Of a stretch of 49,918 bases of DNA, positions 1-49,918 are shown one piece after another. Source of the DNA: Pseudomonadota bacterium (lineage in GTDB: Bacteria > Pseudomonadota > Gammaproteobacteria > Xanthomonadales > Rhodanobacteraceae). The stretch covers positions 1-49,918 of the forward strand of contig JAKQJM010000030.1 of assembly GCA_029561145.1 (NCBI GenBank). Direction: 5' to 3'. The translations under genes were made by a program, and so were the position numbers. The number at the start of each line of letters is the position of its first letter. Within the stretch, counting starts at the first letter, position 1. The notes beneath the pieces were generated by a model. The model did no database searches, had not been told where the DNA came from, and saw only the letters and a program-made list of their open reading frames with translations.

Positions 1-704
1 CGAATGCCTTTCCACGCGAGGGGCTCATAACCTTCGATATCGATCTTGATCACATCGAGGCGCTCGATGCCTGCCAGCAGGGAATCGACACGTTGCGTCG
101 GCACCAGATCCGCTCCGCTCAGTATCGACGCGCGCACATCGACGATGCCATTGGATGAGTTGACTGCCCGATGCATCGAAACCGCCCCCGCACGATCGGA
201 CGCGGCGACCGGCAGGAGGAAAATGTTGTCGAACCCGTTGGCCAGTATTCCCGCGCACAGCGATTGGATGTTCCTCGCCAGCGGTTCGATCGCGTAGATG
301 CGGCCCCCGCGCACCTTCCTTGCCGCGAGCAAGGTGAAGATCCCGATGTTGGCACCGACGTCGAGTACATGGTCTCCAGGCCTCAGGGCTTCAAGAAACA
401 CCGGCAGAACGTTCGGCTCGTAATCTCCTCCGTCTGCGAACAACGAATCGCCTATGAGCTGATCGCCGCGCCAGGGATAGATGCCGACTCCGTCAATCTC
501 GATCTTCCGCAACTTCACCGGTTCGTCGCAACGCATGGCGAATTCGGCCGACGCCATCAGCGAACGCGCGACCTCTTCGGAGGTCATTGCATCGCCTTCG
601 ATCGCCGCCAGATAGTTGGCGAGACCCTCGGCATCCGGCTCTCGCCCAAGCAGCAGTCGATAGGCATGGCGCACATCGTCCGGCGTTGCCTTCACGGGGC
701 GCAT
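1..704 (-). CDS. FkbM-family methyltransferase (3' end cut by the window)
   Basis: The first 234 codons are present and the C-terminus lies outside the window. FkbM-family enzymes transfer a methyl group from S-adenosylmethionine, usually to oxygen on sugars, lipids or antibiotics; the substrate here is unknown. Residues 110-129 hold the SAM-binding motif I region (VLDVGANIGIFTLLAAR). The last visible residues carry the family hallmark IKIDIEGYEPLAWKG, about 220-234. Residues 12-40 (RLLLGREPDAEGLANYL) resemble the DUF4214 helix motif often fused to glycan-modifying enzymes. I chose ATG 704; the frame stays open upstream into the end of the preceding gene but has no better start. The gene begins 62 bases after the cystathionine beta-synthase gene on the same strand, so it may be co-transcribed. 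The family is secure; the role is not. Confidence 0.85.
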   Translation of the reverse strand, partial: MRPVKATPDDVRHAYRLLLGREPDAEGLANYLAAIEGDAMTSEEVARSLMASAEFAMRCDEPVKLRKIEIDGVGIYPWRGDQLIGDSLFADGGDYEPNVLPVFLEALRPGDHVLDVGANIGIFTLLAARKVRGGRIYAIEPLARNIQSLCAGILANGFDNIFLLPVAASDRAGAVSMHRAVNSSNGIVDVRASILSGADLVPTQRVDSLLAGIERLDVIKIDIEGYEPLAWKGI

Positions 705-766
705 CCCTTCATCCCGGGGACTCCAACGACGAACCCCTTGATCAACCGTGCGCGGGACATGCCCTA

Positions 767-2137
767 CTACTGCACGCGCCTGCGCAGGTAGTTGAGCAGG
801 TCGATGCGCGTGATCAGGCCGAGGAATTTCTCCCCATCCATGATGATGGCGACATGGCCTGCCTCGAATACCGGAAGCAGGCTTTCGATGGGCGCGGTGA
901 CATCGAGTTTCTCGAGACGGCTGATCATCGCGGTTGAAACGGGATCGCGGAAACGGGCCTCGTCGCCGTAGACATGCATCAGCACATCGGATTCGTCGAG
1001 GATGCCGACGATCGCGTCGCCCTCCATCACCGGCAACTGCGACACGTCGTAGAGCTTCATGCGGTTGTAGGCGGTGATCAGCAGGTCTTTCGGCGACACG
1101 ATCACGGTATCGCGCTGCGAATACGGGCGCAGGATCAGATCGCGCAGATCACCGTAGTGCTCGCGTTCGAGGAAGCCGTTGTCGAGCATCCAGTAGTCGT
1201 TGTACATCTTCGACAGGTACTTGTTGCCGGTATCACAGACGAAGACGACTACGCGCCTCGGCTCAACCTGCTCCTTGCAGTATTTCAATGCGGCGGCGAC
1301 CAGGGTGCCGGTGGAGGAACCGCCGAGGATGCCCTCCTTCGACAACAGTTCGCGTGCGGTCAGGAAACTTTCCTTGTCGCTGATCGCATAGGCCTTGGTC
1401 ACGCGCGAGAAATCGCTGATGCCGGGCAGGAAATCCTCGCCGATCCCCTCGACCATCCAGCTCGCCGATTTGTCGGAAAGGATCCCGTCGTTGATGTATT
1501 CGGCGAGGATGGACCCGACCGGGTCGGCGAGGATGAATTCGGTTTCGGGAGAGTGTTCGGCGAAGTATTGCGAGAGGCCGGTCATCGTTCCGGACGAGCC
1601 GCAACCGAATACGATGGCATCGATCTTCCCGTCCATCTGCTCGAATATCTCGGGTCCCGTGCTCGTCCGATGGGCGAGCGGGTTGTCGGGATTGCCGAAC
1701 TGGTTGATGAAGTAGGCTCCGGGCGTCTCGCTGGCGATGCGAGCGGCGAGGTCCTGGTAGTAGTCGGGGTGGCCCTTGGCGACATCCGAACGAGTCAGGA
1801 CGACTTCGGCGCCCATCGCCTTGAGGTTGAAGATCTTCTCGCGGCTCATCTTGTCCGGCACCACGAGTATGAGTTTGTAGCCCTTCTGCTGGGCAACCAG
1901 GGCGAGACCGATGCCGGTGTTGCCGGCGGTTCCTTCGACCAGGGTATCGCCCGGCTTGATGCGGCCTTCGCGCTCCGCCGCGCCGATCATGCTCATGCCG
2001 ATGCGATCCTTGATCGAACCGCCGGGATTGTTGCATTCGAGCTTGAGGAACAGCTCGCAATTTCCGGTATCAAGGCGCTGCGCCTGGACCATCGGGGTAT
2101 TGCCGATCAGTTCGAGGACACTTTGATGGATCGACAT
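767..2137 (-). CDS. cbs: Cystathionine beta-synthase with C-terminal CBS-domain pair
   Basis: This is a PLP-dependent enzyme of the cysteine synthase/cystathionine beta-synthase family, which condenses serine (or O-acetylserine) with homocysteine or sulfide in the cytoplasm. The N-terminal catalytic part shows IGNTPM, the PLP-lysine motif GGSIKDR (Lys43) and the phosphate loop GTAGNTG near residue 70. Residues from about 335 to 456 form two CBS motifs, such as YDVSQLPVMEGDAIVGIL, which bind adenosyl ligands in relatives. Length (456 aa) fits bacterial CBS enzymes rather than CysK (about 310 aa). The ATG at 2137 follows a GGAG sequence. The gene usually paired with it in reverse transsulfuration, cystathionine gamma-lyase, is not adjacent; an FkbM methyltransferase follows instead. 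Whether it makes cystathionine or cysteine in vivo cannot be told from sequence. Confidence 0.92.
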   Translation of the reverse strand: MSIHQSVLELIGNTPMVQAQRLDTGNCELFLKLECNNPGGSIKDRIGMSMIGAAEREGRIKPGDTLVEGTAGNTGIGLALVAQQKGYKLILVVPDKMSREKIFNLKAMGAEVVLTRSDVAKGHPDYYQDLAARIASETPGAYFINQFGNPDNPLAHRTSTGPEIFEQMDGKIDAIVFGCGSSGTMTGLSQYFAEHSPETEFILADPVGSILAEYINDGILSDKSASWMVEGIGEDFLPGISDFSRVTKAYAISDKESFLTARELLSKEGILGGSSTGTLVAAALKYCKEQVEPRRVVVFVCDTGNKYLSKMYNDYWMLDNGFLEREHYGDLRDLILRPYSQRDTVIVSPKDLLITAYNRMKLYDVSQLPVMEGDAIVGILDESDVLMHVYGDEARFRDPVSTAMISRLEKLDVTAPIESLLPVFEAGHVAIIMDGEKFLGLITRIDLLNYLRRRVQ

Positions 2138-2434
2138 GCGTTCTCCGCGCGAGTCTCAGGGAATCGCCAGATGATAACGCAGGGCCGATTCGAACCGCCC
2201 GGGATCGGCATGGATCAAGGTGGAAACGGTTCTACACGCCTGCCGTAAGCAGGAGCCGCCAGGTCCGGACCCCATGCTGGGGACGATGCGGTTCGGCAAT
2301 CGTGCAGGAAGCGCATCGTCCCCGACGAGGGAACAAGCAGCTCAAGTCGCTTCCTGCGGAGGATATGGCGGAGTGATAGCGCGTGCTGCGCCGCCAGCAC
2401 GTGCGGGCCTGGGCGGCGCGCGGAATGCGAATCT
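2138..2434. other. Gap between the YdcH-like gene and cbs, with promoter-like and hairpin sequence
   Basis: No gene is visible in these 297 bases. The part nearest cbs holds a TTATCAT box on the minus strand that could be a -10 element. The centre holds two overlapping inverted repeats, listed separately. Nothing else stands out. Confidence 0.5.
2279..2357 (-). repeat. Overlapping alternative inverted repeats upstream of cbs
   Basis: Arms 2279-2290 and 2312-2323 are a perfect 12-base inverted repeat (GGGGACGATGCG and its complement) with a 21-base loop. Arms 2304-2313 and 2348-2357 are a perfect 10-base inverted repeat (GCAGGAAGCG and its complement). They share bases 2312-2313 and the second takes up part of the first loop, so the full stems exclude each other. 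They lie in the leader or read-through region between the YdcH-like gene and cbs. Neither is followed by a T-run, so a simple intrinsic terminator is not supported. Confidence 0.5.
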
Positions 2435-2668
2435 TCAGTGTGCGGCGGAAGGATGACGCCTGTGTTCCCACATGTGCGTAAGACGGTCTTTCGCGAGCAG
2501 CTTTTCCTTCTTCAGAGTGTGCAGCGTGACAACGTCCATCGGCAGTACGCCCAGTTCGGCGTCGCGGACCTTGTCATCGAGCTCCCGGTGCTTGTGATAC
2601 AGCTGTCGGAACTCGGTGTTGCCATGCATCAAGGATTCCAGATCTTCTCTTTCGGTGTTTTCGAACAT
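2435..2668 (-). CDS. YdcH/DUF465-family small protein
   Basis: A 77-residue, highly charged, helical protein of the DUF465 (YdcH) family, whose function is unknown. It starts MFENTEREDLESLM and holds the family pattern of a helical hairpin: HRELDDKVRD near residues 27-36, then a turn and LKKEKLLAKDRLTHMW near residues 52-67. Its length matches the family (70-80 aa). It has no signal peptide or membrane segment, so it should be cytoplasmic. The ATG at 2668 has a strong GAGAGGAGGT ribosome site just upstream. A perfect 15-bp hairpin lies 35 bases upstream. It stands alone between the OmpA gene and cbs on the same strand. Confidence 0.85.
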   Translation of the reverse strand: MFENTEREDLESLMHGNTEFRQLYHKHRELDDKVRDAELGVLPMDVVTLHTLKKEKLLAKDRLTHMWEHRRHPSAAH

Positions 2669-3053
2669 CAGGCTACCTCCTCTCGAATCAGGACCGCAGA
2701 CACCATGACGCGACGCCGGTTGGGGCGTCGCGTCATGGGTTGCAGGACGATGGAACAGACACGCGATGGCCTGGAATCAGGCCGCCTGAGCCGGTGAGTG
2801 CAGCACTCGGATCGCGAACTCCAGCTTGCGATACGGGCTTGCGCCACTGCCAGGCACTCGACCGTGCGTATCGGCGCTGCTGAGCCGACGGCACTGGGTG
2901 AACGGTCTTCTGTGCTGAACTCATGGGCTAGGCATATCCCATGCGGGTTCCAGAGAAACACCGGGTCGCATGGGGTTTAGAAACTACTCCTTTGCCCAAG
3001 CCTTGGCAACCGGATTCCGTGATTGATGCAACGCACGATGAAGATCCGTTAAT
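2669..3053. other. Intergenic region upstream of the YdcH-like gene
   Basis: No gene is visible in these 385 bases. On the minus strand a TTGCCA/TAGTTT pair spaced by 17 bases (about 2974-3009) could be a promoter for the YdcH-like gene. The same stretch carries TTGCC and GGCAA as imperfect palindromic arms. A short inverted repeat, CATGGG with CCCATG, lies at about 2922-2943, and a strong hairpin at 2703-2738. Confidence 0.4.
2703..2738 (-). repeat. Perfect 15-bp hairpin in the leader of the YdcH-like gene
   Basis: Bases 2703-2717 and 2724-2738 are perfect inverted repeats (CCATGACGCGACGCC and its complement) around a 6-base loop. On the minus strand it lies 35 bases before the start codon. 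No T-run follows, so it could be a factor-assisted or processing terminator of the OmpA transcript, or a leader structure. The stem is seen directly; the role is inferred. Confidence 0.6.
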
Positions 3054-4031
3054 TTATTGTTTTTCCTCAAGAATAATATCGACCCGGCGGTTCTTCGCGC
3101 GCCCTTCCTCGGTGTCATTCGGTGCAATCGGGCGGTCCTCGCCGACCCCGATTGCGGTCAATCGGACCGCATCGATTCCGGCAGCGACGAGCGCATCCCG
3201 CACCGCCTCGGCACGCCTTTGCGAGAGGGTCTGGTTGGCATTGGCGTTCCCTGTCGAATCGGTGTGGCCCTCGATGCGGACGTGCTTGCCGGGGTCGTTG
3301 CGCACGAACTCGGTCAACTTGACCAAAGAATCTGCCGCCTCGGCGCGCAACGCCGACTGTCCGGACGCAAACGCGACATCGTCGAGACTCATCTGCATGC
3401 CGCGCGATCCACGCGTCGCACGCAGATCGTCCAGACGCGCCCGCAATGAATCGGCAGCAGCCCCCGCCAGCTCGGCTTCCTTGCGCGCGAGTGCCGTTTC
3501 GCGAGCCTGCGCATCGGCAAGGCGGCGCGCCTGTTCGGCCTCTTCGTGTGCAGCAGCGGTTTCCTGCTCGCCACGCAAGCGGGCCTGTTCGGCATCGAGC
3601 GCCTGACGCTCCGCTTCCTCAGCCCGGATCTGCGCCTGCAAACGCTGCTGATCGAGTTCGCGGCGCGCCTGCTCGGCTTCATGCCGCGCAGCCGCAAGTT
3701 GCAGGCGATCGTGTTCACGCTGCAACTCCGTTTGCTGGCGCTCGAAGTCGGACAGTTGCGCCGTCGCCCATGCGATATCGACGCGTCGCTCGGCCATGTA
3801 GAGAAAGTGAGCGCGCTTCTTGCCACGTCCCGATTCACCTAGCTGATCGAGCGCCGCCTGCGCGCGTGCGATCTCGCTGGCCGCATAGGTGCCGAGCTTG
3901 GCGTCCGCCTGAAGTTGGGCAAGACTGCGCGACAAGCGCTCGAGGTCCACGTCGCGGCTCGCCGCCAAGCTAGCGCCGACCATCACGGCGGACATGATCA
4001 ATCCACCAAGAAACATCGCCAACCGCCTCAT
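3054..4031 (-). CDS. OmpA-family peptidoglycan-binding protein with long coiled coil
   Basis: A 325-residue exported protein. Residues 1-24 are a signal peptide (MRRLAMFLGGLIMSAVMVGA). Residues about 25-90 resemble the DUF4398 helical domain. Residues about 95-205 are a charged, Ala/Glu/Gln/Arg-rich coiled coil. Residues about 215-325 are an OmpA C-terminal domain, with HVRIEGHTDSTGN, the repeat NANQTLSQRRAEAVRDAL and the terminal GRAKNRRVDIIL; such domains bind diaminopimelate in peptidoglycan. It has no beta-barrel, so the protein probably spans the periplasm rather than the outer membrane. Its ATG overlaps the stop of the upstream lipoprotein gene by 4 bases (ATGA), indicating translational coupling. 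The partner carries a related DUF4398 region, so the two may form a complex. Confidence 0.88.
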   Translation of the reverse strand: MRRLAMFLGGLIMSAVMVGASLAASRDVDLERLSRSLAQLQADAKLGTYAASEIARAQAALDQLGESGRGKKRAHFLYMAERRVDIAWATAQLSDFERQQTELQREHDRLQLAAARHEAEQARRELDQQRLQAQIRAEEAERQALDAEQARLRGEQETAAAHEEAEQARRLADAQARETALARKEAELAGAAADSLRARLDDLRATRGSRGMQMSLDDVAFASGQSALRAEAADSLVKLTEFVRNDPGKHVRIEGHTDSTGNANANQTLSQRRAEAVRDALVAAGIDAVRLTAIGVGEDRPIAPNDTEEGRAKNRRVDIILEEKQ

Positions 4032-4405
4032 CGTGCCTCTCCGCCAGCATCAGCGTCGGGACCGAGCACCCGTCGGATCTCGTTGTTGTCCTTGCGCAGC
4101 GCATCGACCGACTCGCGCAATTTCCCGAGCCGTGCCTTGATGCCCGCCAATGCACTGTTGGCCTCGGATTCGTCGGCCAGATTGGTCGTCGCGGTGTAGT
4201 CACGCTTCTGCATCGCAGCCCGCGCCTGATCGAGGCGCTCCTCGGCAAAGCGCAGCTCGAGTGGCGCGAAAGTTGCAGCGCCAGCACTGCGTGCATCGGC
4301 GAGGCGCTGCTCGGCTGTGCCCAGCAAATCGGGTGGCGGGCGCGTCGGACCGCATGCAGCGGCCAGAAGCGCCAGCGAACAGACGAATGGCGCATGGATT
4401 TTCAT
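4028..4405 (-). CDS. DUF4398-type outer-membrane lipoprotein
   Basis: A 125-residue lipoprotein from the ATG at 4405, which begins MKIHAPFVCSLALLAAACGP; the lipobox LAAAC near residue 18 predicts lipid attachment at Cys. An in-frame codon at 4420 would add five residues (MTPSG) before the basic start and fits a signal peptide less well. The mature part is helical (AEERLDQARAAMQKRDY near the middle, then LRESVDALRKDNNEIRRVL) and matches the DUF4398 type found beside OmpA-domain proteins. It ends in a 4-base overlap with the OmpA-family gene and is divergent from pilU. A role in envelope anchoring is inferred from the pair; the exact function is unknown. Confidence 0.82.
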   Translation of the reverse strand: MKIHAPFVCSLALLAAACGPTRPPPDLLGTAEQRLADARSAGAATFAPLELRFAEERLDQARAAMQKRDYTATTNLADESEANSALAGIKARLGKLRESVDALRKDNNEIRRVLGPDADAGGEAR

Positions 4406-4500
4406 ACCGCTTGGTGTCATAACGGGTTTCTGTGCCGGTGATCTTGGCCTATTGTGGGAAGGTGGCGGGGCAATCGCAACGTTTCAGGGGGATGGTTCAG

Positions 4501-5604
4501 ATGGACATCGGGTATTTCCTCAAGCTCATGACCGAAAAGGGCGCGTCGGATATGTTTCTGACCACGGGCGCCCCGGTCAACATCAAGGTCGAGGGCAAGC
4601 TGTATCCACTCGGCAATACCGGGCTCCCGGGCGGCATGGTCAAGAAGATCGCGTATTCGCTGATGGATGAGGGCCAGGTGCCGCAGTTCGAGAAGAACCT
4701 CGAGCTCAACATGGCGATCGCCGTCAAGGACGCCGGTCGATTCCGCATCAATGTCTTCAAGCAGCGGGGCGAAGTCGGCATGGTCATCCGCGCGATCAAG
4801 AGCGAGATTCCGACGATCGAGCAATTGCGCCTGCCGCAGTTGTTCAAGGAACTGATCATGGAACCGCGCGGCCTGATCCTCGTAGTCGGTGCAACCGGCT
4901 CCGGAAAGTCGACGACCTTGGCAGCGATGATCGACCATCGCAACACGAACACTTCCGGTCACATTCTTACCGTCGAGGACCCGATCGAGTATCTCTACCG
5001 ACACAAGAAATCCGTGGTCAACCAGCGCGAGGTCGGCCTCGATACGCACAGTTACCACGAGGCGCTCAAGAACGCGATGCGCGAGGCTCCCGATGTCATC
5101 CTGATCGGCGAGATCCGTGACGCGGAGACAATGGAAGCCGCGATCTCGTTCTCGGAGACCGGGCACCTCTGCCTCGCCACCCTGCATTCCAACAATGCCG
5201 ACCAGACCCTTGAGCGCATCCTCAACTTCTTCCCCGAGTCGGCACACCGCAACATCCTGATGAATCTGGCGCTGAACCTGCGCGCCGTCATTTCACAACG
5301 ACTGGTCATGGGCAAGGATGGACGACGCATTCCCGCCGTTGAGGTGTTGCTCAACACGCCGCTGATTCGCGACATGATCCGCCGCGGCCAGATCCACGAA
5401 ATGAAGGAGGCCATGGATCGCAGCCTGCAGGAAGGCATGCAGACTTTCGATCAGGCCCTGTACGCACTCTACAAGGAAGGCCGCATCGATTTGGAGGAAG
5501 CCTTGTCCAAGGCCGATTCCCGCGATGGTCTGGCGCTCAAGATCCGGCTTGCCGAAGGCGGCGAGACGCCAATGGACGAGGGCTTCGAGGACGCGCATTT
5601 CTGA
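4501..5604 (+). CDS. pilU: Type IV pilus retraction ATPase, PilU-type
   Basis: A cytoplasmic hexameric secretion ATPase of the PilT/PilU family, which powers or assists retraction of type IV pili. The 367-residue protein has Walker A GATGSGKSTT at 130-139, an Asp box HILTVEDPIEYLY near 155-167, Walker B VILIGEIRDAETME near 195-208 and a His box TGHLCLATLHSNNAD near 220-233. The extended C-terminal tail and the N-terminal YFLKLMTEKGASDMFL fit PilU better than PilT. I chose ATG 4501, nine bases after AGGGGG; ATG 4492 lies within two bases of that site, and a GTG at 4432 would overlap the leader. No pilT is adjacent. The neighbouring genes do not suggest an operon. Confidence 0.9.
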   Translation: MDIGYFLKLMTEKGASDMFLTTGAPVNIKVEGKLYPLGNTGLPGGMVKKIAYSLMDEGQVPQFEKNLELNMAIAVKDAGRFRINVFKQRGEVGMVIRAIKSEIPTIEQLRLPQLFKELIMEPRGLILVVGATGSGKSTTLAAMIDHRNTNTSGHILTVEDPIEYLYRHKKSVVNQREVGLDTHSYHEALKNAMREAPDVILIGEIRDAETMEAAISFSETGHLCLATLHSNNADQTLERILNFFPESAHRNILMNLALNLRAVISQRLVMGKDGRRIPAVEVLLNTPLIRDMIRRGQIHEMKEAMDRSLQEGMQTFDQALYALYKEGRIDLEEALSKADSRDGLALKIRLAEGGETPMDEGFEDAHF

Positions 5605-5786
5605 TCGCGTGCGCGATACCCCGCGCCTGCAGGGTCATGCTGCCGTTCGACATCGATTTCGTCGCCTGCCCGGCAGGCTTCGCGGTGCACGGATTGGCTG
5701 CGCTCAATCGTCGCAGTCGGGCCGTTCTGAATCCGCGAATCCGGTGAGATACTGCATTTCCCGAATTCGCAGCGACCGGCATTTCG

Positions 5787-6458
5787 ATGATCCAGCAACT
5801 TCGCAATGTTCTACAACCCGACGAACTGGCACAACTTCGCGGCTTCGCTGAAAACGCCCATTTCGTGGATGGTCGCATCACCAATCCAAACCATCCCGTC
5901 AAGCAGAACCAGCAGGTCGCGCAGGACGACCCGGCCAATGTGCAACCCTCCGCATTGGTTCGGGACGCCCTGTTCCGCCATCCGGACATGCGCGTGGGCG
6001 CGTTTCCTAAATCGATGGCCATGCCGACCTTTTCGCGGTATGAGCCAGGCATGCGCTATGGCTGGCATATGGACGAGGCGTTCTTCCCGTCCCAGCCGCC
6101 GATGCGCTCGGACCTTTCATGCACGCTCTTCCTGAATGAACCGGAAGACTATGAAGGCGGAGAGCTCATGATCTCGATGGGGCAGCATGCGCTTCCTTGC
6201 AAGCTGCCGGCCGGCGACGCGATTCTCTACCCGTCGACCACGATTCATCAGGTTGCACCGGTTACGCGCGGAGTGCGCCTCGTGGCGATCACCTGGATCC
6301 AGAGTTTTGTTGCTGACGTGCAACAGCGCGAATTGCTGCAGCAGGTCGAAGAGGCGCGCGCCATCGAAGGTTCGCGTGGCGAAGGTGCCGACATGCGCAT
6401 GCTGTTGATGCTCGGCTCGCTGCGCAACAACCTGTTCCGCATGTGGTCGGACATGTAA
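5787..6458 (+). CDS. PKHD-type 2OG-Fe(II) hydroxylase (PiuC/YbiX family)
   Basis: A 223-residue Fe(II)/2-oxoglutarate dioxygenase of the PKHD hydroxylase family, whose members often lie beside TonB-dependent receptors. The iron triad is visible: His94 and Asp96 in YGWHMDEAFF, and His153 in TTIHQVAP. Arg163 (GVRLVA) would bind 2-oxoglutarate. The length matches YbiX/PiuC (about 225 aa). The substrate is unknown. The gene starts 182 bases after pilU and converges on the sulfotransferase gene ending at 6649. It is the first of three 2OG oxygenase genes within 18 kb. Confidence 0.92.
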   Translation: MIQQLRNVLQPDELAQLRGFAENAHFVDGRITNPNHPVKQNQQVAQDDPANVQPSALVRDALFRHPDMRVGAFPKSMAMPTFSRYEPGMRYGWHMDEAFFPSQPPMRSDLSCTLFLNEPEDYEGGELMISMGQHALPCKLPAGDAILYPSTTIHQVAPVTRGVRLVAITWIQSFVADVQQRELLQQVEEARAIEGSRGEGADMRMLLMLGSLRNNLFRMWSDM

Positions 6459-6648
6459 GTCGAGCACGATCCCTCAGCGCAGCGCCTCCAATGCGAGAGT
6501 CCGCTGCGGGCGAAGGAACCCCAGGCAGTGACCGATCCAAAGTTCGCGCCTGACGGTGCCTTCCCCCGTTTGAGGCTGCTGCGAAACAGGCAAAAAGGAT
6601 CAGAAACCCGACGCATCGGCGTTGCGCAGCATTGCCCGGTTTCGTGTA

Positions 6649-7701
6649 TCAGCCCAGCAACGGGCGCAACGCTGACAGTTGCTCGTAACGCTGCGTCACG
6701 CTGCCTGCCCAGCGCATGGCGCGTGAAATCCCGGCAGCATGGCTGCGTCGCGACAGGTTCAGATCGTGGTTCCGGTCTTCGGCCGAATAGGCATGTGCGG
6801 GATTTTTCGCGTATGCCTTCAGTATCGATTGCCGGGCGTCGGGATTGCCTGCTCCTGCATTGATCGGCAGTCCAAAATGCCGGAGCACGCCACCCAGCAT
6901 CGTCGGGATGTCGGCGAGCAAATGTTCGAAATCAAGCAACAGCAATCGGTGGCTTGATGATGATCGCGCCAGCAGTTGCTGGAAGCGCGCCAGTTCGGCA
7001 ATCCAGCCCATGGCGATCATCTCGCTGGGTTCCAGCTCGTGCAGGCGGATCGCCGTATCGTCGAGGAATTCATGCAGGAACTGCAGGCGCCCAGGCGCAG
7101 CCTGCAACGCGTCCAGTCCACTTCCTTTCAGCATCGTCGCCAGATACGGTTCCAGGCGCAGATACAGGAGCACGGCTCGGATCCCGGGTTCAGCCTGCAG
7201 GATCGGTGCTATCAGGTTGTTGCAGGTGCTGGTGGCCTTGAGGAGGGTGTGCTGGGACGGCGCGAATGGCCGGGACCAGAGTCGCAGCGAAGTAGCGATC
7301 AGCGAATGCCAGTGCGTCGAGTCCATTCGGGACAACGGCGAGTCCAGCTCACGCCCGATGGACGCGAGATCCCTCAAAGGCAGGGGTTCACGCAAGCCGA
7401 GCACATTCGGAACCTGGTCGAGCAGTCGACTGAGCAGGGTTGAGCCACAATGCCCTATATGGAAAATGAAATCCGGAAGCGGGGCGTTTGCAGGCAGCAT
7501 CGAGGCGATCTCGTCGATCTGCCTGAAGCTCAGCCAGAATCCTTCACGTCCTTGCAGACCCAACCGCTCGTCGAGAAAGGAGGCTCTTGCCAGTTCGTCC
7601 CGGGTCACCCTCACGAACAGCGCGCGGCGGCCGATCAGGTCGAGTTGCTGCAGGAATGCCTGGGCATCGCTGGAAATCGATTCAAGTGCGGCCCGTTCCA
7701 T
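6649..7701 (-). CDS. Divergent sulfotransferase-family protein
   Basis: A 350-residue protein with a sulfotransferase-like PAPS-binding loop: residues 79-92 read IFHIGHCGSTLLSR, against GFPRSGTTLL in typical members. The Pro-Arg of the usual loop is replaced by His-Cys. The place of the 3'-phosphate motif (YLRLEPYLATMLK, about 180-195) keeps an Arg but lacks the usual following Ser. A C-terminal region (LLLDFEHLLADIPTMLGGVLRHFGLP) matches the family, where a conserved motif precedes the final helix. It has no TPR repeats or signal peptide. It is the last gene of the minus-strand locus that starts with the TonB receptor, 40 bases after the oxygenase gene. It may use a different donor, or may have drifted in activity. 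Confidence 0.72.
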   Translation of the reverse strand: MERAALESISSDAQAFLQQLDLIGRRALFVRVTRDELARASFLDERLGLQGREGFWLSFRQIDEIASMLPANAPLPDFIFHIGHCGSTLLSRLLDQVPNVLGLREPLPLRDLASIGRELDSPLSRMDSTHWHSLIATSLRLWSRPFAPSQHTLLKATSTCNNLIAPILQAEPGIRAVLLYLRLEPYLATMLKGSGLDALQAAPGRLQFLHEFLDDTAIRLHELEPSEMIAMGWIAELARFQQLLARSSSSHRLLLLDFEHLLADIPTMLGGVLRHFGLPINAGAGNPDARQSILKAYAKNPAHAYSAEDRNHDLNLSRRSHAAGISRAMRWAGSVTQRYEQLSALRPLLG

Positions 7702-7741
7702 CGCCTGCCTCAGTGTTGCGGATCAGCCATGGAACAGATCG

Positions 7742-8371
7742 TCACGTGCCGGATTGTCGCGACATCGATTCGAATGCCGGATGCTTCTCGAACAACAGAT
7801 AGGTCGAGAGGATGTACTTGTCGTTCGACAACGGAGGCATTCCAGCGTGCTGATACATCCAGTACGGCGGAAACATCAGGAGACGTCCGCGACGCGCCTG
7901 CACTTCGACATCCAGATCGGTGAAGCGGGTTGCTCCTCCGTCGGCGACATCATTGAGATACCACAGGAAAACCATGTAGCGATCGCATTTGTCGTACATC
8001 GAGTCGAAATGCGGCTGGAAACGCTCGCCCAAACTGGCCGCGTAGCGCTTGATGACCAGCTCCGAGAGCTTCGCCGAAGGAGGAATCGGCAAACCGAGCC
8101 CCACCTCGACGTTGTAGCGCTCGAGGTACTGGTCGATCTGCCTGTGGAAATATTCCTTCATCGCCACGTCGGCGTACAGGCTCATGTTGAGCTCGGTCCA
8201 GCGACTGCCTTCCAGTCCGGGTCGAACGCCCTGGCCATTGACCGACTGTGCTGCGGTCATCTGCTCGAATCCCGCGACAAGACGATCGCAGAAGTCCATC
8301 GGCAAGGCGTCATCGTACCAACGCACATAGTCGGTCAAGCTGCGCTTCGCGTTTGCCGGCTCAGGCTTCAT
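7742..8371 (-). CDS. Prolyl-4-hydroxylase-like 2OG-Fe(II) oxygenase
   Basis: A 209-residue Fe(II)/2-oxoglutarate oxygenase. His121 and Asp123 (FQPHFDSMYD) and His175 (YQHAGMPP) form the likely iron triad, and Lys185 (SNDKYILSTYL) sits where prolyl 4-hydroxylases hold 2-oxoglutarate. The sequence FLWYLNDVADGGATRF is typical of this fold. I chose ATG 8371, which overlaps the end of the upstream TPR-sulfotransferase by 11 bases; an in-frame start at 8431 would overlap it by 71. The overlap implies coupled translation, so hydroxylation and sulfation may act on one substrate. That substrate is unknown. Confidence 0.85.
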   Translation of the reverse strand: MKPEPANAKRSLTDYVRWYDDALPMDFCDRLVAGFEQMTAAQSVNGQGVRPGLEGSRWTELNMSLYADVAMKEYFHRQIDQYLERYNVEVGLGLPIPPSAKLSELVIKRYAASLGERFQPHFDSMYDKCDRYMVFLWYLNDVADGGATRFTDLDVEVQARRGRLLMFPPYWMYQHAGMPPLSNDKYILSTYLLFEKHPAFESMSRQSGT

Positions 8372-10181
8372 AGCCCCAATTTTCGATGATCGGGGCCAAC
8401 TTCGGCAAGACCGGCGCAAGATGGTTCGCATAACGCCGCCAGCGTCCGGCAGCTTCAGGATTTATCGCTTCCACCACTTGCGCGTAGCTTGGCGTGCCGA
8501 TGAATCCGCGTGCTTTGGCGCGCGTGCTGAAATCAAGCATGGCGGTACTGTCTTCGACGCCGAGGAAGCGGCCGATCCGCTGCAGGTGCTGATCGGCATC
8601 GTCGATCAGATTCTCATGTCGACTGACCAGGATTCTTTCAGGAAAGAATCTCGTGTCGTCGTCCCAGCGCTGCGCAAGCCGGACATACAGATCTGCGAGA
8701 CGTTCCAGACTTGCACATTGATTCGCCAGGCGCGGGTCACGGAAATCCTGCATATAGCTGCTCAGGAGTGAATCGCATGGATGCCGACGACAGAAGATGA
8801 TCGGCGAGTTCGGGAACATGAAGCGGATCAGGGGCAAGGCAAGGAAGTTCAGGGGATGCTTGTCGATCAGGCGCTGACCTGGCCGCAGCGTCACGGTTCG
8901 ACGACTTTCCTGCCAATAGCTCGCGCGCAGGGAATCTCGCTGCGCCGTTGATACCGACCCGAGTCCTTGCGGGTACTCGATTCCCTGCCCGCGCAGATGA
9001 TCCAGCGCGCGCTGGATCATTGGTTGCTCGTCAGCGGATTCGAATGCCGGATGGGCCGCCAGCATCTGCTCGAGCAGCGTCGTACCCGAACGCGGGAAGC
9101 CCACAACGAAAACGGGAGATTCGATTTCCGCAGGGGCGTCGTCGCTTGACCATGAAACTGGAGCGGTCATGGCAAAACGCGGCTCGAGGAGCGCCAGCAG
9201 TCCGGAGCCGGCGAGACTGGAGCCTTCGCGCTGGATCAGGTCGGATGCCTCGGTCGAATGGGCCTCGGCCAGCGCCGCCATCGCGCCATCCACATCACCG
9301 AGCGCATCACATGCCCGCGCAAGCGAGAACAGCAGTGGACGGCGATAACGGATCGGTTGATCGAGGGCCAATGCCGCGTTGAGCGCATCGCGCGCCATGG
9401 CAAAGTTCTTCTGGCGCATGGCGATGGTTGCCAGTGCCTGCAAGGTCTCCATGCGCGCCGACCGGTCTCCGATCTGCGTCGGATCGGACATTCGTAGTGC
9501 CAGCTCGGTGGCCTCCTCTACCTTGTTCAAGCGCTCCAGTGCGATCACGCGCCGAGCCAGTGCGCGCACTCGCAGCGTCGAATCCTGGAACTCGCGCGAA
9601 AGGATGCGCTCTCCCGAAGCATGATCGCCCAGCAACATCAGCAACCAGCCCAGTTCGAGCATGGCTTCCTCGGATATCGGAGGCCATTGCTGCCATCCTT
9701 CGACAAGCGCGCTTGCCTCGGCATCGTTGGCCGTGGCCTGGCATGCGACGCCAGCCCAGACGCGCATGCCAGGCTCGGCGCCCGGCATCATGCACGCGCT
9801 GCACAATTGCTCCCGCGCCTGCGGGAACTCGCCCAGGTTCAGATGCAACAAGCCGAGATTGGCCCGCAACTTCGCGCTGCCGGTGTGCAGCTCGAGCGCC
9901 TTGGCATAGGCCACTGCGGCCGCCGGAAGGTCACCGAGCAAACGCCAGACATTGCCGAGATTGTTCCAGTGCTGCCAGGTAGCGGGATGATCGTTCGTGA
10001 GCCGGATCAGGATGTCGCGGGCAATGTTCATATCGCCGGCGCCCTGCTCACTGACCGCGAGCAGCGACAACACTCCCTCATCCGCCGGGAAGCTCTGTGA
10101 CAGTTCGCGCGCCATCGCCAGGGCGTCGCGGGGGCGACCTGCGTTGATCGCCGAAACGATGTTGTTGATCATCTGTTGCAT
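8361..10181 (-). CDS. TPR-repeat sulfotransferase (second copy)
   Basis: A 606-residue two-part protein. Residues about 1-310 are tetratricopeptide repeats (for example HWNNLGNVWRLLGDLPAAAV at 71-90), which bind protein or peptide partners. Residues about 355-606 are a PAPS-dependent sulfotransferase: 5'-phosphosulfate loop GFPRSGTTLLEQML at 361-374 and 3'-phosphate motif CRRHPCDSLLSSYMQ. No signal peptide is seen, so it should be cytoplasmic. It is paralogous to the gene at 10623-12449: both end in ARAKGFI(G/S)TPSYAQVVE followed by APVLP and a GYE terminus, so a tandem duplication is likely. It begins at ATG 10181 with AGGA upstream. TPR fusion suggests a protein target, as with tyrosyl-protein sulfotransferases; this is inferred. 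Confidence 0.88.
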   Translation of the reverse strand: MQQMINNIVSAINAGRPRDALAMARELSQSFPADEGVLSLLAVSEQGAGDMNIARDILIRLTNDHPATWQHWNNLGNVWRLLGDLPAAAVAYAKALELHTGSAKLRANLGLLHLNLGEFPQAREQLCSACMMPGAEPGMRVWAGVACQATANDAEASALVEGWQQWPPISEEAMLELGWLLMLLGDHASGERILSREFQDSTLRVRALARRVIALERLNKVEEATELALRMSDPTQIGDRSARMETLQALATIAMRQKNFAMARDALNAALALDQPIRYRRPLLFSLARACDALGDVDGAMAALAEAHSTEASDLIQREGSSLAGSGLLALLEPRFAMTAPVSWSSDDAPAEIESPVFVVGFPRSGTTLLEQMLAAHPAFESADEQPMIQRALDHLRGQGIEYPQGLGSVSTAQRDSLRASYWQESRRTVTLRPGQRLIDKHPLNFLALPLIRFMFPNSPIIFCRRHPCDSLLSSYMQDFRDPRLANQCASLERLADLYVRLAQRWDDDTRFFPERILVSRHENLIDDADQHLQRIGRFLGVEDSTAMLDFSTRAKARGFIGTPSYAQVVEAINPEAAGRWRRYANHLAPVLPKLAPIIENWGYEA

Positions 10182-10622
10182 GCTGGATCCTGAAGCTGGA
10201 CGGGTGATGTGACCAGGAGAAGCGTTGCTGGATTTCTTGGCGAACTTCGCTGCTTCTGCGGCATCCAGGAGCAGCTACCCACTTGCGGCCGGCATCACCG
10301 CCTCAATGCCACCGGCCTGCTGCAGGGTTCCCTCCCAGACAAGGGCAATCCGTTCAACGCACAAGGTCGCCGGCCAGGATCGTCGCGCGTCGGCCCACCA
10401 CTGACGGGCATCTGCAGGAACCGCCGCGAGCGATCCAGCGCGTTTGCCTTGTACGATCCGCTCGGCGGACTTTGCGAATCCGCAGCGAACAGTCAGACAG
10501 AACAGTGTCGCTTGAGCTCCTGCAGGGATGCTGATTCTATTCCAGTTCGACCTCGGCCTGGCCGGCCCGGAGTTGTCACAAGCGTCGCGTACCCAATCAG
10601 TCCGTCACCGCCCCATGTGCAA
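10182..10622. other. Gap between the two TPR-sulfotransferase genes
   Basis: No convincing gene is visible in 441 bases on either strand. In particular I found no short Tyr-containing peptide with a start and ribosome site that could be a sulfation substrate. On the minus strand a TAGAAT box near 10533-10538 could be a -10 element for the second gene, but no good -35 lies at the right distance. An imperfect inverted repeat lies at about 10421-10467. Confidence 0.4.
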
Positions 10623-12449
10623 TCACACTTCATATCCCCATCGTTCCATTGCCGGCTTGAGCACAGGCAATACCGGCGCGAGCACGTCGCGATACCGATG
10701 CCAGCGCCCTACCGCCTTCTTGTTCAGGGGCTCGACTACCTGCGCATAACTCGGCGTCGATATGAAACCCTTGGCGCGGGCGTGCTCCTGGAATCCTCGC
10801 AGGGCATTGCGGTCCTCAAGCCCGAGATGGTTGGCGATCCGCTCCAGGCTTGCATCGAAATCGTCCAGCATGTCTTCGTAGCGGAGTTCGAGAATGTTTG
10901 CGTTGAACAATCTGGCGTGTTCGGTCCAGAAGTCCATGGACTCCGCATATCCACGCGCAAGGCGTTCGAATGAGGAGCACAGGACCTGATAGGCCGGTGC
11001 GGTAAAACACTGCATGTAGTTGCTCAACAACACGTCGCAGGGGTGGCGCAACGCAAGAATGATGCGCGCGTTCGGGAAGATCCGGTGGATGATCGGCAAC
11101 CGCAGGATATTCAGCGGATTCTTGTCAACAAGTCTTTCGCCCGCTCGCAGATCCAGCACACCCTCGACGCACTTCCAGTAAACCTCACGCAAGCCTTGCA
11201 GGTCGGCCGGATTCAGGCGATCGAGATTATCAGGGTAGTTTTCCTTGCCCGCTTCCTGAACCTTTGCAATTACATTCTGCAGGAATGCCCGCTCATCCAT
11301 CGCTCGTATGCCCGGATGTGCATCGAGCATCTGTTCCAGCAAGGTCGTTCCGGAGCGCGGGAAACCCACGATGAAAATTGGCGACTGTTCGGCCGACGGT
11401 GCCGCGGGATCGACCTGCCACCTGCGGTATACCTCTTCGACGACCGGATACTCCACGATGTTCAGCGGATTGGAGTCCGGCGCCAACAGGTCCGGCGCAA
11501 GACGCCCGACGTGAAGCAGTTGCAGCTCATGGGCCTTTCGCAAGGTCTGCATGGCGAGCGCCGCGTCGCCCATGCCGTCATGGGCCTTGGCCAGTGCGAA
11601 CCATGCATCGGCACTCGCGACGTTGTCGCCGCTGGAATCCAGCACGTCCTTGTACAGCCCGATGGCCTCCTGGTAACGGCCGCGGCGTGAGGCCAGCCTG
11701 GCCCTGACGAGCTGCGCCTCATGCATGTCGGATGCACTTATCGATGCGCGCGCCAGCGCCGACTCTGCCTCGTCGAGCCGGTTGATCCTTTCCATCAAGG
11801 CGGCCAATCTCACCGAGGCAATGCTTTCCGCTTGCGGATGCCTCAACAATGCGCGCAATCGGCGCTCGGCTTCGTCATTGCGATCCATCTGCATCAGGGT
11901 TGCGCACAGATCGGCTTCCAGCGTCGGTCCGAGAAACGGCCATTTTTCACATTGTTCCAGCAACCTTGCGGCCATCTCGGGCTCACCACATGCGATGCAG
12001 GCGGGAGCGCCATAAATGCGCGGTTCGGGCATTTCCGGATCGAGCCGCCAGGCGGCCAGCATCAAGTCGCGGGTTTCAATGACATCACCACGCTGCCATC
12101 GCAATGCACCCAGACTGGCGAGCGCGCCCGCATCCTTTGCATTGAGCGCCAGACCGCGACGATAGGCTTGTTCCGCCCCATCCAGATCGCCCGACTCGAG
12201 CAGGGCCGTCCCGAGGTTGTTGTAGTGGGTCGATTCCCCGGGCTGGCGAACAATCAATTCCCGATGCAGGTCTGCAGCCTCGGTCGGACGTCCTTGCATG
12301 AGCAGGGAAATCGCCAGCAGCACCATCGCATCCGTGTTGCCCGGCTCCTGCCCGATCAGCGCGCGCGCGCGCAGCTCCGACTCGGCCAGGCGGTTGGTCT
12401 GCAGGCATTCGACAATCGATTCGATGGACGGTGTGTTTGGTTCGGTCAC
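10623..12449 (-). CDS. TPR-repeat sulfotransferase (first copy)
   Basis: A 608-residue protein with N-terminal tetratricopeptide repeats (about 1-330, for example YNNLGTALLESGDLDGAEQA) and a C-terminal PAPS-dependent sulfotransferase. The 5'-phosphosulfate loop GFPRSGTTLLEQML starts near residue 362 and the 3'-phosphate motif reads LALRHPCDVLLSNYMQ. I chose GTG 12449, with AAAGAGAA upstream: the frame opens further to 12518, but that start lies inside the terminator of the TonB receptor gene, so it cannot be used on a transcript that starts after it. It is the first gene after the receptor terminator on the same strand. Its C-terminal end is strikingly similar to that of the next gene, indicating duplication. 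The target is unknown. Confidence 0.87.
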   Translation of the reverse strand: MTEPNTPSIESIVECLQTNRLAESELRARALIGQEPGNTDAMVLLAISLLMQGRPTEAADLHRELIVRQPGESTHYNNLGTALLESGDLDGAEQAYRRGLALNAKDAGALASLGALRWQRGDVIETRDLMLAAWRLDPEMPEPRIYGAPACIACGEPEMAARLLEQCEKWPFLGPTLEADLCATLMQMDRNDEAERRLRALLRHPQAESIASVRLAALMERINRLDEAESALARASISASDMHEAQLVRARLASRRGRYQEAIGLYKDVLDSSGDNVASADAWFALAKAHDGMGDAALAMQTLRKAHELQLLHVGRLAPDLLAPDSNPLNIVEYPVVEEVYRRWQVDPAAPSAEQSPIFIVGFPRSGTTLLEQMLDAHPGIRAMDERAFLQNVIAKVQEAGKENYPDNLDRLNPADLQGLREVYWKCVEGVLDLRAGERLVDKNPLNILRLPIIHRIFPNARIILALRHPCDVLLSNYMQCFTAPAYQVLCSSFERLARGYAESMDFWTEHARLFNANILELRYEDMLDDFDASLERIANHLGLEDRNALRGFQEHARAKGFISTPSYAQVVEPLNKKAVGRWHRYRDVLAPVLPVLKPAMERWGYEV

Positions 12450-12498
12450 GCAGGCATTCTCTTTGTGCGAATTGCGCCGTTGGCTTGAGCGAGGGCGC

Positions 12499-12530
12499 AA
12501 AAAAAAACCGCGCGGCAAAAGCCGCGCGGC
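12499..12530 (-). terminator. Intrinsic terminator of the TonB receptor gene
   Basis: On the minus strand a 9-bp perfect GC stem (GCCGCGCGG, loop TTTT) is followed by nine T residues. It lies 27 bases after the receptor stop codon. It separates the receptor from the sulfotransferase genes unless read-through occurs. Confidence 0.92.
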
Positions 12531-12556
12531 AATCTTGTTGCAATGTACCCGTCAGA

Positions 12557-15439
12557 TCAGAACTTGACGGTTGCGCGGGCCCAGAAGAAGCGACCAACGG
12601 TGTCGTAGGTACGGACATCGGTGTTCGCATTCACGGTAATGCCCGTGTAGTACAACGGCGGCTGCTTGTCGAAGGCATTGTCAACACCGATCTGGAACTG
12701 GGTGTTGATCGGCTCGGCCGTGTAGCCGAAGTTGAAGTCATGATAGGTGACTCCACCGATTGCAAGGAACGGAGGACCAAGAGGACCCGTATCCGCGCCA
12801 ATCGCCTTCGTGTTGCCGACAAAGCGCATGTTCCAGCCTGCCTCGAACGGACCCATGTCCCAGTTCACGTTACCCGTCGCACGAACGCGCGGGAAGTTGC
12901 CGAACAGGGTCGTGAATGCACCAGCATTCGAGAAGCGATCCGCACCCGGAATCGAGTTGTCGAATTCCTGAATGTAGGTCGCATTCATGCCGACTGCGAA
13001 GCGTCCGATATTGCGGCCGAACGCTTCAAATTCCGGCAAGCGATAGTTGACGCCGAGGTCGAAGCCGGACGTGTCCAGACGACCCAGGTTCACCGTCGGC
13101 TCGAGAATCGTGTCGATCTGGCCATCCGGGAAACGCGAGATGAACGGGCAATACGGGCTGTTCGGATCGGTGTAGCACAGGGTCAGCACGGTCTGCGCAT
13201 CGATACCGGTGATCGTATCGTTCAGATAGATGCGGTAGTAATCGGCGCTGATCGAGAAGCCTTCCAGCCAGCTCGGGTCGTACACCACGCCGAAATCGAA
13301 GCTCTTGCCGGATTCCGGCTTGAGCGAGAAGCCCGCGGCAACTGCGCCCGAGGCGATACCGTTGACCTGGCCATTCGGCTGCTCTTCGATACCCGTGGCC
13401 GGAATATTGGTTGCACCGGTCTGCGGACCGCAGGCACCAATACCCAGTTGCTGGCCCGGCAAGTAGCCCTGGCAGGGATCCTGTGCCGGAGGAGCATCGC
13501 TCGCAGCGCCAGCAAACAGCTCGCTGACGTTCGGCGCACGGAACACTTCAGACACCGTTCCGCGAACCAGCAGGTCCTCGATCGGACGCCATTCGATGGC
13601 GATCTTCGAGTTGGTGGTGTTGCCAGCCAGGTTGAACTTCGAGTAACGCAGACCAACGTCGATGTTCAAGCTGTGCGCAAACGGCACGTCGGAAAGGATC
13701 GGCGCGAACACTTCGGCATACACTTCCTTGGTGCTCAGGTTGCCGGTCAGCGGCGTGGTGCAGGCCGTGCCCAGGTCGCAGGTGCCGGTTTGCGGATTCA
13801 GGATGATCGTCGAATCGGCGAGGAGGTTCGAGTAGTCCTTGCGGTACAAGGCACCGACCGCCAGGCTGACCGGACCGGCCGGCAGATCGAACAGTTCACC
13901 GTTGACGTTGGCCGTTGCTTCGCGCGACGTGGCGAGGAAGTTCTGGAACGGGGCCGACTGCGCGGTCAGGAACGTAGCAGTGGATTGTGCGCTGTCCTGC
14001 TCGAAGATGTTGAGCGGGGTGCAGCCTGCAATCGCGGTGCTGGCGTCGCCAGCCGTGCCTACGCAGGTCGGAACGCCATTGACCAGCATGGACGGCCCGA
14101 GAGCCGCAGCAAGCTGGGTGAAGTTGAGGTAGCCGGTGGTGTACGAGTCCTGAGTCAGGTGACCGTAGTTGGCATTGATATCCCAACGCCAGGAGGTGTC
14201 ACCAAAACTGCCGCGCAGGCCACCGATGAACTGCGACGTCTGCGTGTCGAACGAGTTGATGCGCTGGCCGGTGCCGGTCAGACGCGCGGTCAGGTTGGTC
14301 GCGCCGGGTCCGAAATCGACGCCGAACGGGTTGTACAGGTTGTCCGCCGAAGTGACGATGCCGTTGCCCAGCGAATCGAGCGGGTACGGAGCGATCAACG
14401 ATGCCGAACTCGTACGGTTGACGAAGGTCTTGAGGTAGGCTTCGACGTTGTCGGTCAACTTGTAGTTGGCCAATGCAAACAGGTTGGTACGTTCCTGCGG
14501 CACCAGGATGACGTTTTCCGGCTGGAAGTTGTATGCGTCGCCAACAGCGTCGTAGCAACGGTAGTTGTCGAGCGAGGTGCCGTTGGTGCCTGCGATGCGG
14601 GTGACCGAGGTGCAGCCAAAACGCTCGCGCAGGTTGATACCGCCAGGACCAACATTACCTGCTGGCAGGAACACGCGACCGGTCGGCACGCGGCTGGAAC
14701 CGCTGGCGAAGACCTGACCCAGGCCATCCGGGCCGCTGTACAGGTACAGCGCGCTGCGCGAGAACTCGCGCCCACCAGCGCCCACGGCCTCGAACTTGTT
14801 GTAGTTGATACCAGCAACGACGCTACCGCGATCCGTCGACTGGCCGAAGGTGAACGAGGCGCCAGTGCGCTCGCCGTCATCGCGGTCGGAAATGCCGTAG
14901 TCGAGCGCGAACTCTGCGCCCTGGTAGTCCTTGCGCATGATGAAGTTGACAACGCCGGCGATGGCGTCGGAACCGTAGGTGGACGATGCACCGTCCAGCA
15001 GCACGTCAATGCGCTCGATCACGCTTGCCGGGATCTGGTTGACGTCGTTGTTGATGACGCGCTGGCCATCAATGAGGATCAAGGTGCGGTTGGTGCCGAG
15101 GCCGCGCAGCGAGACGCCCGAAGCGCCCGTACCACCACCGTTGTTGACCTGGGGATTGGTCGCCTGACCAGCGATGGCCGGCAGGTCCTGCACCAGGTCG
15201 CCGACGGTCAGCTTGCCGCTTTTCTGGATCTGGGCGCGGTCGATCGTGAGGACCGGGTTGGCCGTTTCGATATCGACGCGGCGGATGTTCGATCCGGTCA
15301 CGACGATCGTATCGAGTCTCTCGCTCGTGTCTTCATCCTGGGCGAAGACTGCTGCGGAGCTCAATCCGACTACCGCCGTTGTACCTGCATACAATGCAAG
15401 GCGTACGGCTTTCAGAAGCTCGTTGTTCGTTAATCTCAT
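12557..15439 (-). CDS. TonB-dependent outer-membrane receptor
   Basis: A 960-residue receptor that imports a ligand across the outer membrane using TonB energy. From ATG 15439 (GGAG upstream) it has a signal peptide ending near SSAAVFAQ, a TonB box (LDTIVVTG), a plug domain (VSLRGLGTNRTLILIDGQRV) and a long beta-barrel that ends in Phe (ARATVKF), as barrel assembly requires. Several Cys pairs in predicted outer loops (CVGTAGDASTAIAGC, CDLGTAC, CQGYLPGQQLGIGAC, CYTDPNSPYC) suggest disulfide-braced surface loops. An in-frame start at 15502 would add 21 residues before a good signal peptide. The ligand cannot be told. A strong terminator follows, then the sulfotransferase/oxygenase genes. Confidence 0.95.
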   Translation of the reverse strand: MRLTNNELLKAVRLALYAGTTAVVGLSSAAVFAQDEDTSERLDTIVVTGSNIRRVDIETANPVLTIDRAQIQKSGKLTVGDLVQDLPAIAGQATNPQVNNGGGTGASGVSLRGLGTNRTLILIDGQRVINNDVNQIPASVIERIDVLLDGASSTYGSDAIAGVVNFIMRKDYQGAEFALDYGISDRDDGERTGASFTFGQSTDRGSVVAGINYNKFEAVGAGGREFSRSALYLYSGPDGLGQVFASGSSRVPTGRVFLPAGNVGPGGINLRERFGCTSVTRIAGTNGTSLDNYRCYDAVGDAYNFQPENVILVPQERTNLFALANYKLTDNVEAYLKTFVNRTSSASLIAPYPLDSLGNGIVTSADNLYNPFGVDFGPGATNLTARLTGTGQRINSFDTQTSQFIGGLRGSFGDTSWRWDINANYGHLTQDSYTTGYLNFTQLAAALGPSMLVNGVPTCVGTAGDASTAIAGCTPLNIFEQDSAQSTATFLTAQSAPFQNFLATSREATANVNGELFDLPAGPVSLAVGALYRKDYSNLLADSTIILNPQTGTCDLGTACTTPLTGNLSTKEVYAEVFAPILSDVPFAHSLNIDVGLRYSKFNLAGNTTNSKIAIEWRPIEDLLVRGTVSEVFRAPNVSELFAGAASDAPPAQDPCQGYLPGQQLGIGACGPQTGATNIPATGIEEQPNGQVNGIASGAVAAGFSLKPESGKSFDFGVVYDPSWLEGFSISADYYRIYLNDTITGIDAQTVLTLCYTDPNSPYCPFISRFPDGQIDTILEPTVNLGRLDTSGFDLGVNYRLPEFEAFGRNIGRFAVGMNATYIQEFDNSIPGADRFSNAGAFTTLFGNFPRVRATGNVNWDMGPFEAGWNMRFVGNTKAIGADTGPLGPPFLAIGGVTYHDFNFGYTAEPINTQFQIGVDNAFDKQPPLYYTGITVNANTDVRTYDTVGRFFWARATVKF

Positions 15440-15777
15440 TACGCTCTCCAACGTTTTTAGAGTGGTGTCACTGGTGACGCGGATTCGGGACATGACGCGC
15501 ATCGGGAATTAATGTGAAATCTTTTCCCTGCTGCAAAAATAGCCGGAAACGGCCCAGTGGACCGACGGCAGTGGCAGGATACTAACAACATTCTCACGTT
15601 ATGGGAATCCCTGATCGCCGCCTTAACATCGATTGCATTCGATCAGAAAAACTGAACGAAATCAGCATGATGGCGGCGATCAATGAAAACTACGAAACTC
15701 GACGTGGAGCGAATGGCCTCGCCGATGCAGCAGGAAGGAACGCGCTGCGATGCCCCACGCGGAGGCGCTACAGGAAG
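15440..15777. other. Upstream region of the TonB receptor gene
   Basis: No gene is supported in these 338 bases; a plus-strand reading frame from 15601 runs into the opposite-strand gene and resembles nothing. The half nearest the receptor is AT-richer than its surroundings and holds the possible promoter listed separately. An inverted repeat GTCAC/GTGAC lies at about 15468-15479, between that promoter and the start codon, and could be an operator. Confidence 0.45.
15508..15536 (-). promoter_or_regulatory. Possible promoter of the TonB receptor gene
   Basis: On the minus strand TTGCAG (15531-15536) and ATTAAT (15508-15513) are spaced by 17 bases, about 70 bases before the receptor start. Each box matches the consensus only partly, so this is a weak call. 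Confidence 0.3.
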
Positions 15778-16824
15778 TCAGAGATCCTGGCGATACTGGA
15801 CATAGGGCATGCGCGCCTGCGAGGCATCCGCCTCATGCGCTGCTGCCGGCGCGTCTATCGGTGCGGTCCAGAAATTCTGCGCACCCACCGTCACCTCTCC
15901 GCGCCACGGTGTTCGCCACGAGACGCCAAGGTCAATGCCGCTCCAACGCCGGCTCCCGGCAACGCCGGGCTCGTCGAAACTGTTGATGCGCCCCACGATG
16001 CTGCCGCGAAGTGAGCCGTTGGCTATGCCGACTCCAAGCGTCGCCTGGTTCCAGTCGAGCCCTGCTCCGGGAATGCCGTACCAGATCGGCGCCAACTCGG
16101 CGCGGCTGAGAGCTGCAGAGAGATCGATCGTCGTTCCCTGTCCCAATCTCCAGGCTCCATGCGTGCTGAGCAACTGGCCCGATCGAATCTTGTAGGCCGC
16201 AATTTCCGGCATATCAAGAATCGAAAGATCTATCGGTGTCGACGCCAATGAAGCAGAGCCAAGGTGCGGCAAATCAAAACGGCCGCCATTCAACCAGGAC
16301 AGTCCGAACGACAAATCCACGCCGCGACCGTTTGCAACTTGCCAGCCGAGACCTACGCCTGCCGAGTACAGCGCATCGGCCTGCGCGGATGAAAGGTCAC
16401 CAAAACAGGATCCGGATTCGCATTGCACCTGCCCGCCCTGGCCATAGGAAATCGGCGCGGATTGCCGCGACAGGATCAGATCGGCATGCAGGCCTTCTCC
16501 AGCGCGCAAGCGCAATCCTGCCGAAAACAAGCTCGTGGCGTCGATGATCCGCAGGTCCGACACGCCGCCAAACGCGGGTGACGGCGGCAATACGGGAGCT
16601 CCCGAGCCGCTTGAAAGCGCGACGATGGCGAGAAGGCGACCATCCGGGCTGGCCCACAGCGGAACGACCTGACCATCGGCGGCAGTAGGACCGGCATCGA
16701 CGGAAAGCAGGCGATCAAACAGGGGTTGCTGGCCGTCCACCAACGCGACCGGCGCAAGCTTCTGTCCGACAGCCGTCAGAGGCAGACACAAGGCAAGGAC
16801 AGTGGCGGCGGCACGAAACAGCAT
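15778..16824 (-). CDS. Unrecognised exported protein, possibly beta-rich outer-membrane protein
   Basis: A 348-residue protein with a clear signal peptide (MLFRAAATVLALCLPLTAVG, cleavage near QKLA). I do not recognise the family. The mature part is rich in Gly, Ser and alternating hydrophobic/polar strands (VGLGWQVANGRGVDLSFGLS, TIDLSAALSRAELAPIWYG, GIDLGVSWRTPWRGEVTVGA), as in outer-membrane barrels, although it ends YRQDL rather than in an aromatic residue. One Cys pair (CESGSC) lies near residue 135. It lies upstream of the TonB receptor on the same strand, 338 bases away, and may have its own promoter. A link to the receptor is possible but unsupported. Confidence 0.72.
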   Translation of the reverse strand: MLFRAAATVLALCLPLTAVGQKLAPVALVDGQQPLFDRLLSVDAGPTAADGQVVPLWASPDGRLLAIVALSSGSGAPVLPPSPAFGGVSDLRIIDATSLFSAGLRLRAGEGLHADLILSRQSAPISYGQGGQVQCESGSCFGDLSSAQADALYSAGVGLGWQVANGRGVDLSFGLSWLNGGRFDLPHLGSASLASTPIDLSILDMPEIAAYKIRSGQLLSTHGAWRLGQGTTIDLSAALSRAELAPIWYGIPGAGLDWNQATLGVGIANGSLRGSIVGRINSFDEPGVAGSRRWSGIDLGVSWRTPWRGEVTVGAQNFWTAPIDAPAAAHEADASQARMPYVQYRQDL

Positions 16825-17105
16825 GAATGAACCTGAGATGGCGAAGCCAGAGACCGTGGTTAGTAGCCGGGAAGGTTGGCGAGTTCCCGTGAATCACTGC
16901 ATCCAGAACAACCGGGTCCGGTAGCAATACGGGGCTGATCGTACTCCGTTTTACGAAAAATCAACAGTCCACGCCGTCTCAGATTTGTGCTCCAAGCCGC
17001 TGAATTGCGGAAGATTCGATAGCGGGCGACGCGTTCCGAAACACTCCGGGATCATCTTCGTTCCGAGCCGCCCAGTGGCCAAACGCCGGTCGTTGTCGGC
17101 CGCAG

Positions 17106-17996
17106 TCACTGTTCGGTCATGGGCCCCGGCATCGGCGAAGAATCCGAGAACACGGTCGCCAGATCGATAGCATCGAGCTGATACCGGCGATTGCAGAACT
17201 CGCAGGTCACGGTCAGCACTCCCTCGGCGCGAAGCGCCTCATCGGCCTCGGAGGGACCGAGCGATCGCAACATGGCCGCCACGCGCTGCGGCGAACAGGA
17301 ACAGCGAAAGGCAAGCGGGCGACCTTGCTGCAGCAGGATCTCTTCCTCGTGAAACAGGCGCACGAGTAGTTGCTCGACCGGCAGGTCGAGCAGTTCGCCC
17401 TCGGTCAAGGTAGCCAGCAGGTGCCCGACGCGGCCCCAGGCATCCTCATCGGTCGTCGAGCCCGAACCACCCGACGCGGCGATCTGCTGAATCATCAATC
17501 CTGCACAACGCCCGTTGCCGGCCGCGAAGACGATGCGCGTCGGCAACTGCTCGGATTGTCCGAAATAGCCTTCGAATGCTTGTGCAAGGCTCGCGGACTC
17601 GACCGCAACGAGACCCTGATAGCGCGCGTCTGCCCGGGAGTTCTCGATCGTGATGGCGAGTTGCGTATCCGTGCCGGCGAGTACGACCGAGGCATCGCTG
17701 GCGTCGGCGTCGCAACGCGCGAGCCCGCGAAGGAAACCATCATGCGTGCACTCGGCAAACAACAGGCGAAGCGCGCCTGCGTGGCGCAGATGGATCGACA
17801 GGCTTCCCTCGAACTTCAACGCGCCAGCAAACATCGCGCTCGCCACCAGTGACTCGCCGAGCAGACGAGCGACCACGGGCGGAAGCTCGGCCTGCTGCCG
17901 AATTTCATGCCATGCGGATTCCAGGCGAACGACCTGGCCACGCACTCCCGCTCTCTGCAGTTGGAAGGCATGGATCGCGTCGGCGCTCGTCATCAT
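17106..17996 (-). CDS. hslO: Redox-regulated molecular chaperone Hsp33
   Basis: Hsp33 is a cytoplasmic holdase that is switched on when oxidative stress releases zinc from four cysteines. The protein shows the family core (LKFEGSLSIHLRHAGALRLL, RYQGLVAVES, YFGQSEQLPTRIVF) and the C-terminal zinc switch: CSC in FRCSCSPQRV and CEFC in VTCEFCNRRY. Length is 296 aa, as usual. I chose ATG 17996, whose product aligns with the start of E. coli Hsp33; an upstream GTG at 18041 would add 15 residues without family support. A possible 71-codon frame ends in a 4-base overlap with this start (listed separately). Confidence 0.93.
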   Translation of the reverse strand: MMTSADAIHAFQLQRAGVRGQVVRLESAWHEIRQQAELPPVVARLLGESLVASAMFAGALKFEGSLSIHLRHAGALRLLFAECTHDGFLRGLARCDADASDASVVLAGTDTQLAITIENSRADARYQGLVAVESASLAQAFEGYFGQSEQLPTRIVFAAGNGRCAGLMIQQIAASGGSGSTTDEDAWGRVGHLLATLTEGELLDLPVEQLLVRLFHEEEILLQQGRPLAFRCSCSPQRVAAMLRSLGPSEADEALRAEGVLTVTCEFCNRRYQLDAIDLATVFSDSSPMPGPMTEQ

Positions 17997-18208
17997 TGCG
18001 GACTCGGGAATATGCGAGTGGCCGAGATTGGGCCGGGACACGTCATTGCAAGCTGAGGCAGGGTGTCCAGGCGAGTGGCCGCCAGCCTGATCTCGATGTC
18101 GCGGGCCAACGTCCCCGTGTGGCGCGGCAGGATCTCAAGCCGATATCGAATCCCCTCCAACTCCGCCCAAGGATCATGCGGAATCAGCCCGCCGACGGAG
18201 CCTTCCAT
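17993..18208 (-). CDS. Possible small protein upstream of hslO
   Basis: A 71-codon frame starts at ATG 18208 and its stop overlaps the hslO ATG in an ATGA junction. The product (MEGSVGGLIPHDPWAELEGI, later LARDIEIRLAATRLDTLPQL) has a plausible mix of residues and high third-position GC over most of its length, but its final 15 residues look less protein-like. No signal peptide or known motif is seen, and the ribosome site is weak. It may be a real translationally coupled gene or chance. Confidence 0.3.
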   Translation of the reverse strand: MEGSVGGLIPHDPWAELEGIRYRLEILPRHTGTLARDIEIRLAATRLDTLPQLAMTCPGPISATRIFPSPQ

Positions 18209-18333
18209 CCCGACTTCGCGGCACTATTGAGGATCAGGTCCTGGTCTGCGCGCTCGCGCTGGCAGCCGATATGGCCATGAACACTTCACCCTCCGATTCA
18301 CTACTCAGACGTCAGCTCAAGATGGGGATCCCG

Positions 18334-21300
18334 ATGAATTCCAGTTCTTTCGCTCGTACGGCACTCGCTGCCGCCGTCATATTCGCTCTCGGCAATGCGC
18401 AAGCCGCATCCGACAACTTGCTGAGCGTTGCCCCACAGGTCGTAACACCCGACCAGTTGACCGACGCGCGTGCTGGCGACAACCGCCTTCTGCTGCTGCG
18501 CTCGGGCCTCATCGATCCAACCACCGAACGCATCGATTTCTCGGCCACTGGTGCCGCCGCTGACGCGGCAACGGGCCGCTACGCGATCGTCCAGTTCAAT
18601 GACGATCCGGCGAAGGCGCGGGCCCGGCTCGAGCAGCGTGGGGTGCGCTTCCTTGGTTATGTGCCAAACAATGCCTACCAGGTCCGCCTCGAAGGAAATG
18701 CGCTGCGCGAATTGCGCGCCGATGCCGACGTGCGCTGGGTTGGCGTCTATCAGCCCGGGCAGAAGCTTGATCCGGCACTCTGGAGCGGCGCCCGCGCAGA
18801 CTTGAAACTTGCCCCGCAAGGCGGCCTCGAAATCGATGTGTTCGGTTTTGCCGGCGAATCGGCCAGCCAGATCGGAACTGCCCTTGCGAAACTGGCGGGC
18901 GCAACGATCATATCGGTTGCGGAAAGCGACTCGGTGCCTTTCGCCCGCGTCCATGTCGGCGAGGACGGGCTTGACGCCCTGGTCCGCGCCGCGACTGCCG
19001 AGGACAGTGTCTCCTGGGTTGCCCCGCATCTTCAGGAATACGTCAACAACACGGGCGGCATCAGCGCGATCCAGGGCGACTCCCCGACCGCCGGCACCGC
19101 CGGATCGGGTGCCGTAGAAGCCGGTCGGCAACCGCTGTGGGACCACGGCCTGTTCGGCACGGGTCAGATCATCAGCATCTCCGATTCGGGACTCGATGCC
19201 AATGAAGCGTGGTTCACGACCCTCAACAAGGGGGCTGGCGATCACACCGAGATCACGACGGCCGACACTCCGGTGCCACCTGCGCTCGGCGTCGCCCACG
19301 TCGATAACAAGGTCTACGGCTACTGGGTACAGCCAGGCGCGACCGCGTATGACAACACCGCCACGTGTCCCGGCGGTACCAGCCCGACAAGCTTTCACGG
19401 TACTCATACCAGCGGCACGGTCGCTGGCGATGCCGGCGGCACGGTTGGCGCGACCACCTACACCGCATCGACTCCGACCTCATCGGGCCACGAACTGGCC
19501 GATGGCATGGCGCCGAATGCGCAACTCCTGTTCCAGGATATCGGCAACGACACCACGGGCTGCCTGTCGATCACCGATCTCGGCGGAACGATCAGGCAGG
19601 CGCATGGCGCGGGAGCACGCATCCACAGTGCAAGCTGGGGAAGTGCAAGCGCTGGCGCCTACAGCGGCAGCGACCGCATCGTGGACAATTCGCTGTCGAC
19701 GATCGAAGACATGGTCTTCGTCGTCTCGGCAGGCAATAGCGGCAGTGCGGCAACGACTACCGGCTCGCCTGGAAACGCCAAGAACGCGATCACGGTCGGC
19801 GCGCTCGGACATTCCGGCAGCAAGGTGGTCGCGAACTTCTCAAGTCGCGGGCCGACGGTCGACGGACGCCTGAAGCCCGACATCATGGCTCCCGGAACCA
19901 GCACGATCTCGGCGTCGGGTGATGCGAGCACGACCGGAACGATCGAAGCCGCCGTGTCGAAATCGCTCTCTGGAACATCGATGTCCGCACCGACGATCGC
20001 CGGCAATGCCGGCCTCGTCCGCCAGTTCTTCACCGACGGCTTCTACCCTCGCGGAGCAAAGACCGCCGCCGACTCGTACAACCCGAGCGGCATGGCGCTG
20101 AAGGCCGTGCTCCTGAATGGCACGAACCCGATCCTGAACTCGAACACCGCTCCGACCGATCAGTTCTTCAACGGCAATTACGGCTGGGGTCGCGGCTGGA
20201 CCGACTCGAATCTGTGGTTCTCGACCACGCCGAGTGCGTTCGGCAACGACAATCGCCGCCTGCGCATCTTCGAACGCACCAACGTGGCCGGCGTGAAGAC
20301 CGGTGACACACAGGAGTACACGATCGCCAATGTGGCGGCAGGTCAGGAATTGCGAGCAACCCTGACCTGGTATGACCCCGAGGCAACCAGCGGCGCCGCG
20401 TTGAGCCTGGTCAACAATCTCGACCTCGAAGTGGTCGGACCGGGAGCCACGCTCTATCGCGGCAACGTATTCACCTCCGGCATATCGACCACAGGTGGCA
20501 GCGCGGATATCCGCAACACGGTCGAACAGGTGCGCCTCACCGCCCCGGCCGCGGGCAGCTACACGTTCCGCGTGAAAGGCACTGCGGTACCGGGCGGTTC
20601 GCGGCCGAACACGAATCGCCAGGGTTATGCACTTGCGGTATCGGGCGCATTCGGTCTGCCCAATGCGGCGGCTTTCGCGGCACCGACCGGACTCAGCGTA
20701 TCCCCGGTTGCAGGCGGCACCCAGGTCGCATTCAGTGCCGCCGGTGGCGCCCAGGGCTTCCAGCTCTATCGTGCGGCCGGCACGTGCGCAGCGGCGGCGG
20801 GGGATTTCCGACTGGTCGGATCGTCCACCTCCAGCCCGGTCGTCGATACCACGAGTCAGGGCGGCTATCCGTATGCCTACAAGGTTCGCGGCATCAGCAA
20901 TGATGTCGAGGGCGATGCCTCGGCCTGCATCGATACGACTTCCAGTGGCGCATGCAACCTGCAGCCGTCCTTCGACGGCACCAGCGTGGTCGGCGGTGCA
21001 TCGCTCAACGCGACCTGCAAGGTGCCATTGACCTGGGCGGCCGCGGCGTCGAACTGCCCGCTTTCCCCCACCGTCAGCTATTCGGTGCAGAGATCCTCGG
21101 ATCCCTATTTCACGTCGCCAACCACGATCGCCACGAACGTGGCAAGCGCCAGCTATGAGGATTTTGCGGTACTGCCCGCTGCGCCTTACTACTACAAGGT
21201 TCTGGCGACCGACTCGCAGGGCAACAGCGCGCCGATCAGCCAGACCGTGGGTGGCACCGCGGTCGGACCGGGCGGCATCGATGGCAATACCTACCTGGAT

Positions 21301-21888
21301 GACGGCGATACGCACGTCTACTCGAACCTCGCTGCTCCTTGGCAAGTCACCAACACTGCGGCCACATCGGGCACCCTGAGCTATCACAGCGGTGCCGATG
21401 GGGCGAATTATCCCGCCAGCAGTTGCGGCGCGATGACGACGCCGCCGATTGTGGTGCAGCCGAGCGCCACTCTCGATTTCAAGATGAAGTACAACATCGA
21501 GACCGGCTGGGATGTCCTCATGCTGGAAGTGTCGACCAACGGCGGCGCGAGCTGGGCAGATCTGGCGCCGAACGGCGGATACCCGGCCTCGGGCACCGTG
21601 ACCAATGCCGGCAATGCCTGCGGGTATCCGGTCGGAAAGACCGGATTCGCTGGATCGACTTCCGCGACACCGACCAATGACGCGGCCGTGGCTTCGTTCC
21701 AGAACTTCTCGGCGAGTCTCGCGGCGTATTCCGGCCAGACGATCCAGCTGCGCTGGCGCTTCTCGTCGGACGGCGGCTACGAAGTGGGCGGTGCGTTTAT
21801 CGACGAGATCCGTGTGAACAGTGCCGACCGGATCTTCGTGGACGGCTTCGATCCGGCCAACCCGGCCTATACCTGCACACCGCTCTGA
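18334..21888 (+). CDS. Large secreted subtilisin-like serine protease (S8 family)
   Basis: An 1184-residue exported protease from ATG 18334, with GGGG six bases upstream; an earlier frame start at 18271 adds a polar stretch that fits no signal peptide. Residues 1-25 are the signal peptide (ALAAAVIFALGNAQA) and residues about 35-250 a propeptide-like region. The S8 catalytic triad is Asp284 (SDSGLD), His355 (HGTHTSG) and Ser549 (SGTSMSAP), with oxyanion Asn468 (VSAGNSGS). After it come a jelly-roll domain, two fibronectin-III-like stretches and a C-terminal MAM/immune-inhibitor-A-like domain (FKMKYNIETGWDVLMLEVST). The end reads DRIFVDGFDPANPAYTC, a short tail that may be a sorting signal. A terminator follows directly. 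Confidence 0.93.
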   Translation: MNSSSFARTALAAAVIFALGNAQAASDNLLSVAPQVVTPDQLTDARAGDNRLLLLRSGLIDPTTERIDFSATGAAADAATGRYAIVQFNDDPAKARARLEQRGVRFLGYVPNNAYQVRLEGNALRELRADADVRWVGVYQPGQKLDPALWSGARADLKLAPQGGLEIDVFGFAGESASQIGTALAKLAGATIISVAESDSVPFARVHVGEDGLDALVRAATAEDSVSWVAPHLQEYVNNTGGISAIQGDSPTAGTAGSGAVEAGRQPLWDHGLFGTGQIISISDSGLDANEAWFTTLNKGAGDHTEITTADTPVPPALGVAHVDNKVYGYWVQPGATAYDNTATCPGGTSPTSFHGTHTSGTVAGDAGGTVGATTYTASTPTSSGHELADGMAPNAQLLFQDIGNDTTGCLSITDLGGTIRQAHGAGARIHSASWGSASAGAYSGSDRIVDNSLSTIEDMVFVVSAGNSGSAATTTGSPGNAKNAITVGALGHSGSKVVANFSSRGPTVDGRLKPDIMAPGTSTISASGDASTTGTIEAAVSKSLSGTSMSAPTIAGNAGLVRQFFTDGFYPRGAKTAADSYNPSGMALKAVLLNGTNPILNSNTAPTDQFFNGNYGWGRGWTDSNLWFSTTPSAFGNDNRRLRIFERTNVAGVKTGDTQEYTIANVAAGQELRATLTWYDPEATSGAALSLVNNLDLEVVGPGATLYRGNVFTSGISTTGGSADIRNTVEQVRLTAPAAGSYTFRVKGTAVPGGSRPNTNRQGYALAVSGAFGLPNAAAFAAPTGLSVSPVAGGTQVAFSAAGGAQGFQLYRAAGTCAAAAGDFRLVGSSTSSPVVDTTSQGGYPYAYKVRGISNDVEGDASACIDTTSSGACNLQPSFDGTSVVGGASLNATCKVPLTWAAAASNCPLSPTVSYSVQRSSDPYFTSPTTIATNVASASYEDFAVLPAAPYYYKVLATDSQGNSAPISQTVGGTAVGPGGIDGNTYLDDGDTHVYSNLAAPWQVTNTAATSGTLSYHSGADGANYPASSCGAMTTPPIVVQPSATLDFKMKYNIETGWDVLMLEVSTNGGASWADLAPNGGYPASGTVTNAGNACGYPVGKTGFAGSTSATPTNDAAVASFQNFSASLAAYSGQTIQLRWRFSSDGGYEVGGAFIDEIRVNSADRIFVDGFDPANPAYTCTPL

Positions 21889-21917
21889 TCGCAGGGATTC
21901 AAGCCAACCGCAAGGGA

Positions 21918-21943
21918 GACGGGCGCGGAATTCCGCGCCCGTC
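21918..21943 (+). terminator. Palindromic terminator after the S8 protease gene
   Basis: A perfect 26-base palindrome (two 13-base arms, GACGGGCGCGGAA and its complement) starts 29 bases after the stop codon and is followed by TTGC. The turn uses the central AATT. The T-run is short, so termination may be only partly intrinsic. Confidence 0.7.
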
Positions 21944-21992
21944 TTGCATGAGGGAAGGAGAAACCGGGCACTCCGAATGGCACAATCCACGC

Positions 21993-22703
21993 ATGCGATT
22001 GCGCCTGCCCAACCTGCGTCGCCTGTTGCGGTGGCTCGCCCTTGCGGCGCTGGCCTGGATCGTCCTGAGCGTCCTGCTCGTCCTTTGCCTGCGCTTCGTT
22101 GCGCCACCGACTTCGGCTTTCATGATCGGTCGGCACATCGATTCCTGGATCGACCGCGAGCGCGATTTCACACTGGATTACCGCTGGGTGCCGATCGCGC
22201 AAGTGTCGGGCAACCTGCCGATTGCCCTCGTTGCCGCCGAAGACCAGAAATTCCCGCAGCATCACGGCTTTGATGTCGGAGCCATCCAGACGGCTCTCGC
22301 CGACGCCGAAGATGGCTCGCGCCTGCGCGGAGCGAGCACGATCAGCCAGCAGGTCGCCAAGAACCTGTTCCTTTGGAACGGGCGCAGTTTCGTGCGCAAG
22401 GGATTCGAGGCCTACTTCACCTTGTTGATAGAAGTACTTTGGCCCAAGCAGCGCATCATCGAGGTCTATCTCAATATCGCCGAGTTCGGTGATGGCATCT
22501 ACGGCGTCGGTGCGGCCAGTGATCGGATCTTCCGGCGCTCCGCCGCCCGACTCGATCCGCACCAATGCGCCTTGCTCGCCGCGGTCTTGCCGAATCCGCG
22601 CAAGCTGCATGCCGATCGGCCGTCAGCCTATGTCCAGCGGCGTGCCAACTGGATCGAGCGTCAGGTGCGTCAGCTCGGGGGAGCGGCGTATCTCCGGCCG
22701 TGA
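21993..22703 (+). CDS. mtgA: Monofunctional biosynthetic peptidoglycan transglycosylase
   Basis: MtgA polymerises lipid II into glycan strands at the inner membrane (GT51 family, no transpeptidase domain). The 236-residue product has one N-terminal membrane helix (LALAALAWIVLSVLLVLCL, about 12-31). It then shows the GT51 motifs AAEDQKFPQHHGFD with the catalytic Glu, RGASTISQQVAKNLFLW, KGFEAYFTLLIE and RIIEVYLNIAEFGDGIYGV. Its length fits E. coli MtgA (242 aa). I chose ATG 21993, directly before the basic RLRLPNLRRLLR stretch; an in-frame ATG at 21948 lies four bases after the upstream terminator and adds 15 polar residues, but has no ribosome site on a separate transcript. Confidence 0.93.
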   Translation: MRLRLPNLRRLLRWLALAALAWIVLSVLLVLCLRFVAPPTSAFMIGRHIDSWIDRERDFTLDYRWVPIAQVSGNLPIALVAAEDQKFPQHHGFDVGAIQTALADAEDGSRLRGASTISQQVAKNLFLWNGRSFVRKGFEAYFTLLIEVLWPKQRIIEVYLNIAEFGDGIYGVGAASDRIFRRSAARLDPHQCALLAAVLPNPRKLHADRPSAYVQRRANWIERQVRQLGGAAYLRP

Positions 22704-22820
22704 CCAAGGCAATCCGGATCACGACTCAATCAAGCGTCGGACTTGGCGGATAGCCCCACTTCTGGCGAGCATTGGTCAAGACCGGCATACTTCGACCCGA
22801 TCCAATTGATGCCTTGTCCA

Positions 22821-23486
22821 ATGAGCTTGTTTCCCCTCTTCGCGGTGCCGTTCGTGAAAACGGAAATGCCGGATCCGGCGTCACTCAACGCTGAACTGGC
22901 CAACTTGTTCCTGCTACGTGAAGCAGAAGGTCCGAGGTGGCGCAATCGCGACCCCACGATGGGGATTCCAAACGGCTTGTTCGAGAGCAACTTCGATCTC
23001 TTTTCCTGGCCGGAATCCTGCGTACAGCGTCTGCACGAGTTCTGCATGCTCAAGCTGTTCGACGTCATTGGCGAACTGAACGGCTATCCGCCAGAGGAAC
23101 TGCGCCGACTCGAATCGCAGACACATGCATGGTTCCACATCACGCGCCGGGGCGGCAGGTTCAGCTCGCACAATCATCCAATGGCAACCTGGTCGGGAGT
23201 CTATTGCGTAAGCCCGGGAGCGAGCGATGCCGGCGAAACCCAATCCGGAGTACTGCATTTCCACAATCCCCATCAACCTGCCGGCATGTATATCGATCCC
23301 GGCAATCAGAAACTGGGTGGCAACTACACCTTGAAGGGACGCAACTTGTCCTTGCTCGCTGGCGACCTCGTCCTGTTCCCGTCCTGGCTGATCCACGAGG
23401 TCTTTCCGTTTTACGGAGAAGGACAGCGGATCACCGTGGCCTTCAATTGCGCGTTTCGCCAGCTGGGTGCATCGACGACACGCTGA
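22821..23486 (+). CDS. TIGR02466-type putative 2OG-Fe(II) oxygenase
   Basis: A 221-residue protein of the putative 2OG-Fe(II) oxygenase family TIGR02466/PF13759. It shows the family start (MSLFPLFAVPFVKTEM), the metal-site region HAWFHITRRGGRFSSHNHP, LHFHNPHQPAGMY, and the distal segment LVLFPSWLIHEVFPF with a His likely to complete the iron triad, followed by RITVAFN with an Arg suited to 2-oxoglutarate. I chose ATG 22821 because the product then begins at the conserved LFP; an ATG at 22809 would add four residues. It lies between mtgA and a CBS-pair gene with no evident functional link. The substrate is unknown. Confidence 0.85.
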   Translation: MSLFPLFAVPFVKTEMPDPASLNAELANLFLLREAEGPRWRNRDPTMGIPNGLFESNFDLFSWPESCVQRLHEFCMLKLFDVIGELNGYPPEELRRLESQTHAWFHITRRGGRFSSHNHPMATWSGVYCVSPGASDAGETQSGVLHFHNPHQPAGMYIDPGNQKLGGNYTLKGRNLSLLAGDLVLFPSWLIHEVFPFYGEGQRITVAFNCAFRQLGASTTR

Positions 23487-23717
23487 GCGCCCGGATTCCG
23501 CTGCGCCAAACGCAGGATCGGCAAGACCAGACCCTGCCACGGCGACCATGACCAGGACGACGAGGACGAGCAATCCGCGCAAGGCATCCGCACCGACCTG
23601 CGCTCGCGCTGACAGAGCCCGAGGCAGGCGCGTACAAGCCTTCGTCAAACGCTCGTGACAGGGTTAGACTGGAAGCCCGCGGCCCTCGACGGGCAGCGAA
23701 TCCAGACGGAGGCTCCC

Positions 23718-24146
23718 ATGCTGCAAGTCAAGCACCTGCTCGATGACAAAGGTCATGGGATCCTGACGATCGCTCCCGACGCACCGGTGCTCGATGCGAT
23801 CAGCCGAATGGCCGAACGTGCCGTGGGCGCGCTGCTCGTGATGCAGGGCGACGAATTGATCGGGGTCGTCACGGAACGCGACTACGCGCGAAACGTCGTG
23901 CTCAAGGGACGCTCATCCGCGTCGACGTCGGTACTCGAGGTCATGGACCGCACCCTGTTCACGGTAAGCCCGGACGACAGCATCGATCACTGCATGCGCC
24001 TGTGCACCCACGAACGCGTGCGCTATCTTCCGGTGATCGAGGATGGCAAGACCATAGGCGTGGTTTCACTGGGCGATCTGGTCAAGGCCGTGATCAACGA
24101 GCAGAGCGAACAGATCGAACAACTGCAGCGCTATATCGCCGGCTAG
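23718..24146 (+). CDS. CBS-domain-pair protein
   Basis: A 142-residue cytoplasmic protein made of two CBS motifs and nothing else: residues about 8-62 (VLDAISRMAERAVGALLVM, LIGVVTERDYARNVVLKG) and 68-125 (YLPVIEDGKTIGVVSLGDLV). Such stand-alone pairs bind AMP, ATP or NADH and act as energy or redox sensors on partner proteins. ATG 23718 follows ACGGAGG at good spacing; the frame opens earlier but lacks support. A TTCGTC/TTAGAC pair near 23641-23669 may be the promoter. The gene converges on maiA, 15 bases away. The partner is unknown. Confidence 0.9.
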   Translation: MLQVKHLLDDKGHGILTIAPDAPVLDAISRMAERAVGALLVMQGDELIGVVTERDYARNVVLKGRSSASTSVLEVMDRTLFTVSPDDSIDHCMRLCTHERVRYLPVIEDGKTIGVVSLGDLVKAVINEQSEQIEQLQRYIAG

Positions 24147-24161
24147 CTGCGCCGGGTTCGC

Positions 24162-24833
24162 TCAGCCCGCCTGCGATGGCGCATCCGGCTGGTTCTCGGG
24201 CCTGGCATTTTCAAACGCGGCAAGGCCGAGGCATTGTTGTTCGATGCGCGCGATGGTCGGATACGCGGTCAGGTCGACACCGAATCTACGCGCGTTATAG
24301 ACCTGCGGGACGAGGCAGATATCGGCCAGCGTCGGCGCGTCGCCATCGCTGTAGAGTCCGGTCGACGAATTGTCATCGAGCATCTTCTCGAGTGCGTTGA
24401 ACCCCGTGGTTATCCAGTGGCGGCTCCAGCGGTCGCGTTCGACCACGGGCGAGCTGAAATCGCGTTCCAGAAACTGCATCACCCGCAGGTTGTTGAGCGG
24501 GTGGATGTCGCAGGCGACCACCTGGGCGATGGCTCGCACGCGCGCGCGCTCGCGGGCCGTCGAAGGAAGCAGGGCCGTCGCTCCAGGATACGCTTCGTCG
24601 AGATATTCGATGATCGCCATGGACTGCCGGAATATCCGCGAGCCATCGAGAAGGGTGGGCACCGTCGCCTGGGGATTGAGTTCCAGGTAACTTTCACTGT
24701 GCTGTTCCCCGCCGTTGTTGACCAGATGCACCGGAACGATCTCGTACGCGAGCTGCTTGAGATTCAGGGCAATGCGCACACGGTACGCGGCACTGGAGCG
24801 CCAGTAGCTGTACAGCTTCAGTACTTCCGCCAT
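24162..24833 (-). CDS. maiA: Maleylacetoacetate isomerase (zeta-class GST)
   Basis: MaiA isomerises maleylacetoacetate to fumarylacetoacetate with glutathione, the penultimate step of tyrosine breakdown. The 223-residue product begins MAEVLKLYSYWRSSAAYRVR; SSAAYRVRIAL is the zeta-class glutathione motif. It has LNPQATVPTLLDG and SMAIIEYLDE in the thioredoxin fold, and ACDIHPLNNLRV in the helical domain. I chose ATG 24833, which follows GGGAGGGG; an upstream codon at 24857 is unlikely. It is the last gene of an hmgA-fahA-maiA group, and an 8-bp hairpin lies in the gap before it. Confidence 0.95.
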   Translation of the reverse strand: MAEVLKLYSYWRSSAAYRVRIALNLKQLAYEIVPVHLVNNGGEQHSESYLELNPQATVPTLLDGSRIFRQSMAIIEYLDEAYPGATALLPSTARERARVRAIAQVVACDIHPLNNLRVMQFLERDFSSPVVERDRWSRHWITTGFNALEKMLDDNSSTGLYSDGDAPTLADICLVPQVYNARRFGVDLTAYPTIARIEQQCLGLAAFENARPENQPDAPSQAG

Positions 24834-24859
24834 GCGCCCCTCCCACAGGACTCGCAAAC

Positions 24860-24884
24860 GGCTGACGCGCCATGGCCGTCAGCC
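24860..24884 (-). repeat. Hairpin between fahA and maiA
   Basis: Arms 24860-24867 and 24877-24884 (GGCTGACG and its complement) form a perfect 8-bp stem with a 9-base loop that itself contains the palindrome GCCATGGC. It lies in the 68-base gap between two genes of the same pathway. It could reduce maiA expression or stabilise the upstream mRNA; there is no T-run. Confidence 0.45.
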
Positions 24885-24901
24885 TGGATAAGCGGTTTCG
24901 A

Positions 24902-25891
24902 TCACCGGGGAGAATATTTCTCCACCACCTGATCGATCGCACCGAAGATCGTGCGCCCCGCCGCATCGGTCACCTCGATCCTCACACGATCACCGAACTT
25001 GAGGAACGGTGTAACCGGCCTGCCGTCGCGCAGCGTCTCCACGGTACGCTGCTCGGCCAGACAGGAGGCTCCCTTCGAGGTGTCCTCGTTGGCAATCGTA
25101 CCTGATCCGACCAGCGTCCCGGCGCTCAATGGACGCGATTTCGCCACATGGGCGATCAGTTCCGCGAAGCTGAACTGCATGTCGATGCCTGCCTCGGCCT
25201 CGCCAAACCAGTGGCCATTGATCCAGGTGCGCATCGGCAGGTGAAGCTTGGAATCCTTCCAGCTGTCGGCGAGTTCGTCCGGCGTGACGAATACAGGCGA
25301 CAGGGCCGAGCGTGGTTTCGATTGCAGGAAGCCGAAGCCCTTGGCCAGCTCGCCCGGAATCAAGCCACGCAACGAGACGTCGTTGACCAGGCCGATCAAT
25401 TGGATATGCGTGGCCGCCTGTGCGGGCGATACGCCCATCGCGACATCGTCGGTGACGACGATGACTTCCGCCTCAAGATCGATACCCCAGTCCTCGCTGG
25501 CCGCGAGAATCGGATCACGCGGCGCGAGAAAACCCGCACTCGTTGCCTGGTACATCAGAGGGTCGGTGTAGAAACTTGCCGGCACCTCGGCGCCGCGCGC
25601 GCGACGCACGCGCTCGACATGCGGCAGGTAGGCGCTGCCATCGACGAATTCGTACGCGCGCGGCAACGGCGAAGCGAGACTGTCGACATCGAGATCGAAT
25701 GCATCGGCAGCGTTCCCCGCCTGGAGCTCCTCGAAAAGGGCGTTGAGCCGCGGCGCCGCCCTGCTCCAGTCCTCGAGCGCCGATTGCAAGGTCGCAGCGA
25801 CTGCATGCGCGCGAACGGCGCGCGTGAGTTCGCGGTTGACCACGATCAGCGTGCCATCACGGCCGCCTTCCTTGAGACTCGCCAGTTTCAT
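24902..25891 (-). CDS. fahA: Fumarylacetoacetase (fumarylacetoacetate hydrolase)
   Basis: FahA splits fumarylacetoacetate into fumarate and acetoacetate, the last step of the homogentisate pathway. The 329-residue product has the FAH fold motifs: FYTDPLMYQATSAGFLAPRD, the metal-site strand IDLEAEVIVVTDDVAMG, NDVSLRGLIPGEL, KGFGFLQSKPRSALSPVFVT and the closing LVGSGTIANEDTSKGASCL. The length matches short bacterial enzymes of this pathway rather than the 420-residue animal type. The start is ATG 25891. It lies 25 bases after hmgA and 68 before maiA, so the three are probably one operon. Confidence 0.94.
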   Translation of the reverse strand: MKLASLKEGGRDGTLIVVNRELTRAVRAHAVAATLQSALEDWSRAAPRLNALFEELQAGNAADAFDLDVDSLASPLPRAYEFVDGSAYLPHVERVRRARGAEVPASFYTDPLMYQATSAGFLAPRDPILAASEDWGIDLEAEVIVVTDDVAMGVSPAQAATHIQLIGLVNDVSLRGLIPGELAKGFGFLQSKPRSALSPVFVTPDELADSWKDSKLHLPMRTWINGHWFGEAEAGIDMQFSFAELIAHVAKSRPLSAGTLVGSGTIANEDTSKGASCLAEQRTVETLRDGRPVTPFLKFGDRVRIEVTDAAGRTIFGAIDQVVEKYSPR

Positions 25892-25916
25892 GTCGGTTCG
25901 GATTCCTGTCGTGAAA

Positions 25917-27215
25917 TCAACGCTGCTGTGGATCGAAATGCTTCTTCAAGCCCTGCCAGCATTCGAAATAGTTGTGCTGGAGTTGCTCGGATTCGAGCGC
26001 GCTGCGGGTCGGGCGGATCACCGCCCGCGTCTCGAACATGAACGCCATCGTATCGACGATATGATCAGCCTGCGAGGTATCCGATCGGATCGCCTTCTCG
26101 AAACTGGCCGCATCCGGACCATGTCCGCTCATGCAGTTGTGCAGGCTGCTGCCGCCCGGAACGAAACCTCCGGCCTTGGCATCGTAGACCCCGTGGATCA
26201 GGCCCATGTACTCGCTGGCGATATTGCGATGGAACCATGGCGGCCGGAACGTATCCACCGCGCACAACCAGCGCGGCGGGAAAATCGCGAAATCGATATT
26301 CGCCGTGCCGGGCGTATCGCTGGCTGAAGTCAGCACGGTGAAGATCGACGGATCGGGATGGTCATGGCTGATCGAGCCGATCGTGTTGAAACGCCGCAAG
26401 TCATAACGATACGGCACATGGCTGCCGTGCCAGGCGACGACATCGAGCGGCGAGTGCGCGATCGAGGCACGCCACAGGGCACCCTGGAATTTCGCGATGA
26501 GCTCGTAGTCGCCTTCGACATCCTCGTAGCGGGCGACCGGCGTTTCGAAGTCGCGCGGATTGGCGAGACCATTCGAGCCGATCGGCCCGAGGTCCGGCAG
26601 GCGCAGCGCGCTGCCGAAGTTCTCGGCGACATAACCGCGCGAAGGACCATCCGGCAAGTCGACGCGAAAGCGGATGCCGCGCGGTATCACCGCGATCTGC
26701 TGTGGCTCGATCTCGATCACGCCGAGTTCGGTCGCAAGGACCAGCCGCCCCTGTTGCGGAACGATCAGCAGTTCGCCGTCGGCATTGTAGAAATAGCGCC
26801 CCTGCATCGAACGGTTGGCTGCGTAGACGTGAATGCCGATTCCGCTCTGTGCTGCTGCACTGCCGTTGCCCGCCATCGTCTGCAGGCCGTCGATGAAATC
26901 GGTCGGCGCCGATGGAATCGGCAGCGGATCCCAACGCAACTGGTTCGGCGTCGCCTCGACGTCGTCGAAGCGATTGTGGAATCCGGCGGACTCCATCGCC
27001 ACGAACGGCTTGTGCATCGATGCCGGCCGGATGCGGTACAACCAGCTCCTTCGATTGTGCGAACGTGGCGCAGTGAACGCGGTGCCGGACAGTTGCTCGG
27101 CATACAAGCCGTAAGCCGCACGCTGCGGCGAATTGCGACCTTGCGGCAATGCTCCGGGCAAGGCCTCGGTGGCGAATTCGTTGCCGAAACCGGTTTGATA
27201 TGCGTCGCAGTTCAT
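25917..27215 (-). CDS. hmgA: Homogentisate 1,2-dioxygenase
   Basis: HmgA opens the ring of homogentisate with O2 to give maleylacetoacetate. The product (about 432 aa) begins [20 protein letters not shown], the family's usual start, and keeps the Fe(II) ligands seen in the human enzyme: His and Glu in [11 protein letters not shown] and His in [14 protein letters not shown] chose ATG 27215; a GTG two codons earlier (27221) is equally close. The ribosome site is weak. A degraded gene and a REP-like repeat separate it from hpd, so hpd and hmgA may be independently transcribed although they act in sequence. Confidence 0.95.
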
Positions 27216-27237
27216 GTTCACGGCTCGCGGGCTGAAA

Positions 27238-27262
27238 GCCCTTCTCCCACCGGGAGAGGGGC
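27238..27262. repeat. REP-like palindromic intergenic repeat
   Basis: Arms 27238-27248 and 27252-27262 form an 11-bp stem with one G-T wobble and a 3-base loop; the flank reads GCTGGGGTGA. The CTCTCCC/GGGAGAG core with this flank is familiar from many dispersed intergenic repeats in Xanthomonadales and related genomes. That resemblance is from memory. Confidence 0.6.
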
Positions 27263-27274
27263 TGGGGTGAAGGT

Positions 27275-27418
27275 ACGGTCACTTCGGAACTTCATGCCAC
27301 CGGGGTGGCGACCGCGGATCGAATTCGAAAGCAATCGCTCGTCGTCCGGAATGTTGATGCGCATCTGGCGTGCGTGTTCGAGCGATCTTGTGGGTGGCGG
27401 TGGATTGAGGATTTTCAC
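27275..27418 (-). pseudogene. Degraded DUF559-family (Vsr-like nuclease fold) remnant
   Basis: A frame starting at GTG 27418 encodes about 48 residues resembling the N-terminus of DUF559 proteins: ILNPPPPTRSLEHARQMR, then DDERLL..IRGRHPGGMKFR, where intact members read like ARQLRREMTPAERKLW..LRGRQLGGFKFRRQ. After that the frame runs into the REP-like repeat ([11 protein letters not shown]) and ends, so the catalytic part is missing. DUF559 proteins are small, often mobile and common beside such repeats. The substitutions (INIPDDERLLSNS in place of the usual helix) indicate decay. Confidence 0.55.
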
Positions 27419-27464
27419 TTCGGCCTACTCCTGTCCCAGCGCTCTCTCGGCGGAGAGGAATGAA

Positions 27465-28562
27465 CTAGAGCACGCCCCGGCGCATCTGGTCACGTTCGAT
27501 CGACTCGAACAGGGCCTGGAAATTGCCTTCACCGAATCCCGGATTGCCCTTGCGCTGGATGATCTCGAAGAAGATCGGGCCAATACAGTTTTGCGTGAAG
27601 ATCTGCAGCAGCAGCTTCTTCTTGGTTTCCTTGTCGGCGTCGATCAGGATCCTGTTCGCGGACATGCGCGGCACATCCTCGCCGTGGTTCGGGATACGTT
27701 CGTCGATCACTTCGTAGTACGCATCCGGCGTATCGAGGAAAGCCACATCCTGCGCCCGCATCGCCTCGATCGTCGAATAGATGTCGTCGGTGAAGCAGGC
27801 GATATGCTGGATGCCCTCGCCGTGGTACTCGTTCAGATACTCGTTGATCTGCGATTTCTCGTCCGAAGACTCGTTGAGCGGAATGCGCACCATGCCATCG
27901 GGGGCGGTCATCGCCTTCGAGACCAGTCCTGTCTTTGCGCCCTTGATGTCGAAATAGCGGATCTCGCGAAAATTGAACAGGCGCTCGTAGTAGTCGGACC
28001 ACTTCTGCATGTTGCCGAAGAACAGGTTGTGCGTCAGATGGTCGATGAAGGTCAGCCCGAAACCCTTCGGATCCTGATCCGCACCGGCGATCGGGGCGTA
28101 GTCGGCCGAGTAGATGTCGCCTGCATCTCCATAACGATCGACGAGATACAGCATGCAATCACCGATGCCCTTGACCACCGGCGCATCGACGGCCTTGCTC
28201 GCGGCCTTGTGATCGATCGCCTCGCCGCCGTTGGCGATGACCGTTGCACAAACCTGATCGGCCGGCTTGCTGAAACGGATCGCGAAACCGCAGGCGCAAG
28301 GACCATGCGCAGCCGCGAAGTCGGCCGCGAACGAATCGGGATCCTCGTTGATGAGGAAGTTGACGCCGCCCTGGCGATACACGGTGATCGGCCGCGACGT
28401 GTGTTTGAGCACCGCGGTGAAACCCATCCGGCGAAAATGATCGCGCAGCTTCTGCGGTTCCGGTGAGGCGAACTCGACGAACTCGAAGCCATCGATTCCC
28501 ATCGGATTCTCGAACGTCGTAACCTGCATGCCCGTGTTGGCGGATTGGAGTTGCGCATTCAT
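27465..28562 (-). CDS. hpd: 4-hydroxyphenylpyruvate dioxygenase
   Basis: Hpd converts 4-hydroxyphenylpyruvate to homogentisate with Fe(II) and O2, the committed step of tyrosine breakdown. The 365-residue product has two vicinal-oxygen-chelate domains. Iron ligands are visible as His in FIDHLTHNLF, His in IQHIACFTDDI and Glu in FFEIIQRKGNPGFGEGNF, and the C-terminal gating helix AND GNFQALFESIERDQ are intact. It starts at ATG 28562, divergent from a MarR gene 84 bases away, which probably controls it. The first step, tyrosine transamination, is not encoded nearby. Confidence 0.96.
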   Translation of the reverse strand: MNAQLQSANTGMQVTTFENPMGIDGFEFVEFASPEPQKLRDHFRRMGFTAVLKHTSRPITVYRQGGVNFLINEDPDSFAADFAAAHGPCACGFAIRFSKPADQVCATVIANGGEAIDHKAASKAVDAPVVKGIGDCMLYLVDRYGDAGDIYSADYAPIAGADQDPKGFGLTFIDHLTHNLFFGNMQKWSDYYERLFNFREIRYFDIKGAKTGLVSKAMTAPDGMVRIPLNESSDEKSQINEYLNEYHGEGIQHIACFTDDIYSTIEAMRAQDVAFLDTPDAYYEVIDERIPNHGEDVPRMSANRILIDADKETKKKLLLQIFTQNCIGPIFFEIIQRKGNPGFGEGNFQALFESIERDQMRRGVL

Positions 28563-28610
28563 GGCGATTCCCTCGAAACCTGCGCGAGCTGCGCACTGGA
28601 CCCGTTATCT

Positions 28611-28628
28611 TGGTTACACTTGAAACCA
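28611..28628. promoter_or_regulatory. Candidate MarR operator between hpd and marR
   Basis: The 18-base inverted repeat TGGTTACACTTGAAACCA has 5-base perfect arms (TGGTT/AACCA) and lies in the 84-base gap between the divergent hpd and MarR genes. It is placed to overlap both promoters. MarR proteins bind such spaced palindromes, so autoregulation and control of hpd are likely but inferred. Confidence 0.5.
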
Positions 28629-28646
28629 TTTGCAAGAGGCACCGCA

Positions 28647-29102
28647 ATGCCCGGTCGCGCCCTGCTCGAACTCGAAACCTTCTTGCCTTACCGGCTTTCG
28701 GTGCTCTCCAACACCTTGAGCCAGGCGATCGCCCGCGTCTACGACAAGCGGTTTGACCTGTCCGTCACCGAGTGGCGAGCGATGGCCGTGCTTGGCTATT
28801 GCGCCGACATTTCCGCGCGCGAAGTGGCCGAGCGCACCGCGATGGACAAGGTTGCGGTCAGCCGTGCGGTGGCCCGCCTGCTCAGGAAGGGGCAGATCGA
28901 ACGCAGTACGGCACGCCACGACAAGCGGCAGTCCGTGCTGCGCCTGTCCGAGGAGGGATGGAGGATCTATGACCAGGTGGCACCGCTCGCGCTCGAACAC
29001 GAACAACGCCTGCTTGCCCATCTCGACCCGGAGGAACGTCAGTGGCTGACCCGGATCCTCAATACGCTTTGGCAAGCCGAGCAGCTCGAAGCGAAGCGCT
29101 GA
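28647..29102 (+). CDS. MarR-family transcriptional regulator of the tyrosine pathway
   Basis: A 151-residue winged-helix repressor-like protein. The DNA-binding region is residues about 45-105: EWRAMAVLGYCADISAREVA, MDKVAVSRAVARLLRKGQIE as recognition helix, and the wing RSTARHDKRQSVLRLSEEG with the MarR D-x-R-type motif. I chose ATG 28647, which lies after AAGAGG; the open frame extends to 28545 but would overlap hpd. Its divergence from hpd suggests regulation by an aromatic intermediate such as 4-hydroxyphenylpyruvate or homogentisate; the ligand is inferred. Confidence 0.9.
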   Translation: MPGRALLELETFLPYRLSVLSNTLSQAIARVYDKRFDLSVTEWRAMAVLGYCADISAREVAERTAMDKVAVSRAVARLLRKGQIERSTARHDKRQSVLRLSEEGWRIYDQVAPLALEHEQRLLAHLDPEERQWLTRILNTLWQAEQLEAKR

Positions 29103-29168
29103 TTGCTGACCCGGTTTGACCGGGACGGGCTGCGCCAACCCCGGTCGCAACGGCGCTGCAGCGGTTTT

Positions 29169-29193
29169 GCAGGAGCGCCTCAGGCGCTCCTGC
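29169..29193. repeat. Perfect 11-bp REP-like hairpin between convergent genes
   Basis: GCAGGAGCGCC, loop TCA, and its exact complement form an 11-bp stem in the gap between the convergent MarR and POT genes. The GGAGCG...CGCTCC core resembles REP elements widespread in Pseudomonas and Xanthomonadales. It could act as a bidirectional terminator, although neither strand shows a downstream T-run. Confidence 0.6.
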
Positions 29194-29207
29194 GCAATAT
29201 CGAGCCG

Positions 29208-30713
29208 TTATTTGACGCCATGCATCAGGCGCTGGATCAGCGGCGCGATCAGGAACAGCAACGCACCGGCGCTGATCAACACCCAGAAGCCAAAGGTGTA
29301 ACCAGACAACGCGGAAGCCGCACTCAGGCCGCCTTCGCCGCTGACGCTGCTGGCGAAGATGCCGGACAGGTTGTTGCCGATCGCCGTGGACAGGAACCAG
29401 CCACCCATGCCGAAGCCGACCAGACGAACGGGTGCCAGCTTGGTCACCATCGACAGGCCGATCGGTGACAGGCACAACTCACCCACTGACTGGATCACAT
29501 AGACCATGAACAGCGTCCAGAACGGAATCTTGCCGGCGTCGCTGACCATGCCGGACAAGGCAATCATCAGCAGCAGGAACGCCAGTCCGTTGAACATGAT
29601 GCCGAGGCCGAACTTGCGCGGAATCGAGGGATTGGCGCGCCCCATGCGTACCCAGATCCAGGCAATCACCGGCGCCAGGGTGATGATGGCCAGGGAGTTG
29701 ACCGACTGGAACCAGCCGACCGGGAAGGTCCAGTCACCAAAATCGCGATTGACGACGTTTTGCGCAAGGAAGTTGAACGAACTGCCCGCCTGCTCGAAGA
29801 ATATCCAGAACAGGACGTTGAACACAAAGATGATGAGCATGGCGATGGCCTTGTCGCGCGCCACCGTCCCGGTCTGGAAGCCTTCACGAAGAATCAGCAC
29901 GCACAAGGCCACGAACAACGCGGCCAGAATCCAGCCGAGAATGCCGGCGTCGATGCTCAACAGAAAGTAGATCAGCGGGATGGCCGCCAACACGCCCAGC
30001 GCGACAAACAGCACCCGTTGCATTCCGCCCTGGCCCTCGGTCGGATTGCCGATGCCTTGCAACTGCGCGCGGCCGAACCAGAACCAGACCAGGCTGATCA
30101 GCATGCCGATGCCCGAAGCGATGAACACCGCCTTGTAGGCCGGCATTTGCGGTGAACCGCCAAACATCTGCTCGGCCGCCCAGCCGGTCAGCACGGGCGC
30201 GATCAGCGCACCGGCATTGATGCCCATGTAGAACAGGGTAAAGCCGGAGTCGCGGCGCCCGTCGCCCGTCGCATACAATTGGCCAACCATTGTGGAAATG
30301 TTGGGCTTGAACAGGCCGTTGCCGGCGATGACAGTGGCCAGGCCGATGCGGAAGACATCCTCGTTGGGCACCATGATCAGGAACAAACCGGTCGCCATGA
30401 CCACCGCGCCGAGCAGGATCGATCGCTGGTAGCCGATCACGCGATCAGCGATGTAACCGCCGAACAGGGCCGCCGCGTAGACGAGCGCGAGATAGGCTCC
30501 GTAGAGCTTGCTGGCGGGCGCCTCACCGCCACTGTCACCGCCGTAGAACTGAGCGACGATATACAGCGCCAGCGCCCAACGCATGCCGTAGAACGCAAAG
30601 CGTTCCCAGAATTCGGTCATGAACAGCATCCACAACGGACGTGGATGTCCCATTCGATCCTGAAACTGGATCTGCCCCGGGGCAGGTGGTGCGGGTTGGG
30701 TGGCGCCGGTCAT
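29208..30713 (-). CDS. POT-family proton-coupled peptide transporter
   Basis: A 501-residue inner-membrane transporter of the proton-dependent oligopeptide (PTR2/POT) family, which imports di- and tripeptides. The hallmark FWERFAFYGMRWAL (residues about 34-47) corresponds to the ExxERFxYY proton-coupling motif, with YG in place of the final YY. Family signatures LFGGYIADRVIGYQRSILLG and NGLFKPNISTMVGQLY follow, and at least 12 hydrophobic helices are visible. I chose ATG 30713, with GGAG seven bases upstream; ATG 30725 precedes that site. It follows tryptophan 2,3-dioxygenase on the same strand with a 107-base gap, fitting use of peptides as amino-acid sources. Confidence 0.93.
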   Translation of the reverse strand: MTGATQPAPPAPGQIQFQDRMGHPRPLWMLFMTEFWERFAFYGMRWALALYIVAQFYGGDSGGEAPASKLYGAYLALVYAAALFGGYIADRVIGYQRSILLGAVVMATGLFLIMVPNEDVFRIGLATVIAGNGLFKPNISTMVGQLYATGDGRRDSGFTLFYMGINAGALIAPVLTGWAAEQMFGGSPQMPAYKAVFIASGIGMLISLVWFWFGRAQLQGIGNPTEGQGGMQRVLFVALGVLAAIPLIYFLLSIDAGILGWILAALFVALCVLILREGFQTGTVARDKAIAMLIIFVFNVLFWIFFEQAGSSFNFLAQNVVNRDFGDWTFPVGWFQSVNSLAIITLAPVIAWIWVRMGRANPSIPRKFGLGIMFNGLAFLLLMIALSGMVSDAGKIPFWTLFMVYVIQSVGELCLSPIGLSMVTKLAPVRLVGFGMGGWFLSTAIGNNLSGIFASSVSGEGGLSAASALSGYTFGFWVLISAGALLFLIAPLIQRLMHGVK

Positions 30714-30820
30714 GCAATTCTCCATCGATGAACAAGCATAAACCCGGGGAGGATTACCGACCCGGCGATGGACGTCAATTCATCCGACGCTGCTGCGTCG
30801 CAACATCCACCGGCGCGCGA

Positions 30821-31666
30821 TCAGGTTCCGATCACGGTGCGCACTTCGAGCAGTTCCGGAAAGAAGGTCAGCTCAAGCGCCTTGGCCAGGAAGGCGACAC
30901 CCGAGGATCCGCCGGTGCCGCGCTTGTTGCCGATGATCCGCTCGACGGTCTTCATGTGGCGGAAGCGCCAGAGCTGGAACGATTCCTCGACATCGACCAG
31001 TTGTTCGCAGAAGTGGTATTCCGACCAGAACTCTTCGGCATTTTCGTAAATGCGCTTGAACACCGGCACGAGCTCGGCGCGGCGTCGATGCGGCAGCGAC
31101 CAGTCGCGCTCGACGCAATCGACCGGGACCGCATGGCCGGCGCGCGACAGGTGGCGCAGGAACTCGTCGTACAAACCTGGCGCTTCGAGGGTTGTCCGCA
31201 ATTCCGCCTGGCGCTGCGGATCATGGTTGAACACGGCCAGCATGTCGGCATTCTTGTTGCCAAGCAGGAATTCGATCATCCGGTATTGATGAGACTGGAA
31301 TCCGGAAGCCGGGCCGAGGACATGACGGAATTGCTGATATTCGGTCGGCGTCAGGGTTTCGAGCACTGCCCACTGCTCGAACAACTGGCGCTGGATCTGC
31401 TTGACGCGGGCGAGGATCTTCAGGCTGGAATCGGTCTGGTCGATCGACAGCAGGCCGATCGCCGCCTGCAGCTCATGGATCACGAGCTTCATCCACAGCT
31501 CGCTGACGTGATGCTGGATGATGAAGAGCATCTCGTCGTGATGGGGCGGATCGCTGAGCGGTTTCTGCGCGGAAAGCAGGGTATCGAGTTGCAGGTAGCC
31601 ACCATAGTTCTGGCGGTCGCGCAGGTCGACTTCGATGCCCTGCTCGAGATCGCGGCGATTTTCCAT
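30821..31666 (-). CDS. kynA: Tryptophan 2,3-dioxygenase
   Basis: A cytoplasmic heme enzyme that opens the indole ring of tryptophan to N-formylkynurenine. The 281-residue product has the family motifs [52 protein letters not shown] and [20 protein letters not shown], whose His is the likely heme ligand, ending in [10 protein letters not shown] chose ATG 31666; the frame opens much further upstream (to 32434), but that extension is the antisense of the E1alpha gene. Kynurenine formamidase and kynureninase are not nearby. It is divergent from the 2-oxoacid dehydrogenase operon. Confidence 0.95.
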
Positions 31667-32014
31667 GGGGCGCGGCACCTTCGTGCGAAATTGAACTCGC
31701 CACGCTACCCGAGGCGAACCACGATCGCCAGCCCCGTCGAGGCCACTGCGTCGACCTGTCATTTGCTGCGCCGGGCCTTGCGTGCGATGACGTCGCTTGC
31801 TATCAAGCAGGTATCGTCGCCGCACCGGGACACAATTCGGCGCAGTATCGAACCGTCCGGCACTGGATCCGGATTCCGCGCGATACCTCCGCACCGTCCC
31901 CTGGAAATCCGTCATTCGATTGCGGATGCAGTGCGGCAACGACAAGTGAAGCCTCCGGTCTTTGCCAGACCCCAACGCACCGTCGATGCGAGGTGCGCTC
32001 CAGTGGAGAATGCC
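31667..32014. other. Divergent region between kynA and the 2-oxoacid dehydrogenase operon
   Basis: No gene is visible in 348 bases. Both flanking genes must be started from here. I could not pick out a convincing promoter or palindrome, so no site is proposed. Confidence 0.4.
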
Positions 32015-33091
32015 GTGCCAACCGCTGCGACGTTCGAGATCGAATACCTGCAGTTCCTCGATGCCGAGGGCAGCCTCGTGCGCAATGACCTTCCCGCGTT
32101 CGCGCGCGATACGCGACAGCTCGTCAAGCTGTATCAGGAAATGTTCATGGTGCGCATCTTCGATGCCAAGGCGATCGCCCTTCAGCGCACCGGGAAGCTG
32201 GGCACCTATGCGCCTTGCCTGGGCCACGAGGCCACGTACCTGGCGATCGGCAGCGCGATGCAGGAGGACGACTGCTTTGCGCCGAGCTATCGCGAGTATG
32301 GCGCGCAGTTCCATCGTGGCGTGAAGCCGCGCGAATTGCTCATGTACTGGGGAGGCGATGAGCGTGGCAACAATTTCTCGGGCCCCGCCCATGATTTCGC
32401 CTGGTGCGTGCCGATCGGCACGCAATGCCTGCACGCAGCAGGTGCAGCACTGGCCTTCAAGATCCGCAAGGAACCACGGGTGGCCGTCTGCACGATCGGC
32501 GATGGCGGATCATCGAAGGCCGATTTCAACAGTGCGCTCAATGTCGCGGGCGCGATGAACCTGCCGCTGGTCGCGGTTATCGTCAACAATGGCTGGGCGA
32601 TCTCGGTGCCCCGCACTGCGCAGACCGGCGCGAAGACCCTCGCGCAAAAGGGCATCGCCGCCGGCCTCGAGTGCCTGCAAGTCGATGGCAACGACCTGAT
32701 CGCGATGCGCGCAGCGATGGACCATGCGCTCAAGCGCGCCCGCCACGGTCACGGCGGCATGGTCATCGAAGCGGTCACCTATCGCCTGTCGGATCACACC
32801 ACGGCCGACGATGCGCGACGCTATCGCTCCGAACAGGAAGTCAAGGACGCATGGGAGCGCGAGCCGCTGCGCCGCATGAAGGCCTACCTGAAATCGCTCA
32901 ATGCCTGGACCGACGACGAGGAGGCGGCATTGAAGGAACAATGCATCAAGTATGTCGATGCCGAGGTCAATGCCTACCTGGAGACCCGCGCCCAGCCGAT
33001 CGAGGCGATGTTCGACTACACCTATGCCGACCTGCCGGCCGATCTGGCGGCCCAGCGCAACGAGGCGCTGGATTGGGAAAAGCGCGCGTGA
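32015..33091 (+). CDS. 2-Oxoacid (pyruvate-type) dehydrogenase E1 alpha subunit
   Basis: The thiamine-diphosphate half of a heterotetrameric E1, which decarboxylates a 2-oxoacid and passes the acyl group to lipoate on E2. The 358-residue product has [20 protein letters not shown] (typical of pyruvate-type E1 alpha), [12 protein letters not shown], and the ThDP motif [18 protein letters not shown]...VNN near 175-200. The phosphorylation-loop region reads [14 protein letters not shown], closer to branched-chain enzymes, so the substrate is not certain. I chose GTG 32015, six bases after GGAG; a GTG at 32003 precedes that site. Order E1alpha-E1beta-X-E2 follows, with no E3 in the window. Confidence 0.9.
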
Positions 33092-33181
33092 ACACTGTCG
33101 GCGGTACGGCAGCGAACCGCGACGCCGGTCCGATATCCGGCGAAAACCGCTCATCACGAATGCAACTGGCGAACTGACACC

Positions 33182-34165
33182 ATGGCCCAAATCACCCTGA
33201 TCGAAGCAGTCACCCAGGCGCTGGCCTGGGAAATGCAGCACGACCCCAGCGTGGTCGTGCTCGGCGAGGACGTCGGCGTCAACGGCGGCGTGTTTCGCGC
33301 AACGCAAGGGCTGCTCGACAAGTTCGGCGCGGAACGCGTGATCGACACGCCGCTCGACGAAACCACGATTGGCGGCATCACGGTGGGGCTCGCTGCGCAA
33401 GGCATGAAGCCGGTCGCCGAGGCGCAGTTCGAGGGCTTCATCTACGGCATGCTCGAACAGATCATTTGCCACGCTGCGCGCTTCCGCAATCGCACGCGCG
33501 GTCGCATGAGCGTGCCTGCGGTCTGGCGCGCGCCGTGGGGCGGCGGCATCCGCGCGCCGGAACACCATTCCGAGGCAAATGAAGCATTGTTCACCAATGT
33601 GCCTGGCCTGCGCGTGGTGTTGCCGTCATCACCGGGGCGCGCCTATGGCCTGCTGCTCGCGGCGATCCGCGATCCCGATCCGGTCATCTTTTTCGAACCC
33701 AAGCGCATCTATCGCCAGTACAAGGAAGAGGTGCCCGATGACGGCGAGGCGTTGCCGCTCGATGTCTGCTTCGTGCTGCGCGATGGCAGCGACGTGACCC
33801 TGGTCACCTGGGGCGCGCAGGTCAAGGAAACGCTCGAGGCCGCCGACGCGCTGGCCGAACAAGGAATCAGCGCTGAAGTGATCGATGTCGCCACGTTGAA
33901 GCCGCTCGATTTCGACACGATCCACGAATCGGTGCGCAAGACCGGACGTTGCGTGATCGTGCACGAGGCACCACGCACCGCAGGCTTCGGCGCCGAGATC
34001 TCGGCTCGCCTCGCCGAGCACGCCCTGTATGACCTGCTCGCACCCGTCGAGCGCGTGACCGGCTACGACACGCATATTCCGTTGTTCCGTCTCGAGATGA
34101 AGTATCTTCCTTCGGTGAAGCGGATCGTTGCAGCGGCACAAAGGACCATGGAGGTTTCGTGTTGA
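33182..34165 (+). CDS. 2-Oxoacid (pyruvate-type) dehydrogenase E1 beta subunit
   Basis: The partner of E1alpha, supplying the second half of the ThDP site. The 327-residue protein has VVVLGEDVGVNGGVFRAT at about 25-42, DTPLDETTIGGITVGLAAQG at about 57-76, EAQFEGFIYGMLEQI at about 80-95, and the C-terminal transketolase domain with LKPLDFDTIHESVRKTGR and HEAPRTAGFGAEI. The length is typical (325-330). It starts at ATG 33182, 90 bases after E1alpha, and its stop overlaps the start of the following small gene. It is certainly one operon with the genes on both sides. Confidence 0.94.
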   Translation: MAQITLIEAVTQALAWEMQHDPSVVVLGEDVGVNGGVFRATQGLLDKFGAERVIDTPLDETTIGGITVGLAAQGMKPVAEAQFEGFIYGMLEQIICHAARFRNRTRGRMSVPAVWRAPWGGGIRAPEHHSEANEALFTNVPGLRVVLPSSPGRAYGLLLAAIRDPDPVIFFEPKRIYRQYKEEVPDDGEALPLDVCFVLRDGSDVTLVTWGAQVKETLEAADALAEQGISAEVIDVATLKPLDFDTIHESVRKTGRCVIVHEAPRTAGFGAEISARLAEHALYDLLAPVERVTGYDTHIPLFRLEMKYLPSVKRIVAAAQRTMEVSC

Positions 34166-34686
34166 CCGAATTCACGAAGGTTCTCGCTGCCGCAGCCTTG
34201 CTTTCCTGTCTCGGCATCGCCGCATCGGCGGTCGCCCAGGGCACTCCGGCTCCGTGGCTGTCGACTCCGCGGCCCGCGCCGGCCGACCAGGAGTTCGGCG
34301 CGACCTTGCACCTCCGGATCAATCCCGCGGTTCAGGGGTTTTGGGGTGAGCAACATCCACCGAGCGCAATCAATGGCAACACGATTACCTTCCTGTTCGA
34401 CACGGGTTGCGGTTGGCTATGTCCACCCGGGGAACCGACCTCCGTGGCTTATCCATTCACGATGCCGGCACTTCCTGCCGGCACCTACGTGGTCCGGTTC
34501 GCCAACGACCTTGCTGTGCCGAGTGCGGTGACCGCCGAGTTCACGCTCAATGTCGGGCTCGGCGGGATCACATCCACGGCCTTGCCAATTGGCGGAGGCG
34601 CGAGCGTGCTGCTCGGACTGTGCATCCTGCTGCTCGGCTGGCGGCACTGGCGCGTGAACAACAACGTTGACGAGAGGGTAGTCTGA
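34159..34686 (+). CDS. Small exported protein with C-terminal anchor inside the E1-E2 operon
   Basis: A 175-residue protein I do not recognise. It has a signal peptide (VLAAAALLSCLGIAASAVAQ), a beta-rich domain with two close cysteines (FDTGCGWLCPPG, near residue 85), and at the end a hydrophobic segment ASVLLGLCILLLGWRHWR followed by a short polar tail. That order (short motif, membrane helix, basic residues) resembles IPTL/PEP-CTERM-type sorting tails. The start is GTG 34159 or TTG 34162, overlapping the E1beta stop, with GGAGG just upstream; TTG has the better spacing. An exported protein inside a cytoplasmic enzyme operon is unexpected. The E2 gene starts 2 bases after its stop. Confidence 0.78.
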   Translation: MLTEFTKVLAAAALLSCLGIAASAVAQGTPAPWLSTPRPAPADQEFGATLHLRINPAVQGFWGEQHPPSAINGNTITFLFDTGCGWLCPPGEPTSVAYPFTMPALPAGTYVVRFANDLAVPSAVTAEFTLNVGLGGITSTALPIGGGASVLLGLCILLLGWRHWRVNNNVDERVV

Positions 34687-34688
34687 CC

Positions 34689-36089
34689 ATGTCCAACAAG
34701 ACGTTCCACCTGCCCGACCTCGGTGAAGGGTTGCCCGACGCCACCATCGTCGAATGGTTCGTCAAACCCGGCGACATTGCGCGCCTCGATGAGCCGCTGG
34801 TATCGATGGAGACGGCCAAGGCGGTCGTCGAAGTCCCTTCGCCGTTCTCCGGAAAAGTGGTCAGGCAGCACGGCAAGGCCGGCGACGTGATCGAAACCGG
34901 CGCTGCCCTCATCGAGATCGAGATCGACCCGTCCCTGCCGCAGCGCGCGGATGCCGAGGCAACCGGTCATCATCACGGTCCGCCTCCGTCGAGCAAGGGA
35001 AAGACCAGCGATGCCGCGGCAGGCTACTCACACCCTGTCGCCGCCTCCGGTGATGACGGCGAGACCAGCAAGCAGGAGCGCGCGGGCCGCGCTGATTCGG
35101 GCACGGTCGTCGGAGCGATGGAGGCGGGAGATCACCTGCATACCGAGCAGGTTTCGACAGTTGCCGGCGTCAAGGCCGTACCCGCGGTACGGGCGCTGGC
35201 GAAAAAGTTGGGCATCAACCTGGGCCGCGTTCGCCCGAGCGGTGCAGACGGCGTGGTCACCCTGAAGGACGTGAAAGGTGCGGCTGAAGCCGGCACAGCC
35301 AAGGCAGGTCAGGCACCGTCACCGCCACCGGCAGCCCGTCCCGCTGGTGCCGCTGCGGTTGCGACGCCGGCAGCGCGCTCGGGCAGTGAACGCACGGCGT
35401 TGTCTGCATCGGGACAACCGATGCGCACGACACCACCTACCATTGCCGCCAGCGGCCAACCCGAGCAGCTCAAGGGTGTGCGCCGGAACATGGCGCGTGT
35501 CATGGCCGCCACCCATTCGCAGGTTGTGCCGACCACGCTTTGCGACGATGCGGACATCCATGCATGGGTGCCGGGCAACGACATCACGGTACGCCTGATC
35601 CGTTCATTGGTGCGCGCCTGCCAGGCCGTACCTGCATTGAACGCATGGTTCGATGGCGAAACCCTCACGCGCACCTTGCACCCGCATGTCGACATCGGCA
35701 TCGCGGTCGATACCGACGATGGGCTGTTCGTGCCGGCGCTGCGCAATGCCGATGTGCTCGATGCCAACGGCATTCGCCAGGCCATCAATCGCCTGCGTGA
35801 CCAGGTGTCCAACCGCAGCATCCCGGCCGAGGAACTCAAGGGCTACACGATCTCGCTGTCGAATTTCGGCGTGTTCGCGGGCCGCTATGCCACGCCCGTC
35901 GTGGTGCCGCCGACCGTGGCGATCGTTGCCGCCGGCAAGGGGCGCCACCAGATGACGCCGGTCATGGGCGGCTTCGAATCGCACAAGGTCATACCGCTGT
36001 CGCTGACCTTCGATCATCGTGTCGCGACGGGGGGCGAGGCAGCGCGTTTCCTCAAGGTCATGCTTGACGACCTCGCGCGACCGACCTGA
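34689..36089 (+). CDS. 2-Oxoacid dehydrogenase E2 (dihydrolipoamide acyltransferase)
   Basis: E2 forms the core of the complex and moves the acyl group from lipoate to CoA. The 466-residue product has one lipoyl domain with Lys44 in VSMETAKAVVEVP, a Gly/Glu/Ala linker, a subunit-binding domain at about 160-195 (AVPAVRALAKKLGINLGRVR), a second Pro/Ala linker and the catalytic domain. The catalytic His443 is present (TFDHRVATGGEA), but the usual Asp of the HRxxDG motif is Thr447. It follows GAGAGGG at 34689, two bases after the preceding gene. The gene ends the operon, converging on ribBA. Confidence 0.92.
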   Translation: MSNKTFHLPDLGEGLPDATIVEWFVKPGDIARLDEPLVSMETAKAVVEVPSPFSGKVVRQHGKAGDVIETGAALIEIEIDPSLPQRADAEATGHHHGPPPSSKGKTSDAAAGYSHPVAASGDDGETSKQERAGRADSGTVVGAMEAGDHLHTEQVSTVAGVKAVPAVRALAKKLGINLGRVRPSGADGVVTLKDVKGAAEAGTAKAGQAPSPPPAARPAGAAAVATPAARSGSERTALSASGQPMRTTPPTIAASGQPEQLKGVRRNMARVMAATHSQVVPTTLCDDADIHAWVPGNDITVRLIRSLVRACQAVPALNAWFDGETLTRTLHPHVDIGIAVDTDDGLFVPALRNADVLDANGIRQAINRLRDQVSNRSIPAEELKGYTISLSNFGVFAGRYATPVVVPPTVAIVAAGKGRHQMTPVMGGFESHKVIPLSLTFDHRVATGGEAARFLKVMLDDLARPT

Positions 36090-36219
36090 TCCAGCGACTG
36101 GCGGATTCCCGGAAATCGCATCTCGGACGACAGCGCCTTGCGCGCGCTGGCGAATGACTGGGCCCGACAAGGCCTGGGCAGACCAGGATCAAGAGCCAGC
36201 CTTCATCCGCCCTGCCGGC

Positions 36220-36243
36220 CCGTTCTCCCACAAGGAGAAACGG
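36220..36243. terminator. Likely bidirectional terminator between E2 and ribBA
   Basis: CCGTTCTCC (36220-36228) and GGAGAAACGG (36234-36243) pair over 9 bp with a one-base bulge and a 5-base loop, in the 192-base gap between convergent genes. The TTCTCC/GGAGAA core resembles the REP-like repeat at 27238. No T-run is present. Confidence 0.45.
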
Positions 36244-36281
36244 ATAAGACGTTGCGATCCGCGGTTTCCTGTTCGCGAATG

Positions 36282-37388
36282 TCAGCTACCGGCACTCCAC
36301 GGGTTTTCATAGCCGACGATATCGAGATCGAATCCGGCCAGGCCGACCAGCTTGCGCGGCGTGCCGAGCACGCGCAGATGACGTACGCCGAGGTCGGCGA
36401 GGATCTGTGCACCGAGTCCGTGGCGTCGCCACTCGCGGACTGGATCGGCATCCTGAGTCGTTGTCGTTCCGGCCAGGCGATCAAGCAATGTTTCGCCGTC
36501 TCCCGCCTCGCTCAGCACGACGACGACACCGCGATCCTCGTCGGCAATCCTGCGCAGGGCCGCAGTGACCGTCATTCCGAGGTCGTCACGGCGCAAATGC
36601 AGCACGTCTGACAACGTATTGCGCACGTGAACCCGCGTCAGCACCGGCGCGCCATCGTCGACGACACCGCGCACGAGCGCGAAATGCAGGGCCTTCTGCA
36701 GCAGGTCGCGATAGACAACGAGACGGAACGCACCGAACTCGGTATCGACGCCGACATCGCGGACGCGTTCGATCGTGTTTTCGGTCTGCAGGCGATAGCG
36801 GATCAGGTCGGCAATCGTACCGATCCTGAGGCCGTGCTTGCGCGCGAATGCCTCAAGCGCGGGACGACGCGCCATCGTGCCGTCCTCGTCCATCACTTCG
36901 ACAATGACACCGGCGGGTTCGAGCCCGGCCAGGGTGGCAAGATCGCAGGCCGCTTCGGTGTGCCCCGCACGCACCAGCACGCCGCCGGTCTGCGCGGTCA
37001 GTGGAAAGATGTGCCCCGGCTGGGCGAGATGTTCCGGTCGCGCGCCGCTGGCCACGGCCGTGCGGATCGTATGCGCCCGATCGTAGGCGGAAATGCCGGT
37101 GGTGACGCCTTCCGCTGCCTCGATCGAAACCGTGAAGTTGGTGTGATGCGACGAGGTGTTGTTGTGCACCATCGGCTTCAGGCCGAGCTGGCGACACCGC
37201 GTTGCGGTCAGGGTCAGGCAGACCAGACCGCGCGCCTCGCGCACCATGAAGTTGATGTCCTCAGGCCGCACTTTCTCCGCGGCCATGACGAGGTCGCCCT
37301 CGTTCTCGCGATCTTCATCGTCGAGGATGACGACCATGCGGCCTGCGCGGATGTCGTCGAGGATATCGGGGATCGTGCTGAAGCTCAT
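36282..37388 (-). CDS. ribBA: RibB-type DHBP synthase fused to a RibA-like domain lacking zinc cysteines
   Basis: The N-terminal half (about 1-205) is 3,4-dihydroxy-2-butanone 4-phosphate synthase, which makes the four-carbon unit of riboflavin from ribulose 5-phosphate: VVILDDEDRENEGDLVMAAE, NFTVSIEA, GHIFPL and RAGHTEAACDLATLAGL. The C-terminal half (about 210-368) resembles GTP cyclohydrolase II, but the three zinc cysteines are gone: the usual C(x)2GD(x)8C-x-C site reads RNTLSDVLHLRRDDLG. Such RibBX proteins occur in beta- and gammaproteobacteria and are not expected to cleave GTP, so a separate RibA should exist elsewhere. I chose ATG 37388, which opens MSFSTIPDIL; an earlier frame start has no family match. 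It closes the glyA-nrdR-ribD-ribE cluster. Confidence 0.92.
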   Translation of the reverse strand: MSFSTIPDILDDIRAGRMVVILDDEDRENEGDLVMAAEKVRPEDINFMVREARGLVCLTLTATRCRQLGLKPMVHNNTSSHHTNFTVSIEAAEGVTTGISAYDRAHTIRTAVASGARPEHLAQPGHIFPLTAQTGGVLVRAGHTEAACDLATLAGLEPAGVIVEVMDEDGTMARRPALEAFARKHGLRIGTIADLIRYRLQTENTIERVRDVGVDTEFGAFRLVVYRDLLQKALHFALVRGVVDDGAPVLTRVHVRNTLSDVLHLRRDDLGMTVTAALRRIADEDRGVVVVLSEAGDGETLLDRLAGTTTTQDADPVREWRRHGLGAQILADLGVRHLRVLGTPRKLVGLAGFDLDIVGYENPWSAGS

Positions 37389-37437
37389 GGCGGGTCCGTG
37401 GTGCAGGCGCGGATTGATGGGTACGTGCCGCAGGTGG

Positions 37438-37497
37438 CGGCTTCCGCCGTGATGCCTTGCGCCAGTCCAGGGCAAGACAGCATCACGGCCGAAGCCG
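37438..37497 (-). repeat. Long imperfect hairpin between ribE and ribBA
   Basis: A 60-base inverted repeat fills half of the 122-base gap. Pairing is 7 bp (37438-37444 with 37491-37497), one C-C mismatch, 10 bp (GCCGTGATGC with its complement), then 5 bp (CTTGC/GCAAG) after a 3-base bulge, with an 11-base loop: 22 pairs in all. It does not match the FMN riboswitch (RFN) consensus I know. It may be a terminator, attenuator or processing site that sets ribBA apart from the upstream genes. Confidence 0.6.
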
Positions 37498-37510
37498 TCT
37501 CCTGCAATGC

Positions 37511-38116
37511 TTATGTTTCCTGGTCGCGGAATTCGATCAGGCGCTCGGCATAGCGGGCCATGCGATCGACTTCGATATTGACCGTGTCGCCGATGCGGCG
37601 TGCCCCGAAGGTCGTCGCTGCCTGCGTATGCGGAATGAGGTTCACTCCGAAGCGCAGGCCCTCGACTTCATTGACCGTCAGGCTGACGCCGTCGATGCAG
37701 ATCGAACCCTTGCTCGCGATGTAGCGTGCGAGCAGGGCTGGCACCTCGAAGGTCCAGCGTTGCGAGCGTGCCTCGCCGCGGATATTGACCACGCTGCCGA
37801 GACCGTCAACGTGACCGGAAACCAGATGCCCGCCGAGGCGATCGCTGAGCCGCAACGCCTTCTCGAGATTCACGGCGGCACCGGGCTGCAGCGAGCCGAG
37901 CGTGGTCAGCCGCAACGTCTCGAGCGAGACGTCGGCAGCAAAGGAATCCGCCGTGACGTCGAGCGCAGTCAGGCAGACGCCGGCCACGGCGATGCTGTCG
38001 CCGTCGCGCACATCGTCCAGGCCCAAGGTTCCGGCAAGGAAAACCATGCGCCGATCTCCGCCGCGGATTTCACTCGTGCTCAGCTGGCCGATCGACTGGA
38101 CGATTCCGGTAAACAC
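37511..38116 (-). CDS. ribE: Riboflavin synthase, alpha subunit
   Basis: This enzyme dismutates two 6,7-dimethyl-8-ribityllumazine molecules into riboflavin. The 201-residue protein has the two internal lumazine-binding repeats: MFTGIVQSIGQL..VAGVCLT in the first and GHLVSGHVDGLGSV..DGVSLTVNEVEG in the second. It starts at GTG 38116, directly after the ribD stop (TGA-GTG), so translation is coupled. The matching lumazine synthase gene (ribH) is not in the window, although related genomes place it just after ribBA. Confidence 0.95.
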   Translation of the reverse strand: MFTGIVQSIGQLSTSEIRGGDRRMVFLAGTLGLDDVRDGDSIAVAGVCLTALDVTADSFAADVSLETLRLTTLGSLQPGAAVNLEKALRLSDRLGGHLVSGHVDGLGSVVNIRGEARSQRWTFEVPALLARYIASKGSICIDGVSLTVNEVEGLRFGVNLIPHTQAATTFGARRIGDTVNIEVDRMARYAERLIEFRDQET

Positions 38117-39235
38117 TCAATGCTCCAAGGGTCTCAGCAGGAGACGCCAATCCTGGCCACACATGCGCTGGTCGAACGTCCCGAGTTTCCAGCGCGCCGC
38201 CATGTCGTCGAGGACCGGCAAGGCCATCAGGGGCCGCGCCGCATCGCCGAGCAGGACCGGGGCAATGTAGAGCAGGACCTCGTCGACCAGGCCCGCGCCA
38301 AACAAGGCCCCGCACAACCGCGGCCCTGCTTCGACCTGGATCTCGTTGACACCGCGCTGTCCCAGCAATGCGAGTACCGGGTCCAGATCGAGATTGTCGC
38401 CGCGGATTTCAACCGGCGCCAGCTCGACGCGATCGAATCGCTGATCGATCGGCTGCACATCGCGAGCATGGATGACCAGGGTCGGTGCCATGCCATCAAG
38501 CACCTGCGCGTTTGCCGGCGTGCGCAGATTGCGATCGAGGATCACGCGCAACGGCGCTATCGGATCGATATCCGGGAACGCCACCGCGTCGGGCGGACGC
38601 AGTGTCAAACCGGGATCGTCGGCGAGCACGGTGCCGATGCCGGTCAGGATCGCCGAGCTGCGTGCGCGCCAGCGTTGCACATCGGCACGCGCCGCCTCGC
38701 CCGTGATCCATTTCGATACGCCGTTGGCCAACGCCGTGCGTCCATCGAGACTCATCGCGAGCTTGATTCGCACCCACGGTCGTCCACGCTCGACCCGCGA
38801 GAAAAAACCCCGATTGAGTTCGCGCGCCGCGGTCGAGAGCAGACCGCTCTCGACGCGGATTCCGGCGCCACGCAACGCGACGATGCCGCGACCGTCCACA
38901 TCGGCGAACGGGTCGCCGTGGGCAATCACGACGCGCGCGACGCCCGCGGCGACCAGGGCGTCGGCACAGGGTGGCGTGCGCCCGAAATGTGCGCAGGGCT
39001 CGAGCGTCACGTACGCCGTCGCGCCGCGCGCACGCGCGCCGGCTTCGTTCAAAGCAAACACTTCCGCATGCGGGCCACCCGCACGCACGTGCCAGCCGCT
39101 GCCGAGGATCTGGTCGTCGCGCGCGATCACGCAACCGACGCGTGGGTTCGGTTGAGTCGTGAAAAGTCCGCGCTCGGCAAGGCGCAGCGCATGCGCCATA
39201 TGCACATGATCGATCGCACTGAACAGGTTCGTCAC
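38117..39235 (-). CDS. ribD: Bifunctional riboflavin deaminase/reductase
   Basis: RibD deaminates and then reduces the pyrimidine intermediate of riboflavin synthesis. The 372-residue protein has a cytidine-deaminase-like N-domain (zinc ligands in GPHAEVFAL and EPCAHFGRTPPC, residues about 53-85) and a dihydrofolate-reductase-like C-domain (WVRIKLAMSLDGRTALANG, ITGEAARADVQRWRAR, EAGPRLCGALF). I chose GTG 39235, 20 bases after nrdR; an internal ATG at 39199 would cut into the first helix. It is directly followed by ribE. Confidence 0.94.
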   Translation of the reverse strand: MTNLFSAIDHVHMAHALRLAERGLFTTQPNPRVGCVIARDDQILGSGWHVRAGGPHAEVFALNEAGARARGATAYVTLEPCAHFGRTPPCADALVAAGVARVVIAHGDPFADVDGRGIVALRGAGIRVESGLLSTAARELNRGFFSRVERGRPWVRIKLAMSLDGRTALANGVSKWITGEAARADVQRWRARSSAILTGIGTVLADDPGLTLRPPDAVAFPDIDPIAPLRVILDRNLRTPANAQVLDGMAPTLVIHARDVQPIDQRFDRVELAPVEIRGDNLDLDPVLALLGQRGVNEIQVEAGPRLCGALFGAGLVDEVLLYIAPVLLGDAARPLMALPVLDDMAARWKLGTFDQRMCGQDWRLLLRPLEH

Positions 39236-39255
39236 CTCAACGCACCCACCGACTC

Positions 39256-39774
39256 TCAGCCCTTGCCCTTGCGCAGGATCGCGGCGTCGAGCAATGGAAG
39301 CTGCAGGGTCTCCAGCGCCGGCAGATCGCGTTCGAGCTTCTCGATCTCCTCGCGGAACGCCTGGACGTCCTCGAAACTGCGGTAGACCGACGCGAAACGC
39401 ACGTAGGCGACCTGATCGAGTTTCTTGAGTTCGCGCATGACCAGCTCACCGACGCGCAGAGAGGCCATTTCACGCTCGCCGCTGCGACGCACGTCATCGA
39501 TGACGCCGCGAACCGCGGCATCGACCTGGTCGCTCGCGACGGGACGCTTCTGCAGTGCGCGGCTGAAGCTCGTGCGCAGCTTGCGTTCGTCGAAAGGTTC
39601 GCGCCGACCATCGGACTTGACCACGACCGGCAACTTCAACTCGGCCGTTTCGAACGTGTTGAAACGCTCGCTGCAATTCTCGCACTCACGCCGACGACGG
39701 ATCGTCGCGCCATCGTCGGATACGCGGGAATCGATCACGCGGGTATCTTCGTGCTGGCAGAAAGGGCAATGCAT
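39256..39774 (-). CDS. nrdR: Transcriptional repressor NrdR
   Basis: NrdR represses ribonucleotide reductase genes in response to nucleotide levels. The 172-residue protein begins [17 protein letters not shown], a zinc ribbon completed by [16 protein letters not shown], and continues with the ATP-cone domain ([20 protein letters not shown]). Its length is slightly above the usual 150-165, from a C-terminal tail. I chose ATG 39774; a TTG codon just before is unlikely. The glyA-nrdR-ribD order is common in gammaproteobacteria. No NrdR box was found in the window. Confidence 0.96.
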
Positions 39775-39804
39775 CAAAGCGCCGGGAATGGGGATTCGGG
39801 CTTC

Positions 39805-41058
<1,254 letters not shown>

Positions 41059-41171
41059 CGACAAACTCCCTTCAGCCTTGACGGAGGCGCATGTTACCGC
41101 GTTGCAACACCGCGCATCGCATTCGCCCGCGCAGGGTCGGGGCCGAAACGGGCCAGCCGATCGGTGCTGCC

Positions 41172-41654
41172 CTAGTCGCCCTCGGGCGCGAGCAGTTCCA
41201 TGGCCATCACGATCGCGTCCTCACGGCCGCGCTTGCCCGGGTAGTAGTTGGGCCGCTTGCCGATCTCGTTGAAACCAACGCTGTCGTAGAGCGCGAGGGC
41301 AGCGGTGTTGGAGGGTCGGACTTCGAGAAAGACGCGCGCAGCACGATGCCAGCGCGCCAGGTCGATCAGGCGTGCGAGCACGCGCCGGCCATGACCGCGG
41401 CCCTGCTCGGCCGGCGCGACGCAGAGATTCAGGATGTGCGCCTCGCCGCCGGCGACCGAAAGCACGCCATAACCGATCAGTTCACCGGCCCGTTCGAGCA
41501 CCCAGCATTCATAACCCGATGAGAGACAGTCCCTGAAGATGCCGAACGTCCACGGATAGGGATAGGCGCTCAGTTCAATGCGCGCGATCGACTCGAGATC
41601 CTGAGCGCGCATCGCGCGGAAGCTTGAGAGCGCTTCTTGCGGGTTCGCCGCCAT
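41172..41654 (-). CDS. rimI: Ribosomal protein bS18-alanine N-acetyltransferase
   Basis: RimI acetylates the N-terminal alanine of ribosomal protein S18. The 160-residue GNAT protein has the acetyl-CoA loop [18 protein letters not shown] (Q/RxxGxG/A motif), [18 protein letters not shown] and the closing [21 protein letters not shown] chose ATG 41654, seven bases after the preceding stop; a frame start further upstream is antisense to nothing but overlaps the HolD-like gene. It ends the long minus-strand unit that starts at pssA. Confidence 0.92.
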
Positions 41655-41661
41655 CGTCCGC

Positions 41662-42150
41662 TCAGGAGCACCGCGCAGTCGCCACGGAGCGCGACAACCG
41701 CTTGATCTCGCCCCACAACGCGCGTTTGGCAGCGGCGTCCCGGGCCAGCGCGAGCATCTCGCGGGTGACGACCCAGAAGATCTCGTTCTGGCGCTGCGCC
41801 GGCATGTCGGCGCCGATCGTTCGGGCGAGGGATTCGCCCAGAACGACCAGGCCGCGAGCCCGGGCGATCGATTCACCCGCTGAACCATCGGCGATCGCGG
41901 CACCGAGTCGCGTCATGCGCAACGCGCGCAGAAGGTCCTGCAACAGCTTTCCATCGGCATTCGGGCCACACAGGACCAGGACGTCCGCGGAATCCTCCGA
42001 TTCAACCGGAACGACAGGAGCAACTGACCGGATCAGCGAGCGGACGACAGGGGATGGCGCCTCGTGACGCATGCCGACGGATTCGCGCCGCGGTACATGC
42101 ACGTCAATGCCGATTTCGGCCAGCAGGCGCAGGCTGTAGTCATCGAGCAT
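41662..42150 (-). CDS. HolD-like (DNA polymerase III psi-type) protein upstream of rimI
   Basis: A 162-residue protein. It opens MLDDYSLRLLAEIGIDVHVP, as do proteins encoded just before rimI in gammaproteobacteria, and contains VLVLCGPNADGKLLQDLLRA and RGLVVLGESLARTIGAD, which resemble the uracil-glycosylase-like fold of DNA polymerase III psi subunits (HolD). The match is weak, and location beside rimI is half of the argument. I chose ATG 42150, overlapping the upstream stop by 11 bases. If it is HolD, it would link clamp loader and SSB; otherwise its function is unknown. Confidence 0.6.
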   Translation of the reverse strand: MLDDYSLRLLAEIGIDVHVPRRESVGMRHEAPSPVVRSLIRSVAPVVPVESEDSADVLVLCGPNADGKLLQDLLRALRMTRLGAAIADGSAGESIARARGLVVLGESLARTIGADMPAQRQNEIFWVVTREMLALARDAAAKRALWGEIKRLSRSVATARCS

Positions 42151-42754
42151 GCTCGTGGGCCTCGCTCTTGAGCAGTTCGGCATGGAACTCGGCAAAAACC
42201 TGGTCGACAGCGCTGGACAGTGCTTCGGCCGTCGATACCAGGCGATTGTCCGGGATGCTGACATCTGCATGATAGATGTCGTCGATCTGCGGCGTGCCGT
42301 CCGGACGATCGGCGCGCAACTTGATCACGACGCTCGCAATGTATCCGCCCCCGACTGCGGGCACCCGCTCGAAACGCAGGATGCCGCCGGTGATCCGGAC
42401 GGCAGCCTGGCTGGCTGGCAGTCCGTCGACAACGAGCGGAGCGATCGCGGCCTCGCGCAATTCGACCAGCAATCGACGCTGCAGCATGCGCGTGGGTGGA
42501 TCGGTCCACAACTGGTAGTGGTACTGGCGCAGTTCGCTGGCCTCCGGATCGAGCGCATAGATCAGCGCACGATCCGCATACAAGCCATCGGCGGCAAACA
42601 GGTTGATGACGATCGGCGTCACGAAAACCTGAGCGGCGCTGACCGGCAAGGATTGCGGCTTGCCCATGCGGAAATAAGTGTGATCGGGTACGCCAGGCAC
42701 ATGCCCGCAGGCAACCAGAACCATGCCCAGGGCCACAACCAGCAGGATTCTCAT
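42140..42754 (-). CDS. ABC-type transport auxiliary lipoprotein (PqiC/YmbA-like)
   Basis: A 204-residue lipoprotein with signal peptide and lipobox LVACG (Cys16; MRILLVVALGMVLVAC). The mature part fits the ABC_trans_aux family (PF03886): YADRALIYALDP, YHYQLWTDPPTRMLQRRLLV and RVTGG-type strand ILRFERVP. Family members sit in the outer membrane and receive lipids from MCE proteins, as PqiC does for PqiB. It starts in a 4-base overlap with mlaD, so it probably replaces the periplasmic carrier MlaC in this transporter. Confidence 0.88.
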   Translation of the reverse strand: MRILLVVALGMVLVACGHVPGVPDHTYFRMGKPQSLPVSAAQVFVTPIVINLFAADGLYADRALIYALDPEASELRQYHYQLWTDPPTRMLQRRLLVELREAAIAPLVVDGLPASQAAVRITGGILRFERVPAVGGGYIASVVIKLRADRPDGTPQIDDIYHADVSIPDNRLVSTAEALSSAVDQVFAEFHAELLKSEAHEHAR

Positions 42755-43677
42755 TGCCCGTCTTCCTCCAGCTTGTCGGGTTCGGGCGAACGCAGCAGTT
42801 GCCCCGGGTTGCGCCGGATCTCGCGACTGAACTCATCGAGATTGCGCGTTGCCGATTCGAGATGATGGGTGATCACGTCCATGCGGCTCGACAGGCTGGC
42901 CATGACGGTCGCGAGATCGGTGATCGAGCCGCGGATGTCACCACGATTCTCGCGCGCGATATCGGCCAGCTCGCCAACGGTCTGGTCCAGCGTCTTGCGC
43001 GTCTCGCGAAGTTCGCCGCTGAGACCCTGCACGTTGCCGAGGATGCCGGCCACCGCCGCGCGGTTCTGCGGCTTGAGCAGGTCATCGAGGGCTGCGGACG
43101 CGCCGTTGAGCTTGCCGAGCAGGGTCTGGGCCTGGCCGAGGATCTCCGGTGCACTGCTGTCAAGCGCACCGGTGATCGAATCGACGCGTTGCGACAGAAG
43201 GGCGATCATCGGCGTGATCTGCTCGCGGGTCAGGCTCGATACCTGCCCCGCCAGTTCGCCGACCGCGGCAAAGATATCGGCGTTCTCGGCACCGGCGATC
43301 TCGCCGCCCTGCGCGAGCACCTCGCGACTGGCGCCCTCCTTGATCCCTATCGACATGTCGGCCAGCAGGCCGCTCGATTGCAGGCGGGCGATGCTGTCCT
43401 TCGGGATCGTCCAGTCGCGCTTGACCGACAGGGTCACCTTGTAGCGTGTGCCGCCCGCATTGCGCTCTGGCGCGATCTCACCGACCTCGCCGATGCGGTA
43501 ACCTTCGTAGAAAACCGGCGCGCCATAACGCAGGCCGGTGACGTTGCGGTAACGCACGAGATAATCGGTCGAGGCACCGCTGCGTCCGGTGATCAGGGCA
43601 AGCCCGACCAGCAGCAGCACGAGCGCCACCGTGACAACCCCACCCACCAACACGTAATTGATCGTGTCGCGCTTCAC
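42751..43677 (-). CDS. mlaD: MCE-domain lipid transport protein, MlaD-like
   Basis: An inner-membrane-anchored periplasmic substrate-binding subunit of an Mla-type ABC lipid transporter. The 308-residue protein has one membrane helix (YVLVGGVVTVALVLLLVGLAL, about 8-28) and an MCE domain (about 38-115: VRYRNVTGLRYGAPVFYEGY). A long coiled-coil C-terminus follows (SQRVDSITGALDSSAPEILG, QTVGELADIARENRGDIRGS). At 308 residues it is longer than E. coli MlaD (183), and the extra helix may form a needle-like tunnel as in PqiB. It starts 67 bases after mlaF and overlaps the lipoprotein gene by 4. Confidence 0.92.
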   Translation of the reverse strand: MKRDTINYVLVGGVVTVALVLLLVGLALITGRSGASTDYLVRYRNVTGLRYGAPVFYEGYRIGEVGEIAPERNAGGTRYKVTLSVKRDWTIPKDSIARLQSSGLLADMSIGIKEGASREVLAQGGEIAGAENADIFAAVGELAGQVSSLTREQITPMIALLSQRVDSITGALDSSAPEILGQAQTLLGKLNGASAALDDLLKPQNRAAVAGILGNVQGLSGELRETRKTLDQTVGELADIARENRGDIRGSITDLATVMASLSSRMDVITHHLESATRNLDEFSREIRRNPGQLLRSPEPDKLEEDGQ

Positions 43678-43744
43678 CCGGGAATTCCCCCTGCCTTCGC
43701 CCGCATTCTACCGTCGGATCGAAACCCGCTGCAGGCGAATCGCT

Positions 43745-44545
43745 TCATGCGTCGACCCCGACCAGGCGACGCAGGTATTCATCGGCATCGACTTGCACCT
43801 CGCGCGGCCGCCGGTTGAGCAGGTCCTGGATGCGTTCGTTGTCCGCGGCGCGCACTTCGGCGGTGGTGCCGGTCATCAGAACGTTGCCCTGGTCAAGCAC
43901 GGTGATCGTGTCGGCGATCTTGAATGCGCTCTCGAGTTCGTGGGTAACCACCACGATGGTCATGCGCAGCGCATCGCGCAGGCGCAGGATCAACTCGTCG
44001 AGCTCGGCCGAGACCACCGGGTCGAGTCCGGCCGACGGTTCATCGAAGAACAGCAGGCGCGGATCCATGACGATGGCGCGTGCCAGCGCGGCGCGCTTGA
44101 TCATGCCGCCGGAGAGCTGGCTCGGCATCAGGTCCTGGAAGCCGCCGAGATTGACGACCTCAAGCTTGATCCGGCTCATGATGCGGATGGTCTGCTCGTC
44201 GAGTCGGGTGTGTTCGCGCAACGGCAGCGCGACATTGTCGCCAACCGTCATCGAGGTCAGCAGCGCTCCACCCTGGAACGAGACGCCGATGCGCTTGCGC
44301 ACTTCGAGCTTTTCGCGCTCGCTGGAACGCGCGATGTCCTTGCCGAACAGCTTGACCGTGCCCGATACCGGACGATTCAGGCCGAGCATGTGCCGCAGCA
44401 GCGTGCTCTTGCCGGAGCCCGAGCCGCCCATGATCACGCGGATCTCGCCTGCATTGACGCTGAAATCGACGCCATGGAGGATCCGCCGCTTGCCGTACCA
44501 GGCTTCGAGCTTTTCGACTTCGATCAGCGGAGCGGACACGTTCAT
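43745..44545 (-). CDS. mlaF: ABC transporter ATP-binding protein, MlaF-like
   Basis: The ATPase subunit of the lipid transporter. The 266-residue protein has Walker A GGSGSGKSTLLRHM (about 39-52), Q-loop SFQGGALLTSMTV, signature LSGGMIKRAALARAI, Walker B LLFFDEPSAGLDP and H-loop VVTHE. The GALLTSMTV motif is typical of MlaF. I chose ATG 44545, in a 4-base overlap with the mlaE stop; a much longer frame upstream is only the out-of-frame reading of mlaE. In E. coli the STAS protein MlaB binds MlaF and controls its activity, which is relevant to the STAS gene upstream. Confidence 0.95.
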   Translation of the reverse strand: MNVSAPLIEVEKLEAWYGKRRILHGVDFSVNAGEIRVIMGGSGSGKSTLLRHMLGLNRPVSGTVKLFGKDIARSSEREKLEVRKRIGVSFQGGALLTSMTVGDNVALPLREHTRLDEQTIRIMSRIKLEVVNLGGFQDLMPSQLSGGMIKRAALARAIVMDPRLLFFDEPSAGLDPVVSAELDELILRLRDALRMTIVVVTHELESAFKIADTITVLDQGNVLMTGTTAEVRAADNERIQDLLNRRPREVQVDADEYLRRLVGVDA

Positions 44546-45339
44546 CGATTGAGGAAGAACGAGAAGATCATGTCGGCAATGATGATCCAGCAGATCGAAA
44601 GCACGACGGCGCGCGTCGTCGCGCGGCCAACGCCCTCGGCGCCGCCGGTGACCGAGAATCCGGTGCTGACGCCGATCAGGGTGATCAACAGCGCGAATAC
44701 GATGCTCTTTGAAATACCCTGGCCGAGGTCGCCGGGCGTCAGCAGCGACATCGTCTGCAGCATGTACGCGGTCGGCGTGACATCCAGCGCCGGCGCGCTG
44801 TACAGCGCGGCGCCGAAGATCGCCACGGCATCGGCAAAAATGGTCAGCAGCGGCAGCATGACCAGCATCGCGATCAAGGCCGGAGCGACGAGGTAGCGCA
44901 CCGGATCGATGCCGATCACGGCCAGGGCATCGACTTCCTGGGAAACCGTCATCGAGCCGATGCGTGCCGCCAGCGCCGAGCCTGAGCGGCCGGCCACAAG
45001 TATTGCCGTGATCAATGCGCCGAACTCGCGCGTGACCGATTTGGCCACCGCGATGACGACCTGCGATTGCGCGCCGAATTCGCCGAGCGCGGAAACGAAC
45101 TGGATGCCGAGCATGATGCCGACGGTGAACGCGAGCAGGCAGACGATCGGCAATGCATCGACCCCGACCTGCCGCATCTGTTCGAACACGGCGCGCAGCC
45201 GCAGCGGCTGGCCGATGCGCCAGCCCAGTATCGCGAGGTGGAGCGACTCGACCAGCAGCATCGCCGCGTAACCGATCCCGCTCAAGGCATCGACCGTGCC
45301 CTTGCCGAGTTTCGCGAGGGGTCGGGTCAGGGCTTCCAA
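44542..45339 (-). CDS. mlaE: ABC transporter permease, MlaE-like
   Basis: The integral membrane subunit of the lipid transporter. The 265-residue protein has five or six hydrophobic helices and the MlaE hallmarks GIMLGIQFVSALGEFGAQS, AKSVTREFGALITAILVAGR, GSALAARIGSMTVSQEVDAL and IDPVRYLVAP. The start is TTG 45339, which overlaps the end of the STAS gene by 13 bases; no ATG or GTG would keep the first helix. Coupled translation with the STAS gene implies a linked function. Confidence 0.93.
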   Translation of the reverse strand: MEALTRPLAKLGKGTVDALSGIGYAAMLLVESLHLAILGWRIGQPLRLRAVFEQMRQVGVDALPIVCLLAFTVGIMLGIQFVSALGEFGAQSQVVIAVAKSVTREFGALITAILVAGRSGSALAARIGSMTVSQEVDALAVIGIDPVRYLVAPALIAMLVMLPLLTIFADAVAIFGAALYSAPALDVTPTAYMLQTMSLLTPGDLGQGISKSIVFALLITLIGVSTGFSVTGGAEGVGRATTRAVVLSICWIIIADMIFSFFLNR

Positions 45340-45680
45340 GCCGGCGCACCGGTGACTTCAGGAATGCCATCGACGTCGGCGACGATCGGAAACACCCGGT
45401 CCAGCCGCGCCAGTTCGAGTACGGCACGCACTGCATCGCTGACCGCGACGAGGGCGAAACCGCTGCCGTTCGTGCGCGCGCTCTGGAATCCTTCGACCAG
45501 GGCGGCGATGCCCGAGGAATCGATGTAGCTGACCTCGCTGAGGACGACACCGACGCGCCGGCTCCTCGCGAGCGCGCCGAGCACCGCGTCGCGAACCTGC
45601 TGTGACCACGACAGGTCGACTTCGCCGCTCAGGCGGATCAAGGTGCGGCCTTCGACTGTCTCCTGCTCGATCCCGTTCAT
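45327..45680 (-). CDS. STAS-domain protein (RsbV/MlaB-like antagonist)
   Basis: A 117-residue single STAS domain. The phosphorylation-site motif VSYIDSSGIAALVEG (about residues 50-64) has the conserved DSSG of RsbV/SpoIIAA-type anti-anti-sigma factors, so it can be a target of a HATPase kinase. E. coli MlaB is also a STAS protein, but it is encoded after mlaC and is not phosphorylated. Here the gene lies directly before mlaE (13-base overlap) and directly after a GAF/PP2C/HATPase gene (4-base overlap). The likely role is a phospho-switchable subunit or partner of MlaF; a role in sigma-factor control is the alternative, but no sigma gene is nearby. Confidence 0.9.
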   Translation of the reverse strand: MNGIEQETVEGRTLIRLSGEVDLSWSQQVRDAVLGALARSRRVGVVLSEVSYIDSSGIAALVEGFQSARTNGSGFALVAVSDAVRAVLELARLDRVFPIVADVDGIPEVTGAPAWKP

Positions 45681-47383
45681 TCCTGATCTTCCCCGCTCGT
45701 TCCGTTGTCGCCGATCCGTTTGCGCATGATCAGGCGGTTGCCCTTGCCATCCGGCAGTCCCTGCAGATTCCAGTCATCCATTACAGCTTCGATCAACGCG
45801 ACGCCAAGGCCGCCGCTGCGGCACTCGCCGAGCGGCTTTGCGCGCACGCAGTCCGGATCGACCGCCGGAGCCGAATCGAGCAAGCGGAATTCGAGCTTGC
45901 CTGCCTCGCTGGTCACGCGCAGATCGATGTCACCCGAATGCCCCGGCCCGTAGGCATGGCGGATGACATTGCAACACGCCTCGTCCACCGCCAGCACGAG
46001 TTTATCCCGAATCGCAGTTTCCACACCTGCATTGTCGAGGGCGGAACGCAGCAGCGAGCGGATCTCGCGCATGTTTTCGGGCCGGGCCGGGAAACGGCGC
46101 TTGAGCAGGACCTCGGGGCCGTGCGCCTGCATTCGCTCGATCAGCAGCAAGGTCGTGTCGTCGACCAGGCGCAGATGCCTGAGTTCGGAAAACATGCCGC
46201 GCAGCCGCGGCTCGGCGGAAGCCCCTGCATGGCGCCTGATCATCTCACGCACTCCTTCGGAGCCGATCGTGCGCCGTTGCGCATCGCGTACGTCGGTCAT
46301 TCCATCCGAGAAACAGTACAGCGAGGCATCGCGCAGGTCGATCGTCTGGCCGTCGAAGCTCATGCCGGCAAGGATGCCGAGCGGCGCACCGCCGGACAGG
46401 TATTCGGTGAATTCGCCACGCCGGTACCGCATCGCCGGTGGAAAGCCGGCGGCGGCAATCTCGACCTCTTGTGCATTCCGGTCGCACCGACCGACCAGCG
46501 CGCAAACGAAACGGCCTTCAAGGCTGGTCTCGCAGAGCTCCTCGTTGACACGCGCCAGCCATTCCGGGGGTGCGATGCCTTCCTTGCCGACCCAGCGCAG
46601 CAGCGAAGCCGTGCGCACCATCAACAAGGCGGCATCGAGTCCCTTGCCCGAAACGTCGCCGATGAAGAATCCGATGCGGCCATCGGGAAGATCGAAGTAG
46701 TCGTAGAAATCACCCGAGATCTCGTGCGCCGGCAGATTCATGCCGAGCAGCGGGAATCCACCACGACGTCGCTTCGGCAGCAGGGATTTCTGCATGCGCC
46801 GGGCCAGATCGAACTCGCGCCGCATGCGTGCCTGCTGGACCAGTTCATTGGCCATGCGGGCATTGTTGATGGCCAGCGAGGTAGGCGCGGCGACGAGGCG
46901 CAGGATCTCGGCGTCATCGGCACTGAAGGATCCACCGCTGCGCTTGTTGACGACCTCGAGCGCGCCGATCGGCCCCTTGGCCGTTGCCAGCGGCGCGCAC
47001 AGCAGGCTGCGCGTGACAAACCCCGTATCGCTGTCGTTCGAACGATCGACGCGTTTGTCGCTCAAGGCGTCGCTGACGAACTGGCTGCGGTTCTCGGCCA
47101 CGGCACGGCCGACAACGCCCTGGCCGAGCGGTATGCGCAAACCGGAGATATCGATCGGCCCGACACAGACGCGGCATTCGAGCATGTTGCCGTCGTCATC
47201 GAGCAGGAACAGCGAGGCCGCCTCGGCATCCATGAAATCGGCGATGCGATTGACCGCTTCGCCGAGTGTCTGGCGCAGGTCGAGGGACACTGCCAGGGTT
47301 TCCGAAAGATCCGCCAGGAAGGCGAGCGCACGCGCTTCGCTGGCGCCGGACGTTGATTGCTGCCTGGCCAGCCCGCTGCTCAT
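45677..47383 (-). CDS. GAF - PP2C (SpoIIE) phosphatase - HATPase kinase fusion protein
   Basis: A 568-residue cytoplasmic regulator. Residues about 20-180 are a GAF sensor domain (FMDAEAASLFLLDDDGNMLE). Residues about 190-395 are a SpoIIE-type PP2C phosphatase with metal-site acids in HEISGDFYDYFDLPDG and FFIGDVSGKGLDAALLM. Residues about 420-560 are a HATPase_c domain with N box KLVLAVDEACCNVIRHAYGP and G box SGGLGVALIEAVMDDW. It thus has both arms of a partner switch: it can dephosphorylate and rephosphorylate a STAS protein. Its start overlaps pssA by 4 bases and its stop overlaps the STAS gene by 4. The GAF ligand is unknown. Confidence 0.93.
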   Translation of the reverse strand: MSSGLARQQSTSGASEARALAFLADLSETLAVSLDLRQTLGEAVNRIADFMDAEAASLFLLDDDGNMLECRVCVGPIDISGLRIPLGQGVVGRAVAENRSQFVSDALSDKRVDRSNDSDTGFVTRSLLCAPLATAKGPIGALEVVNKRSGGSFSADDAEILRLVAAPTSLAINNARMANELVQQARMRREFDLARRMQKSLLPKRRRGGFPLLGMNLPAHEISGDFYDYFDLPDGRIGFFIGDVSGKGLDAALLMVRTASLLRWVGKEGIAPPEWLARVNEELCETSLEGRFVCALVGRCDRNAQEVEIAAAGFPPAMRYRRGEFTEYLSGGAPLGILAGMSFDGQTIDLRDASLYCFSDGMTDVRDAQRRTIGSEGVREMIRRHAGASAEPRLRGMFSELRHLRLVDDTTLLLIERMQAHGPEVLLKRRFPARPENMREIRSLLRSALDNAGVETAIRDKLVLAVDEACCNVIRHAYGPGHSGDIDLRVTSEAGKLEFRLLDSAPAVDPDCVRAKPLGECRSGGLGVALIEAVMDDWNLQGLPDGKGNRLIMRKRIGDNGTSGEDQE

Positions 47384-48171
47384 TTCTCGCCGTGTTCGCT
47401 ACCGCGGAGCGCGCGTTTTTCGCGCCAGCGGCGCAGTCCCCACAGGGTCATGACCGGACCGGACAACACGTACAGCACGCCGATGCAGAACAGCACGCGG
47501 GGCGGATCGATGACCAGCGCAACGATGATCAGCAGTGCAGCCGGTATCCAGATGAACGGCACGCGGTCCGATGTCGGCCAGGCCTTGAAGCTGAAATAGC
47601 GAATGTTGCTGACCATGAGCAGGCCGGCAGCGACCGCGATCACCGGCGTGACGAACTGCACGTCGATGCCGCTCTTGTCGAATTTCTCGATGGTCCAGAC
47701 GAAGGACATGCACAGACCCGCAGCGGCCGGGCTGGCCAGTCCCTGGAAATAGCGCTTGTCGGCGACCCCGACCTGGGTATTGAAGCGGGCCAGGCGCATC
47801 GCTGCGCAAGCCGCGTAGATGAAGGCCGCGGACCAGCCAACCTTGCCCCAGAGCGAACCGTACTCGGTCAGTGACGACAGCGACCAGGTATACATGACCA
47901 GGGCCGGTGCCACGCCGAAACTGACCAGGTCCGAGAGCGAGTCGTACTGGACACCGAAATCGCTCTGGGTACCGGTCATGCGGGCGACCCGCCCGTCGAG
48001 GCCATCGAGGATGCCGGCGATGAAGACTGCTAGCGCCGCTTCCGAATAGCGCCCGCCGATCGCAGCCACTATGGCGTAGAAACCGGCAAACATCGCACCC
48101 GTCGTGAACAGGTTCGGCAGCAGGTAGATGCCGCGGGGTCGCTTGCGCGCTGTGGTCGGTATTTCTTCCAT
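47380..48171 (-). CDS. pssA: CDP-diacylglycerol-serine O-phosphatidyltransferase
   Basis: PssA makes phosphatidylserine, the precursor of phosphatidylethanolamine, at the inner membrane. The 263-residue protein carries the CDP-alcohol phosphotransferase motif D(x)2DG(x)2AR(x)8G(x)3D(x)3D as DGLDGRVARMTG..SDFGVQYDSLSD (about 60-87) and about eight hydrophobic helices. It is the membrane type, as in Bacillus and Xanthomonadales, not the phospholipase-D-like type of E. coli. I chose ATG 48171; the frame extends to 48285 but the extra 38 residues are polar and unsupported. It opens the unit that continues with the GAF/PP2C/HATPase, STAS and mla genes. Confidence 0.94.
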   Translation of the reverse strand: MEEIPTTARKRPRGIYLLPNLFTTGAMFAGFYAIVAAIGGRYSEAALAVFIAGILDGLDGRVARMTGTQSDFGVQYDSLSDLVSFGVAPALVMYTWSLSSLTEYGSLWGKVGWSAAFIYAACAAMRLARFNTQVGVADKRYFQGLASPAAAGLCMSFVWTIEKFDKSGIDVQFVTPVIAVAAGLLMVSNIRYFSFKAWPTSDRVPFIWIPAALLIIVALVIDPPRVLFCIGVLYVLSGPVMTLWGLRRWREKRALRGSEHGEK

Positions 48172-48235
48172 GTCGATTGTCGATTCGGAAAGTGTGTCGA
48201 GTTTAACCGATCGTTGCGATTTATCGCCGAAGTGC

Positions 48236-48264
48236 TTGTCAGACAACGAAACTAGTGCTATCCA
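48236..48264 (+). promoter_or_regulatory. Possible promoter with palindrome, upstream of the DUF4124 gene and pssA
   Basis: TTGTCA (48236-48241) and TATCCA (48259-48264) are spaced by 17 bases, about 50 bases before the DUF4124 start. The -35 box lies within the perfect palindrome TTGTCAGACAA (48236-48246), which faces the divergent pssA gene as well and could be an operator for both. On the opposite strand TTGTCT with ATAAAT at 16 bases is a weak pssA promoter. Confidence 0.4.
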
Positions 48265-48315
48265 GTGCGCTGTTTGAGGGCACAACTGTCGGCTCGCACC
48301 GACGCGGAGAACATC

Positions 48316-48723
48316 ATGAAGCCCAGCTCGATTGTACTGATCCTGCTTTGCCTGGCGGCTGCCCCGGCCGGCGCGCAGCAGGTCTACTCATGGACCGATG
48401 CCAACGGCACCAAGCATTTTTCCGACACCCCGCCGCCGCCGAACACGACTTCCGCCAAGAAGCTGGTCGTCCGTGGAGGCGTGACCAGCGCCGAGGAGGA
48501 TGCTGCGGCAAAGATCGAGGGCGAACCGAAGGAAGGCCCGAAGATGGCGGCTGCCGCCGGCTACAGCGAAGCGGACATCAAGCGCAATTGTGCCGCAGCG
48601 CAGAAGAACCTCACGACCTTCGAGGCCTCCAAGCCAGGCGACGATGCCGACGCCGATGACCAGGCTCGCTATCAGGCAGACCTCAGCAAGGTGCAGGACC
48701 AGATCAAGCTGTTCTGCGGTTGA
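48316..48723 (+). CDS. DUF4124-domain exported protein
   Basis: A 135-residue exported protein from ATG 48316, six bases after GGAG. It has a signal peptide (MKPSSIVLILLCLAAAPAGA, cleaved near GAQQ) and then a DUF4124 domain (QVYSWTDANGTKHFSDTPPP), a short beta-motif common in Xanthomonadales and Pseudomonas periplasmic proteins, often seen beside cell-envelope genes. The C-terminal part is helical (YSEADIKRNCAAAQKNLTTF) with two Cys residues, the last at the penultimate position (KLFCG). Function unknown. It is divergent from pssA. Confidence 0.88.
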   Translation: MKPSSIVLILLCLAAAPAGAQQVYSWTDANGTKHFSDTPPPPNTTSAKKLVVRGGVTSAEEDAAAKIEGEPKEGPKMAAAAGYSEADIKRNCAAAQKNLTTFEASKPGDDADADDQARYQADLSKVQDQIKLFCG

Positions 48724-48908
48724 TCAACCACGCCACGGCGGATCTCCGCCGCCGCGGCGCATTCGCTGTTCGATCCCGCGCGATTCCACGGAATCGCCGT
48801 TGAATACGACAGGTTCGGTGATCGACGATGGCCGTTGGGCCTGGTGTCCGAGTCATCGGCCTGAGCGCACGCAGGTCGCCACCGCGCATCGTCGGTAGGG
48901 CGAGCCAG

Positions 48909-48937
48909 GGGTCAAATCCGGTGCGCTTCTGTAGAAT
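48909..48937 (+). promoter_or_regulatory. Possible proS promoter
   Basis: TAGAAT (48932-48937) with GGGTCA (48909-48914) at 17 bases lies about 30 bases before the proS start. The -10 box is good and the -35 box poor. Confidence 0.35.
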
Positions 48938-48966
48938 GGCCGGTTCCCCGCGATCGAACCAAAACC

Positions 48967-49918
48967 ATGCGCCTGTCCCGTTTTCATCTCGCCACCGTCA
49001 AGCAGGTTCCGGCCGACGCCGAAATCATCAGCCACCAGCTGATGCTGCGGGCCGGCATGATCCGCAAGCTCGCTTCGGGCATTTACACCTGGTCGCCGCT
49101 CGGACTGCGCGTATTGCGCAAAGTCGAGGCGATCGTGCGCGAGGAGATGAACCGCGCCGGTGCGATCGAACTGCTGATGCCATCGATCCAGCCGCAGGAA
49201 CTCTGGGAGGAAACCGGACGCTGGCAGAAATTCGGCGGCCAGTTGCTCAAGATCCGGGATCGCAAGGATGCCGGCTACTGTTATGGGCCGACCCATGAGG
49301 AAGTCATCACCGATTTCGCGCGCCAGGAGCTGAAGTCCTACAAGCAGCTGCCGGTCAATTTCTACCAGATCCAGACCAAGTTCCGCGACGAGATCCGGCC
49401 GCGCTTCGGCATCATGCGCGCGCGCGAATTTCTCATGAAGGATGCGTATTCGTTCCATGTCGACGCGGAGAGCATGGCGGTCGAATACCGCAACATGTAT
49501 GACGCCTACTCGCGCATCTTCACGCGACTCGGCCTGCGCTTCCGCGCGGTGGATGCCGATCCCGGCGCGATCGGTGGCAGCACCTCGCATGAGTTCCAGG
49601 TGCTCGCGGACTCCGGGGAGGATGCCATCGTGTTCTCGACCGGATCGGACTATGCGGCGAACATAGAGAAAGCCGAAGCACTCGCACCCGATGGCGAACG
49701 CCCGGCCCCCGAAGCGGCGATGGCGAAGGTCGTCACGCCCTGGCAACGTACCTGCGAGGAAGTGGCCGGGTTGCTGAAGATTCCGCTTGATCGCACGGTC
49801 AAGACGGTCGCGTTGTGCGTGGATGATGAAAGCGACCCGCAATTCATCATCGCCCTGGTCCGCGGCGACCACATGGTCAACGAAGTGAAGTTGGCGCGAA
49901 TCCCGGGGCTGGCCGGAT
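48967..49918 (+). CDS. proS: Prolyl-tRNA synthetase (3' end cut by the window)
   Basis: ProS charges tRNA-Pro. The first 317 codons are present. The class II motifs are clear: motif 1 ([20 protein letters not shown], about 38-57), motif 2 ([20 protein letters not shown], about 138-157) and the start of the editing (INS) domain after residue 225 ([35 protein letters not shown]), which removes mischarged alanine in the bacterial type. ATG 48967 has no strong ribosome site. A long frame on the opposite strand is its shadow. Confidence 0.96.

Follow-up and report, generated by a model that had tools for sequence, protein, structure and literature searches.

The window, that is, the whole stretch of 49,918 nucleotides of Rhodanobacteraceae DNA analysed here, codes for a GAF-PP2C-HATPase protein (GPH), a STAS protein and an ABC transporter in consecutive genes, and we propose that in this locus the client of an RsbU/RsbW-type partner switch is likely to be an MCE lipid transporter and not a sigma factor, with the STAS protein as an MlaB-like subunit. 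At the sequence level, this reading is supported by the gene order, the co-occurrence of the genes, the intact catalytic residues, an invariant serine and the clamp tail of MlaF. If true, partner switching would be extended from transcription to membrane transport, and the module would offer a candidate mechanism for the regulation of MCE transporters, which is still an open question.

Organisation of the locus

Nine genes, all located on the minus strand, were analysed. The gene pssA (47380-48171) codes for a phosphatidylserine synthase (CDP-OH_P_transf; TIGR00473 above cut-off) and is followed by the gene of GPH (45677-47383), a protein of 568 aa with GAF_2, SpoIIE and HATPase_c_2 matches in Pfam/NCBIfam, and by that of a STAS protein of 117 aa (45327-45680; STAS, TIGR00377 above cut-off). 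The ABC permease gene mlaE (44542-45339) has a TTG start and its product matches PF02405 with an E value of 1.8e-69; mlaF (43745-44545) codes for an ABC ATPase (ABC_tran) whose best NCBIfam match is MlaF NF008809, below cut-off, and which carries a C-terminal Y[LM]xxL tail (handshake helix). Downstream, we found mlaD (42751-43677) coding for a long single-MCE protein of 308 aa (PF02470, E 2e-12), a gene for a PqiC-type lipoprotein (42140-42754; ABC_trans_aux PF03886, E 2.5e-7), a HolD-like frame (41662-42150) and rimI (41172-41654; TIGR01575 above cut-off). Pfam and NCBIfam searches with the HolD-like frame gave no family match, so its label rests on its place before rimI.

With an MlaE permease, an MlaF-type ATPase and an MCE protein (PF02405, ABC_tran, PF02470), the transporter is of the MCE type (Mla). 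The same Pfam/NCBIfam searches showed no sigma factor and no match to MlaC or MlaA among the nine proteins of the unit, and tRNA and Rfam scans found nothing. The overlapping unit formed by pssA, GPH, STAS, mlaE and mlaF in the preliminary description is real, the overlaps re-derived from the ORF calls being of 4 bases for pssA/GPH, 4 for GPH/STAS, 13 for STAS/mlaE and 4 for mlaE/mlaF. Further downstream, a gap of 67 bases separates mlaF from mlaD, mlaD and the lipoprotein gene overlap by 4 bases, the latter and the HolD-like frame by 11, and 7 bases lie before rimI.

Conservation of the gene order in Xanthomonadales

From 299 genomes of Xanthomonadales, 66 mlaE orthologues besides that of the window were fetched, chosen only for holding mlaE. 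The order pssA-GPH-STAS-mlaE was present in 35 of these 66 loci, and in the other 31, all from one family, pssA and GPH were not located before STAS. The STAS gene was found directly before mlaE in 65/66 loci, comprising all 35 with GPH beside it and 30 of the 31 without, the exception (L104) being a locus with no STAS match where mlaE lies near the contig end. This gene order is far beyond chance, since 35/66 loci show the four genes in line and 30 more show STAS-mlaE. Occurrence in one genome only had been set beforehand as the refuting outcome of the test, and the order was found in 35 other Xanthomonadales genomes and its core in 22 further families of the class; the earlier proposal that STAS is a likely MlaB-like subunit is likewise supported.

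Over the 299 genomes, GPH and mlaE occurred together in 63, mlaE only in 4, GPH only in 2 and neither in 230, in a plain 2x2 table which ignores shared ancestry. In the family with unlinked GPH, 27 of the 31 genomes had a GPH gene at another site, which rules this family out as a kinase-free control. The separate GPH loci that were fetched (n = 20) all had pssA beside GPH and gave no STAS match, two of them (L154, L157) holding too little sequence past GPH to judge STAS absence. In 17 of the 19 genomes of this family that were tested, the mla-linked STAS was the sole short-frame match to PF01740, and the other matches were in frames of 499-623 aa. Where mlaF or mlaD did not adjoin mlaE (L079, L080, L082, L083, L085-L090), loss of these genes was rejected, as orthologues were found elsewhere in all genomes searched. 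No mlaE match was present in 20 distant loci (L046-L065) from the initial scan, which have 25-46% identity, mostly in the PP2C part.

Domains and catalytic residues of GPH

The GPH protein consists, in this order, of a GAF sensor, a long helix, a PP2C (SpoIIE) phosphatase and a HATPase_c_2 kinase of the RsbW/SpoIIAB type, with E values of 4.9e-38 for PF07228 and 4.5e-28 for PF13581, and its AF2 model has a pLDDT of 82.2. The PP2C metal-binding aspartates D225, D243, D360, D408 and D409 were invariant over 108-110 sequences. In the kinase, the N, G1 and G2 boxes of GHKL/HATPase proteins are present and the residues E468, N472, D503, G524, G527, G548 and N549 were invariant over 100 sequences. 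The earlier suggestion that the STAS protein has a dedicated kinase/phosphatase is supported. The sensor domain varies among relatives, being GAF or HDOD, with FHA-GAF in a distant case within Xanthomonadales.

The STAS protein and its presumed contact with MlaF

The STAS model (pLDDT 88.6) gave as best PDB matches SpoIIAA and RsbV complexed with their kinases; MlaB was also matched, the first at rank 24, and the score against the MlaB equivalog NF033618 was 26.1 bits for a cut-off of 90. By sequence and fold, the window STAS is thus nearer to RsbV/SpoIIAA than to MlaB. The presumed phospho-acceptor is Ser55 or Ser56, within a DSSG motif. As had been claimed for the window protein, the phospho-site serine is kept, and this was the case in 111/111 STAS proteins (DSSG in 109, DSSA in 2), a set which includes two loci without mla match alongside (L185 and L200). 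Residues were counted on distinct sequences only, loci L016-L045 and L066-L100 being partly the same contigs.

At the same position, the STAS domains fused to MlaE (n = 46), read by eye from extracted motifs, showed 24 T, 14 S and 8 I/L/A. No fused STAS-kinase or STAS-MlaF protein was found among the loci examined for one. The window genome also holds a fused STAS-MlaE on another contig, C107 (PF02405; PF13466 just under cut-off).

Taken by itself, the serine is weak evidence and was not retained as proof of phosphorylation: the family with unlinked GPH shows it with equal invariance, and it could be kept for the interface or for ATPase coupling instead of phosphorylation. The telling point for that family is that GPH is still encoded elsewhere in 27/31 of the unlinked genomes.

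The Y[LM]xxL tail was present in 103/103 MlaF proteins and absent in 6/6 sampled MlaF beside a fused STAS-MlaE; a Y..L match scored for L133 is spurious and falls upstream of the MlaF tail. In E. coli, according to PMC7367683, the MlaF tail (Tyr261, Leu265, Leu266) reaches into the interface of MlaF with MlaB, MlaB Thr52 lies near the centre of this interface, and T52E weakens binding. The T52A replacement was reported to abolish ATPase activity with MlaB still bound (PMC5016091). Control of MlaB by phosphorylation has been proposed for E. coli Mla in both of these structural and biochemical studies; the accessible portions of neither name a kinase or phosphatase for MlaB, and one of the two calls Mla regulation an open question (PMC7367683, PMC5016091).

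Distribution in other gammaproteobacterial families

A search of the class gave 43 GPH-like matches outside the window's own genome, in other families, and all were fetched. A HATPase-STAS pair adjoined mlaE or mlaF in 31/43 of these loci, from 31 genomes and 22 families, with MlaA and MlaC beside the module in the two class loci checked (L177, L197). Two loci (L185, L200) had HATPase-STAS with no neighbouring mla match, and in the other 10 the linked STAS or the HATPase was missing or the contig edge was reached. These data suggest that two kinds of MCE transporter, one Mpc-like and the other an Mla system with MlaC/MlaA, may well be switched by reversible phosphorylation of an MlaB-like STAS protein in at least 22 gammaproteobacterial families besides Xanthomonadales, with interchangeable phosphatase sensors (GAF, HDOD, FHA-GAF). 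If so, lipid traffic between the two membranes would be under a general form of post-translational control.

Comparison with known systems

The window shares with RsbU/RsbW/RsbV (sigma-B) and SpoIIE/SpoIIAB/SpoIIAA a PP2C phosphatase, a GHKL-type kinase and a STAS protein with DSSG, with the key residues kept. It differs from them in that kinase and phosphatase are joined in one GAF protein, as in most linked Xanthomonadales loci, and in that the unit's proteins include no sigma factor, the STAS being tied to an ABC transporter. In SiaABCD and SypE/SypA, a STAS or STAS-like protein is under the control of a kinase with a non-sigma output, as proposed here, but that output acts on a diguanylate cyclase or on biofilm control, whereas in the window the target would be a transporter.

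Like the E. coli Mla system (MlaFEDB-C, MlaA), the window has MlaE, MlaF with a clamp tail, the MCE protein MlaD and a separate STAS subunit; unlike it, the unit is without MlaC/MlaA, MlaD is long, a PqiC-type lipoprotein is present and the STAS is RsbV-like with DSSG. The Mpc (Mla-Pqi chimeric) system of Brucella, as described in the available part of PMC12436622, comprises MlaE, MlaF, an MlaD of about twice the usual length and a PqiC-homologous lipoprotein, with no MlaC, and this part makes no mention of a kinase or phosphatase. The likeness lies in the long MCE protein (308 aa MlaD) and the PqiC-like lipoprotein (PF03886), again with no MlaC; Mpc, however, has STAS and MlaE in one fused protein, whereas in the window the STAS domain is encoded by a separate gene, as a kinase-accessible protein. 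A printed description of such a module was not found in the literature searched, most subscription papers being beyond the reach of this search.

Proposed mechanism and alternative readings

We infer phosphorylation, binding of STAS to MlaF, the direction in which the switch works and its input signal as follows. The transporter would be an MCE-type ABC system made of MlaE, MlaF, the long MlaD and the PqiC-type lipoprotein, with STAS docked on MlaF. The HATPase of GPH would phosphorylate the DSSG serine, leaving STAS unable to sit on MlaF, upon which MlaF would be inactive or released from MlaE and transport would stop. A signal received by GAF, or in relatives by HDOD or FHA-GAF, would lead the PP2C domain to strip the phosphate, and the dephosphorylated STAS would rebind MlaF, allowing transport to resume. 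The dedicated kinase and phosphatase encoded beside the transporter are conserved in many families and occur in named cultured strains, such as Rudaea cellulosilytica DSM 22992 (L027) and Tahibacter aquaticus DSM 21667 (L032); the MlaB-phosphorylation idea is therefore directly testable.

The flow could also be reversed, MlaF competing with the kinase for STAS, so that the transporter state would set free STAS and the HATPase would free or hold a further client (sigma factor or transcription regulator) with its gene at another locus. In favour of this reading, a second client is usual among RsbW-type kinases, and the window genome has other partner-switch parts, a STAS and a PP2C on C15 and an RsbW-like HATPase on C48; one STAS face would presumably serve both partners. 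We nevertheless hold it to be unlikely, as the sensors are attached to the phosphatase and exchanged between families, so that the input points to the phosphatase side, and inspection by eye of the ORF listings for the window end and for selected loci revealed neither a sigma factor nor a regulator.

It is highly improbable that an ordinary sigma/anti-sigma switch shares its operon with the transporter, the STAS binding the HATPase only: where the module is split, STAS and mlaE stay joined (30/31), not kinase and STAS, in 17/19 genomes of the split-module family this STAS frame is the sole short one, MlaF keeps its clamp tail, and the association is seen with two transporter types and in 22 further families, even though the best STAS matches are RsbV/SpoIIAA. 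Least probable of all is a STAS acting as a constitutive structural subunit, with the serine kept for ATPase coupling, as ATPase activity depends on MlaB Thr52, which is not known to be phosphorylated (PMC5016091), and GPH acting elsewhere or inert, given that all the listed GPH catalytic residues are invariant and that serine occurs in 111/111 kinase-linked STAS and only 14/46 MlaE-fused ones, 8/46 of which are non-phosphorylatable.

The neighbouring genes pssA, holD and rimI

The control of lipid transport by a partner switch had been linked, in the preliminary description, with a GAF-sensed signal and with phosphatidylserine synthesis. The likely MlaB-like STAS, its phospho-serine and the dedicated kinase/phosphatase found support; coordination with phosphatidylserine synthesis as a general property did not, since no pssA match was found in the 43 class loci of other families, some of which lie on short contigs. 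Within Xanthomonadales, pssA adjoins GPH in the window, in 35/66 fetched mlaE loci and in 20/20 separate GPH loci. In module-less genomes (12 sampled), rimI came after pssA in 12/12, with room between them only for a holD-sized frame, and a holD-like match lay there in 8/12, one of them very weak. On these two grounds, the class loci and the module-less genomes, pssA was rejected as a functional part and is probably outside the functional module. The HolD-like gene and rimI are downstream neighbours outside this module. The default arrangement seems to be pssA-holD-rimI, with the six-gene module either inserted into it or lost from it.

Organization of the unit

The genes pssA (47380-48171), GPH (45677-47383, coding for a GAF-PP2C-HATPase protein of 568 residues), a STAS protein of 117 residues (45327-45680), mlaE (44542-45339), mlaF (43745-44545), mlaD (42751-43677), a PqiC-type lipoprotein (42140-42754), a HolD-like frame (41662-42150) and rimI (41172-41654) were all located on the minus strand of the window. 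From pssA to mlaF, the coordinates gave overlaps of 4, 4, 13 and 4 bases, as claimed in the preliminary description. Family searches with the HolD-like frame gave no support for the HolD label. In the 12 module-free genomes sampled, pssA was always followed by rimI with space for a holD-sized frame only, and a holD-like match was present between them in 8, one being very weak. Because these genomes show a pssA-(holD)-rimI order, the six genes from GPH to the lipoprotein form a block between pssA and holD-rimI. The mlaF and mlaD genes were not downstream in four loci of family f12, nor was mlaD in six loci of family f4; an mlaF orthologue was found elsewhere in 4/4 f12 genomes (73-77% identity) and a search for mlaD elsewhere succeeded in all 10 other genomes covered, with two pieces in G033.

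The transporter is similar to Brucella's Mpc system, in which the STAS domain is described as fused to MlaE (PMC12436622); the window has a separate STAS gene. Two further MlaE systems were seen in the window genome, one Mpc-like with STAS fused to MlaE (contig C107, L139) and the other, by look a canonical mlaFEDCB, with mlaF, mlaE, mlaD and a separate STAS_2 protein (contig C141, L140). Other partner-switch parts of this genome are a STAS and a PP2C on opposite strands (contig C15, L142) and an RsbW-like HATPase (contig C48, L141), and cross-talk with the module is possible. Divergent from pssA lies a small protein (48316-48723, plus strand), presumably DUF4124-like, in which VYSWTDANG comes after a signal-peptide-like start; a similar one was seen upstream of pssA in loci such as L144 and L145 of f9, the family whose STAS-mlaE pair lacks an adjacent GPH.

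Distribution of the module in Xanthomonadales

With 81-85% identity for the five best, the closest named relatives of GPH came from Dokdonella and Lysobacterales bacterium 63-13; the window therefore probably derives from a member of the Rhodanobacteraceae similar to Dokdonella. With GPH as query, named genomes yielded 50 loci, of which 30 (L016-L045) had 50-85% identity; the GPH-STAS-mlaE order was found in 29 of these, the exception being L041, where the contig stops within GPH. The other 20 loci (L046-L065, 25-46% identity, mostly over the PP2C part) had no match to mlaE, and their STAS matches were weak and on the opposite strand. In an independent search of the order (299 genomes), MlaE was the only query, and the surroundings of all 66 orthologues with at least 49% identity, the window's own excluded, were fetched. 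The pssA-GAF-PP2C-HATPase-STAS-mlaE arrangement of the window was intact in 35 loci, and the remaining 31 all belonged to f9, with STAS-mlaE-mlaF-mlaD, mostly followed by the lipoprotein, and with neither GPH nor pssA adjacent. STAS is thus directly before mlaE in 65/66 loci, namely the intact ones and those of f9 except L104, where no STAS match was found and mlaE is close to the contig end.

GPH is nevertheless not missing from f9, since an orthologue with 40-45% identity was detected elsewhere in 27 of the 31 genomes. We fetched 20 separate GPH loci (19 from f9 and L154 from f12): pssA was beside GPH in all, and no STAS match was found, with at least 1.1 kb past the HATPase covered in 18 and too little in L154 and L157. 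Among the 299 genomes, 63 had both GPH and mlaE, 4 mlaE only (G123, G143, G148, G192), 2 GPH only (G073, G172) and 230 neither (Fisher p 4e-57, a value that ignores shared ancestry). The assemblies of the six discordant genomes each comprise roughly 150 to 600 contigs. Presence was patchy within families f1 and f2, and G031, from the window's genus, had neither gene. In 19 f9 genomes searched with PF01740, a model that could miss strongly divergent STAS domains, the mla-linked STAS was the sole short-frame match in 17; G192 had an additional match, its frame being 282 residues long, and the search recovered no mla-linked STAS from G123. The other matches were in frames of 499-623 residues, probably SulP-like transporters.

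In several f4 and f5 genomes (L078-L083, L085, L086, L093-L095, L098), two tandem genes, one for GAF-PP2C and one for HATPase, seemed to take the place of GPH, a reading based on either a pair of partial matches or a first frame that was short. G104 lacks the main system; at L133 it carries HATPase, STAS, mlaE and mlaF in order behind a distant PP2C that has FHA and GAF domains, perhaps an independent coupling of switch and transporter.

Other families of Gammaproteobacteria

When 321 genomes of the class were searched with GPH, 43 matches outside the window genome were listed, picked by GPH similarity and not by mla genes, and all were fetched. HATPase-STAS adjoined mlaE or mlaF in 31 of them (31 genomes, 22 families; 27 of the first 38 and four of the last five, L279-L282), including L201, where the contig end truncates a weak mlaF match. 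As counter-evidence, two loci (L185, L200) had HATPase-STAS with no adjacent mla match, and ten more were incomplete or different: GAF-PP2C alone, several on short contigs (L188, L190, L191, L192, L195, L278), STAS absent (L180), HATPase distant (L189), contig stopping after HATPase (L199) and a distant paralogue (L208). No pssA match was found across the 43 loci. The sensor part of the switch protein varied, GAF adjoining PP2C in 25 of the 38 loci fetched first, HDOD being present in 7/7 proteins scanned for it, and FHA-GAF occurring in the distant L133 of the window's order. MlaA and MlaC were beside the module in L177 and L197, so that the switch core goes with MCE transporters of two kinds.

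Four genomes have an extra unlinked GAF-PP2C gene besides the module PP2C (L188/L196 in G333, L191/L198 in G586, L195/L281 in G396, L190/L279 in G342), the latter being an HDOD-PP2C in L196 and L198; perhaps two sensory inputs act on one STAS.

Conserved residues and structure models

Of 111 distinct STAS sequences, 109 had DSSG as the serine motif and 2 had DSSA; the four proteins added later had DSSG. At the same site, the MlaE-fused STAS of 46 loci of the order, read by eye from motifs, had Thr (24), Ser (14), Ile (4), Leu (3) or Ala (1). Asp225, 243, 360, 408 and 409 of PP2C (108-110 sequences) and Glu468, Asn472, Asp503, Gly524, Gly527, Gly548 and Asn549 of HATPase (100 sequences) were invariant. 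MlaF ended with a Y[LM]xxL tail in 103/103 distinct sequences and in none of six sampled MlaF beside STAS-MlaE fusions; the canonical-type MlaF of the window genome (L140) has a related tail.

The STAS model (pLDDT 88.6) had its best matches, with TM 0.78-0.81 for the top five, in SpoIIAA and RsbV, both from complexes with their kinases, and in a Thermotoga homologue. E. coli and P. aeruginosa MlaB scored lower (TM 0.55-0.65) and appeared from rank 24 on. The score of the STAS protein with the MlaB equivalog model, 26.1 bits, was below the cut-off of 90. After the conserved VF motif, the median number of STAS residues was 3 in f9 (n=30), 12 in loci with GPH beside STAS (n=36) and 14 in the class (n=25); the short end in f9 is like that of MlaB, in which the strand and helix at the C-terminus of SpoIIAA are described as missing (PMC7367683). 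In the GPH model (pLDDT 82.2, pTM 0.56), a long helix (155-201) joins GAF and PP2C.

Proposed regulation of the transporter

In SpoIIAA and RsbV, the equivalent serine is phosphorylated by a HATPase kinase and freed by a PP2C phosphatase. In E. coli, MlaF needs MlaB to remain on MlaE, Thr52 of MlaB sits near the middle of its interface with MlaF, T52E lowers binding, and the MlaF tail (Tyr261, Leu265, Leu266) inserts at this interface (PMC7367683); the T52A variant kept the complex and its ATPase activity was abolished (PMC5016091). MlaB phosphorylation is proposed in both papers, neither of which is known to name a kinase, and the regulation of MlaB is called an open question in PMC7367683. 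Combining these MlaB-MlaF data with the SpoIIAA/RsbV phospho-cycle, we infer a switch, including its sign, its signal and STAS phosphorylation, in which the active kinase would phosphorylate STAS, release it from MlaF and turn transport off, and a sensor turning the phosphatase on would bring STAS back on MlaF and restore transport. Conservation of the serine can have causes other than phosphorylation. The reverse flow, in which the transporter would act as sensor for a different client of the kinase, appears unlikely. The partner switch and the MCE transporter are each of a known kind; searches of an open-access library gave no printed description of an MCE lipid transporter with a partner switch of its own.

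As to the signal of the proposed switch, Cys70, Asn146 and Asp157 of the GAF domain were each conserved in 96/96 sequences and Phe153 in 95/96. GPH profile matches include, among others, GAF domains of cyclic-nucleotide phosphodiesterases, and the N..F...D pattern resembles the NKFDE motif, a likeness that is a lead only. Besides Cys70, Cys129 (86/96) and Cys73 (67/96) were observed, and redox or metal sensing by these three cysteines is possible.
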